Part shown: positions 1-64,000 of the stretch, in pieces
How the letters are laid out: each line of letters opens with the position of its first letter
Numbering within the stretch: position 1 is the stretch's first letter
Assembly: GCA_020061355.1 (NCBI GenBank)
Contig: JAGUYK010000022.1
Span: 62,001 to 126,000, forward strand
Source of the DNA: Ignavibacteriales bacterium
Lineage (GTDB): Bacteria; Bacteroidota; Ignavibacteria; Ignavibacteriales; Melioribacteraceae
Direction: 5' to 3'
DNA: 64,000 nt
Program-made: the position numbers and the translations under genes
Notes under the pieces: model-generated
Databases searched by the model: none
What the model saw: the letters and a program-made list of their open reading frames with translations, nothing else
What the model was told of the DNA's origin: nothing

Positions 1-243
1 ATTTCAGGTAACTCATCATCGCAATTAACTATTAAGGGATTAATTAAAAATACCAGTATTAAAATTCTTGATATCTCCGGGAACCTCGTACGCGATTTCC
101 AATCACCAGGTGGACGCGTTGCATTCTGGGATGGCAAGGATTTCGACGGCAGATTTGTTTCCACTGGAGTTTACATAATTGTTGCTTACGATGAAGACGC
201 AAACAATGTTACGACCTCAAAAGTAGCTGTAATAAGAAAGTGA
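1..243 (+). CDS. C-terminal end of a secreted protein with type IX sorting domain (5' truncated by window)
   Basis: An open frame runs from the first base to TGA at 241-243, giving the last 80 residues of a protein. The peptide has the FlgD-like/Por secretion C-terminal fold: a strand with KILDISGNLV, then a WDGKDFDGR turn, then STGVYIIVAYDED and a terminal KVAVIRK. This layout (hydrophobic strands around a W-D-G-x-D turn, ending in a basic strand) is typical of cargo of the type IX secretion system, where the domain directs export and surface attachment. The catalytic or binding part lies to the left of the window, so the function of the protein is unknown. Confidence 0.8.
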   Translation: MSGNSSSQLTIKGLIKNTSIKILDISGNLVRDFQSPGGRVAFWDGKDFDGRFVSTGVYIIVAYDEDANNVTTSKVAVIRK

Positions 244-256
244 TCAACCCTTTAAT

Positions 257-2200
257 ATGATAGATATTCGAAATTTATCGATACAGTTTACCGGGGAAAA
301 TCTTTTTGAAGATGTAAGTCTAAGAATCCATCGCGGCGATAAGATTGCGTTAGTTGGTTCTAATGGTAAAGGTAAGTCCACCCTTCTAAAACTCTTGATC
401 GATATAGAAAAACCCGAGAGCGGAGAGATTGTTAAGCAGAAAGGAACTCGCATCGGTTATTTGCCTCAAGACCTTATTGCTTTTAAAGGCAGAAAATTAT
501 TTGACGAAGTAAAATCTTCAATGCTGGAAATTCAAACACTGATTGAAAGAGAGAGTGATATACTCTTGCAATTAAATTCACATTCACCTAATCCTGCGGA
601 TAGGCAAGAATTATTAAATACCCTCGGAGAATTACATCACCGTAAAGAAGAACTCGATTTCTATTCTGCTGAATCACGAATAGAGAAAGTATTGATTGGT
701 CTTGGATTTAAGGAAAAAGATTTTATTAGATCGACCGAAGAGTTCTCCGGCGGTTGGCAAATGAGAATTCAACTCGCAAAAATCCTGCTTGCCAATAATG
801 ACCTTCTACTTCTTGATGAACCCACTAATCATCTTGATATTGACACGCTTGAATGGTTAGTAACATTCCTTCAGAACTACAATGGTGCCCTAATAATTGT
901 TTCGCACGACAGATACTTTATTAATAGTATTACTAATAAAACACTGGAAGTTTTTAACAACAAGGTGGACTTCTTTCCCGGCAACTATGAACATTATCTG
1001 AAATTTAAGGACGAAAGGGATGCGCAGTTAATTGAATTACAAAAGAACCGCGAAAAGAGAGTTAAAGAAATTGAAAAATTTATTGAAAGGTTCCGTTATA
1101 AAAACACAAAAGCTAAACAGGTTCAGAGTAGAATCAAGATGCTCGAAAAAATGGACTCTGTTGAATTAATTGAACAAGAAAAGAAAATTGAATTACATTT
1201 TCCCGAACCACCAAGAAGCGGAATTGTACCGATCGAATTAAAAAATATATCTAAATCATACGGAGAGCTTGAAGTACTAATTGACGTTAATCTTAATATC
1301 GAACGGGGAGAGAAAATTGCAATTGTAGGTGTAAACGGGGCCGGTAAAACTACACTGGCAAAGATTGTCGGCTCCAAGATTCCCCCTACCAAAGGGAATT
1401 TAATGTACGGTAATAATACTGTTGTTTCTTATTATGAACAGGAAGTTGCTGATTCCCTCAACCCCGACCATGATCTTATCGATGCCCTCGAAGAAGTAAA
1501 TGAAGAGTTATCGCCAGGACAGCTCAGAAAAATACTCGGTACATTTCTGTTCTCCGGTGATGATGTCTTTAAAAAAATTAAAGTTCTTTCGGGAGGTGAA
1601 AAAAGCCGTGTTGCGCTCGCACGTTTGTTATTAACCAAAAGTAATTTTATTATACTTGACGAACCGACGAACCATCTTGATTATTCTTCTAAAGAAATTC
1701 TTCAAAAAGCTTTAATAAGGTTTAACGGAACGATGATAATCGTATCTCACGACATTGACTTTCTTAAACCGATAATAACGAAAGTTTATGAAATCCGGGA
1801 TCATAAAGTGAATGTTTATTATGGCGGCATTGAGTATTATTTAACGAAAAGAAACGAATTGCACCAACAAGAAAACTCGTTGGAGAGATCCTTATTTCAA
1901 GAGAAAGTAACACGAAAAGATCAAAAAAGAATTGAGGCAGAGATAAGAAAGCAGAAGTTCAATCTTACCAAAGATTTGAAGAAAGAACTTGATGTATGTG
2001 AAAGTGAGATAAAGACTTTAGAAGTATTAAAAACTAAACTGGAAATAGAACTTGCAGAGCCCGCTGTTTATTCAAATCCCTCCACTGCCAGAGATAAAAA
2101 TATTGAGTATGATAAAATAAAAGAGCTCCTTGAAGAAGAATATAATCAATGGACAGAACTATCAAATAAATTAGAAGGGATAGAGCAAAACTTTAAATAA
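257..2200 (+). CDS. ABC-F family ATPase (duplicated ATP-binding cassette, no membrane domain)
   Basis: 647 residues with two ATP-binding cassettes and no transmembrane segment. Cassette 1 has Walker A GSNGKGKST (residues 34-42), signature SGGWQMR and Walker B LLLLDEPTNHLD; cassette 2 has Walker A GVNGAGKTT (about 357-366), signature LSGGEKSRV and Walker B FIILDEPTNHLD. A basic linker rich in Lys/Arg/Glu joins them, and a charged coiled coil forms the last 90 or so residues, as in Uup/YdiF-type members. ABC-F proteins act on the ribosome or on DNA rather than in transport. The gene starts 13 bases after the preceding stop and no clear Shine-Dalgarno is present. Which ABC-F subgroup it belongs to cannot be fixed by eye. 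Confidence 0.93.
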   Translation: MIDIRNLSIQFTGENLFEDVSLRIHRGDKIALVGSNGKGKSTLLKLLIDIEKPESGEIVKQKGTRIGYLPQDLIAFKGRKLFDEVKSSMLEIQTLIERESDILLQLNSHSPNPADRQELLNTLGELHHRKEELDFYSAESRIEKVLIGLGFKEKDFIRSTEEFSGGWQMRIQLAKILLANNDLLLLDEPTNHLDIDTLEWLVTFLQNYNGALIIVSHDRYFINSITNKTLEVFNNKVDFFPGNYEHYLKFKDERDAQLIELQKNREKRVKEIEKFIERFRYKNTKAKQVQSRIKMLEKMDSVELIEQEKKIELHFPEPPRSGIVPIELKNISKSYGELEVLIDVNLNIERGEKIAIVGVNGAGKTTLAKIVGSKIPPTKGNLMYGNNTVVSYYEQEVADSLNPDHDLIDALEEVNEELSPGQLRKILGTFLFSGDDVFKKIKVLSGGEKSRVALARLLLTKSNFIILDEPTNHLDYSSKEILQKALIRFNGTMIIVSHDIDFLKPIITKVYEIRDHKVNVYYGGIEYYLTKRNELHQQENSLERSLFQEKVTRKDQKRIEAEIRKQKFNLTKDLKKELDVCESEIKTLEVLKTKLEIELAEPAVYSNPSTARDKNIEYDKIKELLEEEYNQWTELSNKLEGIEQNFK

Positions 2201-2219
2201 TTCTCTTTTAGTGTTTGAC

Positions 2220-3188
2220 CTATTTGTTTAAAAATTCTTCTGCCAGAGCTATCCCGCCATAAATGGCAGCATCATCACCAAGTTTAGTTTGAACAATTTT
2301 AACCGTTTTGCCGGGTTCCGGTAAAACCGATTTGATAAATGCTTTCCGGACTTTAGGCATCATGAAATCACCCATAGCTTCAAATACACCACCTCCAAGA
2401 ACAATTGTATCAAGGTTAAGTAGTGTAACCAAACTTCCTAGTACGGTCCCAATTGAAACCGCAGATTTCGAAACGTACTTTACTGCAAGCTGATCAGATT
2501 TCTTTACAGCAAATGCAAGACCTTTGCTCTTCAATAATTTCTTAGATGATTTATATTCTTTAAGAATACTCTTTTTCCCACTGTTCAATTCTTTTTTAAT
2601 ATCTCGAACAACTGCCGTTCTGCTCGCAATTAATTCAAATGTACTGTTCTTATCCTTACTTAATAAATTCCCTTTGGCATTAACTTTCATATGACCGATT
2701 TCACCTGCAAAAAAAGTTGAACCCCGATAAATCTTGCCATCAAAGAAAAGTGCTCCGCCAATTCCAGTTCCGACAAATACTACCAGCATATTATTTGTTT
2801 CTTCACCAGTTTCAAATTTCTTGATTCCCAGACCGGCAAGGTTCACATCATTTTCAATCAATAAAGGGATTGAAAAATGTTTTAAGAGTGCCTCTTTAAT
2901 ATTAAAATTTTTTATCCCAAGATTAGGAGCATTTGATATTATACCCGTATAAGGATTGACTGTACCCGGTACCCCAAGACTTATTGCTTTTATTTCCCTC
3001 TCTGTAACTTCATTTTCCTTCATAACTTTTTTAATTGACTGGACGATTGAATTTACCAATCCCTCTTTACCATTTATTAGTTCAGTAGGGATTTTTTCTT
3101 TCGATTTTATTTTATTATTCACATCGATCAAAGCGGATAGAATCTTGGTACCTCCAAGATCAATAGAAATGATATAATTCTTCGGCAT
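2220..3188 (-). CDS. ROK family sugar kinase-like protein
   Basis: 322 residues. The N-terminus carries the phosphate-binding motif SIDLGGTKILS, and the middle carries VFVGTGIGGALFFDGKIYRG followed by AGEIGHMKV, the ROK glycine-rich and GH signatures; TIVLGGGVFEA is the C-terminal adenosine motif. ROK members phosphorylate glucose, N-acetylglucosamine, mannose or related sugars, and some are transcriptional repressors; there is no DNA-binding domain here, so a kinase is more likely. The usual zinc motif with three cysteines after the GH motif is absent: the equivalent stretch reads KGNLLSKDKNSTFE. Substrate is therefore open. It converges with the ABC-F gene (20 bases between stops). Confidence 0.85.
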   Translation of the reverse strand: MPKNYIISIDLGGTKILSALIDVNNKIKSKEKIPTELINGKEGLVNSIVQSIKKVMKENEVTEREIKAISLGVPGTVNPYTGIISNAPNLGIKNFNIKEALLKHFSIPLLIENDVNLAGLGIKKFETGEETNNMLVVFVGTGIGGALFFDGKIYRGSTFFAGEIGHMKVNAKGNLLSKDKNSTFELIASRTAVVRDIKKELNSGKKSILKEYKSSKKLLKSKGLAFAVKKSDQLAVKYVSKSAVSIGTVLGSLVTLLNLDTIVLGGGVFEAMGDFMMPKVRKAFIKSVLPEPGKTVKIVQTKLGDDAAIYGGIALAEEFLNK

Positions 3189-3335
3189 TTTCTCTCCAGT
3201 AGAATTAATTATTTTAAAAGTACGATTTTAGTCATTAAAAAATTTATTAAATTCACAATGCAGTTTAATAAAAAACGAGGGTTAATATCTTTCTCTTTGT
3301 AAAAATACTAGATTTATAATAATATCGGGAGAATT

Positions 3336-4961
3336 ATGTATATAAATTTTTCGGATATCCCGGGACATCAAAACCTGTTCCTCGATTATCTCAATGAATT
3401 TAATAATGTAGAGAAATTCTATAAAAGGAATTTCAGAGACCAGGAGAGTTACGAAGACCTTCTAAGGCAACTTGCCATAAAAGATCGTCCGCATAGAGCC
3501 GCTTTAGCCGATGCAATTAGATCTCAATATGATGAAGTTAAAACCTCCAAGCCAACTCAAACAAACATAGAAGCACTCTATTCTCCTAAAACTATTGCCG
3601 TCGTTACAGGTCAGCAGCTTGGTATTTTAGGCGGTCCAATTTATACTATTTACAAAACTATTACTGCACTTAAACTATGCAACTACCTCAAAGAAAAATA
3701 CGAAGGGTATCATTTTGTCCCGATTTTTTGGCTTGAGGGCGACGATCATGATTATGAAGAGGTTCGATCTGTTAACTTAGTTAACAATGATAACCGGATT
3801 TTTAATATTAAGTATGACGACGGTAATCTAGACGAGATAAACCGTGGTAATATCGGGCATCTGAAATTCACTCAAAACATTGAACAAATATTTTCCTCAC
3901 TATTAACTGAATTAAGAGAAACCGAATTTAAGAAACAGCTTGTAGAGTTTTTGCAATCAATTTATCAGCCGGAAAAAACTTTCCTTGAAACATTCCGAGA
4001 GATAATGATCAGATTATTCGAAGAGCATGGATTAATCGTATTTAATCCGCTTGACCCGGGGATTAAAAAACTGTTAATCCCGATATTCACTAAAGAAATA
4101 ACAAGTTACCGCAACCATACAGGTATTCTTGTAGAAAGAAGTGCAGAACTTGAAGAGCTCTATCACGCTCAGGTTAAAGTCAAAGCGATTAATCTTTTTT
4201 ACATTGACGATAATGAACGCCTTCTTATTGAACCGGTTGATAACGATTATCGACTTAAAGGTAAACGAAAAAGGTTCACACAGGAGGATTTGCTCTCGCA
4301 AGTGAATTTTACACCCGAAAGATTTAGTCCTAATGTTTTACTTCGACCAATTTGTCAGGATTATTTATTCCCGACAGCGTTTTATGTAGGTGGACCCGGT
4401 GAAATAAGTTATTTTGCCCAGGTAACACCTTTATACGATTTATATGATATAACGGAACCGATAATTTATCCCCGTTCATCAGCAACAATACTGGAAAAGG
4501 GTGTCCAATCAATTTTAGAAAAGTACAATCTTAATCTGATTGATATATTCTTAAGCGAAGACGAGCTTGTTACAAAGGTGATTATGGAAAATGCGGGTGC
4601 CGATATTACAAATGTTTTTGGAGAAGCGATTCATTCATTAAACCAAATTTTTCATCCTATCAATGATAAATTAAATTCGATTGATAAAACTTTATCGGAG
4701 CTCTCCAACAAATCCAAAGAGAGAATGGAGCAGACAATTGAATTCCTGAAATCGAAAGCCATTGAAGCGGAAAAACGGAAACATGAAGCAACTATTCGCC
4801 AGCTTGGTAAAGTGCGAAACGTTCTTTATCCAAATGATAATTTGCAGGAAAGGGAATTGAATTTTCTTTACTTCATAAATAAATACGGAACAGATGTTTT
4901 AAAATATATAATAGGTGAACTTGCCATCAACAAGTTTGAACATCAGGTGATTGAGCTTTAG
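3336..4961 (+). CDS. bshC: Bacillithiol biosynthesis cysteine-adding enzyme BshC
   Basis: 541 residues, the normal length for BshC. The diagnostic stretch VTGQQLGILGGPIYTIYK is at about residues 90-107, followed by FVPIFWLEGDDHDYEE, and later LRPICQDYLFPTAFYVGGPGE; a long C-terminal coiled coil (about 450-520) is also characteristic. BshC is the proposed ligase that joins cysteine to glucosaminyl-malate in the last step of bacillithiol synthesis. Its presence suggests that bacillithiol is the low-molecular-weight thiol of this organism; bshA and bshB are not in the window. An AGA-rich GGGAGAATT precedes the ATG. Its stop codon overlaps the aroA stop on the other strand. Confidence 0.95.
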   Translation: MYINFSDIPGHQNLFLDYLNEFNNVEKFYKRNFRDQESYEDLLRQLAIKDRPHRAALADAIRSQYDEVKTSKPTQTNIEALYSPKTIAVVTGQQLGILGGPIYTIYKTITALKLCNYLKEKYEGYHFVPIFWLEGDDHDYEEVRSVNLVNNDNRIFNIKYDDGNLDEINRGNIGHLKFTQNIEQIFSSLLTELRETEFKKQLVEFLQSIYQPEKTFLETFREIMIRLFEEHGLIVFNPLDPGIKKLLIPIFTKEITSYRNHTGILVERSAELEELYHAQVKVKAINLFYIDDNERLLIEPVDNDYRLKGKRKRFTQEDLLSQVNFTPERFSPNVLLRPICQDYLFPTAFYVGGPGEISYFAQVTPLYDLYDITEPIIYPRSSATILEKGVQSILEKYNLNLIDIFLSEDELVTKVIMENAGADITNVFGEAIHSLNQIFHPINDKLNSIDKTLSELSNKSKERMEQTIEFLKSKAIEAEKRKHEATIRQLGKVRNVLYPNDNLQERELNFLYFINKYGTDVLKYIIGELAINKFEHQVIEL

Positions 4962-6238
4962 ATAAGATTTTTAATTTGTTCGATAAAATCGGGATTGGAA
5001 ACAGCAACGGATTCAAACTGATTAACACTGCCCCCGTTCCTCAGAATCATTGCCAGAATTGAAAATGCCATAGCGATTCTATGATCTCCAAAACTTTCAA
5101 AAAGAATATCCTCATAGTTTGTAACCGTTCCGCCTATTTCAAAACCATCAGCCGATTCAATTACATCCAGACCAAGTAATTGATAATTATCACAGAGAGA
5201 TTTAATCCGGTCCGACTCTTTAATCCGGAGTTCCTTAGCATTGCCGATCTTAAAATTCCCTTCTGCAAACAATCCGGCAACGGATAAAATTGGTATTTCA
5301 TCGATAATGCTTGGTATTATTTCATCCGGAATCTTTATGCTTTTCAGTTCGCTCGATTTTACAAGCAAATCTCCTCTTATCTCGCCATTTTCTGTGAATT
5401 CCTTTTCAATAGAAATTAATCCTCCCATCTCAATTAAGATTTTTATGATTCCTGTCCGGGTCGGATTAAGAGAAACATTTTTAATAAGTAATTCTGAATT
5501 CTTCAGCAACAAAGTAAGTACAATAAAAAAGGATGCAGTTGAAATATCCGAAGGGATTGTCATCTCGAAAGGTTGAGGATAATTCTTTTTCGAAGCAATT
5601 ATTTTTATTTCGCTGTCTGAGGATTCTGTATCAAGTCCCAGCATTCTTTCCGTATGGTCTCTTGTTTGAGTAGTTTCATGTATAATTGTTTGGTCATCGA
5701 GGTGGAGAGCCGCAAGTATCAAAGCACTTTTAACCTGGGCACTTGCAACTTTCATTTTGTATTCAACTGTATGAAGATTACCAGATGGTTTAATTACTAA
5801 AGGTAATGTACCTAATTCAGATGCCGAAATATCGGCACCAATAAATTGCAACGGCTCAACAACTCTAAGCATAGGACGATTGGATAATGATTCATCACCT
5901 GTTATTACAGATTCGAAGTTTTGTGCTGCCAGTATCCCGCTTAAAAGTCGTGATGTAGTTCCGGAATTGCCGGCAAATAATTCCTGACCGGGTTTTATAA
6001 ATCCTTTGAAACCATTTCCATAAATCTTTATCAATTCTGGTTTTTTTTCTATTCTAATTCCAAGTTCAGAAAAACAATTTATTGTTGAATGAACATCGTC
6101 AGAATTTGAGCAGTTACGGATAATGGAAGTTCCCTTTGCCATTGATGAAAACATTACAGCACGATGTGAGATTGACTTATCACCGGGTAACTTTAACTCC
6201 CCTTTTACTTTTTCAATATGATCGAATTTTTGAATCAT
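4958..6238 (-). CDS. aroA: 3-phosphoshikimate 1-carboxyvinyltransferase (EPSP synthase)
   Basis: 426 residues from the ATG at 6236-6238, which overlaps the TGA of the upstream methyltransferase as ATGA; a GTG 12 bases earlier is a less likely start. The protein has LPGDKSISHRA (residues 17-27) that binds the substrates, GNSGTTSRLLSGIL, and the late IKESDRIKSL and FGDHRIAMAF motifs of the family. It transfers the enolpyruvyl group of phosphoenolpyruvate to shikimate-3-phosphate in aromatic amino acid synthesis in the cytoplasm. It is the last gene of a minus-strand run that starts with the ymdB-like gene. Confidence 0.95.
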   Translation of the reverse strand: MIQKFDHIEKVKGELKLPGDKSISHRAVMFSSMAKGTSIIRNCSNSDDVHSTINCFSELGIRIEKKPELIKIYGNGFKGFIKPGQELFAGNSGTTSRLLSGILAAQNFESVITGDESLSNRPMLRVVEPLQFIGADISASELGTLPLVIKPSGNLHTVEYKMKVASAQVKSALILAALHLDDQTIIHETTQTRDHTERMLGLDTESSDSEIKIIASKKNYPQPFEMTIPSDISTASFFIVLTLLLKNSELLIKNVSLNPTRTGIIKILIEMGGLISIEKEFTENGEIRGDLLVKSSELKSIKIPDEIIPSIIDEIPILSVAGLFAEGNFKIGNAKELRIKESDRIKSLCDNYQLLGLDVIESADGFEIGGTVTNYEDILFESFGDHRIAMAFSILAMILRNGGSVNQFESVAVSNPDFIEQIKNLI

Positions 6239-6831
6239 TTTTTGCACCACTTATCAATTAATTCGTCAAGTTCCTTCTGTGCCAGCTCAGATTTTTGATA
6301 CATTCCTTTCTTTTCTCTTTGCCGCAACGCTTCAAATAAAGAAACTGCAATAGCAACGGATACATTAAGACTTTGAATCATCCCTTTCATAGGAATATAA
6401 AACACTTCATCAGAATTATCTGTTATCTCTTTCGATATGCCGCGATGCTCATTACCAAATACAATTGCTACTTTTTTAGTTAGATCAAGTTGATATAGAC
6501 TTTTTGCAGAAGGATCGAGATAACTTGAAAAGATCTTAAATCCATCTTTCCTTAATGCACCAAAACACTCCTGGACTGAACTAAATTTTTCTGTATCGAC
6601 CCATTTACTAGCAGATGCTGATGAAATTCGGCTCAGTTTAGGAAATTTTTCAATTGTATAGAGCAAATTTACTTTAGGAATTCCGACGGCTTCGCAGGTA
6701 CGTATTATAGCACTTACATTATGCTCGTCATGAATATTTTCCAGGACAACACTAAGTGAGAACTGGCGTGCTATTGCAGCAGCAGAAATTTTTTCTAATC
6801 GTTTATCAGTCTTAAATTTGCGCATACTCAT
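6235..6831 (-). CDS. trmH: SpoU/TrmH family RNA 2'-O-methyltransferase
   Basis: 198 residues with the knotted SPOUT fold motifs: NVSAIIRTCEAVGI near the start, VAIVFGNEHRGIS in the middle and IPMKGMIQSLNVSVAIAVSLFEALR near the end. There is no N-terminal substrate-binding extension of the RlmB type, and a basic C-terminal tail follows the knot, which fits tRNA (guanosine-18-2'-O)-methyltransferase TrmH. It overlaps both neighbours by 4 bases (HicB-like upstream, aroA downstream), so the three are very likely translated from one message. The exact RNA target is inferred from length and domain layout only. Confidence 0.85.
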   Translation of the reverse strand: MSMRKFKTDKRLEKISAAAIARQFSLSVVLENIHDEHNVSAIIRTCEAVGIPKVNLLYTIEKFPKLSRISSASASKWVDTEKFSSVQECFGALRKDGFKIFSSYLDPSAKSLYQLDLTKKVAIVFGNEHRGISKEITDNSDEVFYIPMKGMIQSLNVSVAIAVSLFEALRQREKKGMYQKSELAQKELDELIDKWCKK

Positions 6832-7052
6832 TTATCAAAAATGATCTTGTAAACTTTTTTATATCCTTCCTTCCGCGCAAGATCAATTTTGATTTTAAAG
6901 TTAGACTCTGCCTGAATATAAAAACGGAACATTTCTAAAGTTCGTGATATAGCATCTTCTTCGTTGTGTGCCCAGCTTTCACATCCTTTAATAGAAGGAA
7001 TTTCTACTGAAAAACCGTCATCAGTTTGCAATACAATTAAATCGAGAACCAC
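6828..7052 (-). CDS. Small HicB-like protein, no HicA partner
   Basis: 74 residues. The first half, LIVLQTDDGFSVEIPSIKGCESWAHNEEDAI, matches the HicB-type partial RNase H fold (strand, D-D-G-F, strand, P-x-x-x-G-C, A-x-x-x-E-E-A-I). The second half is a basic helix and strand with no DNA-binding domain. The start is GTG at 7050-7052, overlapping the deoC TAG. HicB is normally the antitoxin of HicA, but there is no hicA-like small ORF on either side, so this looks like an orphan used for something else or simply carried in the operon. Confidence 0.65.
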   Translation of the reverse strand: MVLDLIVLQTDDGFSVEIPSIKGCESWAHNEEDAISRTLEMFRFYIQAESNFKIKIDLARKEGYKKVYKIIFDK

Positions 7053-7921
7053 TAATATCCGCCTGAAGCAGATTTTTCGCCTTTAACAATTTTGACGCTT
7101 GCACTGGCTCCAATTCTATCTGCCCCGCTTTCAATCATCAACTTTGCATCTTCAGCAGTTCTGATTCCGCCTGAGGCTTTAACACCAACAGCCGAACCAA
7201 CAACATATCTCATTAATGCAACATCACCCGCAGTTGCGCCGCCTTTGCTAAATCCGGTTGAAGTCTTTACAAAATCGGCTTTTGCTTCTTTACTTAATAA
7301 ACATGCTTTGATTTTTTCCTCATCACTTAAAAGAGCAGTTTCAAGAATTACTTTACATACCGCACTATGTCTTTTAGCTGCAAGAACCACTTGATTTATA
7401 TCGTTGAAAACATAATCATATTTTTTTTGTTTAAGCATACCAATATTAATTACCATATCTATTTCCTGAGCACCACTATTCAAAGCTTGCTCTGCTTCTG
7501 CCCTTTTTATTTCAGTAGTTGTTGCACCTAAAGGAAATCCTATAACAGTACAAACTTTTACCTGGCTCCCCTTAAGGAGTTCTCTACTCATTGAAACAAA
7601 ACATGGATTAATGCAAACGGAAGCGAAGTTGTATGTTCTGGCTTCCTCACAAAGTTTAGTAATTTCATCCGGTGTCGCATCAGGTTTAAGCATCGTATGA
7701 TCAATCATCCGCGCTACATTTCTATCAATTAGTTCATTAGCAACTCCAAGTCCCGCAGCAATTCTTTCCGCACCGTTATTAATAATGTTTTTTACTGCAA
7801 TAGGTTGATCTACAATATTTCTTTCCCAGCCGACACATGAGCCCGTAGTACAGTAAAAATCCTGCAAAGATTTTTCAATAAAAACTTGTGTTACCACCTT
7901 ATCAATTAATGAAGAATCCAT
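7052..7921 (-). CDS. deoC: Deoxyribose-phosphate aldolase with N-terminal extension
   Basis: 289 residues, about 65 longer at the N-terminus than the usual 220-residue enzyme. The core (from about residue 71, [12 protein letters not shown]) has the proton-relay Asp155 in [10 protein letters not shown], the Schiff-base Lys219 in FVKTSTGF and Lys248 in [10 protein letters not shown], so it should be active: it cleaves 2-deoxyribose-5-phosphate to acetaldehyde and glyceraldehyde-3-phosphate. Residues 1-20 form a predicted amphipathic helix ([16 protein letters not shown]) like the encapsulation peptides of microcompartment enzymes, followed by a Cys-containing linker (CTTGSC). One base separates it from folD upstream. 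A BMC role is an inference; a plain nucleoside-catabolic role is the alternative. Confidence 0.93.
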
Positions 7922-7922
7922 T

Positions 7923-8810
7923 TTATTTGCCTGTTGGATAATTTTGATATGCTTGAAATGTATTTTTTAAAAGCATTGCTATTGTCATAGGACCAACTCC
8001 ACCGGGGACCGGTGTGATATAGGAAGCTTTTTTTTCAACGTTTTCAAAATCAACATCGCCTACTATTCTATATCCCTTTGCTGTGTTTTTATCTTGAACC
8101 CGGTTTATTCCAACATCAATTACTACTGTACCTTCTCTAACCATTTCAGCAGTGATGAAATTCGCTTTACCCATTGCTGCAATTAGTATATCTGCAGTAA
8201 GAATATATTTCGACAAATCCTTCTCTGCAGAATGACAGATGGTAACAATTGCATTAGCACCTTCTTTTTTCTGAACAAGAAGGTTAGCAACCGGTTTCCC
8301 GACTATATTGCTTCTGCCAACTACAACAACATGTTTACCTGTTGTAGGAATATTATACCTTTTTAACAGTTCCACTATGCCGTACGGAGTGCAGGGATAT
8401 AAAGTTTTATTGCCAATTAAAAGATTTCCGACATTTATTGGATGAAATCCATCAACATCTTTTTTAGGATCGATTGCTTCAATAACTTTTTGTTCGCTAA
8501 TATGAGCAGGCAATGGCAGCTGTACTAATATCCCGTGATATGATTCATCCTTATTGTATTGCTCAATTAGTTTAAGCAGTTCTGCTTCTCTAACGCTTTC
8601 CGAAAGTCTTTCAACTTTCGAAAGCATTCCTATTTCAATGCATGACTTACTTTTAGAAGTAACATAAGATTGCGAGGCAGGATTCTCCCCAACAAGAATA
8701 GTTACTAATCCGGGTACCTGTTTCCCTTCGCTAATAAGCGACTGAATTTCTTTTTTTAGTTCTTCTTTAATCTCTGCTGCAGTTTTTTTACCGTCAATTA
8801 ATATTGCCAT
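7923..8810 (-). CDS. folD: Bifunctional methylenetetrahydrofolate dehydrogenase/cyclohydrolase
   Basis: 295 residues, full length. The catalytic region has [14 protein letters not shown] with the conserved Tyr and Lys, the NADP-binding region has [17 protein letters not shown], and the C-terminus has [15 protein letters not shown], the family signature. FolD interconverts 5,10-methylene-, 5,10-methenyl- and 10-formyl-tetrahydrofolate in the cytoplasm, feeding purine and formyl-methionine synthesis. It lies between the ymdB-like gene (19 bases) and deoC (1 base), so the three are probably one transcript. Confidence 0.96.
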
Positions 8811-8829
8811 AGTATTCTAAATTATCTGA

Positions 8830-9645
8830 TTATTGTTCAACACTTTGTTCAATTTTTTTATCAAACTCGGGCAAAAATATTCTCTCAATCTCAACAGTCT
8901 TGCCGGTTTCAGAATCAACTTTCAAATAGAATCCGCATAAATGGACATTGTCTGTTGCTGTCTGGTATTTCTGCGGAGTCTGAAATAAAAAACGATTAAT
9001 CGCGGCATCGGTCTTCATACCAATTACCGAGTCATAAGGACCGGTCATTCCGCAATCTGTTATAAAAGCGGTTCCATTCGGAAATATTCTCTCATCCGAA
9101 GTTTGTACATGTGTATGAGTCCCAACCACTGCTGATACTTTTCCATCAATATAGTTTACAAGTGCTATCTTCTCTGCGGTTGCTTCAGCATGGAAATCAA
9201 TAAATATTACTTTTGTTTCCTGTTTCAATTTCGGGAGCACCCAATCAGTCGACCTGAAAGGACAATCAATTGTTGCCATGTATGCCCTTCCCTGTAAATT
9301 CAGGACTGCAACTTTTCCTTTGGGGCTATCGACAAAGCAATAACCGTTGCCGATTGTTCCTTTAGGATAATTTAATGGACGTATTACACGAGGTTCTCTT
9401 CTCAGGTATTCCTGTGATTGATGCTTATCCCACGTATGGTTTCCGCCGGTTATAGCATTAACTCCAAGATCAAAAAGCTGCTTGGCTTCTTTTTCTGTGC
9501 AGCCTTTACCATCCGATAAATTTTCGCCATTTACTATTGTAACATCAATTTTATATTTCTTTTGAAGGCTTGGTAACCACATATGCACAATATCCAACCC
9601 GGGCTGACCGATGATATCGCCAATAAAAAGGATATTTATATTCAT
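8830..9645 (-). CDS. YmdB/TIGR00282 family metallophosphoesterase
   Basis: 271 residues. The dinuclear metal site is seen in IGDIIGQPG near the start, IVNGENLSDGKG, and GGNHTWDKH, with VGTHTHVQTSDE and TDCGMTGPYDSVIG later; these strings are typical of the YmdB group of 2',3'-cyclic-nucleotide phosphodiesterases. It is cytoplasmic, with no signal peptide. It is the first gene of the folD-deoC-trmH-aroA run; the 138 bases upstream are shared with the divergent nuclease gene and must hold both promoters. Confidence 0.9.
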   Translation of the reverse strand: MNINILFIGDIIGQPGLDIVHMWLPSLQKKYKIDVTIVNGENLSDGKGCTEKEAKQLFDLGVNAITGGNHTWDKHQSQEYLRREPRVIRPLNYPKGTIGNGYCFVDSPKGKVAVLNLQGRAYMATIDCPFRSTDWVLPKLKQETKVIFIDFHAEATAEKIALVNYIDGKVSAVVGTHTHVQTSDERIFPNGTAFITDCGMTGPYDSVIGMKTDAAINRFLFQTPQKYQTATDNVHLCGFYLKVDSETGKTVEIERIFLPEFDKKIEQSVEQ

Positions 9646-9783
9646 ATCGAATTCTCTTTAATTGAAATATATTGAAAATAGCCCGAATAACGAAACTTGA
9701 TGAAAACTTTAGAAAATTTTTACATCCAATAATATTTATGAAATAAGATTACTGCATTATTACATTTTAGTTAAATTTGATAC

Positions 9784-11487
9784 ATGAAAAAAGGTCCCGC
9801 TAAAAAAGAAAGATTGCTCAAGGAGCTTCCTTTTAATGAAGTTGAATATTGTGTTTTCGATTTTGAAACTACTGGAACCTCTGCCCGAATTGAAAAAGTT
9901 ATCGAAATCGGGATGGCAAAAATCAAAAGAGGAAAAATTGTTGATACTTTCCAATCATATATTAATCCGGGGAGGTTTGTCCCTTATAATATCACTTTAA
10001 TAACCGGAATAACAAATGAAGATGTAAAAGATGCTCCATACTTTGATGAAGTGATAAATGATATTAAAGAATTTATTGGAAACTCCGTTTTAGTGGCGCA
10101 TAATCTGCAATTCGATTATTCATTCCTTAGAAATGAATGTGAAAGTGCTAAAATAGAACTGCCGGATAATGAAGCTATTTGCACATTGAAACTTGCAAAA
10201 AGATTATACCCCCATTTCCCAAGCCGATCTCTCGGGAATTTATCGAAGACTTTAAAGATCCGGCATCGAAATGTTCATAGTGGACTTGGTGATGCAACTG
10301 CAACTGCAAAGGTCTTTCTGAAAATGTTCAAGACTTTGAAAGAGGATCATAACATCGACACGCTGAGTGATTTGATTAGCTTTCAGAATTTCCCTTCAGG
10401 TACGCCATTCAAAATGGTTAAAAAGAAACTTGCAGACGATTATTCTTCGGTACCCGATGATCCGGGGATTTATTTCTTCCGTGATTCTAAAGGAGAAACT
10501 ATCTACATCGGAAAAGCTAAATCGCTAAAACAAAGAGTAAGCAATTATTTTTTGAGCAGAACTCCAAAAAAAACGCGAAAAATAGTTCAGAGAGCTCAAC
10601 GATTAGAATATTTAGCTACCAATACTGAATTGACCGCACTGCTGGCTGAAGCTGAGTTAATAAAAACTACTGACCCTAAATACAATACATTGTTAAAGCG
10701 CTATTCTAATAACTATTTTATAATGGTAACTAATAATAAAATCTTCCCTTCAGTTGAACGGGCAACGTCATTCAACTTCGATGGTAATGATTATTATGGA
10801 CCATATCCGAACAGGGATATGACAATAACAATCAAAGAAATAATCGATAAAACATTCGGAATCCGGGAGTGCAGCGATAAAGAGATTGCCAAAGGGAAAA
10901 AATGTTACCTTGCTGATATTGAAAGATGCTTTGCCCCGTGTATTGATAAGACTATTAAAGAGTACTACGAAGAAGAGCTTGCAAAAGTAAAAGAGTTTCT
11001 TAGCGGTCATAATCAATCGGCTGTAGACCGACTTCTAAAAAAAATGAAAGACCTTAGTGATCGAAAAAAATATGAGGAAGCCGCACAAACAAGAGATATA
11101 GTCAATTCAATACTAAAACAACTTAATAAAGCATCAATTCTTTCCGAGCCGATAAACAAAGCGAATGTTCTGATTGAGATTGCAGGTGTTAAGGATAACG
11201 ATTATTTAATGCTCCTGGAAGGCAAAATGTTTATTCGAAATTATCTCAATAGCAATTCAAATGATTTTGAAGAAGCATTGACAAACTATTTTGAAGGGAC
11301 CATTCAACTTTTCAAGGGACTTTCAGAAAAAGATCTTGAAAGGTTAAAAATTGCTTTATCATGGCTCGTAAAAAATAAGGGTGGAATAAAGATCCATTAC
11401 TTAAAGAATTATAACTCAATTGAGGATCTGTCAAAGGATTTTCTTTTTTTAACAAAAGCTAAACGGAATTATTTAGAGATGGAATAA
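9784..11487 (+). CDS. DnaQ-like 3'-5' exonuclease fused to GIY-YIG endonuclease (Cho/UvrC-like)
   Basis: 567 residues. Residues about 20-185 are a DEDDh exonuclease: CVFDFETTGT holds the first Asp and Glu, LVAHNLQFDYSFL the second Asp, and HSGLGDATATA the final His and Asp. Residues about 220-300 are a GIY-YIG nuclease (DDPGIYFFRDSKGETIYIGKAKSLKQR), followed by the UvrC-type region with YYGPYPN and a cluster CYLADIERCFAPC. A UVR motif (LLKKMKDLSDRKKYEEAA) lies at about 420. The RNase H-like half of UvrC is missing. Proteins of this layout are thought to make an alternative incision in nucleotide excision repair or to process the ends. The gene converges with the next, 1 base between stops. 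Confidence 0.9.
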   Translation: MKKGPAKKERLLKELPFNEVEYCVFDFETTGTSARIEKVIEIGMAKIKRGKIVDTFQSYINPGRFVPYNITLITGITNEDVKDAPYFDEVINDIKEFIGNSVLVAHNLQFDYSFLRNECESAKIELPDNEAICTLKLAKRLYPHFPSRSLGNLSKTLKIRHRNVHSGLGDATATAKVFLKMFKTLKEDHNIDTLSDLISFQNFPSGTPFKMVKKKLADDYSSVPDDPGIYFFRDSKGETIYIGKAKSLKQRVSNYFLSRTPKKTRKIVQRAQRLEYLATNTELTALLAEAELIKTTDPKYNTLLKRYSNNYFIMVTNNKIFPSVERATSFNFDGNDYYGPYPNRDMTITIKEIIDKTFGIRECSDKEIAKGKKCYLADIERCFAPCIDKTIKEYYEEELAKVKEFLSGHNQSAVDRLLKKMKDLSDRKKYEEAAQTRDIVNSILKQLNKASILSEPINKANVLIEIAGVKDNDYLMLLEGKMFIRNYLNSNSNDFEEALTNYFEGTIQLFKGLSEKDLERLKIALSWLVKNKGGIKIHYLKNYNSIEDLSKDFLFLTKAKRNYLEME

Positions 11488-11488
11488 A

Positions 11489-11782
11489 TCATGATGGAAC
11501 TAAAAATTTGAGAAGCACAAACCTTATCAAATAGCCGGTTATTAAGATCAATAGTAAGTACATAATTACCGCTTTTAAGGATTCTGACGTTAAAATTATC
11601 GTTGATAAATAACCCCTCCATCCGCATTCTTTACATCTATAAAGTTTATAAAAAGTAATTTTTTTTATGATTTGTTCACTCATATTCCTTGCACGCGAGT
11701 GATGAAGAACCCCGGAATTTCTGCAGGAAGGACATTTGCTAAATTGTGGATTCCGGAAAACAAATATTTTTGGCGTTTTCAT
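11489..11782 (-). CDS. Small zinc-ribbon protein with one membrane segment
   Basis: 97 residues from the ATG at 11780-11782; a TTG 15 bases earlier is possible but GGTGG sits well upstream of the ATG. A CPSC pair near residue 17 and a CKEC pair near 50 form a likely zinc ribbon (CKECGWRGYL), and residues about 70-92 are a single hydrophobic helix (VIMYLLLILITGYLIRFVLL). I do not recognise a named family. Topology would put the ribbon in the cytoplasm. It stands alone between convergent and downstream genes. Confidence 0.6.
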   Translation of the reverse strand: MKTPKIFVFRNPQFSKCPSCRNSGVLHHSRARNMSEQIIKKITFYKLYRCKECGWRGYLSTIILTSESLKAVIMYLLLILITGYLIRFVLLKFLVPS

Positions 11783-11824
11783 TAATAAAACCACCAATTA
11801 TGGAAAATCTGTTTTAATACATCA

Positions 11825-13465
11825 TCATTTTAAAAACTTTGAGTAAACATTATCATTAGTCAAAATGCTTAATGCCGTTCTTAATTGCACATCATTTATC
11901 AACGATTCAACTATACGCCCAATTCTGCCATCAGAACGTGCGGCGAGTTCTTCACGAATCGAACCGACAATATCATCTTTATATTTCTCCATTTCTTTTG
12001 AATGACTTTCGTCTATTTGTGCTTTCGATTTATCGAGCATCTCTATAAAAACGCCATTCAAATTCTCCTGCTGGGCTGCGACTTTCAATTGCTCAATCAA
12101 TTTTTCTACCGGTGAAACAAATTCGAACTTCTGCTGCTTTATGAATTCTCTGAATTCTTTAAGAAGAAAATCAGAATTAAGTTTTTTGAAATCAGTTTCG
12201 GATTTCTCATTGTAATAGTATGTAGCAAATTTAAAGAACATTCCATCAGCCAATAATCTCTGAACAAGGTGCGACTTCGATCTGTTATTTACAATAGAAT
12301 CAGGTTGAATTCCTCCAGCAGAAAACACTTTTCTATTTTTATCGGTTTTAAATTCACTTTTAGCTAATTTTTTATTCAGTTCAAAGACTTTGTTTTTATC
12401 AGAATAATCTATTTTTTGAATTGATCTTCCGCTTGGAGTATAATACCTTGCTGTTGTCATCTTTAAAGATGTATTATAAGAAAGAGGAATAAGTGTCTGG
12501 ACCAATCCTTTTCCAAAAGAATTAGCCCCTACTATCAATCCCCTGTCATGATCCTGAATAGCGCCTGCAACTATTTCGGAAGCTGAAGCTGAGCCTTCGT
12601 CAATCAATACAGCTAAACGTATTATACCAGCCACGGGTTCTTCAGTAGAGAAATGATTTTTTACTTCAGCAGAATCCCGACCTTTTACAGAAACAACGAG
12701 TTGGCCTTTCGAAAGAAATTTTTCGCTAACATCAATTGCTGCATCTAATAATCCACCCGGATTTCCTCTAAGATCAAGAACAATACTTTCAATATTTTTT
12801 TTCCCTTTCAGCTCAATCAATGCCTTTTTAACCTCCTCACCGGCAGTCCGGGAAAATCCGCTTAGTTTTAAGTAAGCATTGCTGCTATTTTCCGGATAGA
12901 ATCCATAGTAAGAAAGATTTTTAATCTCTATTTCTTCACGAATAAGGTTAAAGAAAATCGGTTCTTCAAGACCTTCTCTTTGAATCGTAATTTTTACTGT
13001 CGTCCCGGGATCACCTTTTAGCAAATTGTTTAACTCATCATAATTCTCTTTTGTTACGATAGTCTCATCAATTTTCGAAATAATATCACCAATTCTAATT
13101 CCCTGCCGTTGAGCAGAATAACCTTCAATTAGATCAACAACAGTGATGGTTTCATTGCGTACACCAATTGTTGCACCAATGCCGCCGTACTTACCTTTTA
13201 TGATGATATCCATATCTTTCTGATTGTTACCATCAATAAAATTTGTATATGGATCTAAAGATTGGAGCATACCTTCAATTCCGGCAAGCATAAATTCCTG
13301 GGGGTCCAATTCGTCAACATAATTAAGTGTAATTTCTTTATAAATCCTACCGAAGATGTCTATACTTTTACTTATTTCGAAGTAAATATCTGTATCTTTT
13401 TTTACAAAACCGGAAAAAAGCAAAATGCCGATTATTGTTATTAATATATTCTTTCTAGTAAACAT
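11825..13465 (-). CDS. S41 family C-terminal processing peptidase
   Basis: 546 residues. An N-terminal membrane/signal helix (ILITIIGILLFSGFV) is followed by the CTP N-terminal segment with SLDPYTNFID, a PDZ domain at about 95-180 (GIGATIGVRNETITVVDLIEGYSAQRQGIRIGD) and the S41 protease core. The catalytic serine lies in LIDEGSASASEIVAGA and the lysine in NSFGKGLVQ, so the Ser-Lys dyad is intact. The last 170 residues are a charged helical extension. These enzymes trim or degrade periplasmic proteins. It lies 21 bases after tmk. Confidence 0.93.
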   Translation of the reverse strand: MFTRKNILITIIGILLFSGFVKKDTDIYFEISKSIDIFGRIYKEITLNYVDELDPQEFMLAGIEGMLQSLDPYTNFIDGNNQKDMDIIIKGKYGGIGATIGVRNETITVVDLIEGYSAQRQGIRIGDIISKIDETIVTKENYDELNNLLKGDPGTTVKITIQREGLEEPIFFNLIREEIEIKNLSYYGFYPENSSNAYLKLSGFSRTAGEEVKKALIELKGKKNIESIVLDLRGNPGGLLDAAIDVSEKFLSKGQLVVSVKGRDSAEVKNHFSTEEPVAGIIRLAVLIDEGSASASEIVAGAIQDHDRGLIVGANSFGKGLVQTLIPLSYNTSLKMTTARYYTPSGRSIQKIDYSDKNKVFELNKKLAKSEFKTDKNRKVFSAGGIQPDSIVNNRSKSHLVQRLLADGMFFKFATYYYNEKSETDFKKLNSDFLLKEFREFIKQQKFEFVSPVEKLIEQLKVAAQQENLNGVFIEMLDKSKAQIDESHSKEMEKYKDDIVGSIREELAARSDGRIGRIVESLINDVQLRTALSILTNDNVYSKFLK

Positions 13466-13486
13466 GATTTTCTCTTTCGACTACTT

Positions 13487-14092
13487 TTATTTCTCAATTT
13501 CAGATTTGATTAATTGATGCAGATCTTCAATGGAGAGCATGCCATTTATGATCTTTATACGTTTTTCCTTTGAAGCTATTTCAAGATAACCGCTTCTTAC
13601 ACGTTCGTAGAAATCTACTCTGGAAGATTCGATCCGGTCTAATTCTACTTTTTTTACTTTCGACATCCTTCTTACAACTTCATCAATCGGGATATCAATA
13701 AAAAATGTAACTAACGGAATTGCCTCCTTGATCGCAAATTTTTGTAAATCGGTAACAAAATTGAGAGACAATCCTCTTCCATACGCCTGATATGCAATTG
13801 AAGAATCATGAAAACGATCGGATAGTACAAAATAATTTTTAGATAATGCCGGGATTATCTTTTCATTTACCAGTTGTGATCTGCTTGCTGCAAAAAGAAG
13901 AGCTTCAGTTTCGAATCTCATCTCAGAATTATTTTTATCGAGTAATATATCCCGTATTTTTTCAGAGATTGCAGTTCCGCCGGGTTCACGTATAACAATT
14001 ACGTTTTCGCCTTTATCAATTAAATATTTTTCCAAAAGTTGAACCTGTGTGGATTTGCCGCAGAAATCAAGGCCTTCAAAAGTAATAAACAT
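13487..14092 (-). CDS. tmk: Thymidylate kinase
   Basis: 201 residues. P-loop in FEGLDFCGKSTQ, the DR-type motif in VLSDRFHDSSIAYQAYGRGL, and the TMP-binding REPGGTAISEKIRDILL are all present. The enzyme phosphorylates dTMP to dTDP in the cytoplasm. The second glycine of the P-loop GxDxxGKST is kept and the variable residue is Cys. It lies 21 bases from each of its neighbours, the cdaR-like gene upstream and the S41 protease downstream, so co-transcription is likely. Confidence 0.95.
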   Translation of the reverse strand: MFITFEGLDFCGKSTQVQLLEKYLIDKGENVIVIREPGGTAISEKIRDILLDKNNSEMRFETEALLFAASRSQLVNEKIIPALSKNYFVLSDRFHDSSIAYQAYGRGLSLNFVTDLQKFAIKEAIPLVTFFIDIPIDEVVRRMSKVKKVELDRIESSRVDFYERVRSGYLEIASKEKRIKIINGMLSIEDLHQLIKSEIEK

Positions 14093-14113
14093 AAGGATTC
14101 CGCTATTGTGCTC

Positions 14114-15025
14114 TCAGTATTGTTTTATTACATATTCAAGTTTTTTCGGTTTTATATCTACTAATCTTGTACTTAATGGAATCTTAATAACCGGTTCAAT
14201 TCCTTCTTCTTCATTTCTAAGAACCGTCCAATAATCTACATAAGCCTGGATACTATCTTTGGTTAATCTTCCCAATTTATTAATTCCACCCTTCAATACA
14301 ACGCTAATTTTACCGGGGAATAATATTAGTTCCTTCGATGACGGGACGTTTCTTAATTCAACATTAATTTCATCAAATGATTTATCAACAATCTTTTGGA
14401 CATCAAATTCTAATTTGCACGTATTTTCAGAGAGTGTTGCTCCTTCAATGCCCGTTAAATCAAGAGTTACACTAACAGGTTCAGATAGATTTTTCAATTC
14501 CATAAATTCTGTAGTAACTGTATCAAAATTCCTTAGTTGATTTGCAGAACCTGAAATTTCTACTTGATTTGGTGTTATTAATATTTCAGATGCAATTCCG
14601 AATCCTTCCTTAAACTCAACCTGAATATTATACTTTATAAATACTTTTTTTGTTATGATTCGATCAATTTCAAATTCGATATTTGCCGGAGCAATTTCCA
14701 GGACACGAAATGTTGATGTTAGCCAGGTATTGTTTTCCAGTTCGTCTTTTAAGTTAACTCGATGAACTCCGCTCATACGTCGTGCCGAAACTAAAAATTC
14801 TTCGTTACCTCCCAACGATAATTTTGCCAGTTCCCATCCTTTCGATCTAACCCTTAAATAGACTTCTTTTTCGGAAATAGAACCCTTAGTATAATTCTTC
14901 GGAAGATCAAATAAAGTAACCGGTACTTTTACTGTTGTAACAAACTCGCCGGATAAAGAGATTGATCCCCACATTATGATTGAAAAGAGGGCGATGAATG
15001 AAATCGGTACAATTTTTTTCTTCAT
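14114..15025 (-). CDS. YbbR/CdaR-like membrane-anchored protein
   Basis: 303 residues from ATG at 15023-15025 (MKKKIVPISFIAL); an earlier in-frame GTG would lie inside a terminator hairpin and is rejected. One N-terminal membrane helix is followed by at least two YbbR-type beta repeats: FVTTVKVPVTLFDLPKNY with VYLRVRSKGW, and VFIKYNIQVEFKEGFG with VEISGSANQL. YbbR domain proteins (CdaR in Firmicutes) usually modulate the diadenylate cyclase CdaA; no cdaA is in the window. Its start lies only about 12 bases beyond the U-tract of the BMC terminator, so it needs either read-through or a promoter inside that hairpin region. Confidence 0.78.
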   Translation of the reverse strand: MKKKIVPISFIALFSIIMWGSISLSGEFVTTVKVPVTLFDLPKNYTKGSISEKEVYLRVRSKGWELAKLSLGGNEEFLVSARRMSGVHRVNLKDELENNTWLTSTFRVLEIAPANIEFEIDRIITKKVFIKYNIQVEFKEGFGIASEILITPNQVEISGSANQLRNFDTVTTEFMELKNLSEPVSVTLDLTGIEGATLSENTCKLEFDVQKIVDKSFDEINVELRNVPSSKELILFPGKISVVLKGGINKLGRLTKDSIQAYVDYWTVLRNEEEGIEPVIKIPLSTRLVDIKPKKLEYVIKQY

Positions 15026-15036
15026 GGCGTTAAAAT

Positions 15037-15064
15037 ATAAAAAAAACTCCACTATTGTGGAGTT
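15037..15064 (-). terminator. Rho-independent terminator of the BMC shell genes
   Basis: Perfect 8-bp stem AACTCCAC/GTGGAGTT (15045-15052 and 15057-15064) with a TATT loop. Read on the minus strand it is followed by eight Ts. It lies 29 bases after the stop of the longer BMC gene and just before the YbbR-like gene. Confidence 0.8.
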
Positions 15065-15092
15065 ATAAAGATTGCCTATACAGAGTTAAGGA

Positions 15093-15851
15093 CTATCTAA
15101 TTTTATCAAAATGTTCTATCAGCTCATCCCGGTTTGCGCGTGAAATTTCTCTCCCCTTTATTGGGAAATTTTCGAAACCCCTTGCTAAGTGGCGAAGCTT
15201 ATGGACATTTAAAGATGACAACTCATCCCTGGATGGAACTTCACCTGAGAATATAGGAGGACTTGATTCTTCAGTTTCTTTTGCTTCTTCACCCGAGCCG
15301 ATTTCGATCATTGCTTCTTTTCTAAGTGCTTCTAATCTCGATTCCGTTACTGAAAATTCTTTTTCGGGTAAAACCGGTTTAACTTTTCTTTTTGGTTTTT
15401 CCTTAATTGTAATTATTTCTTCAGGTTCTTCTTTCTCTTCAGTCGATTCAACTATTTCAACTTCCTCAGCTACTTCTTTAACTTTTAACTGTGGTACCTC
15501 AACAATCTTTTCCGGTTTCGATTCCTTGGATTTTGATTTCGCTTCTTCAACTTCAGTTTTGTCAGGAGATGACTGAATTTGAGAATAGTAGATGATATCT
15601 TCGAGCTGATCATCAGGACGAGGGATAACATGAGCTGAAACTAATTGGCCAACTCGCTGAGCTGCGGCTGCTCCGGCATCAACAGCCGATTTAACAGCAG
15701 CTACCTCGCCGATAATCTTGACCGTAACCAATGCCGCCGTAATTTTTTCTTTGCTAACCAATTTAACATTGGCAGCTTTAACCATTGCATCGGCGGCTTC
15801 TATGGCACCAATTAATCCTTTGGTTTCAATGAGCCCTAATGCTAATTGCAT
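15093..15851 (-). CDS. BMC-H shell protein with long acidic linker and C-terminal Rho_N/SAP-like domain
   Basis: 252 residues. Residues 1-88 are one BMC domain ([45 protein letters not shown]). The pore loop reads KITAALV instead of the usual Gly-Ser-Gly type, so pore chemistry should differ from the neighbour. Residues about 89-205 are a Lys/Glu-rich, low-complexity linker. Residues about 205-252 ([37 protein letters not shown]) have the helix-extended-helix pattern of Rho N-terminal/SAP domains, which bind nucleic acid. EutK is a known shell protein with a nucleic-acid-binding-like C-terminus, so a similar role is possible. It follows the shorter BMC gene by 9 bases. Confidence 0.9.
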
Positions 15852-15860
15852 GAGTCACTT

Positions 15861-16142
15861 TTATTTTGCACGTTTTGGAAGAATCATCTCAACATCAGAA
15901 TGCGGACGTGGGATTACGTGAACTGAAACCAGTTCTCCAACTCGCTGTGCTGCAGCAGCACCGGCATCGGTAGCAGCTTTAACAGCGCCTACATCGCCTC
16001 TTACCATAACGGTTACGTATCCACCGCCAATTGTTTCTTTCCCGATTAATTCAACTTTTGCTGCTTTAACCATTGCATCAGCGGCTTCAATTGCACCGAC
16101 TAATCCTTTGGTCTCAATCATTCCGAGTGCGTCAAGTGTCAT
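15861..16142 (-). CDS. Canonical BMC-H hexameric shell protein (PduA/CcmK type)
   Basis: 93 residues from the ATG at 16140-16142; twelve more upstream codons are open but do not match the family. It is a single BMC domain of standard length: [20 protein letters not shown], pore strand [18 protein letters not shown], then [17 protein letters not shown] and VHVIPRP. Such proteins form the flat hexagonal tiles of microcompartment shells, with the glycine-rich loop lining the central pore. It lies 73 bases after ruvX. No pentamer (BMC-P), trimer (BMC-T) or obvious lumen enzyme is adjacent, so this is a two-gene satellite locus. Confidence 0.96.
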
Positions 16143-16215
16143 AGATGTGCTCCCAATTTTGAAAATTTTCAGATTCAAAATAATTTATATACACAAAAAT
16201 GTCAATTTCATATTT

Positions 16216-16656
16216 CTAAATCTGCTTTTCTATCGATTTTAGATAATCCTCCAGAATTACCGCTGCCGAGTTCTTATCTAGCAGCGATTTGTCCCTTCGT
16301 TTCTTTTTAGATACAACAGTTTCTAAAATTCTCTGTCTGGCAATTTCTGATGAATACCTTTCGTCAATTAATTCTACTGGTAATCCAAATTTATTTTCAA
16401 TTTTTTCTTTCATTTCGATTATTAAGCCAAGAATTCTTGATTCACCGCCACTCTCTCTGATTGGATTACCTATTAAAACCTTTACCACATTGTATTCATT
16501 AATAATGTTTTTTAATTTGGTTAAAAAGTTATTATCATTTTGCAGTGTAATTAATGGATATGCAAATATGTTCATCGGATCAGTAATGGCAATTCCAATC
16601 CGTTTCTCTCCAAAATCGATTGCTAAAATTCTTTCTTCTTTCAATTTTACACGCAA
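16216..16656 (-). CDS. ruvX: Holliday junction resolvase-like protein RuvX (YqgF)
   Basis: 146 residues with the RNase H-like core: ILAIDFGEKRIGIAITD, VLIGNPIRESGGES and the late VELIDERYSSEIA; the conserved Asp, Glu and Asp residues are visible. YqgF proteins act in 16S rRNA 5'-end maturation and/or junction resolution. The start is TTG at 16654-16656, immediately next to the rel stop codon; a second TTG four codons in is an alternative. Directly downstream of rel, so probably co-transcribed with it. Confidence 0.9.
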   Translation of the reverse strand: MRVKLKEERILAIDFGEKRIGIAITDPMNIFAYPLITLQNDNNFLTKLKNIINEYNVVKVLIGNPIRESGGESRILGLIIEMKEKIENKFGLPVELIDERYSSEIARQRILETVVSKKKRRDKSLLDKNSAAVILEDYLKSIEKQI

Positions 16657-18831
16657 TTAATGATCTGAATCGAATCGCTCGACGGAATAAATTCCTTTAA
16701 CTTTTTTAAGACGGTCCATTATTTTATTCAAATGGTCAAGGTCTTTCACATATACTGTTACAGTTCCTTTGAACATGGAGTCCCCGGTTGTAATATTAAC
16801 CGACTTAATATTTGTATTCTGATGAGTAGTAATACTATTTGAAATATCTTTTAATATACCGGGCATATCTTCGCCTTTAATAATAATTCCGGCAACAAAA
16901 AATGCTCCGTTTGTTTTTGGCCAGGTAACCGGAACAATCCGGCTTTCACCTTTCTTAAGCATTGTAATTAAATTATTACAATCCTTTCGATGAATTTTAA
17001 TCCCTTCACCAATTGTAACATAACCGATCACAGGATCTCCCGGAATTGGATTACAGCATTTAGCATAACTAATTGCCAGTCCTTTTTGATCACCTTCTAC
17101 AATAACACCACCGGCTGTATGCCTGGCAATATCAATAAATTTATCGAATTGAAGATCTCTTTCCGTCTTTTCTTCAGTTTCTACAACAGGATTTATAATT
17201 TCATCGAGGTTCAATTTATCCAATGCAACAGCTTTGTAAAACTGCCTTGTATTTTCATATTTAAGTTTACGGGTTAACTTTGAAAGATCATCGGAAGAAA
17301 ATGATAGCTTCAGTTTTTTAATCTTACGTTCCCAGATTTCTTTCCCGGATTCAACTAATCTTTCTTCTTCCTTATTTAAATGCTTGCGGATATTGCTTTT
17401 AGCTTTGTGTGTTTGAACAAATTGAAGCCAGCTTTTATTTGGGTGCTGATTTTTAGAAGTAATAATTTCGATCTGATCGCCGCTATGGATTTTTGTATCG
17501 AGTGGAACAATCCTGCCGTTAACTTTTGCGCCGATACAGCGGTCACCGACATTACTATGGATCTCATAAGCATAATCGACCGGGGTGGAATTGATTGGTA
17601 GTCTTCGCAAGTCACCTTTGGGTGTAAAAACGTAAATCTCATCCTGGTAAAGATTTAATTTGAAACTGGCAAGAATCTCCTTTGTGGCTTCATCTTTAGA
17701 TGCGTTTTCAAAAATATCTCTAACCCAGCTAACCCAATCTTCCAGATCCTTATCTGCTGAAGATAAATTTTCTTTGTATTTCCAATGTGCGGCTACACCA
17801 CGTTCGGCAATCTCGTGCATCTTTCTAGTTCTTATCTGAACTTCAATCAATTTAGCATCCGGTCCAATTACAGTAGTATGAATAGACTGATAATCATTTT
17901 TCTTCGGGATTGAAATAAAATCTTTGAATCTGTCAGGTATTGGCTTATATAACTGGTTAATTATTCCAAGCACGTAATAACATTCATTTGGGTCGTTGCT
18001 CTCAAGAATAATTCTAATAGCAAGTAGATCATATATATCTTCGAACGGACGGTTTTGCATTATCATTTTGCGATATACGCTGTAAAGGTGTTTTGGTCTG
18101 CCTCCCAGATCGTAAACGAGTTTATGCTCCTTTAATTTTTCAACAATCGGTTTTGTGAACTTATTAATGAATGCTTCGCGCTCTTTTCGTGTATCTTTTA
18201 TTTTCTTTGCTATATCATCGTATGCTTCTTTATTCAGGTACTTAAATGCGAGGTCTTCAAGTTCCCATTTAACTGCTCCAAGACCGAAACGATGTGAAAA
18301 CGGGGCATAAATTTCGAGTGTTTCTTTTGCAATCCTTCTCTGTTTCTGCGGATAAACAAACTCAAGCGTTCTCATGTTATGAAGCCGGTCAGCAAACTTG
18401 ACAAGAATAACACGAACGTCTTTAACCATCGAGAGAAGAAGTTTGCGGTAATTTTCTGCCTGAGTGATTTCCTGACCTTTAAAAACTCCTCCGATCTTTG
18501 TAACGCCATCAACAATTTCGGCTACTTCTTTATTGAATTCTTTCGATAGGAAATCGAGACTGATATCGCCATCTTCAACAACATCATGAAGTAATGCGCT
18601 GATAACAGAGACATCATCCAGCGGAATTTCACGGGCTACAATTAAGGCTACTTCGTAGGGATGATTAAAATAAGGTTCGCCGGAAGCTCTAAAATCATTT
18701 TTATGCGATTCATAACTTAGCTGAAAAGCTTTCTCAATCAGCTTTTCATTTACCGATGGAAGATTCTGCCGGCACGTTTGAAGTAAATCTTCAAGCATCC
18801 TTTTATGTTTTATGCTTATTTCAACTTCCAT
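16657..18831 (-). CDS. rel: Bifunctional (p)ppGpp synthetase/hydrolase (RelA/SpoT family)
   Basis: 724 residues with the complete long-RSH layout. HD hydrolase domain (FNHPYEVALIVARE, ALLHDVVEDGD, VKFADRLHNMRT) at about 45-155; synthetase domain with GGRPKHLYSVYRKM, YDLLAIRIIL and KNDYQSIHTTVIGP at about 230-350; TGS domain (YVFTPKGDLRRLPINSTPVDYA) at about 400; C-terminal conserved-cysteine/zinc-finger region (AKCCNPIPGDPVIGYV) and ACT domain. Both active sites look intact, so it should make and degrade the stringent-response alarmone in the cytoplasm. It is 55 bases after upp. Confidence 0.96.
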   Translation of the reverse strand: MEVEISIKHKRMLEDLLQTCRQNLPSVNEKLIEKAFQLSYESHKNDFRASGEPYFNHPYEVALIVAREIPLDDVSVISALLHDVVEDGDISLDFLSKEFNKEVAEIVDGVTKIGGVFKGQEITQAENYRKLLLSMVKDVRVILVKFADRLHNMRTLEFVYPQKQRRIAKETLEIYAPFSHRFGLGAVKWELEDLAFKYLNKEAYDDIAKKIKDTRKEREAFINKFTKPIVEKLKEHKLVYDLGGRPKHLYSVYRKMIMQNRPFEDIYDLLAIRIILESNDPNECYYVLGIINQLYKPIPDRFKDFISIPKKNDYQSIHTTVIGPDAKLIEVQIRTRKMHEIAERGVAAHWKYKENLSSADKDLEDWVSWVRDIFENASKDEATKEILASFKLNLYQDEIYVFTPKGDLRRLPINSTPVDYAYEIHSNVGDRCIGAKVNGRIVPLDTKIHSGDQIEIITSKNQHPNKSWLQFVQTHKAKSNIRKHLNKEEERLVESGKEIWERKIKKLKLSFSSDDLSKLTRKLKYENTRQFYKAVALDKLNLDEIINPVVETEEKTERDLQFDKFIDIARHTAGGVIVEGDQKGLAISYAKCCNPIPGDPVIGYVTIGEGIKIHRKDCNNLITMLKKGESRIVPVTWPKTNGAFFVAGIIIKGEDMPGILKDISNSITTHQNTNIKSVNITTGDSMFKGTVTVYVKDLDHLNKIMDRLKKVKGIYSVERFDSDH

Positions 18832-18886
18832 CTTTTCTCAATTTATTAATTTGTACAACTAACAATTTTTTAAATCAATGGATAAA

Positions 18887-19513
18887 TTAAAAAGTTCCAA
18901 AGGTTCTATCGCCCGCATCACCCAGACCCGGCATTATGAATCCATGCTCATTTAATTGACGGTCCAATGCTGCTGTAAATACCGGGACTTCAGGATGCTC
19001 ATTATTCATTTTTTCAACACCTTCCGGAGCAGCAATTAAACATGCAAGAACACAATTTTTAGCTCCTTTTTGTTTAAGGTATTTGAATGATGCCACAGCG
19101 CTTCCACCGGTTGCAAGCATCGGATCTAATAAAATTGTTAATGAATCAACAAGGTTCTTGGGAGTTTTATAATAATAATCGATCGGTTCAAGTGTTTTTT
19201 CATCTCTTTGTAATCCGATGTGCCCCACCTTTGCATCAGGTATCATTTCTAGAAATGAGCTGACCATGCTTAAACCGGCTCTAAGAACAGGGACAAGTAC
19301 AATCTGGCGTTTTAATTTATGACCTTTAGTAATTTCCAGCGGAGTCTGGACATCAAATTCAATTAATTCAATCCCCTTTCCAATTTCGATAGCGATGGCA
19401 TATGAAACTCTATTCAATGCGGCACGAAATTCCGGTGACCCGGTGGTTTTATCTCTCAAAATTGTAACATCCCTCTTAACTAAAGGATTACTTACCAGAG
19501 TTAGATTTTTCAT
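18887..19513 (-). CDS. upp: Uracil phosphoribosyltransferase
   Basis: 208 residues, standard length. The PRPP-binding loop LLDPMLATGGSAVAS and the C-terminal uracil-binding PGLGDAGDRTFGTF are typical, and the early LVKRDVTILRDKTTG and PVLRAGLSM stretches complete the match. It converts uracil and PRPP to UMP (pyrimidine salvage). It overlaps the stop of the upstream FAD oxidoreductase by 4 bases (ATGA). Confidence 0.96.
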   Translation of the reverse strand: MKNLTLVSNPLVKRDVTILRDKTTGSPEFRAALNRVSYAIAIEIGKGIELIEFDVQTPLEITKGHKLKRQIVLVPVLRAGLSMVSSFLEMIPDAKVGHIGLQRDEKTLEPIDYYYKTPKNLVDSLTILLDPMLATGGSAVASFKYLKQKGAKNCVLACLIAAPEGVEKMNNEHPEVPVFTAALDRQLNEHGFIMPGLGDAGDRTFGTF

Positions 19514-20886
19514 AAGAGTTCCTTTTCAGCTTTTCTACCTAGAATTGATAATAAATTAATGAAAGGTGAAATCGGCGGTGAATAATTAAAATTTACTCTT
19601 GATAATTCATTCGCCTTTATCTGATTCTGAATAAACGTTGAAATAATATCACCATAACCTGAGACTTCTTTACCACCTAAGAAAACTGCACCAGTAATTT
19701 TCCTTGAAGATTTTTCAATAATCAATTTACCAAAGACATTCTCGCAACCGGGCATTACTTTCACCAGGTTCGATGTTACTACATGAACAGAAATAAAATT
19801 TAATTTACTTTTTCTTGCTTCTTCACTATTTAATCCTACCGCAACGAGATATTTATCAAAAATTTTAACTGCAATATTTTTGATAACTGGAAATGAAATC
19901 GCATTTCCGCCTGCTGCATTTTCACCTGCTATATGACCCATCTGCTGAGCATAAGTCGCTAAAGGAATATAATCAGGCTGCCCTGTAATTTTATTTATTA
20001 CTTCAATATTATCACCCGCAGCAAAAATATTCGGGTCGGATGTTCTTAATTTCTGATCAACTTTTAAACCGCCATATTTACCCAAATTCAGCTTGGAAGC
20101 AACCGCTAAAGAATTGTTAGGTTCAAAACCGGTGGCTAATATAATCACGTCGAATTCACGTGTGTAACCATCCAGTGTAATCGTTGAGATTTTTTCTTCC
20201 CTGTATCCATATTTCAGATTTTTTAAACCGCCATAGAATTCAATTCCATTCTTTTTTATTAAATCAAGAATCAGATTACGTGCTTCATCATCAACTGCAG
20301 GCATCGGCAGGTTTTCTTTTTCCAGGATCGTTACATCATAATTCAGGGATTTGAAAGCTTCTGCAGCCTCAAGTCCGATATAGCCTGCTCCAATAATTAA
20401 CACTTTCCTTACAGAAGTTGTCCCTAGATATTTCTTTATCGCTAAATAATCTTTGACCGTTTTAAAAGTAAAAACGTTTTTTGCCAGATCATTAATTCCC
20501 GGTAATGATTTTGCTTTGGAGCCAGTGGCAAGTACTAATTTATCGTAGTTTTGATCGAAGGATTGATTTGATAATAGATTTCTTACTGTAATTTTTTTAT
20601 TAGAGCGGTCAATTTTCTCTACTTGATGATTAGTGAGAACCTTAACACCCTTCTCCTTTTCGAATGATTCGGCTGAAAAGAAAATAATATCCTTATAATT
20701 CCTTATCTCACCGGATAAAACATAAGGCAATTCGCATGTTCCGGTAGAAATAAAATCACCAGCTTCGAACATTACAACATTCGAATTGGGAGCAGTCCGT
20801 TTGGCTTTTGCAGCAGCCGCAGGACCTGCAGCATTCCCACCAATTACAAGTATGTTCTTAGGTGGCAACATATAATGATTATTCAA
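19510..20886 (-). CDS. Pyridine nucleotide-disulfide oxidoreductase, CoA-disulfide reductase/NADH oxidase type
   Basis: 458 residues. FAD-binding VIGGNAAGPAAAAKAKR at about 15-31, NAD(P)H-binding LIIGAGYIGLEAAEAFKSL in the middle, IFAAGDNIEV closing the second FAD motif, and a C-terminal dimerisation domain. The single active-site cysteine is retained in STGTCELPYVLSG, as in CoA-disulfide reductases, NADH oxidases and persulfide reductases. In a bacillithiol-containing organism a thiol disulfide or persulfide reductase role is possible; the exact substrate cannot be assigned by reading. The ATG follows MNNHY and a second Met sits five codons in. Confidence 0.88.
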   Translation of the reverse strand: MNNHYMLPPKNILVIGGNAAGPAAAAKAKRTAPNSNVVMFEAGDFISTGTCELPYVLSGEIRNYKDIIFFSAESFEKEKGVKVLTNHQVEKIDRSNKKITVRNLLSNQSFDQNYDKLVLATGSKAKSLPGINDLAKNVFTFKTVKDYLAIKKYLGTTSVRKVLIIGAGYIGLEAAEAFKSLNYDVTILEKENLPMPAVDDEARNLILDLIKKNGIEFYGGLKNLKYGYREEKISTITLDGYTREFDVIILATGFEPNNSLAVASKLNLGKYGGLKVDQKLRTSDPNIFAAGDNIEVINKITGQPDYIPLATYAQQMGHIAGENAAGGNAISFPVIKNIAVKIFDKYLVAVGLNSEEARKSKLNFISVHVVTSNLVKVMPGCENVFGKLIIEKSSRKITGAVFLGGKEVSGYGDIISTFIQNQIKANELSRVNFNYSPPISPFINLLSILGRKAEKELL

Positions 20887-20975
20887 TTATTCGGTTGGAA
20901 ATATAACTATTTTCAGATTGAATGGATATGGAGGAGGAAAGTACCTCTTAGAAGAAATAAGTATTGAGATTCGCC

Positions 20976-22289
20976 TTATTTCTCTTTAAACGAAATTGTC
21001 ATCGGCACACCTTCAAAACCGAAATTCTGGCGGATCAACCGTTCAAGAAAACGGCGATAATGTTCCGGTATGAATTTGTGCTCATTAGCGAAGAATAAGA
21101 ATATCGGGTAATGCTCACCGACCTGTGTAATATATTTTATTTTTACTTCTTTTCCGGTTGGAGAAGCAGGAGGAGGAGTTGCCGCAATTAATGGAAGCAT
21201 AACATCATTTAATTGACTGGTTGGAATTTTTTTCTTCCTCTCTTCATTAATCTTCTTAGCAAGGTCAATCAATTTATAAATTCTTTGTTTTGTAAGAGCA
21301 GAGATCGTGATAATCGGGATGTAATCTGCAGTACCAACTTTATCTTTCACAGCAGCTTCAAATTGTTTTGCGGTGTTCGTCTCTTTTTCGATTAGATCCC
21401 ATTTGTTTATGGCAATTATCAAACCTTTTCTTCTGCGGACAGCTTCATCAATAATTTTCTGATCCTGATTTTCAACGCCGACTCCGGCATCAATTAAAAG
21501 GATTGCAATATCACTATCCCAGAGTGCGCGGTAAGTTCTAACAGTGGCAAAAAATTCGATATTCTCTTTTACTTTTGTTTTCTTTCTCAATCCGGCTGTA
21601 TCTACCAGAACAATTTCATCGCCATAATATTTTAGAATTGAATCGATGCTATCGCGTGTGGTACCGGGGATATTTGTCACAATACTTCTATCATAACCCA
21701 ATAATGAATTTACTAAAGAAGACTTGCCAACATTAGGTCTGCCGATGACTGAAAGGCGGAGTCTTAAATCGGGTTCCGCTTTTTCATCGGGGAATGGAAG
21801 ATGATTTTGAATATCATCCAAAAAATCGCCAAGGTTTCTTCCATTCAATGCAGAGATATCATAGATATGTTCGAATCCGAGTTCATAAAAATCATTTTTA
21901 TAAGCGCCTAATACAGTTGTATCAGATTTATTAACCAATAGATAATAAGGCTTGGAAGATTTACGGAGTAAAGCAGCAATATCTTTATCAAAGGGTGTTA
22001 AACCAAGCCGCCCATCAACTACAAAAAGAATTGCATCGGATTCTTCCAGTGCTATCTCAACCTGTTCACGAATAGCCGTTTCAAACAGGTCTTCAGAGTT
22101 CGGTACATAGCCGCCGGTATCAATCAATCTGAAATATTTTCCATTCCATTCAACATCGCCATAAATCCTATCCCGCGTAACACCGCTTGTATCATCGACT
22201 ATTGATGTGGTGCTTTTTGTTAGACGATTAAAGAGAGTTGACTTACCTACATTCGGTCTTCCGACAATAACAACAATTGGTTCTTTCAT
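20976..22289 (-). CDS. der: GTPase Der (EngA), ribosome assembly
   Basis: 437 residues with two tandem GTPase domains and a C-terminal KH-like domain. Domain 1: GRPNVGKSTLFNRL, DTGG, NKSD. Domain 2: GRPNVGKSSLVNSLLG, DTAGLRKK, NKWD. The C-terminus (IKYITQVGEHYPIFLFFANEHKFIPEHYRRFLE) is the KH-like part. Der is an essential factor for large-subunit maturation. It stands 89 bases before the FAD oxidoreductase start and 86 bases after the DUF5683-like gene. Confidence 0.97.
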   Translation of the reverse strand: MKEPIVVIVGRPNVGKSTLFNRLTKSTTSIVDDTSGVTRDRIYGDVEWNGKYFRLIDTGGYVPNSEDLFETAIREQVEIALEESDAILFVVDGRLGLTPFDKDIAALLRKSSKPYYLLVNKSDTTVLGAYKNDFYELGFEHIYDISALNGRNLGDFLDDIQNHLPFPDEKAEPDLRLRLSVIGRPNVGKSSLVNSLLGYDRSIVTNIPGTTRDSIDSILKYYGDEIVLVDTAGLRKKTKVKENIEFFATVRTYRALWDSDIAILLIDAGVGVENQDQKIIDEAVRRRKGLIIAINKWDLIEKETNTAKQFEAAVKDKVGTADYIPIITISALTKQRIYKLIDLAKKINEERKKKIPTSQLNDVMLPLIAATPPPASPTGKEVKIKYITQVGEHYPIFLFFANEHKFIPEHYRRFLERLIRQNFGFEGVPMTISFKEK

Positions 22290-22375
22290 ATCACACTATT
22301 TATTAAAATAAAAATCGTACTTATTTAGTCAATCCATGTTCCTCCATTCCAAGTCAGGAGGTCCGGTCATGAAGG

Positions 22376-23239
22376 TTAAAAACTGTATTGCAAATTTAAC
22401 TGAGGATAGTAAAAAGTCCTAAACCCAAAATCGACTTTTTTAATTTCCGAAGAGATATTGAGATCTTTGTTAAAACTTGCAGCAGACCAGGCAGCATCTA
22501 ATGCACTTAAAATATGATTTGATACAATTACAATAACAGCCGTAGAAGCAACATTGTAAAAATCATTTGCCTTACCACGCTCTTTGGAATAGAATAAAAA
22601 ATTATTTGTCAACGGGTCGCCATATTCAAAAGGGGTATTCTCGTCACCGAAATCGTCCCAGCCGACATTAAATTGCGGGTACTTTCCTATCATCTCGTAA
22701 TACTGCTGGTCCTTAAACGGAGCCAAACGATGCGAATAATATTTACCGATGGCACTTTCAAGTCTGTTCAGCTCAGCCCAGTTTACACCTCCGCCAATAT
22801 TGAATACACTGTATTCGGAAACATTCACCAAAGGATTAATTGAAGAAGCATTCGTAATAGTCCACCTCGCATATCTTCTTACATCCCAATGTGTATGGGC
22901 ATAATTCTGGAATATAATTGTCTGGTCATCCCCTTTTTTATCGTAGATCAGTCCAAGGGTTATTGCAGCTATTTCTGCAGCAACAAAAATTGCAGATTTA
23001 AGATATCGTTCAGAATAAAATTCACCTGCACCGGGTATTGCAAATGATAACAGAGCCGCAAGTAATGGCGACTTCTTCTTTGATTCAATCGATTGATCAT
23101 TTTTAATGGAGAGATTCGGGATTTGCTGTAATGCAATTTGTGAATCATAATACAATTGACCGCTTAGTAAATTATCTTCTTTCTGTTGAGAAATTGCTAT
23201 CGAAGTAATCGAAAAAAATAGTATCATCAATCGTTTCAT
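22376..23239 (-). CDS. DUF5683-like membrane/signal-bearing protein of unknown function
   Basis: 287 residues from ATG at 23237-23239 (MKRLMILFFSITSIAISQQ), which gives a clean signal peptide; an earlier in-frame Met would overlap the upstream gene. The hallmark is KSPLLAALLSFAIPGAGEFYSERYLKSAIFVAAE, two short hydrophobic helices with the P-G-x-G-x-F/Y-x motif seen in DUF5683-like envelope proteins. A second hydrophobic segment (VASTAVIVIVSNHILSALDAAWSA) is near residue 250. It ends the type IX operon and may be an envelope accessory protein; the function is not known. Confidence 0.65.
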   Translation of the reverse strand: MKRLMILFFSITSIAISQQKEDNLLSGQLYYDSQIALQQIPNLSIKNDQSIESKKKSPLLAALLSFAIPGAGEFYSERYLKSAIFVAAEIAAITLGLIYDKKGDDQTIIFQNYAHTHWDVRRYARWTITNASSINPLVNVSEYSVFNIGGGVNWAELNRLESAIGKYYSHRLAPFKDQQYYEMIGKYPQFNVGWDDFGDENTPFEYGDPLTNNFLFYSKERGKANDFYNVASTAVIVIVSNHILSALDAAWSAASFNKDLNISSEIKKVDFGFRTFYYPQLNLQYSF

Positions 23240-23255
23240 GATTCTTCCAAAAAAT

Positions 23256-26200
23256 TTATAGACTAAAATCGAACAATATTCCGCCATAGAACTGAAATTC
23301 TTTTCCGTAAGTTACGTTTTCCCCTCTTATAACCCTTGTAAATTTATCGAATGAATACGCGGCATTAAAGAAGATACTTGTCGGGAAAAGATAAAATGAA
23401 TTCATCTTAATTCTAATTTCCGTACCCAATCCCTTCTTAAACTCGCTTAATGCAGGGATATTTCCGTTCCATGCATTACCAAAATCACCGTAAACAGATA
23501 AATAAACTTTATCGATGTATAGATGTCCAAGCCTTGTATCGATGTCCGTAAATAACGGGAAACGATATGTTAGATTTATCCATCCAACTTCATTTCCGCT
23601 TACGGCATAGAAGGGATAACTTTTCATACCGATTAAACCGCCAAGATAGAAATCAAAAAAATCTGGAACCTCTGGACCTAAAATTGTTCCTGTCCGGAAC
23701 TGCAAAGTTAATGTATTTTTACTGCCCAGATCGAAGTACTCTTTCCAATTTAATTCAAGCCGGTGAAAGTTAAAATCATTATAAAGCGGTTTAAGAATTC
23801 CATCCACTACTTCAAAATTACTCTCGTTGTTATATCGATTGAACTCGTAATTATACTGAAGATCAACTTTACGGCCGATCGGATTTATGTCGGTATCGAT
23901 GTTAGGGATAACATTTTCATGAGTGAGTTTCAATTGAAAATTTCTGCCTATAAAATATTTGTCATTCGATGTAGGGTAAAGCGCGTTATTAGTTTCCGGT
24001 ATTATAAAACTTCCAATTGTTGATACATATTGGCTATAGATAAAACGCAATTCTGCTTTAGTACCTTCAGATAGAATTTTGTGCCTGGTGATAAAATCAA
24101 CCTCGAATAAATTATATGTAACCTCTATCGGTACTTTATAATCGATTCTGGGCGGTGTAAATGTTGAATCGATTCCGAAATCAATATTAAAATTAGCAAC
24201 TCTGCTTACACTAAAGAGTTCAACGCCCCATTCCGGTTTCAAACCGAGTGAGTGAAGTATTGGAAATTTATCTCGGTATTCAAAAAGGAAATAGAGATCC
24301 CGTTCAAGTCTTTTATTTAATGATGCACTTCCGAAAATTGCAAACCTATTTAAAATATCGCTGGATGTGACATAAACACCCGGTTTAATTCTATCCCACC
24401 CTGAACTTGATGTAGTATAATTATCAACTCTTACAAAAGGTAAAAAACTTATGCTGGAGAAAAATCCCGAGTATTTTTCAACCTGATAATCAGGTAAAGT
24501 TAAATCGTTAAAATTGCGTAAAGATGTAATGTTAAATTTAGCAATATCGCCATTAGGTCTATCTTCATCAAAAGGAGGATTATTTATCCATACATATTTC
24601 TTAGATTCATCAACCTTTTCTTGTTCAAGTTTATTGAGCAAGAATATCTTGTATCCATCAGCAGTGTATCCGGCATAGACAATATCTCCATTACCATTCA
24701 CAGCCGGCATAAATGCGCCGCCGCTTACATTTGTCAATTGCTTTTTAATGCCGGTTGATTGATCGAGAGAATAGATATTGAAGATTCCGGTCTCATCGCT
24801 TGAATAATATATTTTACCGTCTTTTGCTTGAAACGGATGACGTTCATCTGCCGTTAAATTTGTAATCAGCTTATAATTAGCACCGCTGGTATCAATTCGC
24901 CCTATGTCTCTGTTATCGTGATATGAAAAATCAAAAAGTATAAATGAATCATCATTAGAGAACCGGGGATTATAAAGCTGTTCCCCTTTATCAAAAACTG
25001 TAAGCTTTCTAAAATTCCTTCCGTCAATTTCACATGTACCGAGATTCACAGTACCGTCATTTTGAAAAACGAATGTAATCTTTTTGCCATCGTTAGAAAC
25101 CGAAGGATTGTTAGCACGAAATCCAAACGTAAGCCGATCTTCCTTTTCACTATCGATATCATAAACATAAAGGTCGTGAATATTAGTCCATTTTGGGTTA
25201 TCATCACTAAGCTTTGCATAAATAATTTTATTCGTACCCGCGATAAAACTTACAGTCGACCTCACCTTTGAAATAATTTTTTTCTCAGTTTGCGTGGTAA
25301 GGTCATACAGATAAACTGAAGAGAGACTTGAATAATCGTTTGTTTTATTCGAAATGTAGAGAACCTTACTTCCGTCACTTGAGAAAACCGGGTAGAAATT
25401 TCCGAAACCGACTGGTACAAGAATTTCACCAGTTACTTTATTCTGCTCAACATCGGCGATTCGCTTTGCATAATCCTGTTTTAAGAAACTGCTCCACTCG
25501 TTATAAATATCATTGCCGCTTTTGCCAAGTACTTCTTCAAACGCAGCATCAATCGTAAAGTTTGTAAGTTTACCAAGTTTGTGTGTTATTTCTCTTATCT
25601 TATCTTCGCCGTATTTTTGAGAGAGATAAAGTGTAAGAGCAAAACCTGAATTGTAAACTGATTCATTACCTAAACTTGTTTTATCGAAAACACCCATCTG
25701 ATTCCATGTAAGCATTTTATTTTCGAGTGCGTACGATCGCAATATCATATCGCGGTGTGTATCCCAGTTATCGTAATTAAATTCTTTCCGCATATACTGT
25801 GCAGTGCCTTCGGCAAACCACGCCGGAATATTAATCATCGGTATCGGGTATGATGCTATAAAATTCGGGAATCCGTAAAGAATATCCGGTCTGCGCTTAT
25901 CTTCATAGTTAAGGAATTGCAGGTAAACAACCGGTACGGTACGGGTCAATTTCATTCCGGCTTGAATCTGAACCATGTGAGTAAATTCATGTGAGATTAC
26001 GTTGCGAAGCCAGTTATGAGTTCCGCGAAGATCGAAATCGAGTGACGAAGCCCAAATTTCAATTTTGTTATCGAAGAAAAATGTTGCCCCGTTCGAAAAA
26101 TCATCAATGTCTTTAATTACAAAATCAACAACATCCGGTTCATACTGATATAGAGAAGTAATCGGCTCCCATATTTCATCTGCAATCTTTGCAACAGTTT

Positions 26201-26411
26201 TTGCTGTCCTCTCAGCTTCTTCATGGTAATGAACGCGGACATACTTTCCCCTTATTGTAAGCCAGTTGTAATCAGGATTGTATTCATTGAACTGTGCTGC
26301 AATAAAGGCTGGGAAAAGCAAAAGAAAAAATAGAACGCGGATAACACGGATTGGACAGATTTTCGCTGATATTAATTCGTGAATTTTTGTTTGATAATAG
26401 TTCATTCGCAT
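23256..26411 (-). CDS. Large envelope protein: gluzincin-like peptidase domain, TolB-type propeller, C-terminal beta-barrel
   Basis: 1051 residues. Signal peptide ends near AFIAAQ (about 40). Residues 50-330 resemble a peptidase MA/gluzincin domain: His141-Glu-x-x-His145 in ISHEFTHMVQ, with AWFAEGTAQ placing Glu201 as the third ligand. Residues about 330-620 are PD40/WD40-like repeats (GSKVLYISNKTNDYS, NDDSFILFDFSYHDN, KDGKIYYSSDETG). From about 660 to the end there are alternating barrel strands finishing in FYGGILFDFSL, an outer-membrane C-terminal signature. It is probably exposed at the outer membrane. The n-region of its signal peptide is encoded by a short repeat-like sequence (see repeat entry). 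It follows the M6-like gene by 5 bases. Confidence 0.8.
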   Translation of the reverse strand: MRMNYYQTKIHELISAKICPIRVIRVLFFLLLFPAFIAAQFNEYNPDYNWLTIRGKYVRVHYHEEAERTAKTVAKIADEIWEPITSLYQYEPDVVDFVIKDIDDFSNGATFFFDNKIEIWASSLDFDLRGTHNWLRNVISHEFTHMVQIQAGMKLTRTVPVVYLQFLNYEDKRRPDILYGFPNFIASYPIPMINIPAWFAEGTAQYMRKEFNYDNWDTHRDMILRSYALENKMLTWNQMGVFDKTSLGNESVYNSGFALTLYLSQKYGEDKIREITHKLGKLTNFTIDAAFEEVLGKSGNDIYNEWSSFLKQDYAKRIADVEQNKVTGEILVPVGFGNFYPVFSSDGSKVLYISNKTNDYSSLSSVYLYDLTTQTEKKIISKVRSTVSFIAGTNKIIYAKLSDDNPKWTNIHDLYVYDIDSEKEDRLTFGFRANNPSVSNDGKKITFVFQNDGTVNLGTCEIDGRNFRKLTVFDKGEQLYNPRFSNDDSFILFDFSYHDNRDIGRIDTSGANYKLITNLTADERHPFQAKDGKIYYSSDETGIFNIYSLDQSTGIKKQLTNVSGGAFMPAVNGNGDIVYAGYTADGYKIFLLNKLEQEKVDESKKYVWINNPPFDEDRPNGDIAKFNITSLRNFNDLTLPDYQVEKYSGFFSSISFLPFVRVDNYTTSSSGWDRIKPGVYVTSSDILNRFAIFGSASLNKRLERDLYFLFEYRDKFPILHSLGLKPEWGVELFSVSRVANFNIDFGIDSTFTPPRIDYKVPIEVTYNLFEVDFITRHKILSEGTKAELRFIYSQYVSTIGSFIIPETNNALYPTSNDKYFIGRNFQLKLTHENVIPNIDTDINPIGRKVDLQYNYEFNRYNNESNFEVVDGILKPLYNDFNFHRLELNWKEYFDLGSKNTLTLQFRTGTILGPEVPDFFDFYLGGLIGMKSYPFYAVSGNEVGWINLTYRFPLFTDIDTRLGHLYIDKVYLSVYGDFGNAWNGNIPALSEFKKGLGTEIRIKMNSFYLFPTSIFFNAAYSFDKFTRVIRGENVTYGKEFQFYGGILFDFSL
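26332..26391. repeat. GC-richer repeat-like segment inside a signal peptide coding region
   Basis: The segment contains the stuttering words GAACGCGGATAACACGGATT and CAGATTTTCGCTGATATTAA followed by TTCGTGAATTTTTG. This type of string recurs in many Bacteroidota and Ignavibacteria genomes, usually between genes. Here it is read in frame and encodes the HELISAKICPIRVIRV part of the N-terminus. The identification as a dispersed repeat rests on memory of similar strings and is not shown within this window. Confidence 0.45.
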
Positions 26412-26416
26412 TCTAT

Positions 26417-29400
26417 CTATTTTATTACAGCAATTTTAATTAGCTTACTTGCAGATTTACCTGTACCACTTTTCACTTCGATTCTAGCATAATATATACC
26501 GCTCTGAATCCCTGAAACGTTCCACTTCGTTTCATTATCAAATCCACCGGTTGCTTTATTATTCATATTAGCTACAAGATCGCCCGATAAATCAAATATT
26601 TTTATCGATACTTCAGAATCTTCTGTGACAAAGTACCGTATGTTAGTTTCATTACCATATACGGGGTTAGGCCAGTTGTATGCTTTTTCAATCGGGAAAT
26701 ATTCAGTAATCTGATTTTTTATATCCGGCTGACCGGTAAACGATGTATTTGAAAAAGTGCCATATTCACTTATCCAGTAAACTTTACCCTGTATTGACGC
26801 CAGAGACCAGAGATTTAAATTCCCTGAATTATTTACTATTGGCAAAACAGGTCTGAATCTGGCAATAGGACCCATTGTTGGAAGTTCTTCACTAATTAGA
26901 ACAGGGATTGAATTTGCATTACTTCCGGATGCGATTGGGTAAGGAGATATAAGTTTACCATCCGATGAATTAAACGCATAAACATCACCGCTGGAAGTAA
27001 ACGAAATAATTTCAACCTGACCATTATTCCCTAAATCGAGGACAAGGGGGACACCGATTAATGATGAACTGGTTTCAACACTTATCGGAAAGTTATCTGC
27101 AATTATTCCTGTAAAACTAACAGCGTATACATTTGATAGTGAATTGAATAAGATATAATTATTACCATCATCGGATAGATCGGCAACCGAGAAAACCGAA
27201 ATATCATTTATCGGTAAATTGAATGATGAAACCACCTGACCATCTATGATTATATGAAAGTTACTCCCTTCAGTAAGAACAATGTTAACAAACTTTCCAT
27301 TCAAATTTTTTGCTAATGCAAGTCTCTTTGTTTTCTGATTAAATGTAAGAAACTTGCCCCTGGAATCGATAAAAGTATTCTCAGTAATCACTGAGAAGTA
27401 ATCATCACAAGCAGCCATCTGTTTTATCGCTTTATTATCAAGAGAATAATTTTTGATACCCCGGGAATGTTGAGAAGAAACAAATTCGACTAAGTCTATC
27501 TCATAAACTTTTCCGTCTGAAGTACCAAAAAGAGTTTTGACAACTCCGACGAAGCTTATAATCAGTGGTGTAGAGGTTATCTCAGCATTGAATATATGAT
27601 GTGCGGTTTCAAACTTATCCGAAAGAGTTGTTGCTAGATTTAGTGTATTCCCTTTGGCTCCGACGACAAACTCATCGTTGCCGTTTTTGAACACAGCCGG
27701 ATTAAAGCTGCTGAAATTTTTTATGATAGTGTTGATTTCATCGTTAACACTAATTCGTAAAAGATCGCTACCATCAAGAATGTATACGAAATATTTATCT
27801 CCCAATTGTAATGAAGCAATAGCTGAAGGATCCATTAAGGTGGGTATATTAACTTTTTTGCTTAAGGTAATATCATTACTGCCGTAAATTACATTGAAAG
27901 AAATTTTATTAGACAGATCCGAAAAATTTTCAAGTGTAATTAAACTGTTCGAGCCGTCGTTTGATCTACTGCTCGGTTTTGTATCATACGAAAACCTGTT
28001 TTTAAAGAGTCTGGCCTGATTACCTTTATACCAAAAATCCTCCTGGCTTCCATCAGGGAAAAAATTCCCGAAAATTGATGAAAAGACCTGTCCGATATCC
28101 TGAATACCATCGGCTTCCAGAACAAAGACACCTCTCCGATCGATATCGGCATTAATTTTATTTTCAGAAATTTTTTCATTTATTACTTTTTCGTCTATGT
28201 GCCATATAACAATTCCGTTACCGGGTAATGCGGCATCAAATTCATCAACATCAATTACTACTCCACCTGGAATACCATTTCCAAATTTGCGTTCAAAAAT
28301 GAAAATACCGCTTGTATCTGGTTCAATAACCTTTGTGTAAACTTGCCCGCTTCTTTTGTAAGTGATTTTAACTTTGTCCTTGTTTGAATCCTGCGAACGG
28401 TTTTCCACCAGGAAATATTCGTTTGAATTAACCCTGATCTTTAACAGAGTAGTATCACCTGCTGATGCAGAAATCCTTGTAGAGATATTAACCTTTTCAT
28501 TTCCAATACCTAATAAAGAAGGAGTTTCCCATCCCAGGAAAATTTTCTCCCAGGGTGAGGGTTCAGGCGGAAACATTCCGGAGTTAGCCAATAATGCCTG
28601 CCCATCCATCAAACCAAAACGACCAATGGCCGTAATACTTGTCTCTGTATTAAATAAATCCGGTAATCCAAAATGACTTGCAATATTGCCAACAAGTAAA
28701 CCGTTTATTGATAATTCAATTAGTATTAGAGAATCATCGATTGCAGTTGCTTCTCTTGATTCTGTTTCCGGCATTATAATGGTATTATTAATTAAGAAAG
28801 AACCATTATTAACGGGAATTCCATTAAACTGATTGCCGAATATCTCTTTAAGTGACAAATTGCTAAGATAATAAGAAGGCATATTTCGATTTATTAGCGG
28901 AGCGCCGTCAGAAAAAGAACTGCTAATTCCGGCATGAAAGATTATGAAAAGATCATATTCGGAAAAATTAAAATTTGGATTCTTCTGATCAGCCAATTGC
29001 CAAACTTCCTGAACAAAATTTCCTACCGGAGTTCTATTATTCGAGTTGTAACCCGGTGAATACTCACGCATAGTTTTGGAAATAGTAATTACATTGGGTA
29101 AGACATAATAACCGAGTTTAACTTTTCCCCGGGAAACTTTATTGAAATAATTTCTTGCAAACTCAAGGTGATCGGCGAAATAATTTGCATCGTGAGGAAG
29201 AGGATCTAAAATTGTATCACCGTACTCTTGCGTGTAATGTGAACCGAACTTACCTGTTCCCGTAGTACCATCATACTTGTCAGCCTGGAATTCCACCATG
29301 ACTGCAAGAATTTTAAGAGTGTCAGTATTCTGCACCGATTGCAAATCAAAATTTGGTAATGTTTTGAATTGCCTAACAAAAGATTGGGCAGGGTGACTGC

Positions 29401-29443
29401 CCAATCCGAGTATAAATAGCGTGATAAGAAGAAATTTCTTCAT
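26417..29443 (-). CDS. Secreted M6 metallopeptidase-like protein lacking the zinc motif, with type IX sorting domain
   Basis: 1008 residues. Signal peptide of about 21 residues (MKKFLLITLFILGLGSHPAQS). Residues about 40-300 follow the M6/immune-inhibitor-A layout: LKILAVMVEFQ, NYFADHLEFARNYFNKVS, SEYDLFIIFHAGISSS, and HFGLPDLF. At the position of HExxH before x-x-GLPDL the sequence reads GNIAS (252-256), so both zinc histidines and the catalytic glutamate are gone. The middle contains propeller-like repeats and FG-GAP-like pieces, and the last 85 residues are a sorting domain (YNWPNPVYGNETNIRYFV to KLIKIAVIK). It is probably a surface protein with a binding or structural role. It lies 6 bases after porV. 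Confidence 0.8.
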   Translation of the reverse strand: MKKFLLITLFILGLGSHPAQSFVRQFKTLPNFDLQSVQNTDTLKILAVMVEFQADKYDGTTGTGKFGSHYTQEYGDTILDPLPHDANYFADHLEFARNYFNKVSRGKVKLGYYVLPNVITISKTMREYSPGYNSNNRTPVGNFVQEVWQLADQKNPNFNFSEYDLFIIFHAGISSSFSDGAPLINRNMPSYYLSNLSLKEIFGNQFNGIPVNNGSFLINNTIIMPETESREATAIDDSLILIELSINGLLVGNIASHFGLPDLFNTETSITAIGRFGLMDGQALLANSGMFPPEPSPWEKIFLGWETPSLLGIGNEKVNISTRISASAGDTTLLKIRVNSNEYFLVENRSQDSNKDKVKITYKRSGQVYTKVIEPDTSGIFIFERKFGNGIPGGVVIDVDEFDAALPGNGIVIWHIDEKVINEKISENKINADIDRRGVFVLEADGIQDIGQVFSSIFGNFFPDGSQEDFWYKGNQARLFKNRFSYDTKPSSRSNDGSNSLITLENFSDLSNKISFNVIYGSNDITLSKKVNIPTLMDPSAIASLQLGDKYFVYILDGSDLLRISVNDEINTIIKNFSSFNPAVFKNGNDEFVVGAKGNTLNLATTLSDKFETAHHIFNAEITSTPLIISFVGVVKTLFGTSDGKVYEIDLVEFVSSQHSRGIKNYSLDNKAIKQMAACDDYFSVITENTFIDSRGKFLTFNQKTKRLALAKNLNGKFVNIVLTEGSNFHIIIDGQVVSSFNLPINDISVFSVADLSDDGNNYILFNSLSNVYAVSFTGIIADNFPISVETSSSLIGVPLVLDLGNNGQVEIISFTSSGDVYAFNSSDGKLISPYPIASGSNANSIPVLISEELPTMGPIARFRPVLPIVNNSGNLNLWSLASIQGKVYWISEYGTFSNTSFTGQPDIKNQITEYFPIEKAYNWPNPVYGNETNIRYFVTEDSEVSIKIFDLSGDLVANMNNKATGGFDNETKWNVSGIQSGIYYARIEVKSGTGKSASKLIKIAVIK

Positions 29444-29449
29444 ATTATA

Positions 29450-30640
29450 TTAGATTCCGCGAGGGAATCCCGTCGTAGCTTTTGCTTGAGAACCCCAGCC
29501 GATAAGTAAAGAAAAGCGGAGTGTATTATTCAATGGATGATTTTCACTTCCCTTAAAGACATCTGTCGTAATATAACTGAAATCAAATCCGTATAAATCA
29601 TAACGGATGCCGGCACCAAGTGTAACAAACTTTCTATTTCCATATGAAGGATCTTCATAGAAGAACCCGGCACGTAATGCAAACTTAAAACCATCCGCCT
29701 CACTTCCATACCAGTATTCGAGTCCCATTGTTGTTACAATATCTCTTAATTCTTCATTAAAGGATTGATCGAACCATGCAGTAAAAATGGTTTCGTAAAA
29801 ATCCTTTCTTTTCTCAGTGTTGGTTGTATCAACCGTTCCTCTGAAAGCATCGCCTTTATCAACCAGCAGTTTGCTAAAATCTACAGTATATGTAAGTGAA
29901 TTGTATTCGTCCTCAAAAATTCGTGTAGCAAGTCCAAGTCTGAAGTTTGTTGGAATCGGGTCTGCTTGTGCCTGATCGATATAATAAATTTTTGGACCGA
30001 TATTACTCAAATTCATACCGATACTGAATTTATTGCCGATATCTCCAATCAAAGGGAGTTCAAACTTTTCAGGGCGCCACATAGCACCAATATCGAAACT
30101 GACTGAAGTAGCAACTCCGGATCCTTGCTCAGCTTCAGTTGGCTTATCTGCAAGCCGGCTATGGATTACTCTGAAATTAAATCCTAATCCCCAATCATTG
30201 CTAAGTTTTGTTGCATAGCCTAATGTAAGCGCCGCATCAAAAGAACGGAACGTACCGATCGGGTCGGGTGAATTCGAACTTGTCCTAACGAACTCGCCGT
30301 AATTCATATAAGTAACACTTGCAGTAACACTTCCGCTTAAGTCATCTATGTACTGTCTATATGTTGCATAGTCATAAAACAGGTCGAGGTTGAACATTGG
30401 TAACCAGTTACTGTGTGTAAATCCAACTTCAGAACCGGTTAGAAATGCTATACCAGCCGGGTTCCAGAAAATTGCAGCTGAATTGTCTGCCAGACCGGCA
30501 CCGGACTCTCCCAGTCCTCCTGCACGTGAATCAGGCGCAAGAAGTAAAAACGGAACTGCAGCTTCACCCTGCGCATATGTATTTTCAGCCATTCCTATGA
30601 TCAATGTACATAGAATCATTATGATAGCTATTCTTTTCAT
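29450..30640 (-). CDS. porV: Type IX secretion outer membrane protein PorV (LptO)
   Basis: 396 residues, beta-barrel with signal peptide (to about TYAQG). The PorV/PorQ signature AVPFLLLAPDSRAGGLGESGAGLADNSAAIFWNPAG is near the N-terminus and SNWLPMFNLDLFYDY follows. In the type IX system PorV receives cargo from the translocon and passes it to the PorU sortase at the cell surface. It lies 44 bases after porU, which strengthens the call over PorQ or a generic FadL-like barrel. Confidence 0.9.
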   Translation of the reverse strand: MKRIAIIMILCTLIIGMAENTYAQGEAAVPFLLLAPDSRAGGLGESGAGLADNSAAIFWNPAGIAFLTGSEVGFTHSNWLPMFNLDLFYDYATYRQYIDDLSGSVTASVTYMNYGEFVRTSSNSPDPIGTFRSFDAALTLGYATKLSNDWGLGFNFRVIHSRLADKPTEAEQGSGVATSVSFDIGAMWRPEKFELPLIGDIGNKFSIGMNLSNIGPKIYYIDQAQADPIPTNFRLGLATRIFEDEYNSLTYTVDFSKLLVDKGDAFRGTVDTTNTEKRKDFYETIFTAWFDQSFNEELRDIVTTMGLEYWYGSEADGFKFALRAGFFYEDPSYGNRKFVTLGAGIRYDLYGFDFSYITTDVFKGSENHPLNNTLRFSLLIGWGSQAKATTGFPRGI

Positions 30641-30684
30641 TTTATTTCCTCCAGATAAATTTAGTTCTTTCTTTCTGTTTAATT

Positions 30685-33600
30685 TTATTTAATTACAGCC
30701 AATTTTCCAAGGACATTATCTTTGTATTTACCGTCGGCAGATTCAACGACAAGTTTATATAAATAAGTACCGTTGGCAATATTATTTCCGTCATCATCTC
30801 TTCCGTCCCATGGAATCCTCACAAACTTATTCAGCTGATCGCGATCTTCTATTTCTTTTATTAACCTTCCTGCAATAGTATAGATTTTTATTTTCACATT
30901 TATTGAGATCGGTATATTATGCTGAAAAGTAAAAGTAGTATTTGAAGAAAAGGGATTCGGATAATTATAAACATCACGTATAGTAATACCTGTTGATGAA
31001 TTTACAACAGAGAAATAAGCCTCCTGAGTAGATAAATTATTGAACACGTCCCACGCTTTTACTTTTATTTTGTAATCACCGGTTTCCTTGGAAGTAAATT
31101 TATAGCGGACTACACCGGACTTTCCACCTGAATTTAGATCTCCAATAAAAAAGTTCGTAAAATCAATCGAGTTATTATCATCATCGTTTATAATTCCTTC
31201 CAGCTTATGACCAATCCCTGCACCCGTTGTATTTAAACCGGTAGCATCCGATAATTTTACAATCAATGTAAAATCGGGATTAACAAGGTACGAACCTTCG
31301 AAAGATTCGTCGTCAAAGAATATTTGTATTTCCGGACCTTTACCGTCATCAACCGCATTTGGATTTGTGCCGCCTACAATAACATTTGTAGTATAACCTA
31401 TTCCATCCTGTGCCTGATTATAAACATAAGCCGAAACTTTTCCATTTTTATTTTCATAAGAAATATCCTTAGGGACTACAAATCCTGTCTGAAAACTTCC
31501 GTTGCTAACATTCGTTCTACCTCTGAAGATCAAGCCCCCTTGAAGTTTTATGGTATAATTCATTTCGCTTAGATACATCTGCCGTTCAGAATCATAAACA
31601 CTGACTATTGCTTCACCATTATAATTTGATTTTGATCCGTCACTATTGGCAACAGTTCCTTTAATATTAACATCCCCTAATGCCCTTATTTGAACAGAAG
31701 TGTTAATCGATTTATTATTCACTGAATCAATAGACGCCGGCAAAACTGGTTCTAATAATCTAATAGCTGGATCGCTAAACAAATGAAACTTCTCATCATT
31801 ATCCTGGGTTCGAAATTGCTTGGCAATAAAATATGCTCTACCCACTCTAACCGGCAAATTACCGGGATCTTTTACACCAAATAGATTTGAATAAAGTGAA
31901 TCATTAATGGCAGCATTTAAATTTGCAAACACAACACGCGCTGCTGTGAAGGCACCTATAGCCCCGGCATTTTTCATATTGACCATTATCTCGGTCGAAC
32001 TTTGCTGACTTGGATCATCATATTTCCCAAAATCGCATGTTGCAGCAGTAAGGAAAAAGAAATTCTCATTTTTAAGCTGGGGAATTGTAGAAGCTTTCTC
32101 AAATACATTTTCATGCGCCCATACGTTTGGATTACCATGCCCGATAAAATTCAGTATTAAAGTACCGTTGTTTACTGCATCAATTATTGCTCTATTAACA
32201 TCAGGTTTTCTCCTTCCCAATCCCGAAATAGCTGTCGGGTAAGCGGCTAAATAAAGTTTATTCTGATCGAAATAGCTTGGTATTCTTCGGGCAGATAAAT
32301 TTTCAGATTGATATGTATGCAGGCTTCCATCATCAACATTTATTTCCTGAGGACCATCATCAGCGACTAAAGTAATCGTGGTTCTCCATAATCCCTTTTT
32401 AAGATTATTCTCATACTTAATTATTTTATCAACTACTGTTTCTGCTTCCGTTAAATTCTGGATATTCAATCGACCGATTGCAAGATCAATCCGAAGATCT
32501 CTGCCGGAAACACGCGCGAAATAATCATCCGTGGGATATGAATAAATTTCATCGAATGATTCAATTGTTTGATATGTCGGAACAAAATTTTTGTTCGCTT
32601 TTTCCATATTCAAATAGTCATAATCACCGTCGCCAAAGAATAAAACATAAAAAGGTTTTATCTGCCAGTTATCATAAGCAAATTTAAGAAAATCTCTTAT
32701 CGCAGTAGGATCCATCATTCCCGCAGAAAATTCATTTAGAATATCATCCACATAATATATTGATGAAGAGAGTCTTGAAGGCGATTGTGCCGATCTATAT
32801 GAAGCATATCTTTCTGCCTGTGCACGAAAGTCCTTATGTGTTATAATAATTAATTCTGTTCCGGAAATATTACTTTTAATATCTGCTACCGTAACTGCCG
32901 AACCGTTTGCTGGAGTTCGGAAACCGTTCTGTCCAACTGCAATATATTTTGAAACTTTTTTAACTTCTTCGCTGTTCTGAAAACTTACCTGTCCCCCACT
33001 TATTGAAGTACCGTTGACTAATTTAATATTTGCATAATCGGTTATATCAAATACCTGAATTGTACTATTTGAAAAATTTGAAAGTGTGTATTGAATTACA
33101 GCCGTTGTATCTTTTGAGAACAAAATGTAATTATCGTTAAGTGAGTTAAGTGCCCGTTGATACTCAATTTCAAAATAATCCAGGTAGACTTTTGCACTCG
33201 TAGGTGGATTAACCAGCGCGAATCTTAGATTGCTCCTTTCATCCGTCAAAGATCCGCTGAAAAAGGAATTACTAATAATATCCCTTCCTATTATGTATTT
33301 TACTTTTGCAGGCATTCTCGTCGTGTAGATTTGATTGCTACCCTCGTCAACCCGAATAGATGTTTCGGATGAAGCAGCATTGACCATGCGAAACTTATAA
33401 TTGATTCTACTGGCTGGGAGTCTACCATTTAAAGTAGAAATATATGTCCTGCTAGTGGTTGAAGAATTAAATTCATCACCTAAATAATCCCGTCCAGTTT
33501 TACCAATATTAATACTGTCCTTATCCAGACTCCTATGAGAAAGAGAAAACTGCTGTTGGTAAACATTGCTTTCATTTAATGAAACTTTTTCGGTTAATCG

Positions 33601-34632
33601 TTTTCCGTTTGAACCACCAACTGTAAGCCAGTAATAATTCTTTTTTGAGTATGTATGTTTTTGTCTGATAATTCTACTTTGTGAAGAACTGTATTCCCAA
33701 AACTCGGGTCCTCTACCATAAAAAAGAATATAATCGCTTGTTCCGAAATTACCATCCGATTCCCCTATTACTGAAATAGCAATTTCCTGAAATACACGGT
33801 TTGAAGTTACTGTGTAGTCTTCAGGTAAATTATATCCGCCGTTACTAAAGATTTTGATTGTGCGCGGATCAAGATTATTTAAATCAATTCCAAGATTTTG
33901 TATAAATGTTCTGTCGATTCTGTAAATACCTTCTTCAGAGGCTTCAAATCTATACCAGGGTCCGGCTGAAAGTGTTGCAGAGGTTTTAGCCAATCTTATT
34001 TCCGATTTTACTCCCCATTTCTTCGCAACATCCCAATTAACCACTGTACGTTCTAAAAAGTCCTCTGTAATAATTTCATTATTTATTACCGACCTGCTGT
34101 AGTTGATACTGATAACTATCCTTTTGTAAACTCTAATTTGATTATTCACCGGATCATATTGAACCGGATACAATTTTATTGCTTGAACCGGTAGAGACCT
34201 GACCAATCCGAATTCTCCGAAAGCTGCAATTTCATAATTGTAATTGTTATCCTGAGATATCACATAATTTGGGGAAAAGGAAATAGAATCTCTTATTAAT
34301 TCCGGATTGACTATGTATTTACCTGATAAAGTTGAGTAATCTGCCGAAAGAACCTGAATTGTATTACCAAATTCCGTTGGAACGCCAACATTAATTTCAC
34401 GTACCGGAATTTGAGTTTTACCTGATTCTAACAAATTTTCGATAAAAGTAGCGGGAATTTTTAATTCAATAAATTTTTCGCCGTTAATGAAATGATAATT
34501 GGTGTCGCTAAAAAGAGGACGGTATTCTAAAACCAAAGCTGAAGAGTTTGAGGAGATAATTCTAACATCCTGGGCAAATAGCGCAGGATTTAAAATTAAA
34601 AAGAGAAACAATAGTGAGAATTTGGTCTTCAT
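30685..34632 (-). CDS. porU: Type IX secretion system sortase PorU (gingipain C25 family)
   Basis: 1315 residues. Signal peptide (to about ALFAQD), a long beta-rich N-terminal region, then the C25 peptidase domain: VLFFGDGDYDY, the catalytic His in LNFIGHGNPNVWAHE (about 830) and the catalytic Cys in FFLTAATCDFGKYD (about 866). The C-terminus has a sorting-type domain with YNYPNPFSSNTTFTFQ and a WDGRDDDGN turn. PorU removes the C-terminal domain of cargo and attaches the cargo to the surface. It is the first gene of the porU-porV-cargo run. A sigma-70-like TTGACA (34757-34762) and TAACTT (34733-34738), 18 bases apart, lie upstream on the minus strand and could be the promoter, though this is weak. 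Confidence 0.92.
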   Translation of the reverse strand: MKTKFSLLFLFLILNPALFAQDVRIISSNSSALVLEYRPLFSDTNYHFINGEKFIELKIPATFIENLLESGKTQIPVREINVGVPTEFGNTIQVLSADYSTLSGKYIVNPELIRDSISFSPNYVISQDNNYNYEIAAFGEFGLVRSLPVQAIKLYPVQYDPVNNQIRVYKRIVISINYSRSVINNEIITEDFLERTVVNWDVAKKWGVKSEIRLAKTSATLSAGPWYRFEASEEGIYRIDRTFIQNLGIDLNNLDPRTIKIFSNGGYNLPEDYTVTSNRVFQEIAISVIGESDGNFGTSDYILFYGRGPEFWEYSSSQSRIIRQKHTYSKKNYYWLTVGGSNGKRLTEKVSLNESNVYQQQFSLSHRSLDKDSINIGKTGRDYLGDEFNSSTTSRTYISTLNGRLPASRINYKFRMVNAASSETSIRVDEGSNQIYTTRMPAKVKYIIGRDIISNSFFSGSLTDERSNLRFALVNPPTSAKVYLDYFEIEYQRALNSLNDNYILFSKDTTAVIQYTLSNFSNSTIQVFDITDYANIKLVNGTSISGGQVSFQNSEEVKKVSKYIAVGQNGFRTPANGSAVTVADIKSNISGTELIIITHKDFRAQAERYASYRSAQSPSRLSSSIYYVDDILNEFSAGMMDPTAIRDFLKFAYDNWQIKPFYVLFFGDGDYDYLNMEKANKNFVPTYQTIESFDEIYSYPTDDYFARVSGRDLRIDLAIGRLNIQNLTEAETVVDKIIKYENNLKKGLWRTTITLVADDGPQEINVDDGSLHTYQSENLSARRIPSYFDQNKLYLAAYPTAISGLGRRKPDVNRAIIDAVNNGTLILNFIGHGNPNVWAHENVFEKASTIPQLKNENFFFLTAATCDFGKYDDPSQQSSTEIMVNMKNAGAIGAFTAARVVFANLNAAINDSLYSNLFGVKDPGNLPVRVGRAYFIAKQFRTQDNDEKFHLFSDPAIRLLEPVLPASIDSVNNKSINTSVQIRALGDVNIKGTVANSDGSKSNYNGEAIVSVYDSERQMYLSEMNYTIKLQGGLIFRGRTNVSNGSFQTGFVVPKDISYENKNGKVSAYVYNQAQDGIGYTTNVIVGGTNPNAVDDGKGPEIQIFFDDESFEGSYLVNPDFTLIVKLSDATGLNTTGAGIGHKLEGIINDDDNNSIDFTNFFIGDLNSGGKSGVVRYKFTSKETGDYKIKVKAWDVFNNLSTQEAYFSVVNSSTGITIRDVYNYPNPFSSNTTFTFQHNIPISINVKIKIYTIAGRLIKEIEDRDQLNKFVRIPWDGRDDDGNNIANGTYLYKLVVESADGKYKDNVLGKLAVIK

Positions 34633-34763
34633 TTTGGCTTTTCTAGATTTTGTTATAAATAATAATCAATAAACTTATTTTACTGTAAAGGTAGCCAAAT
34701 TCTCTATACTATTTCTCCAATTTTACATGCAAAAGTTATGTAAGAAGCAGTAACAATGTCAAG

Positions 34764-35204
34764 TCAATAATAAATTTCTATTATTCTCTTTATCTCATCC
34801 AAACTGGTGTAGAGAATCGATACCCTTTCGTTAATGAATTTAATAATTCTTTCTCTATTAATCAGTACAATTTTGCGTTTATTTCTTCCCATAAAATTAA
34901 GAGCATTATACTGTCTGCTTACAGATTTATCTTCATCACTAAGAAGCGGATATTTGATATTATACTTTAGCGAAAACTCATGATGGGAAAGGACTCCGTC
35001 TGTACTAATACCTGCAATATTAAAATTTGCTCCGTTAGGTAGGTCATAAAAATCATTATAAATACATACCTGTTTTGTACAAACAAAAGAATTATCCCTC
35101 GGGTAAAAAAACAAGACTAATGGTTTCTCAAGATTATCATAAAGTCTGAAAGGTTTATTATTCTGATCGGGTAAAATAAAATCAGGCGCCTTTATATTTA
35201 ACAT
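34764..35204 (-). CDS. Peroxiredoxin, Bcp/PrxQ-like
   Basis: 146 residues. LFFYPRDNSFVCTKQVC carries the peroxidatic Cys42 and a second Cys47 five residues later, the PrxQ/BCP pattern with an intramolecular disulfide. The typical APDFILPDQNNKPF start and GISTDGVLSHHEF are also present; it is slightly divergent at the C-terminus. It reduces peroxides using thioredoxin or a related thiol. It overlaps the HD-domain gene by one base (TAATG), so it closes a four-gene operon with ferredoxin, nth and the HD protein. Confidence 0.85.
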   Translation of the reverse strand: MLNIKAPDFILPDQNNKPFRLYDNLEKPLVLFFYPRDNSFVCTKQVCIYNDFYDLPNGANFNIAGISTDGVLSHHEFSLKYNIKYPLLSDEDKSVSRQYNALNFMGRNKRKIVLINRERIIKFINERVSILYTSLDEIKRIIEIYY

Positions 35205-35773
35205 TACAACCCTAATTGTTCCTTGTTTTTTTTCATAGCGTCAATACAAAACTGAATATGCTCCCCGATCGGGATTCCCAGTTCGGCAGCTCCTTTGTAA
35301 ATATCTTCTCTGCTGACAGCTCTTGCGAACGCCTTATCCTTCATTTTTTTTGTAACAGATTTAACTTCTACTTCTTCCACAGATTTACTTGGTCTTACAT
35401 AAGCCACAGCAGTTATAAAACCTGCAAGTTCATCACATGCAAACAAAACTTTAGCCAATAGAGTTTCTCTTGGGACTTTAGTGTAATCGGCATGTGATAG
35501 TATCGTATTTCGGAAATCATCGCTGAATCCTTTTTCCTTCAAAATCTCGGATCCCTTGTAAGGATGTTCCTCCGCTGTCGGGTACATCTCATAATCGAAG
35601 TCATGAAGCAGAGCCACACAACTCCAGTAGTTAACATCCTCATTGAATTTTTCCGCATAAGCTTTAACGCACGTTTCAACTGCATAAGCATGCTTAAGCA
35701 GGCTCTCGTTTTTAGTGTATTCTTTTAAAATTGACAAGCAATATTCCCTATCTCTCATTATATCGTTGTTCAT
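35204..35773 (-). CDS. HD-domain phosphohydrolase-like protein
   Basis: 189 residues. The HD motif is spread over LLKHAYAVETC (first His), CVALLHDFDYE (His-Asp) and TILSHADY plus CDELAGF (later ligands), as in small YedJ/YqeK-like metal-dependent hydrolases. Substrate unknown; nucleotides are the usual guess for this group. The ATG overlaps the nth TGA as ATGA and the stop overlaps the peroxiredoxin start, so translation is coupled. Confidence 0.8.
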   Translation of the reverse strand: MNNDIMRDREYCLSILKEYTKNESLLKHAYAVETCVKAYAEKFNEDVNYWSCVALLHDFDYEMYPTAEEHPYKGSEILKEKGFSDDFRNTILSHADYTKVPRETLLAKVLFACDELAGFITAVAYVRPSKSVEEVEVKSVTKKMKDKAFARAVSREDIYKGAAELGIPIGEHIQFCIDAMKKNKEQLGL

Positions 35774-36429
35774 TTCCTTACTCCAGTATTAAAATTTTCG
35801 AATGATGGACAAAATTTGTGGATTATACACTTATTACATTTAGGTCTTCGTGCTATACATGTTTTTCTGCCATGATTCATTAACAGATGTCCGCTAACAA
35901 TCCAATAACCTTCAGGCAATAGTTCTTTAAGGCGGAATTCGATTTTTTCGGGATCCTGCGAATCTATAAATCCAAGTAAATTTGATAATCTTTTTACATG
36001 CGTATCGACAGCTATAGACGGAATCCCGAAAGCATTTCCGGCAATTACAGATGCTGTTTTTCTACCGACACCGGGAAGCAGAATCAGTTGATCAAAATCT
36101 TTAGGTACTTTACCATTGTATTTTTCTAAAAGCATCCTGCAGCAGTTCTTAACACTTTTTGCTTTCTGTCTGTAAAACCCTGTTGAAAAAATATCCTTTT
36201 CTAATTCCTGACCCGTAACTTTCAGATAATCTTCAGGTTTTTTGTACTTCTTAAAAAGTTTTTTGGTTACAATGTTAACCCGTGCATCGGTACATTGTGC
36301 AGAAAGAATTGTTGAAATTAACAACTGAAATGGATTAGAGTACAAAAGAGCTGGCTGTGCATCAGGAAATTCCTTCCAGAGTATATCAAAAATTTTCCGG
36401 CTTCTCTCCTTCTCTTTTTTTTCACTCAT
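35770..36429 (-). CDS. nth: Endonuclease III
   Basis: 219 residues. Helix-hairpin-helix LLPGVGRKTASVIAGNAFG contains the catalytic Lys, VDTHVKRLSN the catalytic Asp, and the C-terminus has the four-cysteine [4Fe-4S] pattern in CIARRPKCNKCIIHKFC (C-x7-C-x2-C-x6-C by direct count, close to the usual C-x6-C-x2-C-x5-C). The enzyme removes oxidised pyrimidines in base excision repair. It overlaps the upstream ferredoxin gene by 8 bases. Confidence 0.95.
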   Translation of the reverse strand: MSEKKEKERSRKIFDILWKEFPDAQPALLYSNPFQLLISTILSAQCTDARVNIVTKKLFKKYKKPEDYLKVTGQELEKDIFSTGFYRQKAKSVKNCCRMLLEKYNGKVPKDFDQLILLPGVGRKTASVIAGNAFGIPSIAVDTHVKRLSNLLGFIDSQDPEKIEFRLKELLPEGYWIVSGHLLMNHGRKTCIARRPKCNKCIIHKFCPSFENFNTGVRK

Positions 36430-36757
36430 CGGGGCAAAACCTTTTCTCTTTTATCAATAATCTCTCTACAGGTTTACCGTTAATTAAATGACTTTGAATT
36501 ATCTCTTCAACATCATCTTTTGTTATAGCTCCGTACCACACCTGTTCAGGATAAACAACTATTGTCTGACCAAATTCACATGCATCCAGGCATCCGGAGG
36601 AATTAGCTCTAATCTTTGAATTTAGTCCTAACTCTTTTAATCGTTTTTTAAATTGTTCGGTTATCTCAGCAGAACCTTTTTCCATACAGCAGCCGCGCGG
36701 ATGATCGGGTTCACGTTTATTCTGACAAATAAAAATATGTTTATCGAATCTTGCCAT
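36422..36757 (-). CDS. Thioredoxin-like [2Fe-2S] ferredoxin
   Basis: 111 residues. The pattern HIFICQNKR with Cys11, then RGCCMEKGS, and SSGCLDACEFGQTIVVYPEQVWYG matches the thioredoxin-fold [2Fe-2S] ferredoxins (NuoE/Shethna-like) in which two cysteine pairs hold the cluster. It is a small soluble electron carrier. First gene of the ferredoxin-nth-HD-peroxiredoxin run. Confidence 0.88.
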   Translation of the reverse strand: MARFDKHIFICQNKREPDHPRGCCMEKGSAEITEQFKKRLKELGLNSKIRANSSGCLDACEFGQTIVVYPEQVWYGAITKDDVEEIIQSHLINGKPVERLLIKEKRFCPDE

Positions 36758-36772
36758 AGAAATTATAATACG

Positions 36773-36799
36773 AAAAAAGGGAAACCTGAATTTCCCTTT
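36773..36799 (-). terminator. Rho-independent terminator after tRNA-Glu
   Basis: Stem AAAGGGAAA (36776-36784) with TTTCCCTTT (36791-36799) and a 6-base loop; on the minus strand it is followed by a run of Ts. It lies 26 bases after the tRNA-Glu 3' end and before the ferredoxin gene. Confidence 0.65.
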
Positions 36800-36824
36800 A
36801 TATTTTTTTGAACAAATTAAATTG

Positions 36825-36898
36825 TAGCGCGTACGGGGGTCGAACCCGTGATCTCCGCCTTGAGAGGGCGGCGTCCTGGACCACTAGACGAACGCGCC
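36825..36898 (-). tRNA. tRNA-Glu (anticodon CTC)
   Basis: On the minus strand the sequence begins GGCGCGTTCGTCTAGTGG, has an anticodon stem CCGCC/GGCGG around loop CTCTCAA (anticodon CTC) and a T arm ACGGG-TTCGAAC-CCCGT; the acceptor arm pairs GGCGCGT with ACGCGCT (first pair G-U). No CCA is encoded. The arms and anticodon match bacterial tRNA-Glu. Confidence 0.93.
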
Positions 36899-36916
36899 AT
36901 TTAAAACAAATCCCAA

Positions 36917-36946
36917 CCCTTCCCGCATTGCGGCAATGCCGAAGGG
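36917..36946. repeat. Imperfect 30-bp palindrome between tRNA-Glu and the aldo/keto reductase
   Basis: CCCTTC and GCATTGC pair with GCAATGC and GAAGGG around a very short centre, with small bulges. It is clearly more GC-rich than its surroundings. It could be a dispersed palindromic element or act as a terminator for the aldo/keto reductase, since TTTG-rich sequence follows on the minus strand. Confidence 0.5.
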
Positions 36947-37082
36947 AAAGGCTAAGGAAACTTTTTATTATTTTTTCCTCAACAAACTATTTTCAAAACA
37001 AAAGAATTAAAAAACCCAAACCCCGGTAAATGTCATGATAGATTTTTTATACAGGCGAAATATAGCTATTCTATTAAAAAAA

Positions 37083-38030
37083 TTATAATCCCATCTCATT
37101 AAGTAATGATCTAATCTCCGCCAATTCCTCTTCAGATAGTTCAAGATCGGAACTCAATACATTTTCTTCAACCTGTTCTTTATTCCTGGCTCCCACAATA
37201 GCTGATGTAAGTGCCGGATTTGACAGTACCCATGCAACGGCAAGATTACCAACAGAATGTTTTGTTCTTTCAGCTATTGGTCTAATTTTTTCAACAAATT
37301 CCAATGCTTTGCTTAAATATGGTTCTCTGTAGAATGCTCCTCTTTGTCTCCAGTCATCAGCAGCTAATTTTTTAAAATTGAATTTACCGGTTAGAAGTCC
37401 CGACTGCATAGGACTATAAGCAATAACACCAATTCCATTCTGTAGGCAGTAAGGAAGTATTTCATCTTCAACCTTTCTATTGAGCATACTAAAGGGTGGC
37501 TGTAAGGATTGAACATGCTCTATTTTCATACATCGTTCAAGGAGTTCAACATCAAAATTGCTGACACCAATGTACTTCACTTTTCCTTCATCTTTAAGCC
37601 GAACCATCATTTCCCACGAACGTTCTACTTCAACATTTTCGTCAGGCCAGTGAATCTGGTAAAGATCAATCTGATCAACATTCAGCCGGCGCAGACTCTC
37701 TTCGCATTCATTTCTAATACTTTCGGGATCATTGTTAAATATTGCATTACCGGAACCGTCATCCACCATTCCGCATTTGGTTGCGATGAAAACTTTATCA
37801 CGAATTCCTTTTACAGCCTGTGCAACAACTTTTTCAGAATGACCGAATCCATACACTGCGGCTGTATCGATCCAGTTTATTCCGATTTCCAATGCTGCAT
37901 GAATTGCATCAATCGATTCTTTATCGTCCACACTTCCCCAGCCCCATTGCCATGGACCACCAATCGCCCACGCACCAAAACCAACTACTGTAAGATGCGG
38001 ACCGTTTTTACCAAGTTTACAGGTCTTCAT
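37083..38030 (-). CDS. Aldo/keto reductase
   Basis: 315 residues with the (beta/alpha)8 signatures: NWIDTAAVYGFGHSEKVV holds the catalytic Asp and Tyr, VFIATKCG the Lys and YQIHWPDENVE the His; the C-terminal NADPH site is seen in LTSAIVGARNKEQVEEN. These enzymes reduce aldehydes or sugar carbonyls with NADPH. It stands alone between two tRNA genes. The substrate cannot be predicted. Confidence 0.93.
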   Translation of the reverse strand: MKTCKLGKNGPHLTVVGFGAWAIGGPWQWGWGSVDDKESIDAIHAALEIGINWIDTAAVYGFGHSEKVVAQAVKGIRDKVFIATKCGMVDDGSGNAIFNNDPESIRNECEESLRRLNVDQIDLYQIHWPDENVEVERSWEMMVRLKDEGKVKYIGVSNFDVELLERCMKIEHVQSLQPPFSMLNRKVEDEILPYCLQNGIGVIAYSPMQSGLLTGKFNFKKLAADDWRQRGAFYREPYLSKALEFVEKIRPIAERTKHSVGNLAVAWVLSNPALTSAIVGARNKEQVEENVLSSDLELSEEELAEIRSLLNEMGL

Positions 38031-38106
38031 TTATTAATCCTTTTGTTGGCAAGTAAATTTTTATGATTTAATATAATAAGTAATGGGAAATAACCGAAAT
38101 GGAATA

Positions 38107-38139
38107 TTAAAAGAGCCAATCATAATTGATTGGCTCTTT
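38107..38139 (-). terminator. Terminator after tRNA-Gln
   Basis: Perfect 12-bp inverted repeat AAAGAGCCAATC (38110-38121) and GATTGGCTCTTT (38128-38139) with a 6-base loop; on the minus strand it ends in TTTT just after tRNA-Gln. On the plus strand it is also symmetrical and may work in both directions. Confidence 0.75.
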
Positions 38140-38144
38140 ATCTG

Positions 38145-38217
38145 CTGCCCCGTTAGGGCTCGAACCTAAACTCTTCTGATCCAGAGTCAGACGTGTTGCC
38201 AATTACACCACGGGGCA
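38145..38217 (-). tRNA. tRNA-Gln (anticodon CTG)
   Basis: On the minus strand the gene starts TGCCCCGTGGTGTAATTGG, the typical U1-containing tRNA-Gln start. The anticodon stem TCTGA/TCAGA flanks loop CTCTGGA (anticodon CTG), the T arm is TTAGG-TTCGAGC-CCTAA, and the acceptor TGCCCCG pairs with CGGGGCA. CCA is not encoded. Confidence 0.93.
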
Positions 38218-38306
38218 ATTTGCTCTGTAAAATTAAAAAGGATTACTCAAGAAACCAAATTCTCTTCTTCAGATTTATCTCTTCCTCCATAATTGATAGC
38301 TTCTTC

Positions 38307-38594
38307 TTAATACTCCTTAACTCTATCATAGAGAAAATTTGATTGTTCTGAATTGATACCCACACCGGACATCTCCGATAAATATCTATTGATTAAGAGC
38401 TGGATCTTTTGGTGCTGGGATCTTAATAATTCGAGTTCACTTTTCTCCTGTGAACGAATGAAGAAGTATGAAGCCGCAATTGCCAACAAAAACAATATGA
38501 AGACAAATCGGGTCTTACTTGGATTGAAAACTAAAGTTTTCTGAGGGAGAAATTTATCTAAGTAATCGCGAATCTTTTGAAGGCGGAATTTCAT
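38307..38594 (-). CDS. Small single-pass membrane protein, unknown
   Basis: 95 residues. A basic N-terminus (MKFRLQKIRDYL) is followed by one hydrophobic helix (FVFILFLLAIAASYFFI, about 30-47) and a charged helical tail. It looks like a small bitopic membrane protein with a C-terminal periplasmic coiled coil. I do not recognise a family. It lies 78 bases after the repeat lipoprotein gene on the same strand. Confidence 0.55.
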   Translation of the reverse strand: MKFRLQKIRDYLDKFLPQKTLVFNPSKTRFVFILFLLAIAASYFFIRSQEKSELELLRSQHQKIQLLINRYLSEMSGVGINSEQSNFLYDRVKEY

Positions 38595-38672
38595 TTTCTT
38601 TGCTTCCGATTTCCGCCTTCAAATTAAGAATTACCAAAATGTATGACAAAAAAAATCAAATATTTTGTTATT

Positions 38673-41600
38673 CTATTGTATCTTAAATACACTACTAATT
38701 GTTGTAACCCCAAAACCACTTATCCTAATTCTTGCCGTATTTGAAGCAGCTGCTGGTACTGTCCATTCATATGAATGCTGGAATTTTTCCGGAGTGAGAA
38801 CCGGCTGCAAATTAATTAGAGTCCAATTTTCTCCATTATCCAATGAGTATTCTAAAGTAACAGAAGTTATTTCATCAGAATTATTCCAGATTATATTGTA
38901 CTTCTGATTTACAGTTAATACAGTTTTATCATGTGGTTGAACAATATTGATAAAAGGTCCTATTGGATTAAGATTAAAGAACGAATCACTTTCATCTTTC
39001 AATGGATTAGCACCGGCATCATTACTTACATCTGTTATTCTGATCCTTGCTAATGAAGATGATATATTAGGTGGATTCCAGTCATAAGCTCCTGTTGATG
39101 GATATTTTTCGGTTATTGTGTACCAATTCATACCATTATCAAGTGTGTATTCAAGTTTAACTGAGGTAATACCCGCTGAAGTCCACTCAATTCTGTTGTA
39201 TCCGTTATATGCCCAGCTTTCTCCACCGTTTGGTGACACAAGTCTAAGCAATTTTGTTTTTGGATGAATCGAGAAAAATCCATCCGATTCATCACTTGCT
39301 CTGCTGGTATTTGGATCTGCAGGATTAAATTCACTAATTTTAATCTTGCATAAATCTGAACGGAAACTAATTATGGAATTGTCAACTGTCCAGTTATATA
39401 GTCCATTGCTCGGGATATTACTTACAATTTGACTCCAGTTTGCACCGCCATTAATACTTAATTCAATCTTTACAAAACTGATATTGTTCGACTGCCATGT
39501 AATTTCATATGGTTCACCAACCAACCAGTTTTCACCACCGTTAGGTGTAACAACAGAGATTGATGGTTTAGGCCCGACAGTAAATGTACTTGCACTCGCT
39601 ACACGTGGGGAACCGTCTTCTGCATCCGATATTCTTACACGATACTGGTTGGATGGTATTGTAAATGAAGTTGCATAACTTCCCTCGGCAGCAGGAGTGC
39701 TTGCAACTATTGTAAACCAGTCGGTTTCAGAAATACCATTATTTGCTGTGAATTCTATACGAACATTTTTGATTCCCGTTGAAGTCCAGAGTATATTGTA
39801 AGATTCTCCAGCAATTATATTTTCATTACCATTTGGAGCGATAAGAGTAATTGATTGTGGAGGATTTATTGTGAATGTGTTTTTACTTTCAGCATTCACT
39901 GCATTATCTGAAGCATCACTAATTTTTATTTTGCATTGTGTTGAAGCTACATTTGGCACATTCCATGAATATGAACCTGTATTAGAATAATTTGACTGAA
40001 TTATATTCCATGTTAAACCGTTATTGTTCGTAAATTCAATTTTGACGTTTGTTATTCCAACTGAAATCCAGGTAATATTCTCAGTTGTTCCTGCTTGCAG
40101 TTCTTCGCCACCAGCAGGGATTACATTGCTTATGGATTTAGTCAACTGATTTGTAATCGTGAACACATTATCAGATACATCCGATGGTTGATTGTCGTCT
40201 GCATCTGAAACTTTTACCTTGCATAGATTTGAATTATGACTCGGTATATTCTGCCAGTAATAGAATCCTATGCTTGGTGTTGATTCTACAATAGAGAACC
40301 ATTGCTGCCCGTTATTTGTTGTGTATTCAAGTTTTACATTCGCAATATTTTCAGATTGCCATTCGATCATTTGATTAGTACCTGATTGTAACCTTTCACC
40401 GCCATTTGGGGAAATAACTTTAATATTCGGTTCGGGAAGAATATTAAATGTTCCATCACTTTCATCAGATGGGATTCCATCTTTAGCATCTTTTACCCTA
40501 ACTTTAGCTAAAGTTGACGGAGTATTTGGAATCGGTTCCCAGAAATAAATACCTGTGTTCTTTGTATCCTTACCAATATAATTCCACTTGTTTCCGTTGT
40601 CTGTTGTGTATTCGAGGGAGACCGAATCAATTCCGTTGCTAAACCAGGTGATCTGTTTTGCAGAACCGGCTTCCCAGCTTTCATTTCCATTTGGTGATTT
40701 CAATGTAATAATTTGTGAAGGTCTGATGGTAAATGCATTAGGACTGATCCCATTAATTGTCAAATCATCTACATCGCTTATTCTAACTTTACACTGTGCG
40801 GATTCAAGGTCGGGAATTGTCCAAGAATATGTACCTGTGTTTGGATAATTCGATTGAATAGTGTTCCATGTTAATCCATTGTTACTGGTTAGCTCTAATT
40901 TTACATTTAATATTCCTAGAGATGTCCAATTAATATTTTCAATTGTACCAGCTTGCCAAGTTTCGCCACCGATAGGTCTTGTTACAGATAGATATTTTAC
41001 AATTTGATTTGTAATTGTGAATACATTATTAGACACATCAGTTGGCTGGTTATCATCAGCATCCGATACTCTTACCTTACATAAATTCGAATTATGACTC
41101 GGGATATTCTGCCAGTAATAAAATCCTGTGCTTGGTGTAGAAGCAGCTATGGTTATCCACTGCTGCCCGTTATTGGTTGTATATTCAAGTTTAACATTCG
41201 CAATATTTTCTGATATCCATTCGATCGTTTGGTTCGATCCGGTTTGCCATCTCTCCCCACCATTGGGTGTAACAACCGTTATATTTGGTTCAGGCAGAAT
41301 GTTAAACGTTGCATCACTTTCATCAGATGGGACTCCATCCTTCGCATCTTTAACCCTTACCTTGGCAAGTGTTGATGGAGTATTAGGAATCGGCTCCCAG
41401 AAATAAATGCCTGTATTCTTTTTATCCTTGCCAATATAATTCCACTTATTTCCGTTATCTGTTGTGTATTCCAGATAGACAGAATCTATTCCGCTGCTGC
41501 TGTACCAGGTAATTTGTTTTGCCGTACCGGCTTCCAAGCTCTCACCACCATTAGGAATCTTTATAGTTATTGTTTGATTCGCACTTGCCTTAATTGTAAA

Positions 41601-42542
41601 TGTATTATCCGAAAAATCTTTCGGCTCACTATCTAATGCATCTGCAATTCTAATTTTGCATAACTGGGAATTCACGTTTGGAATCGGGTTCCAGTAATAA
41701 TACCCGATACTTGGAGTTGAATTTACTATACTGTTCCAGCTGTAACCATTATCAGTAGTATAAGCGATGGAAACGTTCTGAATATTTTCAGAGACCCATT
41801 CAATTCTGAATGAAGAGCCAATATCAATACTTTCACCGCCATTAGGTGAAATAACTCTAATTACCGGTTCCGGTAAAATCTTAAATGTATTAGGACTTTC
41901 AGAAGCAGGGACACCGTCTTTTGCATCTTTTATTCTAACTTTAGCTAAGGTTGATGGGGTGTTAGGTATCGGTTCCCAATAGTAAACTCCTGTGTTTCGT
42001 TTAGCAACACCGATTAAGTTCCATGTGTTTCCATTATTGATTGTATATTCCAGACGAACCGAATCGATACCCGAACTATACCATGTTATTTGTTTTGAAG
42101 ATCCGGATTCCCATTCCTCATTACCGACCGGAGATGTTATGCGTAAACTTTCATTGGAATTTTTTACAACGAAAAATACCTGATCACTCATATCGGAAGC
42201 TGTGCCATCAACCGTTGAGATTCTTACCTTACATTGATTTGAAATGTTATTTGGAATTGGAAACCATGAAAATATTCCGGAGTTGGTAAGACTATCTGCA
42301 ACTAAAATCCATGTTGCACCATTATCAAAAGAAGATTGTATTCTAAGCTTGGAAGTTGTAGTTGCCTCCCATTTGATTTCAAAAGACGATCCTTCCATCA
42401 AGGATTCACCGCCATTTGGTGAAAGGACTTTAACAGAGCTAGTACCATTTTCTGTCGGATCCGTTATAGATTCATCATCTATCAATTTACATGAAGCGAT
42501 GAAAAGCAGAATTATAAATAAAAATGTTAGATTTCTGCGCAT
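38673..42542 (-). CDS. Lipoprotein with 13 tandem Kre9/KNH-like beta repeats
   Basis: 1289 residues. A lipobox (LLFIASC, Cys18) marks it as a lipoprotein. The rest is about 13 repeats of roughly 96 residues, each starting with a form of SPNGGESWxAGxxxxITW, then VKLEYTxNNGxxW and SxCKVRISDAxD, matching the Ser/Thr-rich Kre9/KNH-type domain found in extracellular proteins of this phylum. Repeats begin at about residues 37, 133, 228, 325, 421, 518, 612, 706, 803 and 898, with three more to the end. Repeats 4-6 and 7-9 are near copies as a block. No catalytic domain and no sorting domain are seen, so a surface adhesin or spacer is the likely role. Confidence 0.85.
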   Translation of the reverse strand: MRRNLTFLFIILLFIASCKLIDDESITDPTENGTSSVKVLSPNGGESLMEGSSFEIKWEATTTSKLRIQSSFDNGATWILVADSLTNSGIFSWFPIPNNISNQCKVRISTVDGTASDMSDQVFFVVKNSNESLRITSPVGNEEWESGSSKQITWYSSGIDSVRLEYTINNGNTWNLIGVAKRNTGVYYWEPIPNTPSTLAKVRIKDAKDGVPASESPNTFKILPEPVIRVISPNGGESIDIGSSFRIEWVSENIQNVSIAYTTDNGYSWNSIVNSTPSIGYYYWNPIPNVNSQLCKIRIADALDSEPKDFSDNTFTIKASANQTITIKIPNGGESLEAGTAKQITWYSSSGIDSVYLEYTTDNGNKWNYIGKDKKNTGIYFWEPIPNTPSTLAKVRVKDAKDGVPSDESDATFNILPEPNITVVTPNGGERWQTGSNQTIEWISENIANVKLEYTTNNGQQWITIAASTPSTGFYYWQNIPSHNSNLCKVRVSDADDNQPTDVSNNVFTITNQIVKYLSVTRPIGGETWQAGTIENINWTSLGILNVKLELTSNNGLTWNTIQSNYPNTGTYSWTIPDLESAQCKVRISDVDDLTINGISPNAFTIRPSQIITLKSPNGNESWEAGSAKQITWFSNGIDSVSLEYTTDNGNKWNYIGKDTKNTGIYFWEPIPNTPSTLAKVRVKDAKDGIPSDESDGTFNILPEPNIKVISPNGGERLQSGTNQMIEWQSENIANVKLEYTTNNGQQWFSIVESTPSIGFYYWQNIPSHNSNLCKVKVSDADDNQPSDVSDNVFTITNQLTKSISNVIPAGGEELQAGTTENITWISVGITNVKIEFTNNNGLTWNIIQSNYSNTGSYSWNVPNVASTQCKIKISDASDNAVNAESKNTFTINPPQSITLIAPNGNENIIAGESYNILWTSTGIKNVRIEFTANNGISETDWFTIVASTPAAEGSYATSFTIPSNQYRVRISDAEDGSPRVASASTFTVGPKPSISVVTPNGGENWLVGEPYEITWQSNNISFVKIELSINGGANWSQIVSNIPSNGLYNWTVDNSIISFRSDLCKIKISEFNPADPNTSRASDESDGFFSIHPKTKLLRLVSPNGGESWAYNGYNRIEWTSAGITSVKLEYTLDNGMNWYTITEKYPSTGAYDWNPPNISSSLARIRITDVSNDAGANPLKDESDSFFNLNPIGPFINIVQPHDKTVLTVNQKYNIIWNNSDEITSVTLEYSLDNGENWTLINLQPVLTPEKFQHSYEWTVPAAASNTARIRISGFGVTTISSVFKIQ
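39852..41570 (-). repeat. Tandem duplication of a three-domain block (2 x about 860 bp)
   Basis: Residues about 325-611 and 612-897 of the lipoprotein line up over their full length, including identical runs such as GIYFWEPIPNTPSTLAKVRV and YYWQNIPSHNSNLCKV in the same order. The two copies are 40710-41570 and 39852-40709. The repeat unit is therefore three domains, not one, which points to recent unequal crossing-over. Confidence 0.8.
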
Positions 42543-42683
42543 TTTATCCTCGTTTGAATTTTTCGGACTTTCGTCCTCGGTAAATTTAATAAATTCAGTT
42601 ATTTTAATTAAGTAAAATATTGCAGAAAGTGTGCCTTAATAAATAATTATGATTTACCGCATAATACTCAACTTTAGGTGCCA

Positions 42684-43532
42684 ATGTATAAATTCTACAT
42701 GTTAATATTACTTATTGAGCTTTGGAACCCCTTAAAAGCTCAAAATTTGATTCCCTATGGGGAGATCGGTTCATTTCAATCTGCTTCTTCCCTTTCAATC
42801 AATCAGGCAGGATTTATTTTTATTGCAGATGCCGGGACTAATGAAATAATTAAACTTGATACCCTCGGTAATATATTAAAAGTTATTGGGGGATACGGAT
42901 GGTCGGCTTCTGCATTTGATTACCCAACAGATATTTTTGCCAACACACTTAATGTTTATGTCGCTGACAGAAATAACGACCGGATACAGATATTCGACAA
43001 GGATCTGAATTATCTTTCGGAGATTTCATCCAAAAAATACAGTGATCAAAAATTCCAATTCAGATATCCGATGAGTATCTCTGTAAATTCACAAGGTGAC
43101 CTGTTCATACTGGATTCCGATAATACCCGAATACTCAAGTATAATTTTCGCGGTGATTTTCTTACCGAAATCGGAGGATATGAATCGAGTTCTTATGTAT
43201 TAACTAATCCAAAGGGTTTTGCGATAAATAATTCCAACCAGATATTTGTAATAGATTCTCAAGATTTAATTGTCTACGATCAATTCGGTAATTATGCAGC
43301 AAAAAGAAAATTAGAATCTAATTTCAAAAACATAAATTCTTTTTTAAATATCATTACCCTGTCGGGCGACAAGAATGTTGATGCGATAATCGGAAGTGTA
43401 AAAAATCAATTTCAGGAGACAAAATCATTTAACACAGAAGTAGAAGAAAAAATTATTGACTCAGTGATTTTCAATAATAGAATGTATCTCCTTACAGAAA
43501 AAACAATTTTCTTATATCAATTCATCAATTAA
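42684..43532 (+). CDS. Secreted NHL-repeat beta-propeller protein
   Basis: 282 residues from ATG at 42684, preceded by AGGTG; a GTG two codons earlier is the alternative. After a signal peptide (to about NPLKAQ) there are NHL-type blades: GFIFIADAGTNEIIKLDTLGNIL, VYVADRNNDRIQIFDKDLNYL, LFILDSDNTRILKYNFRGDFL and IFVIDSQDLIVYDQFGNY. Such six-bladed propellers bind proteins or ligands in the envelope. It heads a four-gene plus-strand run. Confidence 0.82.
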   Translation: MYKFYMLILLIELWNPLKAQNLIPYGEIGSFQSASSLSINQAGFIFIADAGTNEIIKLDTLGNILKVIGGYGWSASAFDYPTDIFANTLNVYVADRNNDRIQIFDKDLNYLSEISSKKYSDQKFQFRYPMSISVNSQGDLFILDSDNTRILKYNFRGDFLTEIGGYESSSYVLTNPKGFAINNSNQIFVIDSQDLIVYDQFGNYAAKRKLESNFKNINSFLNIITLSGDKNVDAIIGSVKNQFQETKSFNTEVEEKIIDSVIFNNRMYLLTEKTIFLYQFIN

Positions 43533-43538
43533 ATTTCT

Positions 43539-43994
43539 TTGAAACTTAGATTTCGTTTAATATTATTTATTGCACTTCTATTTTGGGCTGCTGGAATTTT
43601 TTTTGAATGTATAGCCCTACCGTTTAATCCATTAATTATCGGTTACCCTTTTGTGTATAATACATTTTCACATGTATGCCATCAAGATCCGGATAAATTG
43701 ATTAACTTAACCTGCGGAAGCACATTGGTGTGCGCAAGATGTACGGGTATTTACCTGGGATTACTTTTCAACTCTACAATAAATATTTTTGTTGTTCTGA
43801 AAATTAAAACATCCTTGAAACTACTTGCTCTATGTACGGTTCCAATGGCACTTGATGTTTTATTTGTAGTTATAAATATTTATCCATATTCAAAAGCAGT
43901 TGCATTTACTACAGGTCTCCTTTTTGGTTCAATTCTATTTTTATATCTTTACGATGGTTTGAATAATCTAATAGTCGAAATACAAAACAGGTAA
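43539..43994 (+). CDS. DUF2085 family membrane protein
   Basis: 151 residues with four hydrophobic segments. The signature is HVCHQDPDKLINLTCGSTLVCARCTGIYLG, where the cysteine pairs and the GIYxG turn are diagnostic of DUF2085. The start is TTG at 43539-43541, six bases after the propeller gene; no better start is visible. Function unknown. It is probably co-transcribed with its neighbours. Confidence 0.82.
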   Translation: MKLRFRLILFIALLFWAAGIFFECIALPFNPLIIGYPFVYNTFSHVCHQDPDKLINLTCGSTLVCARCTGIYLGLLFNSTINIFVVLKIKTSLKLLALCTVPMALDVLFVVINIYPYSKAVAFTTGLLFGSILFLYLYDGLNNLIVEIQNR

Positions 43995-43998
43995 CAGT

Positions 43999-44511
43999 TT
44001 GAAAAAATATATTTCTGCATTTGTAGCGGGATTTGGCGCCGGTGTTCTTCATGTGGTCCCGGTTGCAAAAAGTTTTGCCTGCTGTTTAATCCTTCCGGTT
44101 GCATCATTCATTGCTCTTTTGTTAGATAAAAAAGCAAACCCAACCTATGAAAAAATTTCTATGAAGAAAGGTGCTAAATTCGGTTTGATTACAGGACTAT
44201 ATGCAGCACTATTCGGTACGGCTTTCGATTTGTTTATTACACTTATCACTAAAAACAACGATATTGTTTCAATGCTCCCTGAACTCCAGAAAATGATTAT
44301 TGCATTTCCAATATCGGAAGGACTGCGCACAGAAGTATTGAATATATTTGAACATGTTCGGAATGATATCCTTCAATATGGTTTTTCATTCACTTATACT
44401 TTTTCAATAATAATTAACAACACAGTGATCAACTCAATTGTGGGAACTATCGGTGGATTGGTGGGAGCTCAGGTAATAAACCAGAGAATGAATAACCGGG
44501 ATAATACTTAA
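43999..44511 (+). CDS. Integral membrane protein, DUF4199-like
   Basis: 170 residues with hydrophobic segments at about 5-45 (two), 63-85 and 130-160. The order of helices with a MKKGAKFGLITGLYAALFG stretch resembles the DUF4199 proteins of Bacteroidota, but the match is by eye only. Start is TTG at 43999-44001, five bases after the DUF2085 stop. Function unknown. Confidence 0.6.
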   Translation: MKKYISAFVAGFGAGVLHVVPVAKSFACCLILPVASFIALLLDKKANPTYEKISMKKGAKFGLITGLYAALFGTAFDLFITLITKNNDIVSMLPELQKMIIAFPISEGLRTEVLNIFEHVRNDILQYGFSFTYTFSIIINNTVINSIVGTIGGLVGAQVINQRMNNRDNT

Positions 44512-44513
44512 TT

Positions 44514-44813
44514 ATGGTTTCAGCGATTATTTTCTCTGCACACTTAATGTTTGTCATCTTTATCTTCACCAAAAAATGGCAGCATGAATCACTTTCATCT
44601 GCATTCATAAATCTCGCATTGGTAATAATTCTTTTCTCTGTCGGATGGTCGATCTCAACTACTATAGTAAAAATCTTTTTTGAAAGTAAAGGATTAGGAT
44701 TATACTTTAATGCAGATGATATCTCTTTAACACTGCTTTCAATTGTCGAATATTTCTTCTATAGGTTTTATTACAGGGAAGATAAACTTACTGAAGTCGG
44801 TACGGGAAAGTAA
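44514..44813 (+). CDS. Small membrane protein of unknown function
   Basis: 99 residues with about three membrane helices (AIIFSAHLMFVIFIF, AFINLALVIILFSVGWSIS, and a third near 70-85). It starts two bases after the preceding stop, and its last 26 bases overlap the end of the tonB-like gene on the other strand. I do not recognise a family. The overlap and the operon position support it being real. Confidence 0.55.
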   Translation: MVSAIIFSAHLMFVIFIFTKKWQHESLSSAFINLALVIILFSVGWSISTTIVKIFFESKGLGLYFNADDISLTLLSIVEYFFYRFYYREDKLTEVGTGK

Positions 44814-45477
44814 TAATAACAGTTTGATCCACCTTTCTAGCATTGGTAGGTAGCGGTTCAAATCTCCATTGCCTTAAGGAATTTATTGCCGCAAGTTCTA
44901 ATCGTGCATCAGCTTTTATAAGCGGGAAAATTCTACCAACCGTACCATCGGGCATAATTGTAAATCTTAATCTGACATCAATTTCTTTTGAAACTCCTTC
45001 AGGATATTCCGGTAAAATGTAGCTGTAAATTTTTCTCATTCCTTTACCGCCGAAGTCAATTTCAAAACCAAAACCACCTTCTCCTTCACCAGTTTGTTCT
45101 GTGCCTTTGGTTTTTGATTCGTCCTGAGTAAGCGGTTTAACTTTTTCTGCATTTACAGTTTCTGTCTGCTTCTTCTTATCAGCTTCGGTTATAATATTAT
45201 CATTATCAGGATTTTGAGTTTTCGGGAGTTCAACTTTTTTCTGATCTTCAATTTTATTCTGTTGTTTCTCCTGCTTCGGTTCTTCTTTTTCTGTCCTTAT
45301 ATCCTGACCAACAGGACCGGGACTGCCCATACTCATACCGCTTCCAAATCCAATTGTAACGTATTCATCCTCTTCCGTACCAACTGAAAAATTAATGAAA
45401 GCAAATATAAAAATGAGTATAATATGCAGTATTACCGAATATATATATGATTTATTTCGAATATTATTTTCAAACAT
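44788..45477 (-). CDS. TonB-family energy transducer
   Basis: 229 residues: one N-terminal membrane helix (VILHIILIFIFAFINFSV), a Lys/Glu/Gln-rich periplasmic spacer, and a C-terminal TonB domain (about 150-229) with YPEGVSKEIDVRLRFTIMPDGTVGRIFPL and SLRQWRFEPLP. It would link the inner-membrane ExbB/ExbD motor to an outer-membrane partner. It overlaps exbD by one base. The N-terminus lacks a proline-rich region, so it is closer to the TolA/TonB hybrids common in this phylum. Confidence 0.88.
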   Translation of the reverse strand: MFENNIRNKSYIYSVILHIILIFIFAFINFSVGTEEDEYVTIGFGSGMSMGSPGPVGQDIRTEKEEPKQEKQQNKIEDQKKVELPKTQNPDNDNIITEADKKKQTETVNAEKVKPLTQDESKTKGTEQTGEGEGGFGFEIDFGGKGMRKIYSYILPEYPEGVSKEIDVRLRFTIMPDGTVGRIFPLIKADARLELAAINSLRQWRFEPLPTNARKVDQTVIITFPYRLQ

Positions 45478-45881
45478 CAGTAGCTAATCTTTTCTGTTTC
45501 AATAGTGAATTTATCTATTCCTACACCTTTGGCGGCATCAATTACACGTATTATTAAATCAATCTGCACAGTTTTATCGGCACGAATTACGAGATTACCT
45601 TCCGGTGAAGCTTGTTTGATTTGTTCGAGTCTTCCGGCAAGTTTATCAATTCCTATTTCTTCAGAACCAAGAAAAATACGGTTCTGAGAACTTATTGTAA
45701 CAATCATTCTGGATTGAGTAACCTGCTCGTTGTTCTGTGCACCAGGTAGTTTTACTTTGACACCGGTTTGAATTACAAACTGAGATGTAAGTAAAAAGAA
45801 TATCAACAGAAGCATTACAATATCTGTTAATGAAGAAAATGCAAAGATGCTTAAAGGTTTATTTGATGTCTCTAATTTCAT
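45477..45881 (-). CDS. exbD: ExbD/TolR biopolymer transport protein
   Basis: 134 residues with one membrane helix (SSLTDIVMLLLIFFLLTSQF) that contains the conserved Asp used in proton flow, then VKVKLPGAQNNEQ and a C-terminal periplasmic domain with LVIRADKTVQIDLIIRVIDAAKGVGIDKFTIET. It belongs to the stator/rotor pair with ExbB, 7 bases downstream of it. Confidence 0.93.
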   Translation of the reverse strand: MKLETSNKPLSIFAFSSLTDIVMLLLIFFLLTSQFVIQTGVKVKLPGAQNNEQVTQSRMIVTISSQNRIFLGSEEIGIDKLAGRLEQIKQASPEGNLVIRADKTVQIDLIIRVIDAAKGVGIDKFTIETEKISY

Positions 45882-45888
45882 TAATCAC

Positions 45889-46542
45889 CTATAAATTATA
45901 TTCTTCTTCTTCTTCGTTAACTATTCCTTTAGAAGTATCATCCAGCATATCTATTAGATCATTCGAAATTCTTTCCATATCAACAACCATTTTATTTATT
46001 TTGCTTACAAAGTAATTATAAAGAGCCAATGCTGGGATTCCGACCATTAATCCAAATGCAGTTGTAATAAGCGCTTCCCAAATACCTCCGGCAAGATCAG
46101 CCGGATTAGCAGAACCCTGTAGCTCCTGAATTTTCATAAACGCGCCGATCATACCGGTAACAGTTCCAAGGAATCCGAGAAGAGGCGCAATACCGGCAAT
46201 TGATGCAAGAATAGAAAGTCCTTTTTCAAGCTTACTAATCTCCTGTCTACCTGCACTTTCAATTGCTTCTACAACCCGCTGATGTCCGAATCTAATTTTT
46301 TTCAAACCTTTCTTAACAATGTTTGAAACCGGAGTTCTTTCCTGCATGCAATAACTTATAGCTCCTTCCAAATCTTTTTTCTTAATTAATGCTCTTAGCT
46401 TAATAAGAAATGCCGGGATATTTACTTTAGCTTTCTTGAGAACCATAAACTTCTCAATTGCAATAGCAGCAGCGACAATTGAACTGGCAAGTATGAAATA
46501 CATTACAATACCGCCTTTAATAAAAATTGAGAGTAGATCCAT
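45889..46542 (-). CDS. exbB: ExbB/TolQ/MotA proton-channel protein
   Basis: 217 residues with three membrane helices (GGIVMYFILASSIVAAAIAIE; IAPLLGFLGTVTGMIGAFM; ALITTAFGLMVGIPALALYNYF) and the TolQ/ExbB signature around LGTVTGMIGAF and EALITTAFGL. It forms the proton-driven motor with ExbD. Located 21 bases after the HU-SPOR gene. Confidence 0.94.
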   Translation of the reverse strand: MDLLSIFIKGGIVMYFILASSIVAAAIAIEKFMVLKKAKVNIPAFLIKLRALIKKKDLEGAISYCMQERTPVSNIVKKGLKKIRFGHQRVVEAIESAGRQEISKLEKGLSILASIAGIAPLLGFLGTVTGMIGAFMKIQELQGSANPADLAGGIWEALITTAFGLMVGIPALALYNYFVSKINKMVVDMERISNDLIDMLDDTSKGIVNEEEEEYNL

Positions 46543-46563
46543 GATTATCCTTTTAAGTTAATT

Positions 46564-48522
46564 TCATAAATTATTTTTTGATTCAAAGACTTCAGCTTCT
46601 TCTTTTGATTTGAAATTTCCAACTCTTACACGGTACCAGGTTCCTCCTTTTTGAGGAAGATATGCTTCGAATAAGAATGCATTCAGACCAAGGTTTCTCA
46701 AACGTTTAACTTCCAGTTCTGCCTTTGCTTTGTTCCTCCATGAAGAAACCTGTACATTATAATTTGTCCCATCATAATAAACTGTTTTACCAATTCGTGT
46801 ATCTGTGACTGGAGTTTTATTCAAGTCGCCGGATAAATTTGTTCTTGCACTTTCAACAACCGGCTGCTGTGCTGGCAGTTTTGCCGGGGAGATATTTGAA
46901 GCACCATCCTTATCGGTGATTGGTACAGCAGGAACACGCGGAAAATTATTCTCATCTTCTTCTATAATAATATTCGAATCAACTGGTAGAGAAGTTTGCA
47001 TCTGCTCATTTTGAAATGAATCAGTAGGTATGTTGCCTTCAGTAAGATTCGCCTGAGAATCGCTCGTATTCGACATCAGGAAATAAACAATAAGACTTGT
47101 AGCAATAACAAAAGAAGCAAAAATCCAAATAAAATTTCTACTGAAGTAATTATCCTTATTTCTCAGATTATTTTGGTATTCCTGTTCATAAGTTGGTCCT
47201 GTAGGTACCCTTGAAGTGATCTGAGGGCTTTGTTGATATTCTGTTTCGCTCCGATCCTCTATAAACTCGTATCGTGGTGGGGGTGGAGAATATTCAATAT
47301 AATTATCCCCCGTTTCCGATTCCTCAAGTTCCTTTTTGATCGATGACTCCAGCTGTTCGAATAAATGTGAAGCAATTGGATTTGTTTGCTTGAATATCTC
47401 AGTAGCTGTTTCATCTTCAAAATTTAATTCTTCAGATTCTTCTTCGAACTCAAGAACAGGTCTTTTTTTCTCATTAGTGGAAGAACCGAATTCCTCCTTC
47501 AGCTCATCACCCCAATTCCAATCAATATTTTCAATTACACTTTTCTTCAAACCCAAATAAGTCTCTTCATCTTCGTCCACTTCAATTTCTTCAAATCGTT
47601 CTTCAATCTTTTCAGAAGGCAGGGTGTCAGATTGGATGTTCTCTACATCTTTTGAAACAGACTCTTTAATTTTTTCAAAATCTGATTCGGGAATTTTTGA
47701 ATCATCATAACCCTTTAACAATTCGTTCAGATCTTCGGACGAATTTAAAATATTATCTACGGGTTCATCAAAGGATTGATCGATAGGTAATTCATTCAAA
47801 ACACTGGATGAATTATTAACTAATTCTTCTTTCGGATGATCTTTTTCTAAAGGTTTATAATCATTCAATAAATCGGTAGGTGTTAATATTAAATCCTGTG
47901 ATGCAACAGATTCAAACTCTTTAGGTGCTTCCGATTCCAGTAAATTATTAGTTATATCCTCAGCAATAATATCTTCTTTAAATTCTAGATCAGAAGTTAA
48001 CTCTAGCAACTGCGATTGACTCTCATTTTCTTTTTCATTCGTTCCCAGTCCTTCATAATAATCGTCCCAAATATTAAAGTTCGGCAAGTAGTCGGATTCT
48101 GTAATTATTTCATTTACGCGTTCCTCAATTGACCTTTTAAGAATTGCATATGAAGTTTCTGATTCGGCTTGAGGATTAGAATCGTTCGACAAAGGTACCA
48201 GCGGTTTTCCAACTCCAATACTAAAAACGTCCGAATCATTATCAACATTTTTTTTCGTTCTGCCAGGGACATCAATTGTCAAATAGAGTGTTCTTGAACT
48301 TTTTGTTATGTCTTCAGAGAATGGCGTAAAAATTAGCGATCCTTTATTTTGAGATTCATCTTCTCTCAATTGAAAGAATCCGATTCTTGGGACCTTGAGA
48401 GTTATATCCACCTCAAGATTATCTGCTATTTTAGAGATAATAATATCGTAGGCAAGTTCTTTTTCTGAGCTTGAGACACCGAGAACTTCAGCAATTCTTT
48501 TTTGAAGATCTGTTATCATCAT
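46564..48522 (-). CDS. HU-CCDC81 and SPOR domain protein
   Basis: 652 residues. The first 100 or so form the prokaryotic HU-CCDC81 domain (DLQKRIAEVLGVSSSEKELAYDIIISKIADNL, IGFFQLREDE). A long acidic, low-complexity region (about 100-455) follows, then one membrane helix (IWIFASFVIATSLIVYFLM, about 460-481) and a C-terminal SPOR domain from about 584 (YNVQVSSWRNKAKAELEVKRL to WYRVRVGNF), which binds denuded peptidoglycan at the division septum. The HU-like part would therefore be cytoplasmic and the SPOR part periplasmic. Start may be the first or second of two Met codons. Confidence 0.88.
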   Translation of the reverse strand: MMITDLQKRIAEVLGVSSSEKELAYDIIISKIADNLEVDITLKVPRIGFFQLREDESQNKGSLIFTPFSEDITKSSRTLYLTIDVPGRTKKNVDNDSDVFSIGVGKPLVPLSNDSNPQAESETSYAILKRSIEERVNEIITESDYLPNFNIWDDYYEGLGTNEKENESQSQLLELTSDLEFKEDIIAEDITNNLLESEAPKEFESVASQDLILTPTDLLNDYKPLEKDHPKEELVNNSSSVLNELPIDQSFDEPVDNILNSSEDLNELLKGYDDSKIPESDFEKIKESVSKDVENIQSDTLPSEKIEERFEEIEVDEDEETYLGLKKSVIENIDWNWGDELKEEFGSSTNEKKRPVLEFEEESEELNFEDETATEIFKQTNPIASHLFEQLESSIKKELEESETGDNYIEYSPPPPRYEFIEDRSETEYQQSPQITSRVPTGPTYEQEYQNNLRNKDNYFSRNFIWIFASFVIATSLIVYFLMSNTSDSQANLTEGNIPTDSFQNEQMQTSLPVDSNIIIEEDENNFPRVPAVPITDKDGASNISPAKLPAQQPVVESARTNLSGDLNKTPVTDTRIGKTVYYDGTNYNVQVSSWRNKAKAELEVKRLRNLGLNAFLFEAYLPQKGGTWYRVRVGNFKSKEEAEVFESKNNL

Positions 48523-48547
48523 ATAATATTTTTTTCATTAATAATGT

Positions 48548-50134
48548 TTACCATCGGTACACTGCGCCTAAAATGACATCAAATAGTTTTTCCTGATATC
48601 CGCCGAATACAAAATTACTTCGATTCAAGATGTTTTGAAAGTCCGCAGTCAAAGATAAATTATTTAATAATTTATAAGAGAAACCGGCAGAAAGATTGTG
48701 ATAAGCACTTAGTTTTGCGGAATTTAAAATATCGGTATAGGTATCGTATGCAAATCTATATTTAAATTTTAGTCCGATACCAAAATCAAAGTCAATACCA
48801 TAGGTCAGGTTTGTAATAAAATTCGGTCTGTATGGAATATAATTATCATTCACATCCCGTACATCCTGAAATTTAATTTCACCGGAAAAATATCCAAGTT
48901 GATTAGGATGGATCAAAACATTTAATCCTGCAGAAATAGATTTTACATCTAAAGCACTTCTAACATCAAAAAATCCTTTAGCTAAATTATCTTCGAAGTA
49001 GAGGAAATTATCTGTACTGGAATAATTTCCCCAGAGGGCTATTGTAAATATTTTATCAAACTCATAATTGATTGAACTCTTTAGATCAATTTTAACTTCG
49101 CTGAAAATATTATCCGTAAAACCGTTCACCATATAGAGATTTTGATCGATGAAATTTAGCAAAGTATAATTCTCTGCATGAGGTTTAAATTCCATATTGA
49201 AAAATAAGCCTTTATCTAATTGAAACTGCATCAAACCAAATGGTGAGAAAAAGGTGTTTACAGAATTTCCGGCAATTTCCGCTCCGATAACAAGATTAAA
49301 AGTTTTTGAAGGAGATATTTTCAGCATCCCGTTAACAAGATAAAAACCATAATCATCAATACCGCTAAGGTTGTTATTAAGGATCTGTTTTTGATATTTT
49401 CCGATTGCACCTATTGTAAGGTTACTAATTTTCAGATTGAATCCTCCATCTACTGCAAGTTTTCTCTCGCTGATGTCGGATTCAACAATTGTAAGGAAGT
49501 CTGCATTTAGGTTAAGACTAAAATTAAATTTTCTCTCGTAATTATTTAAAATTGATAAACCGGCATTGCCTCTGTTTGTTTTTCTTTCAAATAACGGAAT
49601 GGGAGATGCAAAAAACTTATAACTATCCCTCCAGTAAGCCCCGGCTAATTTAATATTTGTCCCTGCTAAAAGACCAGAGTCTGTATCAAAGAAAATATTA
49701 TTACTAAGTGACAATCCAGAAGTATTATATCCCGCATTCGGGATATATTCTTTAATGTTTGATCCCCAAACATTTGCAGAGATAAGAAAATTACTGAAGG
49801 ATTTACTTAATGATAAATTACCCATTGGCAAAGTATATCGCCCGGCTCCAACAGAAAGGAGTCCGGAGAAATAATCATCACCGGCAGTAATTGAAGGGAC
49901 AATTTTCTTAGGCTCTGATGTTAACATCAAAGGTAATTCCTCCGGAGAATACTGTGGTGTAAAAAAATCCTGGGAAAGAGTGCTTATTAAATCAGGTTTC
50001 CTTTTTTGAGCCGCTTGTACTTCTATACTTTGACGTCCTGTAATGACAAAATCCGGAAGTTCAATACTCTTTTGTTCCTGTTGGGCAAAAATGATACCTG
50101 AAATAAAAAATAAAATTGAAATATATTTTTTCAT
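48548..50134 (-). CDS. Outer-membrane beta-barrel protein of the TonB-like operon
   Basis: 528 residues. Signal peptide (to about GIIFAQQ), then a TonB-box-like start IELPDFVITGRQSIEVQA, followed by alternating aromatic/hydrophobic strands across the whole length, ending FDVILGAVYRW with a terminal aromatic. It resembles the barrel part of TonB-dependent receptors without an evident plug domain. It overlaps the TPR gene by 4 bases (ATGA). The substrate is unknown. Confidence 0.75.
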   Translation of the reverse strand: MKKYISILFFISGIIFAQQEQKSIELPDFVITGRQSIEVQAAQKRKPDLISTLSQDFFTPQYSPEELPLMLTSEPKKIVPSITAGDDYFSGLLSVGAGRYTLPMGNLSLSKSFSNFLISANVWGSNIKEYIPNAGYNTSGLSLSNNIFFDTDSGLLAGTNIKLAGAYWRDSYKFFASPIPLFERKTNRGNAGLSILNNYERKFNFSLNLNADFLTIVESDISERKLAVDGGFNLKISNLTIGAIGKYQKQILNNNLSGIDDYGFYLVNGMLKISPSKTFNLVIGAEIAGNSVNTFFSPFGLMQFQLDKGLFFNMEFKPHAENYTLLNFIDQNLYMVNGFTDNIFSEVKIDLKSSINYEFDKIFTIALWGNYSSTDNFLYFEDNLAKGFFDVRSALDVKSISAGLNVLIHPNQLGYFSGEIKFQDVRDVNDNYIPYRPNFITNLTYGIDFDFGIGLKFKYRFAYDTYTDILNSAKLSAYHNLSAGFSYKLLNNLSLTADFQNILNRSNFVFGGYQEKLFDVILGAVYRW

Positions 50135-53103
50135 AATTGTTTCAATTTCCTATTAGCTTCTTGTGCAAATTCTCCGGTTTTATTACGATTAACAACAGCT
50201 CTATACATTTCTCTTGCCTGCTGATTATTACCCAGTTTTACATAGCAGTCGCCAAGTTTAAGTAAAGATTTTGTAAACCATTCATCAAATCCGGCAAATA
50301 CGGATCTAACTCTTACCAATGCTGTCACTGCATCGTTAATATTATTTTGCTCATAATAAATAAACCCGATGTAATACTGTGCCTGAGCTCCAATATCATC
50401 CAGTCTCTTCTCGGCTAATTCCCTGAATAAGATTAATGCGTTTTCAAAATTCTTACGGTTAATTTCCAGAATACCCAATTCTATTTTTGCCTTTGCAGAA
50501 AAAATTGATCCTTCGTAGTAAGTTATAATTTGATCAAGTGTTTTGTACGCTTCTTCCAGATTCTCCGATTTTATTTCGGCAATAGATTTCAGATATAACA
50601 ATTCGGGTATCTGATTGGATGTTGGTTGCATCTCTATAGCCGTATTTAATACTTGGACTGCAGAAGTAAATTGATTATTAGATGAATATATGTTTGCCAA
50701 TTCAATGGAAGATGAAATACCGATATCGGACTTAGCGTAGCGTGATAATACCTTATTAAAATTTTCTATTGCCTCCGAATCACGTTTTAAAATTGCAGCA
50801 CTCTTTCCAATCCAGTAAAAAGCATTAGCTACGAGGGTACTTGTCGGAAATTTTTGTACAAATTCTGTGTAGGATACAATTGCATTTTCATAATTATCGG
50901 AACTATAATAAATATCTCCTTTCTTGAAAAATATTTGATCGCTAAATCTGGATGAAGGATTCGCAACAACAAATTGATCGATGAAGCTGACCGCATTATC
51001 CGGTTGATCTTTTGCAAGGTAAGCATATTGAATTCCGTTTACTGCATCGAGTATATAAGAAGTATTGGGAAATTCCGTAAGTACTTTGTTATAATAGGTT
51101 ATAGATGATTCATAGTCGCCAATATTAAAATATGAATCCCCTATCGAATAATAAGCAATCGGTTTAAGAGACGAATTTGGATATTTTGATAATAGTGCTT
51201 CATAATTTTCAATCGATGCCCGGAAATTGCTCTGCTGAAAATAGATCCACCCTATAACATATTGTGATGCATCGGCAAATCTTGAGCGCGGAAATCTCTG
51301 CTGCAATTTCAGGAATTCTGCGATAGCATCATTAGATCTTCCGGCTTTGAATAATGATTGACAATACTGATAATATGTTTGTTCGTCATTCAATATTGAT
51401 CTGTCGCTCGAAAAGAGCTCTTTATAGATCTGACTTGCTCGATCAAAATTTTTTATGCCGAAATAACTATCGGCCAAACGGAGTTTTGCATCATTCACAT
51501 TTTGATCTGATTTATATTTGGTAATATATTCATTGAAATAATAGATCGAATTCGCGAAATCTTTTAAGTTGAAATAGGCATATGCTTTACCATAAACAGC
51601 CGGTTTTCTCAACTCATCATTTGATGAACTTATTAAATTATAATGTTTAAGTGACGCTGAATATTCACCACGCATCAAGTATGACTCGGCTAAATAAAAA
51701 TTAGTTTTATCAGGTTCAAATTCTCGTGATCTCGATTTTAGTAGTTCCAGATTTTTAACTGCTGCATCATAATTATTCAAGAAAAATTCTGAAACAGATA
51801 GCCCAAGTGTAGCGCGGTTATTCAATTGACGATCTGAGGAGTTGACTTTTAGTGATTGCTGAAAAATATCCCTGGCTTCCGAGAATTTTTTCTGATCGAG
51901 CTTCATTTCTCCAAGCAGTGTGAAAGCCCTTCCCTTTGTAAAATTATCTCTTGAGTTTGCAGCACTTAAAAGTGAGCGCTCTGCTTCCTGCGATTGATTT
52001 TGAGTATAGAAGGAAGTTCCTTTACCTAATTGTGCTCTCGACACTAAAGGATGCAATGGATACTTTTCAATAAATGATTTAAATATTTCATTAGAAGTAC
52101 TAATATCGCCAAGGTATCGTTTACATTCTCCGCTCCAGAACAAAGATGAAATTGCAAGTGTATCGTTTTCAAGTTTAGATAAGTCGTTAAAAATATTATA
52201 TGCTTTTTCAAAATCATTAGACTGGAATTTAATCCACGCCAAACTGTAATTAATTTTATTTTTCAGTTCCTGTTCAATTACGGAATTTTGTAGCTCATCA
52301 TAAATAGCTGAAGCATTTTTATAATCCTTTAACCTGACAAATGATGTGGCCAGGAAATATTTCGCTTCGAATAATTCTTCCGATGACAATGTATTTAAAA
52401 GCGGATCGGTTAATTCAAGAACGGCACTGTCATATTCTTTCAGGTTAAAATAGCTTATTCCAATTCTTAGCTGTGCTCTTGGTGCAAGTAAATGGTTCTT
52501 ATAGTACGTTAATATTTCATCATAATGAGAAACAGCATTATAATAATCACCCATCTTTTCATAAAGCTGACCAAGAGAAAAAATACTGTGAACAATAAAA
52601 GTATTGTTGTTCCGTCTTGAAATTGCTTCTTTATAGTATTCTTCGGCTTCTACTGTTTTATTTTCGGCATCAAATGATTCACCCATCCAATAATATGCAG
52701 AGCCCGAGTAATAACTTTGCGGATAATCATTTAAAAGTATAGAAAATCGATCCCGTGATTTTCTAAACTCGTTATTATTGTAATAAATTATTCCGAGTTG
52801 ATATAGAGCATGTTCACGAAATGAAGAGAAAGGATAATTTGTGATAAACGATTCAAATTCCGCAGCTGCACCATCGAGCTGATTTAATTGAATCAAACAC
52901 TCAGCTGCATAATATTCCGAAGCTGATTTTTTTTGATTATCAGATAAGCTATTGCTACTTATCTGCTTGAACAAATCATATGCAGCCGGGTAATTTTTCC
53001 CCTGATATAACCTTAAAGCAGAACTATAATTATCATCGTGTAATTGGCCGAAAAGGGTTGTGGAAAAAAGTACCAGGATGAAAAAGAAATTTTTAAATCT
53101 CAT
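50131..53103 (-). CDS. Large secreted TPR-repeat protein
   Basis: 990 residues: signal peptide (MRFKNFFFILVLFSTTLFGQ), then about 20 or more tetratricopeptide repeats from end to end, for example AAEFESFITNYPFSSFREHALYQLGIIYY and YESSITYYNKVLTEFPNTSY. Many repeats have the YbgF/BamD-like A-x-x-x-Y-P-x-S spacing used in periplasmic scaffolds. It leads the TPR, barrel, HU-SPOR, ExbB, ExbD, TonB run. A periplasmic scaffold role in division or outer-membrane assembly is inferred from neighbours. Confidence 0.88.
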   Translation of the reverse strand: MRFKNFFFILVLFSTTLFGQLHDDNYSSALRLYQGKNYPAAYDLFKQISSNSLSDNQKKSASEYYAAECLIQLNQLDGAAAEFESFITNYPFSSFREHALYQLGIIYYNNNEFRKSRDRFSILLNDYPQSYYSGSAYYWMGESFDAENKTVEAEEYYKEAISRRNNNTFIVHSIFSLGQLYEKMGDYYNAVSHYDEILTYYKNHLLAPRAQLRIGISYFNLKEYDSAVLELTDPLLNTLSSEELFEAKYFLATSFVRLKDYKNASAIYDELQNSVIEQELKNKINYSLAWIKFQSNDFEKAYNIFNDLSKLENDTLAISSLFWSGECKRYLGDISTSNEIFKSFIEKYPLHPLVSRAQLGKGTSFYTQNQSQEAERSLLSAANSRDNFTKGRAFTLLGEMKLDQKKFSEARDIFQQSLKVNSSDRQLNNRATLGLSVSEFFLNNYDAAVKNLELLKSRSREFEPDKTNFYLAESYLMRGEYSASLKHYNLISSSNDELRKPAVYGKAYAYFNLKDFANSIYYFNEYITKYKSDQNVNDAKLRLADSYFGIKNFDRASQIYKELFSSDRSILNDEQTYYQYCQSLFKAGRSNDAIAEFLKLQQRFPRSRFADASQYVIGWIYFQQSNFRASIENYEALLSKYPNSSLKPIAYYSIGDSYFNIGDYESSITYYNKVLTEFPNTSYILDAVNGIQYAYLAKDQPDNAVSFIDQFVVANPSSRFSDQIFFKKGDIYYSSDNYENAIVSYTEFVQKFPTSTLVANAFYWIGKSAAILKRDSEAIENFNKVLSRYAKSDIGISSSIELANIYSSNNQFTSAVQVLNTAIEMQPTSNQIPELLYLKSIAEIKSENLEEAYKTLDQIITYYEGSIFSAKAKIELGILEINRKNFENALILFRELAEKRLDDIGAQAQYYIGFIYYEQNNINDAVTALVRVRSVFAGFDEWFTKSLLKLGDCYVKLGNNQQAREMYRAVVNRNKTGEFAQEANRKLKQL

Positions 53104-53110
53104 AATAATT

Positions 53111-53939
53111 TTAAGTTATTTTAAGTAATAAAAGAAAAATTAATACACCCAGTAAACTTGCTAAAAAATTTACAACATCATTGTTGATAAACTAAAGTCC
53201 TTTATTGTATACAGACTCTTGATTGCAATGTAATTCCCCTTCAACTAAACTGTCACAAATATACACCTTCTTTTCACCTGAAGCGATGCTCCTAAAAGAC
53301 TATCAACAACATTTCCTAATATCCTAGGTACTATTATAATGACAAAATACTTAATGTTAAACTCAATCAATAAAAATCCAGAGGTTGCAATTATTATTGA
53401 ACCAGCGATTCCTCCTAATGAACCGACAACGGAAATTCCACCTGAGGAACCTTGTCCCACCAGTTTAAGATTTAGAATGTTATACGTATCTGACTTTACC
53501 CATGTTCCAATTTCAGTTGACCTTGTATCTGAACAAACAACACTTAATGTTGCAAGATAACCGAAATAGAAAAGATCTTTTTGAGTATAAAAATAGAAGA
53601 TTTTTAAAATACCGCTTATACCGCCAGTGGCAATAACTTGCCAATGATCCCGCGCAGAATCTCTTTCAATGTATAGCTGGGTATCTTAAAATCTAATTGA
53701 GTTTGCTTTAGAAAATATACTGGATGTAAAAAAGAAAACATGTATCGGCACACTCCAGATAACTCCGCCAATTCCAAAAATTAAGAGAGCGAGAATAAAA
53801 GTAGAAACTGCACCACCGGTTGAAAGGAATTTCAAACGATAAGATAAGATGAAACTGTAAAAGCAAGGACAATAGTTAAAATTATTTTAATAACCGTACC
53901 AGTACCTGAATGTATTTTTAGAATTATGTACAAAACCAT
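53111..53939 (-). pseudogene. Broken DUF92 family membrane protein gene
   Basis: Translating the minus strand by eye gives a full-length DUF92-like protein split over three frames. Frame A starts at ATG 53937-53939 (IKIILTIVLAFTVSSYL). Frame B, entered near 53830-53850, reads LSTGGAVSTFILALLIFGIGG, then FFFTSSIFSK, TAA at 53686-53688, then SARDHWQVIATGG, SDTRSTEIGTW, GQGSSGGISVVGSLGGIAGS and GNVVDSLLGASLQ. Frame C, entered near 53265, reads CDSLVEGELHCNQESV, TAG at 53192-53194, then FINNDVVNFLASLLGVLIF to TAA at 53111-53113. Two frameshifts and two stops make it a pseudogene. DUF92 relatives include phytyl-phosphate kinase-like proteins. This fills the whole 900-base gap between the two TPR genes. 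Confidence 0.9.
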
Positions 53940-53954
53940 CAACAACAATAGGAA

Positions 53955-53984
53955 CAAAAAAAAAGCCCTCGATAAAAGAGGGCT
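53955..53984 (-). terminator. Rho-independent terminator after the 252-residue TPR gene
   Basis: Stem AGCCCTC (53964-53970) with GAGGGCT (53978-53984) and a 7-base loop; on the minus strand it is followed by about nine Ts. It separates the TPR gene from the DUF92 pseudogene. Confidence 0.88.
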
Positions 53985-54004
53985 CTTTGTAAACTGATAG
54001 AATA

Positions 54005-54763
54005 TTATTTGAGCAGGTTTAATTCATAATCGGCAAGACGTTTATACTGGGCATCACGTTTTGCAAGTTCAAAATTTTCCTTGGCTTTTGTGATATCCTG
54101 TTTTTGTTTCAGCCCCATGCCTTTATAATAATATGCAGCGCCTTTTAAGCCGCTTGATTTCAAATTAAGAACTTGATCGGCAGTTGTGATAGCTTTATCA
54201 TAATCACCGCTTTCATAATATGCAGTAGCTAACAAAATATAAGCAGCATCAAGTTGATTATACTTAAGTGCTTCACCCAACTGTTCTATTGCCTTAGGGT
54301 AGTTTCCGTTTTTCTTTGACTGCTCACCTAATTTAACATAAGAACGGGCGACATATTCCTTAGCCTGATCTTTATGTTGTTTCTGTTTGGTTAATTCTTC
54401 AAATTTCTTAAAACTTTCAACTGCTTCAGCAAATTTCCCATCCTGAAAGTAAGCCCCGCCAAGACCATTATATGCTATATCGAAATTCGGATTTTGTTGA
54501 ATACAATTTTGAAAAGCATCTTCAGCTTCTTTTAATTTATTTTGTTTTTTAAGTGTAACGCCGAGCTGATAATAAATTCTGTAATCTTTGGAAGTTTTTA
54601 GTGCTTCGGTATAATAACCAATTGCACCATCAAAATTACCAGCTTTAAGTAATTTATTTCCCTCATTATATGCCATTGCAGCATCAGACGGCATTTCCTG
54701 AGCAATGATCATTGATGATGCCAGAAAAAGAGATAAAAAAAGCGAAATCCATTTTTTCTTCAT
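54005..54763 (-). CDS. Periplasmic TPR-repeat protein
   Basis: 252 residues. Signal peptide (MKKKWISLFLSLFLASSMIIAQ) followed by about six TPR units: AMAYNEGNKLLKAGNFDGAIGYYTEALK, IYYQLGVTLKKQNKLKEAEDAFQNCIQ, AYNGLGGAYFQDGKFAEAVESF and others. It is a likely periplasmic scaffold, with no catalytic domain. It lies 32 bases after tRNA-Leu on the same strand with no terminator between, and has its own terminator downstream. Confidence 0.87.
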   Translation of the reverse strand: MKKKWISLFLSLFLASSMIIAQEMPSDAAMAYNEGNKLLKAGNFDGAIGYYTEALKTSKDYRIYYQLGVTLKKQNKLKEAEDAFQNCIQQNPNFDIAYNGLGGAYFQDGKFAEAVESFKKFEELTKQKQHKDQAKEYVARSYVKLGEQSKKNGNYPKAIEQLGEALKYNQLDAAYILLATAYYESGDYDKAITTADQVLNLKSSGLKGAAYYYKGMGLKQKQDITKAKENFELAKRDAQYKRLADYELNLLK

Positions 54764-54795
54764 ATTACTTCCTTTTTATTAATTGATAAACCGGG

Positions 54796-54879
54796 TGCGG
54801 AAGGCGGGACTTGAACCCGCACGCCCTAACGGGCACTACCCCCTCAAAGTAGCGTGTATGCCAATTTCACCACTTCCGC
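54796..54879 (-). tRNA. tRNA-Leu (anticodon GAG)
   Basis: On the minus strand: GCGGAAGTGGTGAAATTGG start, anticodon arm CTACT-TTGAGGG-GGTAG giving anticodon GAG, a long variable arm (TGCCCGTTAGGGCGT) as expected of class II tRNA-Leu, T arm GCGGG-TTCAAGT-CCCGC and acceptor GCGGAAG paired with CTTCCGC, discriminator A. CCA is not encoded. Confidence 0.94.
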
Positions 54880-54958
54880 AAAAATATGTGTTGCAAGATA
54901 TACCTCGACAAAAAAAAATGCAATAGCAGAATTGATGAAGGGGGATTTTTTACATTAT

Positions 54959-55435
54959 TTATTGTCCATCTTTAGGTCTTTTTCTACCCATTAAAGATTT
55001 AGCAATTTCCCTTCTAAACTTAAATTCAAATACTGTTAGTTTTGCTATTTGCTGAGGATTTAGAATATCGCTTAATGATTTGATAAATTCTTGTTTACCC
55101 AGAGACATCAGTTTTTCATGTTCAAGAATTTTATTTACCTGTTCGGAATAATAAGAATCTTTCAATCCTTTTTCTTTAATGTTTTTTTCCAAATCATTCA
55201 GAAGGCTTTCGCGGTTATTCATTAATTCTCGCATATTTTTCTGATGTTCGTTTCGACGGGCAAAAAATTTAATAGCCATTTCTTCATTTAGATCCAGGAC
55301 TTCAATGAGTTTAACCTTTTCAAGCTGTTCAATTTTCTCGAAAGGTCTTTCACTTCTTCTGTCAGGATCTTTCATTTGTCCTGAAATAGTTATTGTTGCA
55401 ATTATGAGGAGAATAATTAAATAGTTCTTTTTCAT
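54959..55435 (-). CDS. Spy/CpxP-like periplasmic protein in the sigma operon
   Basis: 158 residues with signal peptide (to about TISGQ). The mature part is all-helical and charged: VIEV-type start LIEVLDLNEEMAIKFFARRNEHQKN, and the second LNPQQIAKLTVFEFKFRREI, close to the LTxxQ pattern of Spy/CpxP/ZraP and of the metal sensor CnrX. It overlaps the anti-sigma gene by 4 bases, so it is translated with it. By analogy with CnrX it could be the periplasmic sensor for the anti-sigma factor. Confidence 0.72.
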   Translation of the reverse strand: MKKNYLIILLIIATITISGQMKDPDRRSERPFEKIEQLEKVKLIEVLDLNEEMAIKFFARRNEHQKNMRELMNNRESLLNDLEKNIKEKGLKDSYYSEQVNKILEHEKLMSLGKQEFIKSLSDILNPQQIAKLTVFEFKFRREIAKSLMGRKRPKDGQ

Positions 55436-56049
55436 TTTGATACCTTTTCAAATGTAATCATACTTAAGTTTTTATAAAGCTGCTGATATTCTGCATTAGA
55501 TAAATTTTCGAGCTGTGTATAATCTAACCTGCTTATATCCACATAGGGAGAAATTGTATTAAAGGAAAGACTTACATTTTCCGGCAGATACAATTCTAAA
55601 CCGTTCCCATTTTCTGAAAATGAAAGTGCCGATTCTAAGGAATAGTCGTAAATTAAATTATCTGCAATTTCATCATCGTTAATGTTTTTAATAATTTCAT
55701 AAGCAAGTGAAACCGGTTGATCAATATATTCCTTATCGTAAAATGGAGTAAGTATAAATAAAATCAAAATTACAGAAACTATTGGAATTGCTAACGTATA
55801 CTTTTTTAATATTGAGTATTTTCTTTTGATCGTCATTTTTTCTCTTAATTTCGGAACAATACTATCAAAATAAAGATCATTAACCCCGATATCATGAACA
55901 GATAGGAGATCGGTTAAACGGTTTTCCAAATAAACGAATCGTTCTTTCAATTCGGGATCGTTTTTCAATTGTGATTCAAAACGCTTTACTTCTTCCGCTT
56001 CCATAAGACCGGCAAAATATCTCAGAATTTTTTCGTCAATCTTTTTCAT
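55432..56049 (-). CDS. Anti-sigma factor-like single-pass membrane protein
   Basis: 205 residues. A cytoplasmic N-terminus (KKIDEKILRYFAGLMEAEEVKRFESQLKNDPEL) resembles the sigma-binding domain of anti-sigma factors; one membrane helix at about 87-105 (TLAIPIVSVILILFILTPF) leads into a periplasmic domain of 100 residues. It overlaps the sigma gene by 14 bases. It should hold the sigma factor inactive until an envelope signal arrives. Confidence 0.8.
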   Translation of the reverse strand: MKKIDEKILRYFAGLMEAEEVKRFESQLKNDPELKERFVYLENRLTDLLSVHDIGVNDLYFDSIVPKLREKMTIKRKYSILKKYTLAIPIVSVILILFILTPFYDKEYIDQPVSLAYEIIKNINDDEIADNLIYDYSLESALSFSENGNGLELYLPENVSLSFNTISPYVDISRLDYTQLENLSNAEYQQLYKNLSMITFEKVSK

Positions 56050-56584
56050 TTACAAGCTCCAATATTTTCTTTAAAGCATGAAAGTAATTAGCTTTTAATC
56101 CACCAACACTTTTCCCTGTAATTTTAGATATTTCCTCATATGATAGCTGGTCGTAATTTCGCATTACAAATATCTGGCGCTGCTTTGCCGGTAACTTATC
56201 CAAAGCATTATTAACCTTTTCAAGTTTATCTCTATTCGCTATATCCTGAATAATATCATGTTTACTTGACAATTCTTTTTCGTTCGCGCTATCAAATGTA
56301 ATCAGCTTTTTAAGTTTTTTTCTTCTTATCTGGTTTAGACTTCTTGTAGAAACAATTTTATAAATCCATGTATACAAAGATGACTTAAAACCGAATGTCT
56401 TCAACTTATTATACATTACTATAAGAACTTCCTGGGTTATTTCATCTGCATCGTGATGATCACCAAGCATCTGTCTTGCATGCCAATATATTTTTTTTTG
56501 GTACTTTCTCACCAATAAATTAAATGCGGTTTCATCCCCTGAAACAAATTTTTCAACTAATTCGAAATCGTTATCTATCTGCAT
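56036..56584 (-). CDS. ECF-type RNA polymerase sigma factor
   Basis: 182 residues from ATG at 56582-56584; a TTG 18 bases earlier is possible. Region 2: FNLLVRKYQKKIYWHARQML, ADEITQEVLIVMYNKL, SLYTWIYKIVSTRSLNQIRR. Region 4: LPAKQRQIFVMRNYDQLSYEEISKITGKSVGGLKANYFHALKKI. This is the minimal two-domain group 4 sigma. The operon order sigma, anti-sigma, Spy-like is typical of envelope-stress or metal-response ECF modules, and a promoter-like element sits 25 bases ahead of the ATG. Confidence 0.93.
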   Translation of the reverse strand: MQIDNDFELVEKFVSGDETAFNLLVRKYQKKIYWHARQMLGDHHDADEITQEVLIVMYNKLKTFGFKSSLYTWIYKIVSTRSLNQIRRKKLKKLITFDSANEKELSSKHDIIQDIANRDKLEKVNNALDKLPAKQRQIFVMRNYDQLSYEEISKITGKSVGGLKANYFHALKKILELVNEKD

Positions 56585-56608
56585 CTTATTAAAATTGTTC
56601 AAAAAATA

Positions 56609-56635
56609 GACACCCTATTATTAAGATAGGTTTAA
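56609..56635 (-). promoter_or_regulatory. Candidate ECF promoter of the sigma operon (TTAAACC-N15-GTGTC)
   Basis: On the minus strand TTAAACC (plus 56629-56635) and GTGTC (plus 56609-56613) are 15 bases apart and 25 bases from the sigma ATG. The same two words at the same spacing occur facing the other way in front of the divergent Spy-like gene. The arrangement resembles ECF promoters with AAAC at -35 and GTC at -10, so autoregulation is likely. Confidence 0.55.
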
Positions 56636-56686
56636 TATGGTTCAAATAATTTTTTGAGTCATTAACTATTATTATATAATTCTTCA

Positions 56687-56713
56687 TTAAACCAGCACTA
56701 ACTACTAAGTGTC
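56687..56713 (+). promoter_or_regulatory. Candidate ECF promoter of the divergent Spy-like gene (TTAAACC-N15-GTGTC)
   Basis: On the plus strand TTAAACC (56687-56693) and GTGTC (56709-56713) are 15 bases apart, 46 bases before the ATG at 56759. Both words and the spacing are identical to the element before the sigma gene, while the bases between differ, which argues for selection on the two boxes. Confidence 0.55.
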
Positions 56714-56758
56714 AAATTAGCAAAAAGTGAAAGAATAATTCAACATAAAGGAGGCGCA

Positions 56759-57235
56759 ATGAAAAAATCATTTGTTATATCGGTATTATTACTAGTTTTA
56801 TCAGTATCTCTAATCGCACAACCGGGAGAAAAAATGAAAAGAATGCAAATGGGTATGGGAGACAAACCCATTTTGGCAAAACTTAATTTAACTCCTGAAC
56901 AGGAAAAGCAATTCAATGATATTACTTACGATCATCAGAAAAAAGTAATAGATCTTAAGTCGCAAGTTGAAAAGAATCGTCTTGAACTGCGTAAAATGAT
57001 AAACGAAAAAAATATTGATGAGAAAAAACTGCTTGATCTTACAGATGCAAACAACAAATTACAAGCTGAAATGAAAGCATCCGGCGTTAAGAGATGGATT
57101 GCAATTAATAAAATGTTAAACGACGATCAAAAAGAAATTTGGTCGAAACACCTTGGTATTATGGGTAACAGAGAAGGTATGAGAGGTATGATGAAACAGC
57201 GAATGAAAGAGAGAGTTCAGCTTAAAATGCGCTAA
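56759..57235 (+). CDS. Spy/CpxP family periplasmic LTxxQ protein
   Basis: 158 residues. Signal peptide (MKKSFVISVLLLVLSVSLIAQ), then a Met/Lys-rich start (KMKRMQMGMGDK) and the LTPEQEKQFNDITYDHQKKV repeat followed by MLNDDQKEIWSKHLG, the two LTxxQ-like motifs of the family. The many methionines could bind copper or act in redox protection. It has a strong Shine-Dalgarno (AGGAGG, five bases from the ATG), unusual for this window. It is divergent from the ECF sigma operon and probably controlled by it; it is followed by its own terminator. Confidence 0.83.
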   Translation: MKKSFVISVLLLVLSVSLIAQPGEKMKRMQMGMGDKPILAKLNLTPEQEKQFNDITYDHQKKVIDLKSQVEKNRLELRKMINEKNIDEKKLLDLTDANNKLQAEMKASGVKRWIAINKMLNDDQKEIWSKHLGIMGNREGMRGMMKQRMKERVQLKMR

Positions 57236-57242
57236 AATTACG

Positions 57243-57267
57243 AAGCCCCGATAGGGGCTTTTTTTTA
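57243..57267 (+). terminator. Rho-independent terminator of the Spy-like gene
   Basis: Stem AAGCCCC (57243-57249), loop GATA, stem GGGGCTT (57254-57260), then a run of Ts. It lies 7 bases after the stop codon. Confidence 0.93.
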
Positions 57268-57317
57268 CTCAAACAATTTTTATTCCAGTCCGATCAAATC
57301 ATTGAAATTTTTTAAAA

Positions 57318-58031
57318 TTATAAATCCCCTTGAATTGGACGTAACACTATTTCTTCAGCCACAATATTTGATTTGAGAGAATAGATCTGATAAATGAGCT
57401 TAGCTATTTCTTCAGGAACCATCATCCTGTGCGAGTGTTCTTCCAGGACATTATTAGGCCAAATGGATGTCTTTGTTGCACCCGGAGAAACATTCATAAC
57501 CCTGATGTTATAGTTTCTTAATTCCTCTCTTAGGACTTTTGAGTAAGCCAAAAGCCCTTGTTTCGAAGCTGAATAGACACTACTATTTGTGAAAGTTTTT
57601 TGAGTTACAACGGAAAGAATATTGATTATTGTACCATTGTTATTTGCGATCATTGAAGGTAAAACAGTTTTTATAGAATAGATTGAGCCCAACAAATTTA
57701 CATTAATAATTTTTTCTATTTCTTCAATTGAATCTTCGCTTGCTGATTTGAACGAAGTCAAACCGGCATTATTTATTAATCCGTTTATAAAATAGTTCTC
57801 GGACAATTGGGAATAGAATGATATGACAGCATCCGGACTACTAATATCTAATTGATGGTGAATTATATTTTTAGATTTAAGACCAAGTTCTTTTTTAAAA
57901 TTCTGAATAAGATCCTTTCTTCGCGAAGTTGCAATAACAGTCTCGCCATTCTTTGCAAATTCTATTGCGAGGGCTCTACCGATTCCTGAACTTGTTCCGG
58001 TTATCCAAATTGCTTTTGAAAGTTCACTCAT
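57318..58031 (-). CDS. Short-chain dehydrogenase/reductase, possible sepiapterin reductase
   Basis: 237 residues. NAD(P) motif [11 protein letters not shown] at about 11-21, NNAG at about 90, catalytic Ser and YSASK (Tyr about 152, Lys about 156), then [11 protein letters not shown]. It is the third gene of a PTPS-FolE-SDR run in which each overlaps the next by 4 bases. In biopterin synthesis those three steps are GTP cyclohydrolase I, 6-pyruvoyl-tetrahydropterin synthase and sepiapterin reductase, an SDR. The assignment to that step is by context; as a lone gene it would only be called an SDR. Confidence 0.85.
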
Positions 58032-58597
58032 AATATTTTCTTAAGTGAAATAAGATCCAGGAATTCTGATCTTGTTCTTGCATCGGAATTGAAGATACCG
58101 TGCATCGCACTTGTTGTAGTAATGGAATTTTGTTTTTGAACTCCCCGCATCATCATGCACATATGGTAACCTTCTGCAACAACACCAACTCCTATCGGAC
58201 TAAGGTATTCTTCGATGGTATCGGCAATCTGCTGCGTCATTCTTTCCTGAACCTGAAGCCTTCGTGCAAATACATCAACAATCCTTGGAATTTTACTAAG
58301 TCCCACTATCTTACCACCCGGTATATAAGCGATATGAACTTTACCGAAAAACGGTAATAAATGGTGTTCACATAGACTATAAAAATCAATATCCTTCACA
58401 ATAACCATCTCATCATACTTTTCATTAAAGATGGCTCCGTTCAATACATCTTTGATATTTTTATGATATCCCTGGGTTAAAAATTCATATGCTTTGGCAA
58501 CACGGTGCGGTGTTTTTTTCAAACCTTCCCGGTTTTGATCCTCTCCAATTTCTTCAAGTAGAGATTTAATATTCTTTTCTACAACTTCAAGTTTCAA
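58028..58597 (-). CDS. folE: GTP cyclohydrolase I (type IA)
   Basis: 189 residues. Zinc ligands in [20 protein letters not shown] and [15 protein letters not shown], plus [33 protein letters not shown], the family signature. It converts GTP to 7,8-dihydroneopterin triphosphate, the entry to folate, biopterin and queuosine. Overlaps the PTPS gene upstream and the SDR gene downstream by 4 bases each. Confidence 0.97.
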
Positions 58598-59010
58598 AGT
58601 CGTCCCTTCCCTCTATATTCTACATAATTATTTTCAGTTTCATAAATTTTTATGGAATACAATTCACCCGATGGGATTTTATCTTCAAGCTGGTTCCAGA
58701 TACCAATGGCAATATTCTCAGCAGTAGGAATTACGCCTGCCATAAAATCGACATCCACATTTAAGTTTTTGTGATCAACTTTTTTAATCACGTTTTCTAT
58801 TATTATTTCTTTCAATATTTTAAGATCAATTACATAACCGGTGGCATAATCAATTTCACCCCGGACAATCACTTCAAGCACATAATTATGTCCGTGCCCA
58901 TTCGGATTACTGCATTTTCCAAAAATCCTTAAATTTTCCTCATCGGTATACTTTTCATTATAAAGACGATGCGATGCACTAAAAACTTCTCTTCTTGTCA
59001 GATACAGCAT
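58594..59010 (-). CDS. 6-pyruvoyl-tetrahydropterin synthase / QueD family protein
   Basis: 138 residues. [42 protein letters not shown] carries the zinc histidines and the catalytic Cys in the [12 protein letters not shown] form that is typical of true PTPS; the C-terminal [13 protein letters not shown] holds the substrate Glu. Bacterial QueD has a closely related sequence and makes carboxy-tetrahydropterin for queuosine. Because folE and an SDR follow directly, PTPS in a pterin pathway is favoured, but QueD remains possible. Confidence 0.87.
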
Positions 59011-59028
59011 TAATAAGTTCCTAATCCA

Positions 59029-59490
59029 TTATTTCTGATTAATCGCATTGAAAACATTGTTAACATGCCCATCAACTTTAACTTTCGGAAAAATTTTAAC
59101 GATTTTACCTTCTTCATTAATTACAAATGTAGTTCTTTCAATACCCATATATTTTTTGCCGTACATACTTTTTTCTTTCCAGACATCATACTTCGTAACA
59201 ACATGTTTTTTATCATCACTTAATAAAATAAAAGGAAGGTTAAGTTTCTGAATAAATTTTTTATGAGATTCTACCGAATCCGGACTGATACCAATAATAG
59301 CAGCTTTAAGTTTTTTGAAATCCGGAAAGAAATCCCTGAAATCGCAAGCTTCTCTCGTACAGCCGGAAGTGTTATCCTTAGGATAAAAATAGAGAACCAC
59401 TTTTCTTCCTTTGAAATCATCCAAAGAAACTTTTACACCATTGGAATCAAATAGTGAAAATGATGGCGCTTTCTTTCCAACTTCGGGCAT
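59029..59490 (-). CDS. bcp: Thiol peroxidase of the Bcp/PrxQ group
   Basis: 153 residues from ATG at 59488-59490 with GGAG upstream; further in-frame Met codons lie inside the next gene and are rejected. VVLYFYPKDNTSGCTREACDFRDFF has the peroxidatic Cys and a resolving Cys five residues on, then GISPDSVESHKKF and the C-terminal WKEKSMYGKKYMGIERTTFVI. It reduces organic and hydrogen peroxides with thioredoxin. One of three peroxiredoxins in the window; it lies 18 bases after the PTPS gene start on the same strand. Confidence 0.93.
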   Translation of the reverse strand: MPEVGKKAPSFSLFDSNGVKVSLDDFKGRKVVLYFYPKDNTSGCTREACDFRDFFPDFKKLKAAIIGISPDSVESHKKFIQKLNLPFILLSDDKKHVVTKYDVWKEKSMYGKKYMGIERTTFVINEEGKIVKIFPKVKVDGHVNNVFNAINQK

Positions 59491-59593
59491 TATTAACTCC
59501 TTCCGGTTTAGTAATGTAACAATATTGCTCTTTAAAATAGTTCCTTCAAACAAAAAAGGAGAGACTAAATTGCCTGTCCTTTCATTTTGAGAA

Positions 59594-60076
59594 TTAAGAA
59601 AGCTTTTTAAGCGTTTCCTGTATTGCCGAATAGTTTGGTTCATTACCGGCATTCTCTAAAACTTCTGCATATTGAACTAGACCATTTTTATCAATTACAA
59701 AAGCAGAACGTTTAGAAACTCCCTTTAAAGCAAATTTTTCAGGAAGCCAGTTATCATAGAATGCACCGTAAGCCGGAGAAACTTCTTTGTTAAAATCACT
59801 AACCAGCGGGAAATTAAACTGATGTCTATCGGTCCATAATTTTTGTGCGAACGGACCATCGACGCTAATGGCGATTACCTGAGCATCAAGGTTTTCATAA
59901 TCTTTCATGCCGTCGCGTGTTGAACATAATTCTTTTTCGCAAACAGACGAGCCTACAGCAGGAAAGAAGAGCATTACAACATTCTTTTTTCCCTTAAAGT
60001 CACTCAGCGTATAAGCTTCGTTATTAGCATTTTTTAATGTAAAATTTGGTGCTACATCACCTATTTTTAATGACAT
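59594..60076 (-). CDS. Peroxiredoxin, AhpE-like
   Basis: 160 residues. Peroxidatic Cys46 in MLFFPAVGSSVCEKELC with a second Cys at 51, then RDGMKDYENLDAQVIAISVDGPFAQKLW and the FPLVSDFNKEVSPAYGAF signature. The FFPAxxSxVCxxE form fits the AhpE subgroup of one- or two-cysteine peroxiredoxins. It lies 15 bases after the dodecin gene, so the two are likely co-transcribed. Confidence 0.93.
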   Translation of the reverse strand: MSLKIGDVAPNFTLKNANNEAYTLSDFKGKKNVVMLFFPAVGSSVCEKELCSTRDGMKDYENLDAQVIAISVDGPFAQKLWTDRHQFNFPLVSDFNKEVSPAYGAFYDNWLPEKFALKGVSKRSAFVIDKNGLVQYAEVLENAGNEPNYSAIQETLKKLS

Positions 60077-60091
60077 TTTATACTCCTTTTA

Positions 60092-60295
60092 TTATTCAGA
60101 TAATTTTCGTCCAATTTTCACTGTAACTTGAAATTCTACTTTACCCTCGGAGGTCATTCTGCCCCTTTCTTCTATTACTTCAAACCAGCCGACTTTCTTT
60201 TCAGAATTAGCTTCCTGGACAACAGATTTTACAGCTTCAGAGATGCTTTCGTTAGAAATACCAACTCTTTCTACAATTTCAAATGCTTTTGACAT
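60092..60295 (-). CDS. Dodecin family flavin-binding protein
   Basis: 67 residues, the normal dodecin size. KAFEIVERVGISNESISEAVKSVVQEA and GWFEVIEERGRMTSEGKVEFQVTVKIGRKL match the dodecin fold, including the conserved Trp that stacks on the flavin. Dodecins are dodecameric storage proteins that bind FMN or riboflavin and protect against its reactive forms. It heads a short run with two peroxiredoxins. Confidence 0.95.
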   Translation of the reverse strand: MSKAFEIVERVGISNESISEAVKSVVQEANSEKKVGWFEVIEERGRMTSEGKVEFQVTVKIGRKLSE

Positions 60296-60526
60296 TATAA
60301 CCCTCTTTTATTGAATGAAAGTTCAATTACTGAAAATTTTTGGGAATGAAATTTAGCACAAATATTTAACTAAAGTTAATAACGAAAATGATTGAGAAAA
60401 AATTCAGTTCAGACTCATTGAAAAAGAAATTATTTATTGACAAAGAGGGGTGATTTACTTAATTTTAATTAGGATATAATTCTCCAATAATGGGTGTTTA
60501 ATAACCATCTAACATAAAGGTTCATT

Positions 60527-60955
60527 ATGATTTATACAAAAACAGGTGAATACGCAATAAGAGCGGTTCTCTTTTTGGCCCGTCAATCTAAAGACAGTCT
60601 CATAATGTCCTCTGAAATTGCAAAAAGCGAGGATATTCCGGCACATTATCTTGCAAAAATTCTACAAAGAATGGCTAAATACGGATACGTAGATTCATTT
60701 AAAGGAAGAGGCGGCGGATTTAAAATTACCGAATTAGCAAAGAAAAGTTCTATACTTGAAATAGTTGAACGAGTTGAAGGACCTGTTATCAACCTTAAAT
60801 GTGTTACAGGATTAAAAGAATGCTCAGATGAAAATCCGTGTCCGTTACATGAAGAATGGGCAGATTTAAGGAACCGTATCTACAATTTGATCTCAAGCAA
60901 GTCGGTACAGGAAGTAGCTGAAAAGTATTCAGAAACCCTACGTAAGCATAGATAG
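60527..60955 (+). CDS. Rrf2 family transcriptional regulator, likely Fe-S containing
   Basis: 142 residues. Winged helix with MIYTKTGEYAIRAVLFLARQ and IPAHYLAKILQRMAKYGYVDSFKGRGGGFKI; the three-cysteine motif C-x6-C-x5-C in CVTGLKECSDENPCPLH, the [2Fe-2S] or [4Fe-4S] binding site of IscR, NsrR and RsrR types. It is divergent from dodecin and could sense nitric oxide, iron-sulfur status or redox state. The 231 bases upstream hold both promoters; I see no clear operator. Confidence 0.92.
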   Translation: MIYTKTGEYAIRAVLFLARQSKDSLIMSSEIAKSEDIPAHYLAKILQRMAKYGYVDSFKGRGGGFKITELAKKSSILEIVERVEGPVINLKCVTGLKECSDENPCPLHEEWADLRNRIYNLISSKSVQEVAEKYSETLRKHR

Positions 60956-60966
60956 AATTTAAGAAT

Positions 60967-60992
60967 GAGGATTTGATTAACTTCAAATCCTC
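60967..60992. terminator. Bidirectional terminator-like hairpin
   Basis: Perfect 10-bp stem GAGGATTTGA (60967-60976) and TCAAATCCTC (60983-60992) with a 6-base loop, between the convergent Rrf2 gene and the next gene. The T-tract is poor on both sides. Confidence 0.55.
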
Positions 60993-61005
60993 TATTCCAA
61001 CAACT

Positions 61006-61431
61006 TTACAATCTTTTCAAATCATTAAAATAAATTTTCACGAAACCGAGATCATTGCAGAGCAGATTCAGATTAGTTAAACTTTGCTGTGTCATCTGCA
61101 AATATTTTTCGTTGAAAATCTGTTTGATAAACTCTGATGATGGAGATAATATAGTTTCCAGGTTAACTTTTATTTTTTGAACCGATTCCATAAACTCATT
61201 CTGAACTTTAACAAAGTATTCATCCTCAATTTTATTATCTCTGTTCTGTATTATTTTTAACAACCCCTGGGAATACTTTGCCAGGAAAGAAAGATCTTCG
61301 AGATTTTTCATACTCTGGTTCAGAATTGATAATTCAATTAATCTCTGTAAATCCTCTTTGAAGTTAAGTCGACTTCTAGAAAGTTCTTCAACCTCCGCAA
61401 TTATTTTTAATGTTTCTTCACTAAAATCCAT
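61006..61431 (-). CDS. Helical protein of unknown function
   Basis: 141 residues, predicted all alpha-helical and charged, with no signal peptide or membrane segment. It begins in frame directly behind the methyltransferase gene with a 1-base overlap. No motif that I recognise; the Leu/Glu/Lys-rich helices suggest a small bundle or a partner protein. Confidence 0.6.
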   Translation of the reverse strand: MDFSEETLKIIAEVEELSRSRLNFKEDLQRLIELSILNQSMKNLEDLSFLAKYSQGLLKIIQNRDNKIEDEYFVKVQNEFMESVQKIKVNLETILSPSSEFIKQIFNEKYLQMTQQSLTNLNLLCNDLGFVKIYFNDLKRL

Positions 61432-62081
61432 TATACTTTCACTCCCAATCCTACACCATCTCCAACAGGAAGTATTGAAGTTTTTAGTGCAGTCTGACTA
61501 AGAAAAAGTTTATTAAACTCTCTGATATATTTTGTAGAGTTTTTGTATGAAGGAGGGACTTTAGCTGCAGCCGGATATCCATGCCACAAAAGATTATCAA
61601 CAAACAGAACTCCACCTTTTTTCAGCAGCATAAGAGAATAATAAAAGAGCTTTTCATAATCTTCTTTATCGGCATCTATAAAGATAAGATCATATTTTTT
61701 TTCGAGAAGCGGCATTATTTCTTTTGCATCACCTTCAATAAGATTGATCTGCTTTTCAAGCTCAGCTCTTTTAATATATTCACTGGCAAGAGAAATATTA
61801 TCCAGACTTTTTTCGATAGTATCGATAATTCCTTTTTTTTTCAGTTTACGTGCAATTCGAATAGACGAATAAGCTATTGCGGTTCCAATTTCCAAAACCC
61901 GCTTAGGTCTAATCATTGCAATAATTTGTTCAAGAAGCTCCGCTGCTTTCCAGTTTAGAATCGGGATTTTTCTCTCGAGAGCAAAATCCTCCATCTCTTT
62001 AAGCAATGGATCGACTTCTGTCCTTAATGATTCAAGATATTTAATCTGGTGAGGGCATAAAATGTTTGTCATAACATTCAC
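61431..62081 (-). CDS. O-methyltransferase family 3 (YrrM/TrmR-like)
   Basis: 216 residues. SAM-binding motif I in KRVLEIGTAIAYSSIRIAR, acidic motif LIEGDAKEIMPLL and the metal-binding FIDADKEDYEKLFYYSLMLLKKGGVLFVDNLLWHG, the arrangement of divalent-cation dependent catechol-type O-methyltransferases. In Bacillus the relative TrmR methylates 5-hydroxyuridine in tRNA; a small-molecule substrate is also possible. Confidence 0.88.
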   Translation of the reverse strand: MNVMTNILCPHQIKYLESLRTEVDPLLKEMEDFALERKIPILNWKAAELLEQIIAMIRPKRVLEIGTAIAYSSIRIARKLKKKGIIDTIEKSLDNISLASEYIKRAELEKQINLIEGDAKEIMPLLEKKYDLIFIDADKEDYEKLFYYSLMLLKKGGVLFVDNLLWHGYPAAAKVPPSYKNSTKYIREFNKLFLSQTALKTSILPVGDGVGLGVKV

Positions 62082-62087
62082 CTGAAT

Positions 62088-64000
62088 TTATTTCAAAACC
62101 ATCATCTTTTTTGATTGAATAAAATCCCCCGCTTTCAATTGGTAAATATAAACTCCTGAGGACAATTTAGAACCTTGCCTGCCGGCAGGCAGGTTCAGAA
62201 TGGAGAATTGAGAATTATAATTCCCGGGAAGTTTGAATTCATTAATCAGCGTTCCAACTTCGCGGCCTAACAGATCAAAAACTTTTAGAGTGACAAAGCT
62301 TGCAACAGGTAAACTGTAACTGATATTTGTAACCGGATTAAAAGGATTCGGATAATTCTGTTGAAGAGAGAAATTAACCGGTATATTATCGTTCTGCTTA
62401 AAACCGGTTAAAATATTATCGATGGCCCAGCTTCCGTACTTAAAACGGTAGTTTGGTAATGTAGGGACAGGTTCACGGTAATTAATTCCCGCATTATTCT
62501 GAAACGTAAAAAAGAATTCGAAATTTTTACCTGCAAAATTCGGAAGTAACTCATACGCAAACTTTATACTTCCTTTTTTAGTCATTCTTCCTTCTTGAAA
62601 CGGTTGATTTTCTTCTCTAATAAATATCTTAATTGTGCTTTCATTAACCTGACCTGACGACAGAAAAATTTTATTAATAACCGGCTGATCGTTAACAAAT
62701 TCAAAGTTCGGAAAAGTTATAGCTTTTTTTGCAGAGATGAGACCGTATCCTCTCACATTATTCGGTGCAGCGGTGTTATCGCCGGATTCAAGCATAATCT
62801 GCCTGATCTGTTTATTAGTAAGATGAGGATAAACCGATTTTAAAAGTGCGGCGCTACCAGCAGCTAAAGCAGCTGAAAATTCCGTTCCTGTTCCCTCCCC
62901 GCCTCCAAAAGAAACATTCGTATTATAAGTTGAACCGGCAATTCCATGAAGAATTTCCGTCCCTTGAGCAACAATTTCAGGTTTAATTCTTCCATCCGAT
63001 GTTGGACCCCGGCTGCTGAAAACAGTACTGAGTTTATTTTCACTAACTGCGCCAACCGAGATGATACTTGCGGCATCTGCCGGTGTTTGAATACCGCCAA
63101 TACCTGTCCCCCAATAATTAGCACCGCCATCACCAGCTGCGGTGAATGTTGAAACTCCTCTTAAGTAAGCCAGATTAACTGCCTGTGCAATGCGAGATGT
63201 TTTTCCGTTCATATTCTGGAATGTATAAGATAATTGACGCGGATCGAAAACAGAACTTAAAGTTATATCAACTCCCATTTCCTCCATCCATTGAAGTGCT
63301 GCAATTTGATTATCCTCTTCAATATTAATTCCATTCAGAAATTTATCTGTTTTGGCTAAGAGGAATCTTGAACCGAATGCCGGACCAATTAAATATCCCG
63401 GTGCAAATCCTCCTATGACAGAAAAAATTGTTGTTCCAACCGAGTCCTGATTAAATAAATCATTATCCTGGTTTGATGTTGTATCATCATTGTTAATAAA
63501 ATCTTTTTCCGCAATCACTATTCTGCTTTCGAGTGACGGATGATCTCTTCTGAAACCGGAATTAATTATACCGATAATTGCGTTCTGCCCGTAGAATCCA
63601 AGATCATGAACTGCCGGTATTTCTGATAACAAATTTTGAGTAAATGAATTCCCGTAATCGAATGAATAATTAGATTTATTTAATTGCGGTTTCTGATAAT
63701 AAGATTCTTTAAGAGTTTCACTTTTCGTAAAAACTCTAACAGGTTCAATACTTTTTATAAATGATAATTTCTTTAAATCATTTAATTGCAGCTTGCTCAA
63801 GTAACAGGATACAGCATTAAACCATTTCAGTTTATGAACTACTTTTATACCTGATGCCTCAAGCGCCCCAATATATTTTTCATTTACAGGAATATCTTCA
63901 AATGTTATGTAGTCATCCCCCATTACCTGTTTTCTTCTTTCAATGCTTTCCGTTGAAAGAAGTTTTTCAGCTTCTGCATAAATCCTGGAAGATTTGTTCA
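62088..64000 (-). CDS. Subtilase-fold secreted protein with no catalytic triad, type IX sorting domain (5' end beyond window)
   Basis: The open frame continues past an internal Met at 63921-63923 to the right edge with peptidase propeptide sequence (SRIYAEAEKLLSTESIERRKQ), so the real start is outside. Numbering from that Met: the Asp site reads IIGIINSGF (Asn121), the His site DSVGTTIF (Val162 where HGTH is expected), the oxyanion site TAAGDGG and the Ser site GTGTEFSAALAAG (Glu348 where GTS is expected). All three catalytic residues are replaced while the fold is well kept (SVGAVSENKLSTVFSSRGPTSDGRIKPEIVAQG). A sorting domain follows with NYPNPFNPVTNISYSL, interrupted by a palindromic insertion. 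It is probably a cell-surface binding protein. Confidence 0.87.
   Translation of the reverse strand, partial: NKSSRIYAEAEKLLSTESIERRKQVMGDDYITFEDIPVNEKYIGALEASGIKVVHKLKWFNAVSCYLSKLQLNDLKKLSFIKSIEPVRVFTKSETLKESYYQKPQLNKSNYSFDYGNSFTQNLLSEIPAVHDLGFYGQNAIIGIINSGFRRDHPSLESRIVIAEKDFINNDDTTSNQDNDLFNQDSVGTTIFSVIGGFAPGYLIGPAFGSRFLLAKTDKFLNGINIEEDNQIAALQWMEEMGVDITLSSVFDPRQLSYTFQNMNGKTSRIAQAVNLAYLRGVSTFTAAGDGGANYWGTGIGGIQTPADAASIISVGAVSENKLSTVFSSRGPTSDGRIKPEIVAQGTEILHGIAGSTYNTNVSFGGGEGTGTEFSAALAAGSAALLKSVYPHLTNKQIRQIMLESGDNTAAPNNVRGYGLISAKKAITFPNFEFVNDQPVINKIFLSSGQVNESTIKIFIREENQPFQEGRMTKKGSIKFAYELLPNFAGKNFEFFFTFQNNAGINYREPVPTLPNYRFKYGSWAIDNILTGFKQNDNIPVNFSLQQNYPNPFNPVTNISYSLPVASFVTLKVFDLLGREVGTLINEFKLPGNYNSQFSILNLPAGRQGSKLSSGVYIYQLKAGDFIQSKKMMVLK
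62177..62190. repeat. Perfect 14-bp GC-rich palindrome inside a coding sequence
   Basis: GCCTGCCGGCAGGC equals its own reverse complement and stands out in AT-rich surroundings. It is read in frame and encodes LPAGRQG within the sorting domain of the subtilase-like protein. Compared with the usual GNY-x5-N-LSSGVY layout it looks like an insertion of about 27 bases. Confidence 0.75.

Follow-up and report, generated by a model that had tools for sequence, protein, structure and literature searches.

The systems closest to the locus described here are the CnrYXH circuit of Cupriavidus metallidurans, the BaeSR and CpxRA regulators, the SigW/RsiW pairs with class I anti-sigma factors, and the CpxP/Spy/ZraP proteins (Pfam families LTXXQ and Metal_resist). 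In CnrYXH, an ECF sigma factor, a membrane anti-sigma factor, and a periplasmic protein of the Spy fold belong to one unit, and its targets include efflux genes, the pump being of the RND type. The anti-sigma factor of that unit, the two-helix CnrY, falls in class II (PMC7406223, excerpt), while its transmembrane sensor, CnrX, needs a conserved Met123 (PMC7689651, excerpt). BaeSR and CpxRA are two-component systems in which a single regulator of envelope stress controls both Spy and a tripartite efflux pump, and the core Bae regulon of Escherichia coli consists of spy, mdtA, and acrD (PMC3160322, excerpt). In the SigW/RsiW pairs, the sigma operon has its own AAC-type promoter; the ECF promoter form carries AAC in the -35 element and CGT in the -10 element (PMC8103513, excerpt). 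Class I anti-sigma domains accompany 6% of the ECF sigma factors of Bacteroidetes, compared with 32% on average, and the excerpted source leaves their regulation open (PMC7406223).

The locus under study lies in the window, by which we mean the whole 64,000-nucleotide stretch of Ignavibacteriales DNA that was analyzed. Like CnrYXH, it unites an ECF sigma factor, a membrane anti-sigma factor, and a Spy-fold periplasmic protein (Spy1) in one unit, and efflux genes are among its putative targets. It departs from CnrYXH in its gene order (sigma, anti-sigma, Spy1), in its class I-like anti-sigma factor, in a Spy1 without conserved metal ligands, Met included, in its additional Spy-like targets and dispersed regulon, and, in this genome, which alone was compared, in a pump of the MacAB rather than the RND type. 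Relative to BaeSR and CpxRA, an ECF sigma factor replaces the two-component regulator, several Spy-like paralogs are present, and the pump is an ABC rather than an RND transporter. Like the SigW/RsiW pairs, the locus has an AAC-type promoter ahead of the sigma operon itself and an anti-sigma factor of class I-like fold, but the third member of the operon is a Spy-fold protein and the anti-sigma factor of the window lacks cysteines. The second Spy-like protein at the locus, Spy2, is a member of the CpxP/Spy/ZraP group by score. Spy1, a third Spy-like protein (Spy3), and a Spy-like lipoprotein look like remote relatives of that group, from which Spy1 differs in belonging to a sigma/anti-sigma operon and in scoring below Pfam thresholds.

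From the sequence and model evidence given below, we consider it likely that the locus encodes an ECF sigma factor of Ignavibacteria that regulates itself and controls a set of envelope-stress genes, with Spy1 as a putative periplasmic co-regulator. This regulon is best read as functionally similar to that of Bae/Cpx, which would be its nearest working analogue. While the kind of switch is known, the present version seems to be undescribed: a search of the open-licence literature, with subscription papers largely outside its scope, found no such ECF/Spy system in Ignavibacteria. The features of the locus are as follows.

56036..56584, minus strand: ECF sigma factor (Pfam Sigma70_r2, 50.3 bits; Sigma70_r4_2, 55.8 bits)
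55432..56049, minus strand: predicted anti-sigma factor with one hydrophobic segment at about residues 85-103 (hydropathy) and a class I-like N-terminal domain
54959..55435, minus strand: Spy1, predicted exported protein of the Spy/CpxP/CnrX fold, 158 residues (AF2, Foldseek, profile alignment)
56609-56635, minus strand: predicted ECF promoter of the sigma operon, -35 TTAAACC at 56635-56629, -10 TGTC at 56612-56609 (sequence and conservation)
56687-56713, plus strand: predicted divergent ECF promoter of spy2, -35 TTAAACC at 56687-56693, -10 TGTC at 56710-56713 (sequence and conservation)
56759..57235, plus strand: Spy2, predicted exported Spy-like protein of the Metal_resist/LTXXQ type (Metal_resist, 45.6 bits; cut-off, 29.2)
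57243..57266, plus strand: hairpin and T run resembling an intrinsic terminator, downstream of spy2 (sequence, by eye)

The sigma operon and the Spy-like proteins

The sigma factor has regions 2 and 4 only, joined by a short linker (Pfam regions at 30-96 and 128-180 of 188 amino acids), and scores 97 bits against TIGR02937 (cut-off, 42.9). Its start is probably ATG 56584, rather than the TTG 56602 of the mechanical ORF; this ATG stands 24 nt past the -10 element of the sigma-operon promoter, and the corresponding distance is 21 to 28 nt in 44 of 66 loci. An ortholog was found in 37 of the 39 genomes searched, its own included, at E values of 1.7e-54 or lower (next paralog, 7.9e-30), and its closest named relatives are mostly from Ignavibacteria (Melioribacter and kin). 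An initial sequence-only reading of this DNA had placed overlapping sigma, anti-sigma, and Spy-like genes in one operon with a second Spy-like gene divergent from it. The overlaps are present at 56036-56049 (sigma and anti-sigma) and 55432-55435 (anti-sigma and Spy1), and spy2 does run in the opposite direction, on the plus strand at 56759-57235.

The anti-sigma factor of the window had no Pfam match above cut-off, and its sequence contains no Cys. Among 50 homologs from the corresponding operons, zf-HC2 matched 5 (best, 1.3e-9), and a CxxC within the first 60 residues occurs in 4, all from distant loci. Its AF2 model (pLDDT, 78.5; pTM, 0.34) reaches 93 to 98 by block over the first 50 residues, and together with hydropathy it places helices at residues 3-12, 18-30, 32-52, and 58-77, followed by the hydrophobic segment at 85-103. 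A Foldseek search of the model against the whole PDB returned nine chains, all of class I (RsiW and RslA), at E values of 1.5 or higher. The model makes a class I domain lacking zinc ligands the likeliest identity, which would set the protein apart from CnrY, a class II factor.

Since Spy1 of the window had no Pfam match at E 0.1 and passes no curated model, its kinship had to be sought by profile and fold comparison. Among its homologs, Metal_resist matched 6 of 55 and LTXXQ matched 4 of 55 at E values of 0.1 or lower. Aligned by hhalign, signal peptides included, the Spy1 and Spy2 profiles matched with 98.6% probability, and the sole sequence match of the Spy1 profile in the PDB below 0.001 was to 5ihf, which the Spy2 profile also found. 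The AF2 model of Spy1 (pLDDT, 91.4) has four helices after the signal. Its first four Foldseek hits were STV (the 5ihf protein), CnrX, CpxP, and CnrX, with E values of 0.09 to 0.38 and probabilities of 0.99, 0.99, 0.66, and 0.98, respectively; from rank 5 onward the hits were unrelated helical proteins with further CnrX chains among them. The best CnrX chain had an E value of 0.22, a probability of 0.99, and a TMt of 0.67, so that the match of the model to the CnrX fold is suggestive rather than firm. At the N terminus of Spy1, a hydrophobic helix (residues 2-19) is followed by an invariant Q20, which suggests a cleaved signal. Of 79 loci, among which one genome figures twice, 76 have an ORF of 110 to 260 residues downstream of the anti-sigma gene, and 146 of the 165 genomes searched from the order gave a Spy1 match. 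We regard Spy1 as the putative periplasmic co-regulator of the sigma/anti-sigma pair.

Spy2 is more readily placed by score. Its LTXXQ score (23.6 bits) is slightly below the cut-off (24.3), and its family profile matched the solved structures of Spy (9.2e-11), CpxP (8e-5), and ZraP (0.0024). A GGAGG-type ribosome site was seen by eye ahead of the gene. The sequence-only reading had called this protein Met-rich, which is accurate for the window protein (13 Met beyond residue 20); its Met-rich tail is shared by the family only in part, mean Met content being 5.8% in Spy2 homologs versus 3.2% in Spy1 homologs.

The divergent promoter pair

The element on the minus strand at 56609-56635 reads TTAAACCTATCTTAATAATAGGGTGTC and that on the plus strand at 56687-56713 reads TTAAACCAGCACTAACTACTAAGTGTC; both match TTAAACC-N15-GTGTC exactly, as had been reported from the sequence. 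A scan of the 3.69-Mb assembly (47 contigs, 99.88% complete) found two exact matches, both at the locus, and none for the reversed control. With up to two mismatches allowed, the window holds six matches versus 4.5 expected, which is chance level. The AAAC and TGTC blocks stand at a fixed spacing that matches the ECF promoter form, the orientation of each element agrees with its gene, and the two blocks are not reverse complements of each other.

Conservation was counted in 78 distinct loci, 60 close and 18 distant, with a sigma-side promoter accepted if it lay within 600 nt before the sigma gene. Sixty of the 78 were taken from named records, and L018 and L093, which belong to one genome, were entered once. 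TTAAAC-N17-TGTC precedes the sigma gene in 68 loci, the spacer being N17 in all 68, and 59 loci carry TTAAAC-N17/18-TGTC on the divergent strand (N17 in 53, N18 in 6). Each side is represented in 59 of the 60 close loci, the exceptions being L126 on the sigma side and L028 on the divergent side. Stygiobacter electus 09-Me (L084) shows this arrangement too. Among the distant loci, the sigma-side promoter is present in 9 of 18 and the divergent one in 0 of 18; the promoter on the sigma side therefore probably arose before the divergent layout did. Spacer sequences are free to differ, a pattern that suggests selection for two boxes at a fixed spacing. The conserved core across loci is TTAAACY...TGTC; of the GTGTC box originally proposed, the TGTC part is conserved, while the leading G occurs in only 27% and 18% of loci. 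Past the TGTC box, adenine is common at position 29 (88% on the sigma side and 96% on the spy2 side) and at position 30 (65% and 96%, respectively). The comparison of the intergenic region among relatives, which the sequence-only reading had proposed, found the element conserved at the locus, and with different spacers in 59 of the 60 close loci per side, the suspicion that two elements facing apart would not arise by chance was well founded. Judged by its conservation, the TTAAAC/TGTC pair is a real ECF-type promoter pair. An AAC-type promoter before the sigma factor's own operon is also what autoregulation calls for, here on the grounds of sequence and conservation only.

A search of 165 genomes from the order for the divergent pair with both promoters complete and a gap of 31 to 61 recovered it in 22 (reversed control, 0). 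A shorter-gap pattern in which one complete promoter was required was found in at least 106 of the 165, with a noticeable background in the control. The gap between the two TTAAAC boxes was 8 to 13 in 58 of 63 short-gap genomes, among the matches listed. The divergent promoters often stand back to back, with 10 to 11 bp between the -35 boxes, and the sigma operon and effector may therefore be coupled on the DNA. Helical phasing with a 10.5-bp period for gaps of 14 or more was tried as well and is weakly supported: with kinship uncorrected, 16 genus-distinct values gave a nominal p of 0.016 and 15 values, with one of two 30s omitted, gave 0.036, while the best-fitting period was 9.4. The test covered the listed genomes, without G095, whose two pairs have gaps of 40 and 50, the ambiguous G099, and matches on one strand only.

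Candidate remote targets and the wider putative regulon

We searched this genome with the looser form TTAAACY-N16/17-TGTC and obtained seven matches, namely the two of the pair, two inside ORFs, and three upstream of genes for exported proteins; the reversed motif gave 19. The three candidate remote targets are as follows.

(i) Spy3, a 117-residue Spy-like protein; matches LTXXQ at E 0.08 only
(ii) a Spy-like lipoprotein of 230 residues with two LTxxQ-like stretches; LTXXQ at E 0.0097
(iii) a second lipoprotein, 265 residues; no Pfam match

The spy3 gene heads an operon that continues with a HlyD/MacA-type adaptor, an ABC ATPase (ABC_tran), a MacB permease (MacB_PCD/FtsX), and an outer membrane efflux protein (OEP). 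The ortholog of lipoprotein (ii) in genome G005 matches LTXXQ at E 0.00022, and both proteins are below the curated cut-off. Homologs of the three targets were sought in 39 genomes, and the outcome favors all three, though unequally. The motif precedes 6 of the 16 genes of Spy3 type (those of G019, G023, and G029 and three from the genus; 10 are without it), 6 of 7 genes for lipoprotein (ii) (all five members of the genus and G005), and 10 of 21 genes for lipoprotein (iii), 11 being without it. Among these last ten matches, L347 and L362 overlap the mechanical start and L354, at -290, is doubtful; the ORF used for L138, L353, and L364 may not belong to the homolog. The reversed motif precedes none of the 44 homologs. 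These comparisons show one predicted promoter type before the sigma/anti-sigma/spy1 operon, divergent spy2, and three remote genes in this genome, and show that, in some of the other genera, members of the remote gene families again stand behind the predicted promoter.

Beyond these families, the signal of the looser motif is the position of its matches and not their raw number, which in the 39 genomes was 217 versus 278 for the reversed control. About 152 matches lay off the locus; 150 stretches were read, 149 of them distinct (the match of L170 equals that of L165), and the Spy3 matches of G003 and G004 were left to the homolog test. The reversed control drew on 13 of these genomes, in which 75 stretches yielded 74 distinct strings. 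A match was called promoter-like if it lay outside ORFs of at least 120 residues and 8 to 200 nt before a same-strand ORF of at least 100, the ORFs being mechanical and signals or anchors being called by a crude hydropathy rule. Promoter-like positions made up 42 of 149 matches versus 3 of 74 reversed ones (Fisher p, 4.8e-6, kinship uncorrected), and 38 of the 42 precede a protein with an N-terminal signal or anchor, versus 1 in the control (Fisher p, 5.8e-7, kinship uncorrected); both p values overstate the evidence because matches in related genomes are not independent. The other 107 of the 149 were not promoter-like.

Apart from Spy-like proteins, the candidate targets that recur fall into several groups. 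Pfam identified efflux adaptors (L315 and L331), efflux outer membrane proteins (L148 and L155), and an outer membrane protein with carboxypeptidase-regulatory and TonB-plug domains (L188). Inspection by eye added further efflux adaptors (L192, L228, L296, and L208, the last slightly under the distance cut), four more outer membrane proteins of the L188 kind (L181, L196, L220, and L231), and a permease resembling MacB (L203). At the sigma locus of genome G032 (L028), the divergent ORF is a different one and the divergent promoter is absent, and a Spy2-like gene located elsewhere (L330; Metal_resist, 45.2 bits) has the motif 43 nt upstream. The scan that the sequence-only reading had suggested, for matches before envelope genes, did find that those outside genes mostly precede such genes, but its description of the circuit as self-contained has to be given up, since additional envelope genes, here as well as in related genomes, have the looser element in front of them. 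That reading had also named two observations that would speak against the element, namely, that it is frequent and unrelated to starts genome-wide, or that it is not conserved in relatives. The outcome was mixed: genome-wide, the looser form did not outnumber its reversed control, but the element is conserved at the locus, and its matches outside genes lie mostly ahead of envelope genes.

Two genomes, G016 and G018, yielded neither a sigma ortholog (best hits, 3e-23 and 1e-24, respectively) nor a Spy1 match. They keep homologs of lipoprotein (iii) without the motif, and one of their eight motif matches is promoter-like, before a MATE-like transporter (by eye). This evidence is supportive only, because many sigma-bearing genomes also lack the motif at lipoprotein (iii). 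In G013, a paralogous ECF sigma gene (L286) is likewise preceded by the motif, and cross-recognition is therefore possible.

Proposed mechanism and competing explanations

This sigma factor would read the promoters of its own operon, spy2, and the remote genes. At rest, the membrane anti-sigma factor would hold the sigma factor, with Spy1 as periplasmic co-regulator. Occupation of Spy1 by unfolded envelope proteins or noxious compounds would release the sigma factor, which would then raise its own operon, giving feedback of both signs, along with the Spy chaperones and the efflux pump. The anti-sigma factor and Spy1 would be raised too, and free Spy1 would end the response. CpxP, for its part, is titrated by misfolded proteins. 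We consider protein folding or compound stress a more likely signal than a metal bound by Spy1. A fully specified chaperone-titration circuit built on the single Spy/CpxP/CnrX fold, with Spy1 as sensor, Spy2 as periplasmic effector, Spy3 as partner of the MacAB-type pump, and the Spy-like lipoprotein as a further effector, all behind one promoter, is a tentative proposal that we hold to be possible but not probable.

The sequence-only reading had instead likened the layout to the metal-sensing CnrXYH system. In such a circuit, Spy1 would bind a transition metal and free the sigma factor through the anti-sigma factor, and the regulon would serve metal efflux. The Spy1 model does match CnrX (target-normalised TM, 0.66 to 0.71 for the CnrX rows in the first 10), the sigma factor, anti-sigma factor, and Spy-fold protein share an operon, an efflux operon lies behind the motif, and Spy2 of the window is rich in Met. 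However, no column in the alignment of 58 Spy1 homologs holds more than 26 His, 3 Cys, or, internally, 20 Met, while CnrX needs a conserved Met123; the helix of Spy1 ends at the invariant Q20 like a cleaved signal, while CnrX is transmembrane (PMC7689651, excerpt, for both properties of CnrX). The anti-sigma factor, moreover, is class I-like, and the pump in this genome is of the MacAB-type ABC kind rather than RND. The likeness accordingly extends to the layout and, at weak E values, to the fold of Spy1, and stops short of the metal ligands and the anti-sigma class. Because the circuit was tested on these two properties and appears to lack both, we do not assign it to CnrYXH, and we judge a metal-sensing circuit of that type to be unlikely.

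It is also unlikely, in our estimation, that the promoters are real but have a paralogous ECF sigma factor as their principal reader, the present one being among several of overlapping specificity. The window's genome has 15 sigma-like matches and the motif precedes the paralogous sigma gene of G013, but the motif stands before this very sigma gene in nearly all close loci, and G016 and G018, which lack the ortholog and have 15 other ECF sigma matches each, have no motif before their second-lipoprotein homologs. Two conserved blocks with a variable middle would in principle fit the operator of an ordinary transcription factor as well as a promoter. We give this reading very little weight: the blocks are not mutual reverse complements, AAAC and TGTC a constant distance apart have the makeup of an ECF promoter (PMC8103513, excerpt), the direction of the element agrees with the gene, and the -10 box keeps its distance of 21 to 28 nt from the sigma ATG in most loci. 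Finally, the likeness of the two strings might be a coincidence in intergenic sequence rich in AT, as the near-expected number of two-mismatch matches in the window would allow; conservation on both sides, with different spacers, refutes this reading, and we put its probability close to nil.

For an envelope-stress regulon driven by this sigma factor, the reading that we prefer, the locus offers three points of wider interest. The operon is conserved across an order within a group related to the Bacteroidetes, and its anti-sigma factor looks like a class I protein without zinc that Pfam does not recognize. The promoter code TTAAACY-N16/17-TGTC comes with a candidate regulon. Lastly, a CnrX-like fold apparently without a metal site may allow metal sensing and chaperone sensing by one and the same fold to be compared.

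Divergent -35 boxes and the sigma start codon

Among the short-gap relatives as tabulated, the -35 (TTAAAC) boxes of the divergent promoters lie 10 to 11 bp apart in 42 of 63 genomes and 8 to 13 bp apart in 58 of 63, while the bases inside the gap vary across the intergenic regions equivalent to window positions 56629 to 56693. The window's own gap, in that same region, is 51 bp. There is a faint suggestion from sequence comparison that helical phase might be kept at longer gaps. On the sigma side (window 56584 to 56602), the listed TTG start falls approximately at the expected transcription start; translation more probably begins at the ATG at 56584.

Cysteines in the anti-sigma factors

The window's anti-sigma contains zero cysteines. 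By eye, a CxxC zinc-type motif was seen in the anti-sigmas of six distant operon homologs (loci L107, L108, L109, L111, L119, and L125), four of which belong to a set of 50 anti-sigma homologs from sigma operons and had their CxxC confirmed by recount. Relative to these distant homologs, zinc ligands appear to have been lost in the window's protein.

Adjacent genes of a possible biopterin-type operon

Window 57318 to 59010, minus strand: overlapping genes for FolE (GTP cyclohydrolase I), a 6-pyruvoyl-tetrahydropterin-synthase-family protein, and a short-chain dehydrogenase

The annotations are suggestive of a biopterin-type operon; the synthase-family match scores under its curated cutoff. Separately, an SDR-like ORF adjoins the sigma module in many of 30 loci compared by eye.

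The promoter motif at other genes in relatives

In genome G032, a Spy2-like gene remote from the sigma locus (L330) carries the promoter motif, and the sigma locus itself (L028) is without divergent spy2. L206, L212, and L319 each have the motif ahead of an exported protein that recurs among them, similar as judged by eye; the motif in L212 lies only 3 nt upstream of its ORF, and the L206 protein ends C-terminally in Por_Secre_tail, a secretion-system sorting domain. A paralogous ECF sigma gene in G013 has the motif 37 nt upstream (L286, G013:C15:165400-166900), a placement that hints at a cascade or shared specificity.
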